Source of the DNA: an uncultured Fibrobacterota bacterium
GTDB taxonomy: Bacteria > Fibrobacterota > Chitinivibrionia > Chitinivibrionales > CAIOZP01
NCBI GenBank assembly: GCA_903862805.1
Contig: CAIOZP010000380.1
Span: forward strand, 1-17,868
Direction of reading: 5' to 3'
DNA: 17,868 nucleotides
Under the pieces are notes generated by a model. The model was given only the letters and a program-made list of their open reading frames with translations. It searched no databases and had not been told where the DNA came from. This document shows, piece by piece, positions 1 through 17,868 of the stretch (its first letter is position 1; every line of letters begins with the position of its first letter). Made by a program: the position numbers and the translations under genes.

Positions 1-1344
1 ATCAAATGGGCCGGTCAGTACAATTCGAGCGGAACACCCGATCCGAATATGACCTACTTAATCGGCCGATCTTACCGCGTTCTTGGCCAGACCGATTCGG
101 CGATGCTGTATTACCGCAAACTGCTCGAACAGTTCCCCAAAGATTCGCACGCACCGGATTTGCGCATTTATGTTGCGGCATATTTTGAAGAACACCGGCA
201 GAGCGATTCCGCGCGGAAATATTTCCGTGAAATGATTTCGCGTGGCAACGCGGCAGGCGCAGAAGATGCGCGCCTGAAAATCGGACTGTCGTTTTTCCGC
301 GACACTCTTTACGATTCGGCAATGACGGAGTTCTTGCTTTTCCGCAAGCATCATCCCGAATCGAACAAATTGCCATCTGTCAATTACTGGCTCGCAAGAA
401 CTTGCGTTGCAAAAGGAAAGAAAGACTCGGCGGAGATCTTCCTTGACGAATCGGAAACAGCGGCCCCTTGGGATTACTACGGATGGATGAGCCGCAGCCT
501 GCGTTCAAGCATTTCGGGAACACCTCCGCCAAGCGGCTTCGTGCTTGACAAAACAGGAAAAGTCGAATCTTGGGCCGATTCGGTCGATCACGAAACAAAA
601 GCCCTCACGCTTGCCGACAGCGTACTTCTCTGCAGCGGCGCAGCGTTTCTTCTGATGGGATTTCAGGATTACGCCGACTGGATCATGGAACCTGCCGCCA
701 ACCGCCTCGGCGCGAGCATGGTCGGAGCAATTGAACTCGCGAAGCTTTATCGCAGCGGAGGCGACACATATCATTCATTCCGCTGGGCTAAACAGGCGAT
801 GCTGCACATTCCCGATCATTCGCGCTTGTCAATTCCGCTCGGATTTTTCGATCTGCTGTATCCAAATGCATTCATGAAAACAGTTCTCGATGCGGCAGCC
901 GAATTCAACGTCGAACCCGAATATGTCTGGGCGATCATGCGTCAGGAAAGCACTTTCAAACCCGACATCGCGTCGCCAGTCGGAGCGACCGGCCTTATGC
1001 AGATCATGCCAGCGACCGGAGCGGTTTTGGCGAAGAAGCTGAAGCTGCTTCCGTTTCGGCAGGACTCGCTTGCGTCACCTTCGTTCAGCATCCGGTGCGG
1101 TACTTATTATCTGCGGGAACTGCTTGACGAAACGGGAAACAGTTTCATTTATGCAACAGCTTCGTACAACGGCGGATTGAATAATGCGAATCGCTGGGCC
1201 GACGCTTCCGACGATCTGGACTTTGCCATGAAAGTTGAACGCATCGGCTTCTCCGAAACGCGCAATTATGTCAAAAAAGTTTTGGCAAACTACTGGACAT
1301 ACAAGTACCTGACTACTTATACTGCTGCCGCTTCAGGGCGATAG
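1..1344 (+). CDS. Slt70-like lytic transglycosylase with TPR-like N-terminal part (5' end missing)
   Basis: Periplasmic murein lytic transglycosylase (GH23), which cleaves the MurNAc-GlcNAc bond of peptidoglycan to give 1,6-anhydro-MurNAc ends. The frame is open from base 1, so the gene starts before the window; an ATG at 49 is only an internal Met. The N-terminal two thirds is helical and rich in YxxGxxxxxxGxxDSA-type TPR-like units, as in Slt70. The C-terminal SLT domain is clear: the catalytic Glu is in MRQES (Glu codon 946-948), followed by GATGLMQIMPATG and, further on, the ASYNGG motif. It ends in TAG at 1342-1344. About 120 bp separate it from mreB, so it is probably a separate transcription unit, but its position next to the elongasome genes fits a role in wall turnover during elongation. 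Family assignment is firm; the exact subfamily is inferred. Confidence 0.92.
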   Translation: MKWAGQYNSSGTPDPNMTYLIGRSYRVLGQTDSAMLYYRKLLEQFPKDSHAPDLRIYVAAYFEEHRQSDSARKYFREMISRGNAAGAEDARLKIGLSFFRDTLYDSAMTEFLLFRKHHPESNKLPSVNYWLARTCVAKGKKDSAEIFLDESETAAPWDYYGWMSRSLRSSISGTPPPSGFVLDKTGKVESWADSVDHETKALTLADSVLLCSGAAFLLMGFQDYADWIMEPAANRLGASMVGAIELAKLYRSGGDTYHSFRWAKQAMLHIPDHSRLSIPLGFFDLLYPNAFMKTVLDAAAEFNVEPEYVWAIMRQESTFKPDIASPVGATGLMQIMPATGAVLAKKLKLLPFRQDSLASPSFSIRCGTYYLRELLDETGNSFIYATASYNGGLNNANRWADASDDLDFAMKVERIGFSETRNYVKKVLANYWTYKYLTTYTAAASGR

Positions 1345-1353
1345 AGAGAACAA

Positions 1354-1382
1354 TTCTTAACCGGCTTGCAATGTTGTATATT
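1354..1382 (+). promoter_or_regulatory. Candidate sigma-70-type promoter for the mreB operon
   Basis: A TATATT box (1377-1382, 5 of 6 matches to TATAAT) lies 17 bp after a weak TTCTTA (1354-1359). It sits in the only sizeable gap upstream of mreB, with transcription expected to start near 1389. A perfect 6-bp inverted repeat, TGCGGA (1395-1400) and TCCGCA (1411-1416), follows in the leader and has no T-run. The -35 match is poor, so this is a candidate only. Confidence 0.3.
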
Positions 1383-1460
1383 CGATTTGTGCCGTGCGGA
1401 GTGTAAAAAATCCGCAAAGTACAAGAGTGACCAACAAAGCCGCAACAACAGGAAACGTGA

Positions 1461-2498
<1,038 letters not shown>

Positions 2499-2528
2499 TC
2501 CCTTAACGGGACGACGGAGGAATTCCGG

Positions 2529-3377
2529 ATGCAGTGGATTCTGCAGTTTCTTATAAGGCATCGCAATTTTACGTCGCTTGCGCTGACGATTATTCTCTCG
2601 TTCATCATGCTCAACACCAATCTTGCAACCCAGCAACGAACGGCACGATTCCTTGCGGTCTCGATTTTTTTTCCGGTTGATCTTCCGATTTCTGTTTTTC
2701 AACATGCAAAAAACATCTACGGAGAGAACACTGAACTTCGTGGCGACGTCGCTGCGCTGCGCATGAAGGTCTCAGGTCTTGCAGATCAGGCCGCCGAAAA
2801 CGATCGCCTCCGTGCAATGCTTTCCATGCGCGAACATGCGTCGTACACTCTCGTGGCAGCACGGGTTGTAGCACGCGAACCATCCGAAATTTATCGCGGA
2901 TGTGTGATTGACATCGGGCGGGATCAGGGTGTCGAACTTCACATGCCGGTCATTTCAAAAGACGGCGTGGTTGGCAAAGTAACGCAAGTGCTCGGGAACT
3001 GCTCGTATGTAAGACTTCTGCGCGATCCGCTCGAACGCGCCGGAGTCAAATCGGCACGCACTGGCGAGACGAGCATCCTGCAAAGCCTCGACGGCGAATC
3101 GTTCTTCATGAACTACCGCCAGCATTCCGATATTCACAACGGCGACACATTGGTCACATCGGGCTACGGCGGGGTTTATCCGCGCGGACTTCCGATTGGT
3201 ACAGTGTCCGATATCCGCAATGCAAACAGCCCGCTTCTCAAAGATGTCTATCTAAAACCATTCGTCGATTTCGACAGACTTGACGAGGTCTTCGTGATAA
3301 AAATGTCTCCATCGTGGGGGGCGCTTCGCAACCAGATTGATTCAGTGAAGGTCGATGATGGGCGCAGAAATAAGTAA
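2529..3377 (+). CDS. mreC: Rod-shape-determining protein MreC
   Basis: Bitopic inner-membrane protein whose periplasmic domain activates the PBP2-RodA synthase and links it to MreB. At 282 aa it has family length. One N-terminal transmembrane helix (about residues 14-30) is followed by a coiled-coil stretch (about 60-98, with ENTELRGDV and AENDRLRAML), then the beta-rich MreC domain with DIGRDQGV, MPVISKDGVVGKV and the VTSGYGGVYPRGLPIGTV segment typical of the family. A strong GGAGG (2516-2520) precedes the ATG by 8 bp. It begins 30 bp after mreB, and its last 23 bases overlap mreD, so translation of the two is probably coupled. Confidence 0.96.
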   Translation: MQWILQFLIRHRNFTSLALTIILSFIMLNTNLATQQRTARFLAVSIFFPVDLPISVFQHAKNIYGENTELRGDVAALRMKVSGLADQAAENDRLRAMLSMREHASYTLVAARVVAREPSEIYRGCVIDIGRDQGVELHMPVISKDGVVGKVTQVLGNCSYVRLLRDPLERAGVKSARTGETSILQSLDGESFFMNYRQHSDIHNGDTLVTSGYGGVYPRGLPIGTVSDIRNANSPLLKDVYLKPFVDFDRLDEVFVIKMSPSWGALRNQIDSVKVDDGRRNK

Positions 3378-3858
3378 GTGGATCGCGTTCGTTCTGGGCG
3401 CAATGATTCTTCAGACCACGATCGTTCCGATGATCGGCGTTCTGGGCGTTCGCCCCGATCTGGTGATATTAGCGCTGTTCTTTCTGTCGGTTCGCTTCGG
3501 TATGCTCACAGGCATCTGGGCCGGCTTTGCAATCGGACTCATGCAGGATGTCTATGCGCCGTCGCAGATGCTGGGACAGGCCTCGCTTGCCGGAACGATC
3601 ATCGGCGGGTTCTTCGGCTTCTTCAACGATCGCACCATGCGTATCGACGCGCCGATGAAGGCACTGATCATCCTGTCGGGAATTCTTGCCCACGACATAA
3701 TCTTCCACGGTGTTCAGCTGATGCGTCTCGGACAGAATCTTTCTTCGTTGCCGATTACGCTCATTACTCGTTCACTGCCATCGGCGATTTACTCGGTGGC
3801 GCTTTCTGCGGCGATCTATTTCTACGTCAACGCCATTCGCCCCAATCTGAGGCGATAA
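3355..3858 (+). CDS. mreD: Rod-shape-determining protein MreD
   Basis: Small polytopic inner-membrane partner of MreC. The 167 aa hold about five hydrophobic helices and the family hallmark run near residue 30 (GVRPDLVILALFFLSVRFGMLTGIWAGFAIGLMQDVYAPS): a PDL motif, then G-x-x-xGfxxGLxqDv. Two ATGs stand in tandem at 3355 and 3358. The GAAGG at 3347-3351 is 3 bp from the first and 6 bp from the second, so 3358 (MGAEISKW) may be the true start. Overlap with mreC and the 6-bp gap to mrdA indicate a single operon. Confidence 0.94.
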   Translation: MMGAEISKWIAFVLGAMILQTTIVPMIGVLGVRPDLVILALFFLSVRFGMLTGIWAGFAIGLMQDVYAPSQMLGQASLAGTIIGGFFGFFNDRTMRIDAPMKALIILSGILAHDIIFHGVQLMRLGQNLSSLPITLITRSLPSAIYSVALSAAIYFYVNAIRPNLRR

Positions 3859-3864
3859 GAATCT

Positions 3865-5886
3865 ATGCCAAAAAGCGCTCGCCTTCAGGATGAACTCGCA
3901 GAACGCACCCGGAAAAGCCGCATCCTGATGGGCGTTGTCGCGGCCGCGTTTGTTGCGCTGTTCCTGCGACTCTTTTTTCTTCAGGTGGTTGACGCTGATA
4001 AAAACATCCGGCTTTCACGCGAAAACCAGATGAGGCTCAATATTATCAAGGCACCGCGTGGACTCATCTACGACCGCAACGGTGTGATGCTCGCCCGCAA
4101 CCGGCCATCGTACTCGATTTCGATCCTTCCGTATAAAACCGAGCGATCCATCGACATCTTCAAACGCCTTATGTCCGTAAGAGATTCTTTGGGACGACCG
4201 GTGTTCGACAGCGTCGACCTCTCGCTTCGTCTGACCCGCGCCAAGTGGCGCCGCTTCGAAGAGACACGCCTTAAAGACGATGTTTCGATGGACGTGGTCA
4301 GCGTGATCGAAGAACACTCCGACGATCTCCCCGGCGTGTATGTCCAAACCGAATCGCGCCGTGAATATCCGATGGGCTCGAAAACATTTCATGCCCTTGG
4401 ATACATGAGCGAGATCAACGACGACCAGATTGATTCATTGTCTAAGTTCGGATACATGTACGGCGACCAGATCGGCCGCGCCGGTGTCGAGGAGCAGTAC
4501 GAAAAGACGCTCAAGGGCGTTGACGGCCGCGAATACATCGAGATAAACGCCTACGGCCGCAATATCGGAAACGTTCCAAACACGCCGCGCATCGACCCGA
4601 AGCCCGGCAACGATATTTATCTCGCCATCGATTCGAAGATGCAGGAGATCGCGGCGCGCGACTTCGGCGATTCGCTTCGTGGAGGACTCGTCGCTATCGA
4701 CCCTCGCAACGGTGAAGTGCTTTGCATGTACAGCTCACCTTCGCTCGACCCGAATATCTTCTCGCTCGCTCCCAACATCCGATCGAAAGAATGGGCGAAG
4801 GTCGCGCTTGATCCGCGCCTGCCGCTAAACAACCGCGTGACCACCGGCGTCTATCCGCCAGGTTCCACTTTCAAATTGGTCACGGCCCTCTCGGGTCTTG
4901 CGAGCGGTCGCGTCAAACCCGACGAACACATGCCGCGTTCTTGCACCGGTTCATTTGCTTTCGGTAGCCGCATCGCTCATTGCTGGAAGAAGGACGGTCA
5001 TGGATACACCAATGTTTACGAGGCGATCCGCAGTTCCTGCAACGTCTATTTCTATCAGGTCGGACTTCGTGTCGGCGACAGCTTAATCAACTTCTACGCC
5101 GATCGCGTCGGCTTCGGTCATCAAACCGGCATCGACCTTCCATCCGAAAGATCGGGCTGGCTTTCCGGTGAGGCACAGTACAACGAAAAATACGCGAAAC
5201 GCGGATGGACATGGACCGGCGGCATGGTGCTTGACCTCGCCATCGGTCAGGCGCAGCTTGTGACACCAATTCAGGAGGCCGTGATGGTCGGCGGTCTTGG
5301 TACCGGCGACATCGTTTATACGCCGCATGTTTTCAAGGAAGAACGCGACCGGAACGGAACCGTGATAAATCAGTTCAAGCCGGTTATCAGCCGTCACGTC
5401 GGACTCAACCAATATCTGCGCGACTGCCTGCACAAAGGCATGGCCGAAGTGGTAAACGAACCCGGCGGAACTGGCGGACGCGCTCGCGTTCCCTTCCTCA
5501 CCGTGGGCGGGAAAACCGGATCGTCGCAAAACCCTTTCTCCGACAAGACGCACGCCCTGTTCGTCGGATGTGCGCCGCTTGACAAACCGGTAATTGCAAT
5601 CGCCTGCGTTGTCGAAGAAGCCGGTCACGGCGGATCGGTTGCCGCGCCAATCGCCGGTGATGTCATGCGATATTTCTTCTCACGCACACCCGAAGGCCGC
5701 ATGCTCACCGAAAGCAGCGCCAGAGCCGACGGCAAGGAACAGGAACTCGCCGCATACTGGGCACAAATCGACAGCGTCATAAAAGCAGAGCGCAATCCGG
5801 TAGTCCCCGACAGCACGAAGGTTCAACCGACTGTCGCGACCGCCAAGTCTGCACCTGCTGTAAAACCGAAAGGATCCGGCCGATGA
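3865..5886 (+). CDS. mrdA: Penicillin-binding protein 2 (elongation-specific transpeptidase)
   Basis: Class B PBP that cross-links side-wall peptidoglycan, working as a pair with RodA under MreC control. The 673 aa are within the PBP2 range. An N-terminal membrane anchor (about 19-41) is followed by the pedestal/dimerisation region beginning with APRGLIYDRNG (63-73). The transpeptidase domain has all three active-site motifs: STFK (nucleophile Ser334, Lys337), SCN (Ser391-Asn393) and KTG (550-552). A Cys pair (360, 373) flanks the CTGSF...HCWKKDGHG segment that many PBP2s share. The C-terminal tail of about 50 residues after 615 is Ala/Lys/Pro-rich and low in complexity. The stop overlaps the rodA start (ATGA). 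Confidence 0.97.
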   Translation: MPKSARLQDELAERTRKSRILMGVVAAAFVALFLRLFFLQVVDADKNIRLSRENQMRLNIIKAPRGLIYDRNGVMLARNRPSYSISILPYKTERSIDIFKRLMSVRDSLGRPVFDSVDLSLRLTRAKWRRFEETRLKDDVSMDVVSVIEEHSDDLPGVYVQTESRREYPMGSKTFHALGYMSEINDDQIDSLSKFGYMYGDQIGRAGVEEQYEKTLKGVDGREYIEINAYGRNIGNVPNTPRIDPKPGNDIYLAIDSKMQEIAARDFGDSLRGGLVAIDPRNGEVLCMYSSPSLDPNIFSLAPNIRSKEWAKVALDPRLPLNNRVTTGVYPPGSTFKLVTALSGLASGRVKPDEHMPRSCTGSFAFGSRIAHCWKKDGHGYTNVYEAIRSSCNVYFYQVGLRVGDSLINFYADRVGFGHQTGIDLPSERSGWLSGEAQYNEKYAKRGWTWTGGMVLDLAIGQAQLVTPIQEAVMVGGLGTGDIVYTPHVFKEERDRNGTVINQFKPVISRHVGLNQYLRDCLHKGMAEVVNEPGGTGGRARVPFLTVGGKTGSSQNPFSDKTHALFVGCAPLDKPVIAIACVVEEAGHGGSVAAPIAGDVMRYFFSRTPEGRMLTESSARADGKEQELAAYWAQIDSVIKAERNPVVPDSTKVQPTVATAKSAPAVKPKGSGR

Positions 5887-7160
5887 AAGCCAGACATTCA
5901 GGCGTGTTTGACCTGTCGCTTTTTGTTGCGGCATTAATTCTGTGGATCATTGGGATCTTCGTGGTCTATAGCGCCACCTACATAAACGTCACCGGCCCGC
6001 TCGCCGGTCTGTACAAGAGCCAGATCATGTGGGTCGTGATGGGTATAATCGTGGTCGTTATGGCGGTTTCTATCCCTGGCAAATTCTTTTTCAATTCATC
6101 GTATGTTTTTTACGGACTGAGTATTCTTCTTTTGCTCTACGCCACGGCCAAAGGTGTCGATGCCAAAGGCGCATCGCGCTGGATCGCCATCGGTGGGATG
6201 AGAATGCAGCCATCGGAATTCGCGAAGATCGGACTCCTGCTCGCGCTGGCCCGCTTCCTTTCGCAGAACGAAATCTCGCTTGTCAACTGGCGTTCACTAA
6301 TTTTTCCGGCAATGATCATCGGCGTTCCGTTCCTGCTCGTGCTCAAGCAGCCCGACCTCGGAACCGCAATGGTGTTCTGCATTCTGTCGATCCCGATGTT
6401 CTTCTGGGCCGGAATGAGTCTGCTCGAAATCTTCTTTCTCTGCTCGCCGGTGATGTCGGTGGCGCTGTCAGCGGTGCCGCTGGTTATCGCGTTCGGTGCG
6501 CACAAAAGCGGCGCCGGATTCGCCGGAACTATTCCCTGGGGATTGTTCTTCCTTTCGCTCACGGCGGTGCTGTACTACACCAAGCCTCCGCGCTTCATAA
6601 TCGTGGCAGTAATTGCGCTCAACCTTGTGGCAGCAACCGTGACCAACGTCATCTGGGGAACCGTTCTGCGCGACTATCAAAAGATGCGTGTGATCAGCTT
6701 CCTCAACCCTGAAGCCGACGCCGCCGGTGCTGGTTATCAGGTCATTCAGTCGATGGTGGCAATCGGGTCGGCAAGCGTTTTCGGCAAGGGCTACCTTCAG
6801 GGATCGCAAAGTCGTCTGTCTTATCTGCCCGAACAACATACCGACTTCATTTTCTCGGTCTTCGGTGAACAGTTCGGACTCGTCGGCTGCACGCTGATCC
6901 TGTCGATCTATCTGTTTCTCGTGATAAGGGCGCTGAGCACCGTTCAGCACATACGAAACCGATTCACCAACCTCGTTGTGATCGGCGGCTCGACGGTACT
7001 CGCATTCCACGCCTTCATCAACGCCGCGATGGTCATGGGACTGATGCCGGTAGTGGGCGTGCCATTTCCATTTTTGAGTTATGGCGGATCATTCGTCCTT
7101 ACCGTATCCATACTGCTCGGACTTATATTAAACGCTCGTACAAGCAGCCAGGATTTTTAG
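5883..7160 (+). CDS. rodA: Peptidoglycan glycosyltransferase RodA (SEDS family)
   Basis: SEDS-family polymerase that extends glycan strands from lipid II, paired with PBP2. The 425-aa polytopic protein carries the SEDS signatures: GASRWIAIG...QPSEFAKI (96-115), KQPDLGTAM (155-163), GAGYQVIQSMVAIGS (282-296), FGKGYLQGSQSRLSYLPEQHTDFIF (300-324) and PFLSYGGS (396-403). Asp321 in HTDF is the conserved Asp proposed as the catalytic base. It is about 50 residues longer than E. coli RodA because of an extra hydrophobic block (about 205-260) between KQPDLGT and the YQKMRV loop, probably two more membrane helices. AAGGA 8 bp before the ATG supports the start inside the end of mrdA. It stops with TAG. 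Confidence 0.96.
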   Translation: MKARHSGVFDLSLFVAALILWIIGIFVVYSATYINVTGPLAGLYKSQIMWVVMGIIVVVMAVSIPGKFFFNSSYVFYGLSILLLLYATAKGVDAKGASRWIAIGGMRMQPSEFAKIGLLLALARFLSQNEISLVNWRSLIFPAMIIGVPFLLVLKQPDLGTAMVFCILSIPMFFWAGMSLLEIFFLCSPVMSVALSAVPLVIAFGAHKSGAGFAGTIPWGLFFLSLTAVLYYTKPPRFIIVAVIALNLVAATVTNVIWGTVLRDYQKMRVISFLNPEADAAGAGYQVIQSMVAIGSASVFGKGYLQGSQSRLSYLPEQHTDFIFSVFGEQFGLVGCTLILSIYLFLVIRALSTVQHIRNRFTNLVVIGGSTVLAFHAFINAAMVMGLMPVVGVPFPFLSYGGSFVLTVSILLGLILNARTSSQDF

Positions 7161-7172
7161 GAAGAGGCGTCG

Positions 7173-7997
7173 ATGCATCCGGTTATTTTTTCGATAGGTC
7201 ATTTTGGAATCCATTCATACGGACTAATGCTCGCGATTTCGTTTTTGTTCGGAATCTGGATCGCAACAGAGCGTGCCAAAAAATCCGGACTCGATCACAC
7301 CGTAATGGCCGACCTCGGATTCTGGCTGATCATTTCGGCGATCGTCGGAGCACGCCTCTACTACGTCGGGCTCCACTTCGAGGAATTTCAGGACGATCTT
7401 TTTTCTATTGTCAATCCGTTCCAGCACGGCCAGATCGGTATCGGCGGATTGGTAATGTACGGTGGATTCATCGGCGCATTCCTTTCGGGTCTGATCTTTT
7501 TCCGCATGAACAAGATGCCGTTTCTGCCCTACGCAGATGCGGTCGCGCCAGCGTTTGCCTTCGGTGAGTTCTTCACCCGAATCGGTTGTTTCATGAACGG
7601 TTGTTGTTACGGAATGCCTACGACATCCAAAATTGGCGTCTGCTTCCCGATGGATTCTCCGGCGGGTCAGTATCAGGCCCTGATGCATGCCCATGCGCTG
7701 ATGCCAAGTCAGCTTTTCCTTTCCGGCGGCGCACTTGCAATCGGGCTGATAATTCTTATAGCGTCGATCCCAAAAACTTTTTCAGGGTTTCAGTTTTATC
7801 TGACAATGGCGCTTTCTTCGGCGCTTCGTTTCGCGGTTGATTTCACGAGGTACTACGGCCCGGGCGAAACCTTCAAGGGACTCTCGCACAATCAGTGGCT
7901 TTGCATTGCGATCTTCGGAATCATGGTTGTTCTGATCATTGCCGGTTTCGTGAAGAAGCCTGGCAACACCGTTGATACAGGAGCTGCGACCGCATAA
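7173..7997 (+). CDS. lgt: Lgt-family prolipoprotein diacylglyceryl transferase, Cys-rich variant
   Basis: Inner-membrane Lgt-family protein. Lgt transfers diacylglycerol from phosphatidylglycerol to the lipobox Cys of prolipoproteins. The 274 aa have about seven hydrophobic helices. Seen motifs: HSYGLMLAISF near the N-terminus (Tyr16, equivalent to E. coli Tyr26), GLVMYGGFIGA (92-102), TRIGCFMNGCCYG (135-147) and LRFAVDFTRYY (218-228). The family signature is GRIGNFINxExxG; here the Arg, the second Asn and the last Gly are kept, but the first Asn is Cys139 and the Glu is Cys144. The His of HGG is Tyr96, and the Glu of VEF is Asp223. It lies 12 bp after rodA with AGGAAGAGG as ribosome site, so it is the last gene of the operon. 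It could be a functional variant Lgt or a paralogue with another acceptor. Confidence 0.85.
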   Translation: MHPVIFSIGHFGIHSYGLMLAISFLFGIWIATERAKKSGLDHTVMADLGFWLIISAIVGARLYYVGLHFEEFQDDLFSIVNPFQHGQIGIGGLVMYGGFIGAFLSGLIFFRMNKMPFLPYADAVAPAFAFGEFFTRIGCFMNGCCYGMPTTSKIGVCFPMDSPAGQYQALMHAHALMPSQLFLSGGALAIGLIILIASIPKTFSGFQFYLTMALSSALRFAVDFTRYYGPGETFKGLSHNQWLCIAIFGIMVVLIIAGFVKKPGNTVDTGAATA

Positions 7998-8015
7998 AAC
8001 ATGATAGATACCGTG

Positions 8016-8044
8016 TTGACAGATGCTGCGGACTATCATAATAT
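8016..8044 (+). promoter_or_regulatory. Sigma-70-like promoter for the HDOD-cheX-cheY-regulator operon
   Basis: A perfect TTGACA (8016-8021) is followed after 17 bp by TAATAT (8039-8044). An overlapping CATAAT with 15-bp spacing is an alternative -10. Transcription would start near 8051, about 48 bp before the HDOD start. The short leader holds a small hairpin, CGGCA (8061-8065) with TGCCG (8074-8078), that has no T-run after it. This marks the break between the lgt-terminated operon and the signalling operon. Confidence 0.55.
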
Positions 8045-8098
8045 GAGCGCGAAAAAAATCCGGCACCAAAAAATGCCGAGGGTTCGAGAGGGAAACTG

Positions 8099-8422
8099 AT
8101 GGGAATACTGACACGCCTGAGAGACATTGCAAATCTTCCGACACTTCCGGAGATTATTGCAAAGCTGCGCGTGGCCATTTCCGACGGTGAGCGAGGCGCA
8201 TCTGAAGTCGCAAACATTGTCATGCAGGATCCAGCCCTTTCTTCGATGGTGCTGCGTGTTGCGAACTCGGCCCTGTACGCTGGTGCTTCCTCGGTTCGCA
8301 GAATTCAGGATATTCGCACAGCGATCATGCGCATCGGTTTTTCTGAGGTAATGAAAATCTCCGCCGTTGTATGCGCCATCCGACAGTTTCCAAATACAAA
8401 TTCGCTTATAGGATACCGTTAG
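8099..8422 (+). CDS. HDOD protein, N-terminal fragment before the TAG
   Basis: As the sequence stands, normal translation from the ATG at 8099 gives 107 residues ending ...NTNSLIGYR. That is roughly the first half of the HDOD domain, without the HD dyad and the C-terminal helices. It is unlikely to fold into a complete domain. See the entry for the whole interrupted gene. Confidence 0.55.
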   Translation: MGILTRLRDIANLPTLPEIIAKLRVAISDGERGASEVANIVMQDPALSSMVLRVANSALYAGASSVRRIQDIRTAIMRIGFSEVMKISAVVCAIRQFPNTNSLIGYR

Positions 8423-8476
8423 TTCTGGCGGCACAGCCTTACTGCTGCCGGTGTCGCCGCACTTGTCGCCGAGAAG

Positions 8477-9019
8477 GTGAACTGCTCTTCATCCGTACCG
8501 AGCGTGTCCAAAGAAGACATCTTCATGGCAGGACTTTTTCACGATATTGGCATACTTATTTACGATCAGTTTTTTCATGAGGAATTTGCGAAGATTGTCG
8601 ATCTCGCACTTGCCAAGAGCATAACTTTTCTTGAAGCTGAAGAAACCCTCGCGCCACGGGAAACCCACGGAATGCTTGGAGCCGCTCTACTTGAAACCTG
8701 GCGGATCCCTTTGAATGTGATCGACCCGATCCGCTTTCACCATTCGCCGCTTCGTGCTCCGCAGAACCATGTGATTCCGGTGACTATCATGGCGCTAACC
8801 GAACATCTGCTGGCCAATGCCGGCGTGTCGTCGTTCGAGGGAAACCCTGGCCGGATCAATCCACAATACTGGGAGATCCTCGGTATTTCCTCCAAGCAGG
8901 AAGAAAGTCTGACTCTGCTTGCAAAACTCGAAGCCGACAAATCCGACGTTGTAATGTTCTTTGACAAATCACCGGGGCTCGCGTCTTCCGGTAGTGCAAC
9001 CCTTTTGAGAACGGTCTGA
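8477..9019 (+). CDS. HDOD protein, C-terminal fragment after the TAG
   Basis: The open frame resumes directly after the TAG. The first usable start codons are GTG at 8477 and ATG at 8525 (MAGLFHDIGI); neither has a convincing ribosome site, although AAGAAG lies 8 bp before the ATG. The fragment contains the HDIG-like dyad, the rest of the HDOD domain and a C-terminal tail of about 50 residues. It would be made only by reinitiation or readthrough. Confidence 0.5.
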   Translation: MNCSSSVPSVSKEDIFMAGLFHDIGILIYDQFFHEEFAKIVDLALAKSITFLEAEETLAPRETHGMLGAALLETWRIPLNVIDPIRFHHSPLRAPQNHVIPVTIMALTEHLLANAGVSSFEGNPGRINPQYWEILGISSKQEESLTLLAKLEADKSDVVMFFDKSPGLASSGSATLLRTV

Positions 9020-9027
9020 ACCGAAAT

Positions 9028-9486
9028 ATGAATGTTGCGTTTATAAATCCTTTTATTGAGTCAACCGTAACGACATTTCGCAATATGTTGTCAACGGAAA
9101 TAAAGCCTTTGGCTCCCATGCTCAAAAAAGATCTGCATCCTACTTACGACATTTCCGGAGTGATCGGACTTTCCGGACTCGCTCAGGGGATCATCGCGAT
9201 CGGCTTTTCCAAAGATTCTGCGCTGTCCACCGTTACAAAATTTATTGGTGGAAAAGTCAACAAATCGGAAATGATCGACGCCGTTGGCGAGCTGGTCAAT
9301 ATCGTTGCCGGGTATGCGAAAAAAGATCTGACCGAATACGATCTGGCAATCTCTCTTCCGAACGTGGTTCTTGGCGAGGCTCATCATGTGACAACGCCGA
9401 CCGGCGTTCCTGCGATTGTGGTTCCGTTCGATTCGCCATTAGGTAATTTTTCAATGGAAGTGGCGCTTATCACGCCGAAAAAATAA
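9028..9486 (+). CDS. cheX: CheX-type chemotaxis phosphatase
   Basis: The CheC/CheX/FliY family dephosphorylates CheY-type receivers. The 152 aa match CheX length. The single phosphatase signature is present as AVGELVNIVAGYAK, giving the catalytic pair Glu88 and Asn91 (ExxN). The FINPFIESTVTTFRNML start, the GVIGLSGLAQGIIAIGF strand pair and the DLAISLPNVVLGEAHHV region are typical of CheX. Having one ExxN motif rather than two favours CheX over CheC. It starts 8 bp after the HDOD stop with a weak ribosome site, so coupling to upstream translation is likely. cheY follows 22 bp later, which makes that CheY its obvious substrate. Confidence 0.9.
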   Translation: MNVAFINPFIESTVTTFRNMLSTEIKPLAPMLKKDLHPTYDISGVIGLSGLAQGIIAIGFSKDSALSTVTKFIGGKVNKSEMIDAVGELVNIVAGYAKKDLTEYDLAISLPNVVLGEAHHVTTPTGVPAIVVPFDSPLGNFSMEVALITPKK

Positions 9487-9508
9487 AGACTTTTGAAAGG
9501 AGATATAT

Positions 9509-9865
9509 ATGAGAATTCTGCTGGTAGATGATTCAAGCACGATGCGTCGTATTCAGAAGACACAGCTCGACGGACTCGGAATTACCGACGTTCTCGAAGC
9601 GGAAAACGGCGAGCACGCCCTTCGGCAGATCGCCGACCACATGCCAATCGATATAGTTCTTCTCGACTGGAATATGCCCGTCATGGATGGCATTACCACG
9701 TTGCAGAACATTCGCTCAAATTCGGCATATTCCGGAATAAAGGTGATCATGTGCACTTCCGAATCCGAGAAAACCAAGGTTGTCGAAGCGCTGAAAAACG
9801 GTGCGAATAATTACATCGTTAAGCCCTTCACTCCCGAGGCGCTAAAAGAAAAGGTTCTGGGTTGA
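9509..9865 (+). CDS. cheY: CheY-like single-domain response regulator
   Basis: A stand-alone receiver domain of 118 aa. All phosphorylation residues are present: acidic pair Asp7-Asp8 (LLVDDSST), phospho-acceptor Asp53 (LLDWNMPVMDG), the Thr/Ser switch in IMCTSESE and the Lys of IVKPF. The DWNMPxMDG block is typical of CheY proper. An excellent AAAGGAGA precedes the ATG, the strongest ribosome site of this operon, so CheY is probably made in excess over its neighbours. No histidine kinase or flagellar gene lies in the window, so its input and target are not visible. cheX next to it suggests signal termination. Confidence 0.93.
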   Translation: MRILLVDDSSTMRRIQKTQLDGLGITDVLEAENGEHALRQIADHMPIDIVLLDWNMPVMDGITTLQNIRSNSAYSGIKVIMCTSESEKTKVVEALKNGANNYIVKPFTPEALKEKVLG

Positions 9866-9871
9866 TTACTC

Positions 9872-11317
9872 TTGAGTGACCTTGCAGATCCGTCCGAAAT
9901 CGTGAGTCATCCAGGTGCTTCTTTGCCTTGTCTCATGCCCGACGGAATGCTTTCCGGCGAATGCTTTTCGGCCGTACTCGACGCCATGACCGAAGCCGTA
10001 TTTGTTGCCGACAACGATCGCCGGATCATATTCGCCAATGTAGCATCCGAAGTTTTGAGTGGCATTCCGCTGAACGAAATCCGCGGGCAGCGAATCTGCG
10101 ATGTAATCAAGTGCGACGTTAAAAAAAGCGAATGCGATCTTCCTTACACCGGTCAAATTCGTGAAGGCGTTCAATGCACCGTCAGAAACTCCAAAGGACT
10201 TGACCTCCATGTGGTAAGAAATGTCCGCCCCATTCGCAAAGATGGGCAGTCCATCGGCTTTGTTGAAACACTAACCGACATTACCGATTTTCTGAAAACA
10301 CGGGAAAAACTTGCCCAGGTATCTTCCGGCCAGATCGATGTTCCAGAACTGCGGCACGGAATGGTCGGAAGCAGCAGTCTGATGGATGAAATTCACGAGC
10401 TGATTGATCTTGCAGCCGCATCCAATGTCACCATTCTTGTCAGCGGCGAAACCGGCACCGGCAAGGAACTCGTTGCAAAAGCGATTCATACGGGCAGCGC
10501 CAGATCCGGCGGGCCGTTTGTAAAGGTGAACTGTTCCTCGCTCAACGAAAATCTTCTCGAAAGTGAACTGTTCGGGCATGTCCGCGGAGCCTTTACCGGT
10601 GCGATCAAAGACAAGGTCGGCCGCTTTGAAGCAGTCAACGGCGGAACCCTTTTCCTTGATGAAATCGGCGAGATTTCTCCGCTCATTCAGGTGAAGCTTC
10701 TGCGCTTTCTTCAGGAGCATGAGTTCGAGCGAGTCGGCGACGGAACCACGCGAATATCAGACGTCCGAATAATCGCCGCAACTCATCGCGACCTTCGCGA
10801 AATGGTTCGACTCGGAGAATTCCGTGAAGACCTTTTCTATCGGCTGAAGGTTTTTCCGATCCACATGCCGCCACTTCGTGAACGCAAGGAAGACGTCGGA
10901 TACCTTGCGACGCATTTCATCGCAAAGTTCAATTCACAGATCGGCAAAAATATTCCTGGCTTCGACCGAGACGCGGCAATAGTTCTTATGGATTATTGCT
11001 GGCCAGGCAACATCCGTGAACTGGAACACGCGATCGAACACGCATTCGTAACTTGTCGTGCTGGCGAGATGATTGGCCTTTTTGATCTTCCTGTAGAAAT
11101 CCGCAAGATGGAACTCCGTACAGGTATTTGCCGTGCCTCTACGGATACTGTTATTTCTTTGGGCAAATTTTCAGGGAATTCCGGCTCACGGCAGGAAATG
11201 ATAGATCTACTCCGTCGCTTCGACTGGAACCGGAACGCTGTTGCCAACGCACTCGGCATTGACCGAAGCACTCTCTGGCGCAGAATGCGAAAGCTCGGAA
11301 TATCCGGCGAAAACTGA
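9872..11317 (+). CDS. PAS-AAA+-Fis sigma-54-dependent transcriptional activator
   Basis: Enhancer-binding activator of sigma-54 RNA polymerase, 481 aa. Domains: PAS (about 30-140), AAA+ (about 163-400) with Walker A GETGTGKE (192-199), the sigma-54-contacting GAFTGA (239-244), Walker B GGTLFLDEIGE (257-267), and a Fis-type HTH (about 440-475, NRNAVANALGIDRSTLWRRMRKLGI). All the ATPase motifs are intact. The PAS carries four cysteines (76, 81, 88, 102), which could bind metal or sense redox state; that is inference. No receiver domain is present, so it is not a classical NtrC response regulator. The start is TTG at 9872, 6 bp after the cheY stop, with only a weak ribosome site; ATG at 9935 would still include the PAS. 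Target genes are unknown. Confidence 0.93.
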   Translation: MSDLADPSEIVSHPGASLPCLMPDGMLSGECFSAVLDAMTEAVFVADNDRRIIFANVASEVLSGIPLNEIRGQRICDVIKCDVKKSECDLPYTGQIREGVQCTVRNSKGLDLHVVRNVRPIRKDGQSIGFVETLTDITDFLKTREKLAQVSSGQIDVPELRHGMVGSSSLMDEIHELIDLAAASNVTILVSGETGTGKELVAKAIHTGSARSGGPFVKVNCSSLNENLLESELFGHVRGAFTGAIKDKVGRFEAVNGGTLFLDEIGEISPLIQVKLLRFLQEHEFERVGDGTTRISDVRIIAATHRDLREMVRLGEFREDLFYRLKVFPIHMPPLRERKEDVGYLATHFIAKFNSQIGKNIPGFDRDAAIVLMDYCWPGNIRELEHAIEHAFVTCRAGEMIGLFDLPVEIRKMELRTGICRASTDTVISLGKFSGNSGSRQEMIDLLRRFDWNRNAVANALGIDRSTLWRRMRKLGISGEN

Positions 11318-11355
11318 GCCGGGCAAATTCAAGACGCTCAAGAGATTCGAAAGCG

Positions 11356-11377
11356 ACCGCGCACGACTGCGGTTTTT
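11356..11377 (+). terminator. Intrinsic terminator candidate after the signalling operon
   Basis: ACCGC (11356-11360) pairs with GCGGT (11369-11373), optionally extended by one G-U pair, and is followed directly by a run of T to 11377. It lies about 40 bp after the sigma-54 activator stop. The stem is short, so termination may be partial. Confidence 0.5.
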
Positions 11378-11774
11378 AGGGTTATGGGTACGCCTTCTGT
11401 TTCAACTTTAAGAAACGGTCACTTTGCGTGCAGGACTCGTGCGAGCAGATAGACGCATGTCTCGATCAAGAGAATGTGAATGATTCTTCAATTGTCCCAA
11501 TCGATCAGAGACGATGCTTTGGATAGTTACGGAATTTGCTGGAAGAAATGCGCGTCTCGCATTGGTCCCATTTCCATGAATCGGATGTTCTCAATTTTCC
11601 TTCAGAAGTGGTATTTAAATCGGGAACCTTTCGGCGGGAATAATTTAGTTCTGTCAATAGTGCGGATAATTACCGAATCGCTTGTCAAAAGGAGTTTCGC
11701 ACATTCTCTCTTGCTCGCATTCTGTAAAGAATGTAGCTTATCCACGTAGGCATCCTGGCATTGACTTTTTTGTG

Positions 11775-11790
11775 TGGCGGGATGCTCGCT
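11775..11790 (+). promoter_or_regulatory. Weak sigma-54 (-24/-12)-like motif upstream of the MltD-like gene
   Basis: TGGCGGGATGCTCGCT has GG (11776-11777) and GC (11788-11789) separated by 10 bp, as sigma-54 promoters require. It matches TGGC and most of TTGCT but lacks the usual AC after TGGC. Transcription would start about 22 bp before the TTG start codon. The link to the sigma-54 activator encoded just upstream is suggestive only, because a GG-N10-GC pair arises often by chance. Confidence 0.2.
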
Positions 11791-11823
11791 GAGATGTGAA
11801 AACCAAACAGAAATGAAACGATT

Positions 11824-13782
11824 TTGAAAAATATTGCGCTTGCCTTTACGGTCATTGTTCTTGTTTTCCGGTCGGTGGTGTCTGCCGAGAATTTCGATGT
11901 TCCGCCGTCGCTGAAACAAAACGTCGATTTCTGGACGAAGGTTTACACCGAGCTCTCGCTTTCCGAAGGCGTTTTGCACGATAAAGATTATCCAATGATC
12001 ATCTACAAGCGATTCACCGTGGAAACCGAAAACCCGCGTGAGCGAAGCCGGATGGTTGATGTGCAAAAGAAAATCATCGCGGATCTTCTTATCACAATGA
12101 AAAATACGCCGCATGAATCGTGGTCGCCGCAGGCGGATTCCATCGAACAGCTTTTCAAAACCTACGCACCGGCCGGAGCGCTCGATTCGGCAGATTCGCG
12201 CCTGCGGTTTCAGCGCGGACAGAAGGAGCGGTTCAAGCTCGGATTATACCGCAGCGGTTTGTATATCGATTCGATCAAAGCCATTTTTGCCCAATACGGA
12301 ATTCCCGAACGGCTGGCATATTTGCCGCATGTCGAATCGTCTTTCGACTACGAGGCATATTCAAAAGTTGGCGCCGCCGGAATCTGGCAGTTCATGCGTT
12401 CAACCGGAAAGCATTATCTGCATATTGCCTACGATGTTGACGAACGACGCGACCCGATTGCCGAGACGCGGGCCGCGGCAAAACTGCTTTCGAGCAACTA
12501 TGCTCTGCTAAAGGCTTGGCCGATTGCCATTACCGCATGGAACTACGGCGACAACGGTATGAAGCGGGCGGTTGACGAATTGGGAACCACCGACATCGAA
12601 GAAATCATAAAACGCCATGAGAGTTCCACCTTCAAATTTTCGTCGAAAAACTTTTACGGGTGTTTCCTTGCAGCCAGTCATATTGCCATGAATCCCGAGA
12701 AATATTTCCCCGGAATCACATACGGTCAGGCAGTAAGTTACAGAACCATTATACTCGACAGGGCCATGCTTCCAACAGAGGTCGCGAAATTCGCGGCGGT
12801 CAGCCTCGACACAATCAAGTCGCTCAACCTTGCCTTTCGGCCGACGGTGTTCAAACAAAACCGCCGATTGCCAGCCGGAACAGCCGTTCACCTTCCGCTC
12901 TCCTGCGATGCCGTTTCGGTGATCGCAATGAAAGCTCCGGCGCAAACGGTCACTGTCGCATCGGCAGTACCTGCACCTGCGCCAGACACATCCACTCATT
13001 ACTATCATGTCAAGCGCGGCGAGGTTCTTCCGGAAATAGCGAAAAAGCTGAAGGTTCCGCTGGTTTCGCTTGTCGTTGACAACGATCTCTATCGTGTACC
13101 GAGCCTGTTCGTAGGGCAGGAGCTTCATATTCCCGACACTTCCGCCAAATGGCCCGACAGCGTCTATTCGTTTGCGATGAAATTCACGACAAGTACCGCA
13201 CCGGTTCAGAACGAAAAACCGGCAGTTTCTCCAGTAAATGCAAGCGGAGCCGTGCAGACCTCGACATTCGACGCAGACATCTACGGACTCGAATCCGACT
13301 ACAACGACCACGATCATTCACTCCATATAAAACTTTCGCTTGACGAAACAATTGGCCATATTGCCGAATGGGCCGATGTCTCGCAGGACAAACTCCGTGC
13401 ACGGAATCATCTCGGCCGCCGCTCGATACTGCGCATCGGAAAAGATCTCTACATACCGATGCCGGAATCGACCGTGAAAGAGTTCAATGACAATCGCCTT
13501 GAATATCACATGGGAATTGAAGAGGATTTCTATGGATCGTACCGCGTGGCATCGAGTCATTCATACACAGCGCAAAGAGGCGAGAATCTGTGGAAGCTCT
13601 GTGATTCAATCGACATTCCCTTCTGGCTTCTCAAGAAAATAAATACGCGGATGAATCCCGATGAAATTGTCCCGGGGGCAATGCTGAGTATTCCAGATGT
13701 AATCGAGCGTACCGCTGGGGACACATCGGACGCAATCCTTCCATTGCCAACAACCACAAAGGCTTTCGCACCTGTCCCTTGA
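11824..13782 (+). CDS. MltD-like lytic transglycosylase with three LysM domains
   Basis: Exported murein lytic transglycosylase (GH23). The signal peptide MKNIALAFTVIVLVFRSVVSA, cut near residue 21, fixes the TTG at 11824 as start; an upstream ATG at 11813 is out of frame. There is no lipobox, unlike E. coli MltD. The SLT domain has the catalytic Glu171 in LPHVESSFDYEAYSKVGAAGIWQFM and the ITAWNYG motif (236-242). Three LysM peptidoglycan-binding repeats follow at about 393-437, 505-546 and 579-624 (HVKRGE...GQELHIP, LSLDET...GKDLYIP, YTAQRGEN...GAMLSIP). A Pro/Ala-rich linker (368-390) separates catalysis from binding. At 652 aa it is somewhat longer than MltD. No obvious ribosome site is present. 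Confidence 0.93.
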   Translation: MKNIALAFTVIVLVFRSVVSAENFDVPPSLKQNVDFWTKVYTELSLSEGVLHDKDYPMIIYKRFTVETENPRERSRMVDVQKKIIADLLITMKNTPHESWSPQADSIEQLFKTYAPAGALDSADSRLRFQRGQKERFKLGLYRSGLYIDSIKAIFAQYGIPERLAYLPHVESSFDYEAYSKVGAAGIWQFMRSTGKHYLHIAYDVDERRDPIAETRAAAKLLSSNYALLKAWPIAITAWNYGDNGMKRAVDELGTTDIEEIIKRHESSTFKFSSKNFYGCFLAASHIAMNPEKYFPGITYGQAVSYRTIILDRAMLPTEVAKFAAVSLDTIKSLNLAFRPTVFKQNRRLPAGTAVHLPLSCDAVSVIAMKAPAQTVTVASAVPAPAPDTSTHYYHVKRGEVLPEIAKKLKVPLVSLVVDNDLYRVPSLFVGQELHIPDTSAKWPDSVYSFAMKFTTSTAPVQNEKPAVSPVNASGAVQTSTFDADIYGLESDYNDHDHSLHIKLSLDETIGHIAEWADVSQDKLRARNHLGRRSILRIGKDLYIPMPESTVKEFNDNRLEYHMGIEEDFYGSYRVASSHSYTAQRGENLWKLCDSIDIPFWLLKKINTRMNPDEIVPGAMLSIPDVIERTAGDTSDAILPLPTTTKAFAPVP

Positions 13783-13792
13783 GATATTTGTT

Positions 13793-13827
13793 GCGTATCT
13801 CATGACTGCCTAATCAGATGCGTTTTT
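13793..13827 (+). terminator. Intrinsic terminator candidate after the MltD-like gene
   Basis: CGTATCT (13794-13800) pairs with AGATGCG (13816-13822) through one G-U pair, with a 15-base loop, and five T follow (13823-13827). It starts 12 bp after the stop codon, which is a typical position. The long loop lowers confidence. Confidence 0.5.
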
Positions 13828-14029
13828 CTACATGATCGAGGGATTGATTTTCCTCATTTGCCCTGTCCACTTCCAATTTGTCAATAGAATTGAAGAAGAT
13901 TTTCCCCCTACCGCAAACAATAATCGGGCGTTTTTAAAAAAAGCTGGTATTTTAATATACAGACGTTGCACTTACGGCTCAATCCGAAGCAACGAAATAT
14001 CAGTTGAAATTCAAACGGAAGGGTTTGGA

Positions 14030-15055
14030 ATGAAACATCTTGTAACATTGGTAGCGGCTCTTGCCATGGTGTCTCAGGCAGGGGCAAAAACTCATGGTGT
14101 TCAGGTTCAGGAAGGGACGGTTAGCGCTCAGGCTTTGATCAACTGGGTAAATACACAAAAGGCCAAATCTCAGAATGTGATTATTCAGGCAAACGGTTTG
14201 AGTACCGACGACGGCGGCACCGGTTTTTGCTTGCAATGCAGTGACACAAACTCAAACCCCGACAACACCGTACCGAGAACGGTCAGCCTGTACGGAACCA
14301 GCGGAACACAGGGAACCGTATTTTTCGAGGCCGACATGGATATCGATTGCGATGCGAGCGACAACGGTGTTTGCAACGGATACGACCCATCGCATCAGGG
14401 CGGCCTGCTCTGCGACGATCAGTTTAGTTGCAGTATCTACAACAACGGTTCGGTGGACGCATCTGTAACTCCGTTCTATGTCATTCCAATTGGCGATCCG
14501 ATGAACTACGACACCCGTGGAATATCCATCGGTCAGGTCGCGGCAATAATCAACACACAGAACAACAGTATCACTTACGCGCCATTCCTTGATGGAGACG
14601 GAGTCGGACAGGAAATTGGCGAGTGTTCACCCGCCCTTGCCGATATTCTCGGAGTTGACGACAACCCAGACACCGGTGGCCAGTCGGATGGAATCACTTA
14701 CATAATATTCACCGGAGATGCCGGTCTGCTTGCCGAGTCTGATGTTGCAGATCATCAGTCGGCAATCGACCTTGGTTCTTCGCTTGCCGAACAGCTTATT
14801 GCATCCAGCGGCGTTTACAAACCAATGGGCGACAGACGTGCGACCTCGCCGTACCAGCTGAGCAGTAAGGCACTAAAGATTTCAGCATCGGGCAGCCACA
14901 GTGTTTCGGTATATTCGCTCAGTGGCCAGAGCGTAATGTCTGTCAGCGGCAACGGAGCGAAAAACTACGATTTATCAAAGCTCGCCGCAGGAACTTACCT
15001 CGTAAAAATGAATATCAAGAATTCGGCATTTTCGCAGAAGCTGATCATTCAGTAA
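14030..15055 (+). CDS. Secreted GH75-type chitosanase with T9SS-like C-terminal sorting domain
   Basis: Predicted extracellular endo-chitosanase. The start is taken at ATG 14030 because a clean signal peptide follows (MKHLVTLVAALAMVSQAGA, cleaved near residue 19); an in-frame ATG at 13832 would place 66 unrelated residues before it. Residues about 85-235 match the GH75 pattern as I recall it: VSLYGTSG, the hallmark FFEADMDIDCD (98-108) followed by DPSHQG, TPFYVIP (147-153), an acidic active-site segment FLDGDGVGQEIGE (186-198) and DGITYIIFTGD (220-230). Asp188 or Asp190 and Glu198 are the likely catalytic pair; this is inferred. Six Cys lie in 67-134 and may form disulfides. Residues about 280-341 (VYSLSGQSVMSVSG...LAAGTYLVKM...SQKLIIQ) form a T9SS-type sorting domain. 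The gene is monocistronic, followed by a strong terminator. Confidence 0.8.
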   Translation: MKHLVTLVAALAMVSQAGAKTHGVQVQEGTVSAQALINWVNTQKAKSQNVIIQANGLSTDDGGTGFCLQCSDTNSNPDNTVPRTVSLYGTSGTQGTVFFEADMDIDCDASDNGVCNGYDPSHQGGLLCDDQFSCSIYNNGSVDASVTPFYVIPIGDPMNYDTRGISIGQVAAIINTQNNSITYAPFLDGDGVGQEIGECSPALADILGVDDNPDTGGQSDGITYIIFTGDAGLLAESDVADHQSAIDLGSSLAEQLIASSGVYKPMGDRRATSPYQLSSKALKISASGSHSVSVYSLSGQSVMSVSGNGAKNYDLSKLAAGTYLVKMNIKNSAFSQKLIIQ

Positions 15056-15078
15056 TAGTACTCGATTGACGATTCAAG

Positions 15079-15109
15079 AAAGCCCTGTCTGTAATGGACT
15101 GGGCTTTTT
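15079..15109 (+). terminator. Strong hairpin terminator after the chitosanase gene
   Basis: AAAGCCC (15079-15085) pairs with GGGCTTT (15101-15107). A T-T mismatch and an inner GTC/GAC follow, the loop is 7 bases, and the hairpin ends in a T-run. It starts 24 bp after the stop. The next gene is convergent, and on the - strand the same hairpin is followed by TTTCTT, so it may act in both directions, more weakly on the - side. Confidence 0.85.
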
Positions 15110-15202
15110 ACGTATATGGATTGATCAAAAAAAAATCGTGCAGAAGATATGGATTTTCATGATTTCTTAAACCATGGGAATCAAGCAGCCGAAAGTTAAA
15201 AC

Positions 15203-16237
15203 TCACCTCAAAAAAGACATCAGGCAAACACTCGTGCTCACGCCCCCGCCCAACAATCTCACAATAACAGGCTGAATGAATCCAACAGGAAGCTGAAGTT
15301 CGAGATGGCCGTTGGTTGTTTTACCTGATGCGAGTTTTCTGCCACACAAGGTATATACTCCTGCATCGACAGCAGACTTCGCAGATATTTCCACTTTGCC
15401 GGAAAGCAATCTTGCCGAGGGATGATTTGACAAAGACGCAATAGCTCCCTTTTCGATTACCGATGTCGCAGGCTTATACTCTGAAAGTTTCCAGTGTCTG
15501 CGCCTCGATCCACCACCGGCGAAATCGGGGTAATTGTAAGGATAGATTTCATCGTAGCAAACAGGACCGACATTGGGTACGCAAGTCCATGATGATATAT
15601 CGGGTATTGAAAAATCGGTATTGGCCTCAAGGCTGTTTCGACTCAGAATCACGGGAATTATAGCGTCGTTTAGAGTTGCCGCCCAACGCGACATTCCCGT
15701 GTCGGCACTGTATCTGTATGCATCCTCCGATAAACCATCAAGATTGACCTGCAAAGGCAAGATTGTCAGGTCTTCAATGTGCACTTTAGACGTGTCGGGT
15801 TCTGTTGCAATTGCGTAGCACTGACCGCTTCCATACTGCACGCTCCCGAACCGCACAAGCAAGGCGCTATCCCCGAAAGTTATCGTATCGACGCGGACTC
15901 GGGCAGGTGAAAATACAGAGTCATACGGAACAATGCTGTCGCCACCAACCAGAACACATTCCGTTGTCGTAACGGTTCTTTCTATCAGTCCGGCAACATT
16001 GTAGTAGCCGGATAAACTGTCATACAGATCCACCTTTGCAATGCGGAGAGATGCTGTTCCGAAATGGATTTCATCACTCTCATATATTGGTCCAGCATCT
16101 GAGAACCTCACGGTGTCGATGAACGTGTAATCCCACTCGTTACCCAATGCAATCGGGAAACATCCATCTGATATCGATGCCGAAACCGGCAACACACTCC
16201 AAAATCCAATAAAAATCGACAATAGAACCGGTTTCAC
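15203..16237 (-). CDS. Secreted protein of unknown function, possible T9SS cargo
   Basis: I do not recognise the main domain. The protein has 344 aa with a signal peptide (MKPVLLSIFIGFWSVLPVSA, cut near residue 20). The mature start, DGCFPIALGNEWDYTFIDT, resembles the FPLxxGNxWxY opening seen in many secreted hypothetical proteins of Bacteroidetes- and Fibrobacter-like bacteria. The rest is predicted beta-rich, acidic, with four or more Cys and no visible catalytic motif. The last 65 residues (KVEISAKSAVDAGVYTLCGRKLASGKT...LQLPVGFIQPVIVRL) look like a degenerate T9SS sorting domain. The start is GTG at 16237 (given as Met), chosen because GAGGTG lies 5 bp upstream. It runs towards the chitosanase gene and has no operon partner. 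A CATAAT box on the - strand (16276-16281) could be its -10. Confidence 0.75.
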   Translation of the reverse strand: MKPVLLSIFIGFWSVLPVSASISDGCFPIALGNEWDYTFIDTVRFSDAGPIYESDEIHFGTASLRIAKVDLYDSLSGYYNVAGLIERTVTTTECVLVGGDSIVPYDSVFSPARVRVDTITFGDSALLVRFGSVQYGSGQCYAIATEPDTSKVHIEDLTILPLQVNLDGLSEDAYRYSADTGMSRWAATLNDAIIPVILSRNSLEANTDFSIPDISSWTCVPNVGPVCYDEIYPYNYPDFAGGGSRRRHWKLSEYKPATSVIEKGAIASLSNHPSARLLSGKVEISAKSAVDAGVYTLCGRKLASGKTTNGHLELQLPVGFIQPVIVRLLGGGVSTSVCLMSFLR

Positions 16238-16808
16238 TTATGCACCTCATAACAGAAAGAGAAAGCATTCACGACATTATGGAAGCCCTTATCAAGATAC
16301 AAAATGGCATGACCATACGAAGGAGAAATGAGATTTTTGCCCCAACTGGGAAATCGTTGTTCGCGGAACGCTTCGATCATTCACTGCTCAACTAAAACAG
16401 GATAACAAAACGACGACCTTCGATAACGTCAAAAGTGCTTGCTTGATGAAGGAAGTTCCATCAGGTTTCTGGCAAGTGAAATTTTTCACAAATACCCCAA
16501 AATCGTTGATCGGAAAGAATCCCCAATGATCGGAAGCTATTTTTTCGGATCGGAAAGCAAAATTCATGATCGGAAACAGGTTTTGACTGATCGGAAGCCG
16601 AATTTTCGGATCGGAAAGTGATTCGGCATGATCGGAAAGCAAAATCGTGGATCGGAAGGTCGTTTTGGGTGATCGGAAAGAAATGCGAGTTGATTTTAAT
16701 AGCCGAAATTTCTTTCAGGCTTGCTCGGTATGTTCACACATTAAGTATTTTGCAACTGTTGCCGCATCGCAGCAATGAACTTCTGACAGTCTTTTCACAG
16801 GACGCAAA
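16238..16808. other. Non-coding region with a phased repeat array
   Basis: These 571 bp lie between two divergently transcribed genes and must carry the promoters of both. Short open frames on either strand (for example 16439-16621 on + and 16388-16642 on -) cross the repeats in changing frame and look accidental. Contents: a perfect GTTC-GCG-GAAC inverted repeat at 16359-16369, the GATCGGAA array at 16508-16680, and a leader of about 130 bp with no clear -35/-10 before the lipoprotein gene. Confidence 0.6.
16508..16680 (+). repeat. Nine GATCGGAA direct repeats with a 20-21 bp period
   Basis: GATCGGAA begins at 16508, 16528, 16548, 16568, 16589, 16609, 16630, 16650 and 16671. All eight bases are identical in all nine copies, all are in the same orientation, and the steps are 20, 20, 20, 21, 20, 21, 20, 21 bp. 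The preceding base is always T or G, and the base after is A or G, giving KGATCGGAAR. Between copies the 10-11 bp differ, but most hold a 4-6 bp A/T tract (TTTTTT, AAAATT, TTTT, AATTTT, AAAA, TTTT). A degenerate tenth copy (GATTTTAA, 16692) continues the spacing. The mean step of 20.4 bp is two helical turns, so all copies face the same side of the helix. The first copy lies about 300 bp upstream of the lipoprotein start. Confidence 0.95.
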
Positions 16809-17789
16809 ATGAAATACTCAGTAAAATTCACGAATGGATTCTATCGGGCAACTCTGTTGTCAATCACGGTCGCTGTTGCATTGACATCATCAGGATGTAC
16901 CTCGACCGCGTTTCCTTACCGTCACTATTACACTGAAGAGGCAACGATGCTCACCGGCGTGGAAACAGGCGAACCGACACCGGCCAAAAGTCTTATCGTA
17001 AAAGGCTGGGCCGAAGTTGTACCGCGCAAATCTTCGCTGGACAGTGGCAATGTTACAACAAACCATATCAACCCATATGCTGACGCCGGTGGTTACTCGG
17101 GTCCTGAAACTGTGGTGGTAACGCAGGTTCTTCCGCGTGAAAGGTTCGGATTGGATTTTGGCGTGGCAGTTACCAAACGATTCTCGGTCGGCGGAAGCCT
17201 TATGCTTGGCTATGGATACGGCCCTTCGGCTCCCGATATTTCTTACAACCGATATTCAAATTCAACAACCTCAAGCTATTTGACTTCAACCGTCACGAGT
17301 TCTGGCAGCGACCTGCGCAAGCCATCGTTCGCCGGAGGTTTCTGGGTATCCACCGGAAGCAAATACGATTCGACTTTCAGAAAGCCGCGGGTGCGTTATA
17401 CGTTCAGGCTTATGGTGGCAGACAGGAAAAGCGGTTACATGGACAGGAACCTTACAAGCGATACGGGCTATATCTCCGAACCAATGATCCAGGCGCAACC
17501 GAACTTTGGTCTGCAACTGCCACTAAACAAACACATGGCGGCGTTTACGGGTTTCTCCTTCAATCTCACTACCGGCCAGACGGACAATTTCGATTGCGAT
17601 GGTTGTCTCATTCACGGTGGGATCACATTCTGGCCGATCAAATATCTGAGTATCAAACCGATGGTGTCATATCACATACTGAGCTTTACGAAACGACCAA
17701 TTCCGCTTCTCGGACTGTATGCCAGTTACGACATTCCATTTTCAAAACTCAGAGGCCCATCAGAGGGTTCGGACGATTCAGGAAACTAA
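16809..17789 (+). CDS. Lipoprotein-like, beta-barrel-like outer-membrane protein of unknown function
   Basis: I do not recognise a named family. The 326 aa begin with a lipoprotein-type signal (hydrophobic about 14-29, then SSGC with Cys30), although the lipobox has Ser rather than Leu at -3. After about residue 110, alternating aromatic/Gly strands such as FGLDFGVAVTKRFSVGGSLMLGYGYG, YTFRLMVADR, FGLQLPLNKHMAAFTGFSFNL and YLSIKPMVSYHIL look like outer-membrane beta-barrel hairpins. The DCDGC pair of Cys is near 263-266. AGGA 6 bp before the ATG at 16809 supports the start. Its long upstream region carries the GATCGGAA array, so its expression may depend on it. It could be a small barrel with a lipid anchor, or a barrel whose Cys30 is incidental. 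Confidence 0.75.
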   Translation: MKYSVKFTNGFYRATLLSITVAVALTSSGCTSTAFPYRHYYTEEATMLTGVETGEPTPAKSLIVKGWAEVVPRKSSLDSGNVTTNHINPYADAGGYSGPETVVVTQVLPRERFGLDFGVAVTKRFSVGGSLMLGYGYGPSAPDISYNRYSNSTTSSYLTSTVTSSGSDLRKPSFAGGFWVSTGSKYDSTFRKPRVRYTFRLMVADRKSGYMDRNLTSDTGYISEPMIQAQPNFGLQLPLNKHMAAFTGFSFNLTTGQTDNFDCDGCLIHGGITFWPIKYLSIKPMVSYHILSFTKRPIPLLGLYASYDIPFSKLRGPSEGSDDSGN

Positions 17790-17833
17790 TCATCCGGTGT
17801 GAATTAGAAGCACATAGCCCTGTTATCAAATGA

Positions 17834-17868
17834 CCTCACCCCCTGCCCCCCTCTCCTTCAGAGAGGGG
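17834..17868. repeat. GC-rich hairpin repeat cut by the window end
   Basis: A C-rich stretch (CCTCACCCCCTGCCCCC) leads into CCCCTCTC (17848-17855), a 5-base loop and GAGAGGGG (17861-17868), a perfect 8-bp stem. The composition differs sharply from the neighbouring DNA. It resembles the dispersed CTCACCCCCT...CTCTCC palindromes found between genes in several environmental phyla. No T-run is visible inside the window, so a terminator role for the preceding gene cannot be judged. Confidence 0.5.

What the first reader, a model, noticed from the sequence alone, without database searches (positions are those of the whole stretch)
16508..16680. Helically phased array of nine GATCGGAA sites
Seen directly: nine perfect 8-mers, same strand, steps of only 20 or 21 bp over 163 bp, with unrelated spacers that mostly carry A/T tracts. 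Conserved cores among diverged spacers point to selection on the core and on its rotational position, not to recent tandem duplication. The non-integral mean (20.4 bp) matches two helical turns. Possible roles, all inferred: operator array for an oligomerising regulator of the lipoprotein gene or the divergent gene; a chromosome-organisation or origin-like iteron site; or a methylation switch, since each unit carries one GATC and SeqA-like proteins bind GATC pairs on the same helix face. I know of no described element with this pattern.
Basis: partly seen in the sequence, partly recalled or inferred. Interest (0 to 1): 0.87.

Follow-up and report, generated by a model that had tools for sequence, protein, structure and literature searches.

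The report
Regularly spaced array of nine DNA sites
Between two unstudied genes of an uncultured bacterium lie nine identical eight-letter DNA words spaced about two turns of the double helix apart, most likely a docking strip on which copies of one protein line up; related bacteria carry many plainer repeats with a similar step.

Summary
In detail: nine exact GATCGGAA, + strand, 16508-16678, steps 20,20,20,21,20,21,20,21. In 100 simulated sequences no 8-mer chained more than twice. The array is non-coding, between two orphan genes. All 72 core letters are intact; spacers are nearly random in letters, but their A/T runs sit about 10 bp from the core (36 of 20,000 shuffles with constrained ends held). 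That fits selection on word, rotational position and groove shape better than a decaying repeat. No other GATCGGAA pair at 19-22 bp exists in the held genome, and no comparable array was found in 166 phylum genomes or in one genome each of 84,980 species. It is not isolated in kind: in 15% of its genome 6 of 7 tandem arrays have periods of 21 or 41; its 10.2-bp A/T phasing is matched in 487 kb only by two of those arrays; some same-order genomes abound in 21-bp arrays. Best reading: cooperative operator for a head-to-tail oligomerising protein, grown from a lineage-wide repeat habit. Dam/SeqA, origin and RNA-sponge readings are not supported. The protein is unknown; no same-family genome is held.

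The parts
16508..16678 (+). Array of nine GATCGGAA cores (extended word KGATCGGAARS) at steps of 20 or 21 bp
16516..16670 (.). Eight 12-13-bp spacers, nearly random in letters, longest A/T run centred at unit position 12-15.5
16499..16503 (.). A/T block (AAAAT) about 10 bp upstream of the first core centre, as before later cores
16238..16808 (.). 571-bp divergent intergenic region that holds the array; no terminator-like site in 16100-16900 and one promoter-like site, as many as in shuffles
16809..17789 (+). Orphan lipoprotein-like ORF, 326 aa, starts 130 bp after the last core; one paralogue in the genome (C124), without an array
15203..16237 (-). Orphan ORF of 344 aa, secreted-looking, divergent from the array

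Best explanation
The array is a cis-acting site for one sequence-specific protein that loads as a cooperative, head-to-tail row, one protomer or dimer per 20.4 bp, all on one face of the helix. Each unit offers a directly read word (GATCGGAA) and, about one turn away, an A/T run with a narrow minor groove. Nine like-oriented asymmetric cores imply a directional row about 170-190 bp long that bends or stiffens the divergent region and switches the lipoprotein gene, the divergent gene or both. It probably began as a 20/41-bp tandem repeat of a type frequent in this genome, and was kept: cores and spacing held by selection, spacers free to drift. Shown: presence, uniqueness by word in what was searched, core/spacer contrast, A/T phasing, other arrays of like period. 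Inferred: the protein, its cooperativity, the regulated gene, the origin by duplication.
For: 72 of 72 core letters intact with spacers near random. A/T runs placed one turn from the core: 1 of 5000 within-spacer shuffles, 36 of 20,000 with the constrained end letters held. A/T phasing at 10.2 bp: of 18,965 unmasked 175-bp windows from 487 kb, 6 reach the array's value and all 6 lie in two 41-bp arrays of the same genome. Steps of 20 and 21 exclude a frame. Divergent promoter-type position. Precedents: BvgA-P, six dimers every 22 bp on one face (PMC7250471, passages); BldC, head-to-tail on direct repeats reading an A/T narrowed minor groove (PMC5859096, abstract and passages); iteron cooperativity lost when spacing changes by half a turn (PMC4980987, passages).
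Against: No protein, expression or binding data. The paralogous gene has no array. Single KGATCGGAAR sites look like background, 16 of 18 distinct scored sites lie in ORFs, so no wider regulon is visible. No convincing promoter found. Phasing is strongest at 10.2; at 10.3, 10.5 and 10.7 bp, 12, 120 and 4859 of 18,965 windows reach the array's value, and 10.2 was chosen knowing the step. Slight excess spacer similarity is a hint of duplication.
Confidence: 0.5

Rival explanations
1. An old minisatellite without function: a 20/41-bp tandem repeat made by slippage or unequal exchange, as elsewhere in this genome and order, now decayed.
For: Other arrays of period 21 and 41 in the same genome and many 20-21-bp arrays in some same-order genomes. 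TRF sees the window array as a 41-bp repeat, 3.2 copies, 72% matches. Spacers 2/5 and 3/7 share 8 of 12 letters.
Against: Decay or homogenisation does not spare an 8-bp core in nine of nine units while spacers approach randomness; mixed 20/21 steps keep the helical position.
Confidence: 0.25
2. A structural or chromosome-organising site: a curved, protein-coated segment (nucleoid, partition or anchoring function) and not a gene switch.
For: A/T blocks phased with the helix; two 41-bp arrays in the same genome share that phasing; the array occurs once per held genome by word.
Against: Position in a divergent promoter-type region next to a lipoprotein gene; 17% of the genome is missing, so 'once' is not certain; no partition gene noted beside it among the window's ORFs.
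Confidence: 0.14
3. Methylation switch or origin-like iteron site: GATC-bearing units read by a SeqA-like or initiator protein.
For: One GATC per unit; step typical of plasmid iterons, which are 17 to 22 bp long (PMC4980987, passages); Vibrio chromosome 2 iterons carry GATC (recalled).
Against: No PF02086 methylase and no SeqA in the held 83%; GGAA is as conserved as GATC; dnaA lies on contig C726; no TTATNCACA in the region, one looser TTWTNCACA at 16482; no skew sign change.
Confidence: 0.05
4. RNA-level sponge (CsrB-like): a transcript with nine GGA motifs that titrates CsrA.
For: The genome encodes CsrA; nine GGA at regular spacing.
Against: The word is UCGGAA and lacks the A two bases before GGA of CsrA sites (recalled); folds are no better than shuffles, z -0.48 and +0.63; GGA accessibility runs from near 0 to near 1 between copies; no Rfam match at gathering score; no terminator-like site.
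Confidence: 0.03

Closest known systems
BvgA-P operators of Bordetella (PMC7250471, passages)
   Same: Several sites on one helix face, two turns apart, upstream of a gene; spacing kept while sequence may be weak
   Different: 22-bp steps, inverted half-sites, up to six dimers, sites poorly conserved; here an asymmetric exact word nine times at 20.4 bp
BldC direct-repeat sites of Streptomyces (PMC5859096, abstract and passages)
   Same: Head-to-tail direct repeats, A/T-tract minor groove plus nearby base, row of variable length
   Different: One turn per protomer (AATT-N4-C), up to four subunits; here two turns per unit and a strong 8-bp word
Plasmid iterons (PMC4980987, passages)
   Same: Direct repeats, cooperative, phase-dependent
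   Different: 17-22 bp repeats, up to seven at R6K; here only 8-11 bp are conserved, chromosomal context, no Rep gene noted
Intergenic 21-bp and 41-bp tandem arrays of the same genome and order
   Same: Head-to-tail, period near two or four turns; two 41-bp arrays share the 10.2-bp A/T phasing
   Different: In L179, L233, L239 and L246 whole units are 85-95% alike; here only the core is. C520 is intermediate (spacer identity 0.45) but may be coding

Membership tests
Cooperative helically phased operator (functional class) | Repeated binding word on one helix face in a non-coding upstream region | tested here: met
Cooperative helically phased operator (functional class) | A protein that binds the word cooperatively | not testable with these tools
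   no binding data
BldC-type site | A/T tract plus base read every single turn | tested here: not met
   unit is two turns; A/T run and core alternate one turn apart, so works like it in part only
Plasmid-type iteron origin | Repeats of 17-22 bp beside a Rep gene | tested here: not met
   conserved word of 8-11 bp; no Rep gene noted among the listed ORFs, of which 12 were searched against families
Dam/SeqA GATC cluster | GATC methylase and SeqA in the genome | tested here: not met
   PF02086 0 of 1, PF03925 0 of 1; genome 83% complete, other methylase families untested
CsrB-type RNA sponge | ANGGA motifs presented in an RNA, often in hairpin loops (recalled) | tested here: not met
   word is UCGGAA; no stable fold
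Minisatellite / VNTR | Whole units alike | tested here: not met
   spacers near random
Minisatellite / VNTR | Copy number variable between strains | not tested
   no strain data held

The most novel reading that the evidence does not exclude
This bacterial order carries a class of intergenic 'two-turn arrays': locus-specific words repeated at 20.4-21 or 41 bp, A/T runs often in helical phase, sometimes as paired inverted arrays (G025), read by a family of filament-forming DNA-binding proteins that recognise phasing and groove shape first and sequence second. The window array would be the member in which selection has laid the recognition word bare. (Raised from 0.17 to 0.2, which found the same 10.2-bp A/T phasing only in two other arrays of the genome.)
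Probability: 0.2. Interest if true: 0.8.

Novelty: new variant of a known kind. Interest (0 to 1): 0.52.

Why it matters
Nine identical sites with freely drifted spacers are an unusually clean readout of what a row-forming DNA-binding protein would need: a short word, a fixed rotational position and an A/T run one turn away. If the two-turn arrays of the order are a class, they would be a natural series for asking whether tandem repeats are raw material for bacterial operators, and why some periods follow the helix and not the codon (41 and 20.4 are not multiples of three).

Tried and rejected
Adapter artefact: the letters after the 8-mer never continue as the Illumina adapter does (adapter recalled). 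Coding repeat: steps of 20 and 21 shift the frame. Array before the paralogous gene: none seen. Intergenic region against plasmids and phages: no match. Regulon of single KGATCGGAAR sites: 73 in the genome, 9 of them the array; 30 loci were fetched, 20 + strand rows scored, two of them repeats of the same sites, leaving 18 distinct sites, 16 in ORFs of 90 aa or more; - strand sites were not scored. Profile search of the phylum (stricter filters, weak matches may be lost): 29 of 167 genomes, own included, match at E up to 0.5; of 36 places outside the own genome 28 had loci and were scanned for repeats; only G016:C723 lies in an array, a 20-bp repeat at a contig end with 86% alike units; its unit recurs as an array in no other of the 40 order genomes by exact 13-mer; 8 places were not looked at. 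GGAA as a shared word of the arrays: dropped, since the control word AAGG is commoner in 7 of 31 genomes (G001, G007, G008, G014, G026, G028, G029). Literature: GATCGGAA in 2 papers, not opened; helically phased or 21-bp bacterial repeats, nothing relevant in the listings (two searches listed only part of their hits); other searches. RdfS (PMC11963761) was seen as abstract only. AraC, MalT, ParR, RctB parallels are recalled. Alignment A1 slid by a unit and was replaced by A2. Structure of the lipoprotein: mean pLDDT 39.7, strand-rich but too poor to use; no fold search was made.

Full report
WHAT IS THERE. The window is the whole of contig C380 of a fragmented genome (3.13 Mb, 748 contigs, 83% complete, 1.7% contamination). 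Nine exact GATCGGAA lie on the + strand at 16508-16678 with steps 20,20,20,21,20,21,20,21, mean 20.4 bp or 10.2 bp per turn. In 100 simulated sequences no 8-mer chained more than twice. The array lies in a 571-bp divergent intergenic region between a 344-aa secreted-looking ORF (15203-16237, -) and a 326-aa lipoprotein-like ORF (16809-17789, +). Neither has a Pfam or NCBIfam match; among 5.8 billion proteins one finds itself and the other a 99% identical cluster; neither is found in the 39 other genomes of the order. The lipoprotein has one paralogue, on C124 near obgE by its sequence, 45% identical; I saw no array before it.

ANATOMY OF A UNIT. The word is KGATCGGAARS in nine of nine. Spacers have 12 or 13 bases. 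In letters they are near random: 48 of 96 equal the column majority against 0.448 after shuffling (90 of 2000 shuffles as high); mean pairwise identity is a little above shuffles (3 of 2000 as high), with two pairs sharing 8 of 12 letters. In shape they are not random: the longest A/T run of every spacer is centred at unit position 12 to 15.5, about one turn from the core centre. 1 of 5000 within-spacer shuffles is as tight; with the constrained end letters held fixed it is 36 of 20,000. Over the whole array A/T blocks are phased at 10.2 bp: of 18,965 unmasked 175-bp windows in 487 kb of the genome, 6 reach the array's value, and all 6 lie in two 41-bp arrays (L239, L246). At 10.0, 10.3, 10.5 and 10.7 bp the numbers are 16, 12, 120 and 4859. 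The value 10.2 was chosen knowing the step, so these figures belong together. An earlier run on 7080 windows, masked ones included, gave 0, 3 and 30 at 10.2, 10.3 and 10.5.

WHY SELECTION IS THE SIMPLEST READING. An ageing tandem repeat loses cores and spacers alike, and homogenisation acts on whole units. Here 72 of 72 core letters are intact and the spacers almost saturated. Steps of 20 and 21 exclude a reading frame. The RNA reading is weak: folds of both strands are no better than shuffles, no Rfam family reaches its gathering score, and though CsrA is present the word is not of the ANGGA type (recalled).

IS IT UNIQUE? By word, in what was searched, yes. The held genome has no other pair of GATCGGAA at 19-22 bp. 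Of 59 relatives two have one pair each. A profile of the two-core unit found no comparable array in 166 other phylum genomes, with the limits told under Tried and rejected. A scan of one genome for each of 84,980 species for three cores gave 44 loci, and viral contigs 3; records very near the own genome may be left out by the tool. In these 47 the median spacer identity is 0.92; three stretches of three consecutive cores fall to 0.54, 0.54 and 0.23. 21 of the 47 have four or more exact cores; the least alike is L016, a Verrucomicrobia MAG, five cores at 21 and 42 bp, spacer identity 0.62; then L019, Halorubrum, five cores with mixed 20/21 steps, 0.76. The window has nine at 0.36.

BUT NOT ALONE IN KIND. 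A search without a preset word changed the picture. In 472,196 unmasked bases of the own genome (80 sequences, window included, contigs chosen for other reasons than repeats), seven tandem arrays have a period of 13 or more, 2.5 copies or more and a TRF score of 60 or more; six have period 21 or 41: C520 (21), C726 end (21), C245 (21), C487 (41), C258 end (41) and the window (41 by TRF, 20.4 by core); the seventh, C194, has 19. A further 14,421 bases added none. In 981,867 bases of five relatives, 3 of 16 arrays have period 20-21 and none 41-42; two have 84 and 168, multiples of 21 that I did not count. Fisher's exact test gives 0.005. It is after the fact; the window and G016:C723 were known beforehand, and without them the counts are 5 of 6 against 2 of 15; some relative stretches (G016, G158) were chosen because of profile matches. 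Periods of 41 and 20.4 are not codon multiples; the 21-bp arrays could be coding. The 41-bp array at C487 ends 137 bp before the ATG of a gene for a secreted-looking protein, the window array 130 bp before the lipoprotein ATG. C520 carries seven [CT]GGAA words at exactly 21 bp with spacer identity 0.45, upstream of a gene, but it reads as a 63-aa ORF with heptads.

RELATIVES. Three GGAA at 20-21 bp gives many matches in some genomes of the order, such as G025 (229; control word 44) and G020 (120; control 35), but the control word is commoner in 7 of 31 genomes, so the signal is 20-21-bp repeats in general, not GGAA. The listed places of G025 include three paired arrays, + then - strand, 30 bp apart (C2:43596-44074, C3:78305-78762, C3:169024-169607). 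G016 has two 41-bp arrays on C57.

MECHANISM. I take the array for a loading strip for a head-to-tail row of one DNA-binding protein. BvgA-P puts six dimers on one face every 22 bp (PMC7250471, passages). BldC forms head-to-tail rows on direct repeats, reads a narrowed A/T minor groove plus a nearby base, and bends the DNA (PMC5859096, abstract and passages). RdfS forms filaments with indirect read-out (PMC11963761, abstract). For plasmid iterons half a turn of extra spacing abolishes cooperativity (PMC4980987, passages). None matches in step, word length and copy number. The lipoprotein gene is the likelier target, by orientation and distance; that is inference.

ALTERNATIVES. Methylation switch: no PF02086 methylase and no SeqA, E. 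coli ringing in both controls; 17% of the genome is missing and other methylase families were not tested. Origin: dnaA is on C726; TTATNCACA is absent from the region, TTWTNCACA matches once at 16482. A functionless minisatellite is the serious rival, since the genome makes repeats of this period; the core/spacer contrast speaks against it.

LIMITS. No same-family genome, no expression, methylation or read data; the census covers 15% of the genome; the period comparison is small and after the fact; A/T phasing is a proxy for curvature; the structure prediction of the lipoprotein (mean pLDDT 39.7) is unusable.

VERDICT. Observation confirmed; the functional reading holds, and the array looks like the most refined example of a repeat habit of its lineage. 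Interest 0.52; a new variant of a known kind, the cooperative phased operator. The odds of the novel reading were raised from 0.17 to 0.2.

Noticed in passing
L239 (G000:C487) 3296-3681: 41-bp array, 9.4 copies, 85% alike, between purL-like gene and a secreted-looking ORF; A/T blocks phased at 10.2 bp as in the window array.
   Followed up: partly
L246 (G000:C258) 2901-3135: 41-bp array, 5.7 copies, running into the contig end, A/T blocks phased at 10.2 bp.
   Followed up: partly
L098 (G000:C520) 4537-4667: Seven [CT]GGAA words at exactly 21-bp steps with diverged spacers; also reads as a 63-aa ORF with heptads of the type hxxxFHx.
   Followed up: partly
L233 (G000:C245) 1596-1785; L179 (G000:C726) 7692-7868: 21-bp arrays, 92-95% alike, one between cheA-like and chemoreceptor-like genes, one at the end of the dnaA contig.
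   Followed up: partly
G025:C2:43596-44074, C3:78305-78762, C3:169024-169607 (places, not fetched): Paired 21-bp arrays of opposite orientation, 30 bp apart; the two arms share GGAACA and a tail but differ in the middle of the unit.
   Followed up: no
L143 (G016:C723) 1-130; L295 (G016:C57) 968-1419: 20-bp array at a contig start with GATCGGA and ATTTT in the register of the window array; 41-bp arrays on another contig.
   Followed up: partly
window 8099-9019: HDOD-type gene seems split into two ORFs (8099-8422 and 8477-9019); the first covers only 86 of 196 profile positions. Described only.
   Followed up: no
window 17830-17868: The contig ends in a C-rich stretch with an inverted repeat, looking like a dispersed repeat that stopped the assembly.
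   Followed up: no
window 13832-15055: ORF with a GH75 chitosanase match and a type IX secretion C-terminal sorting domain.
   Followed up: no
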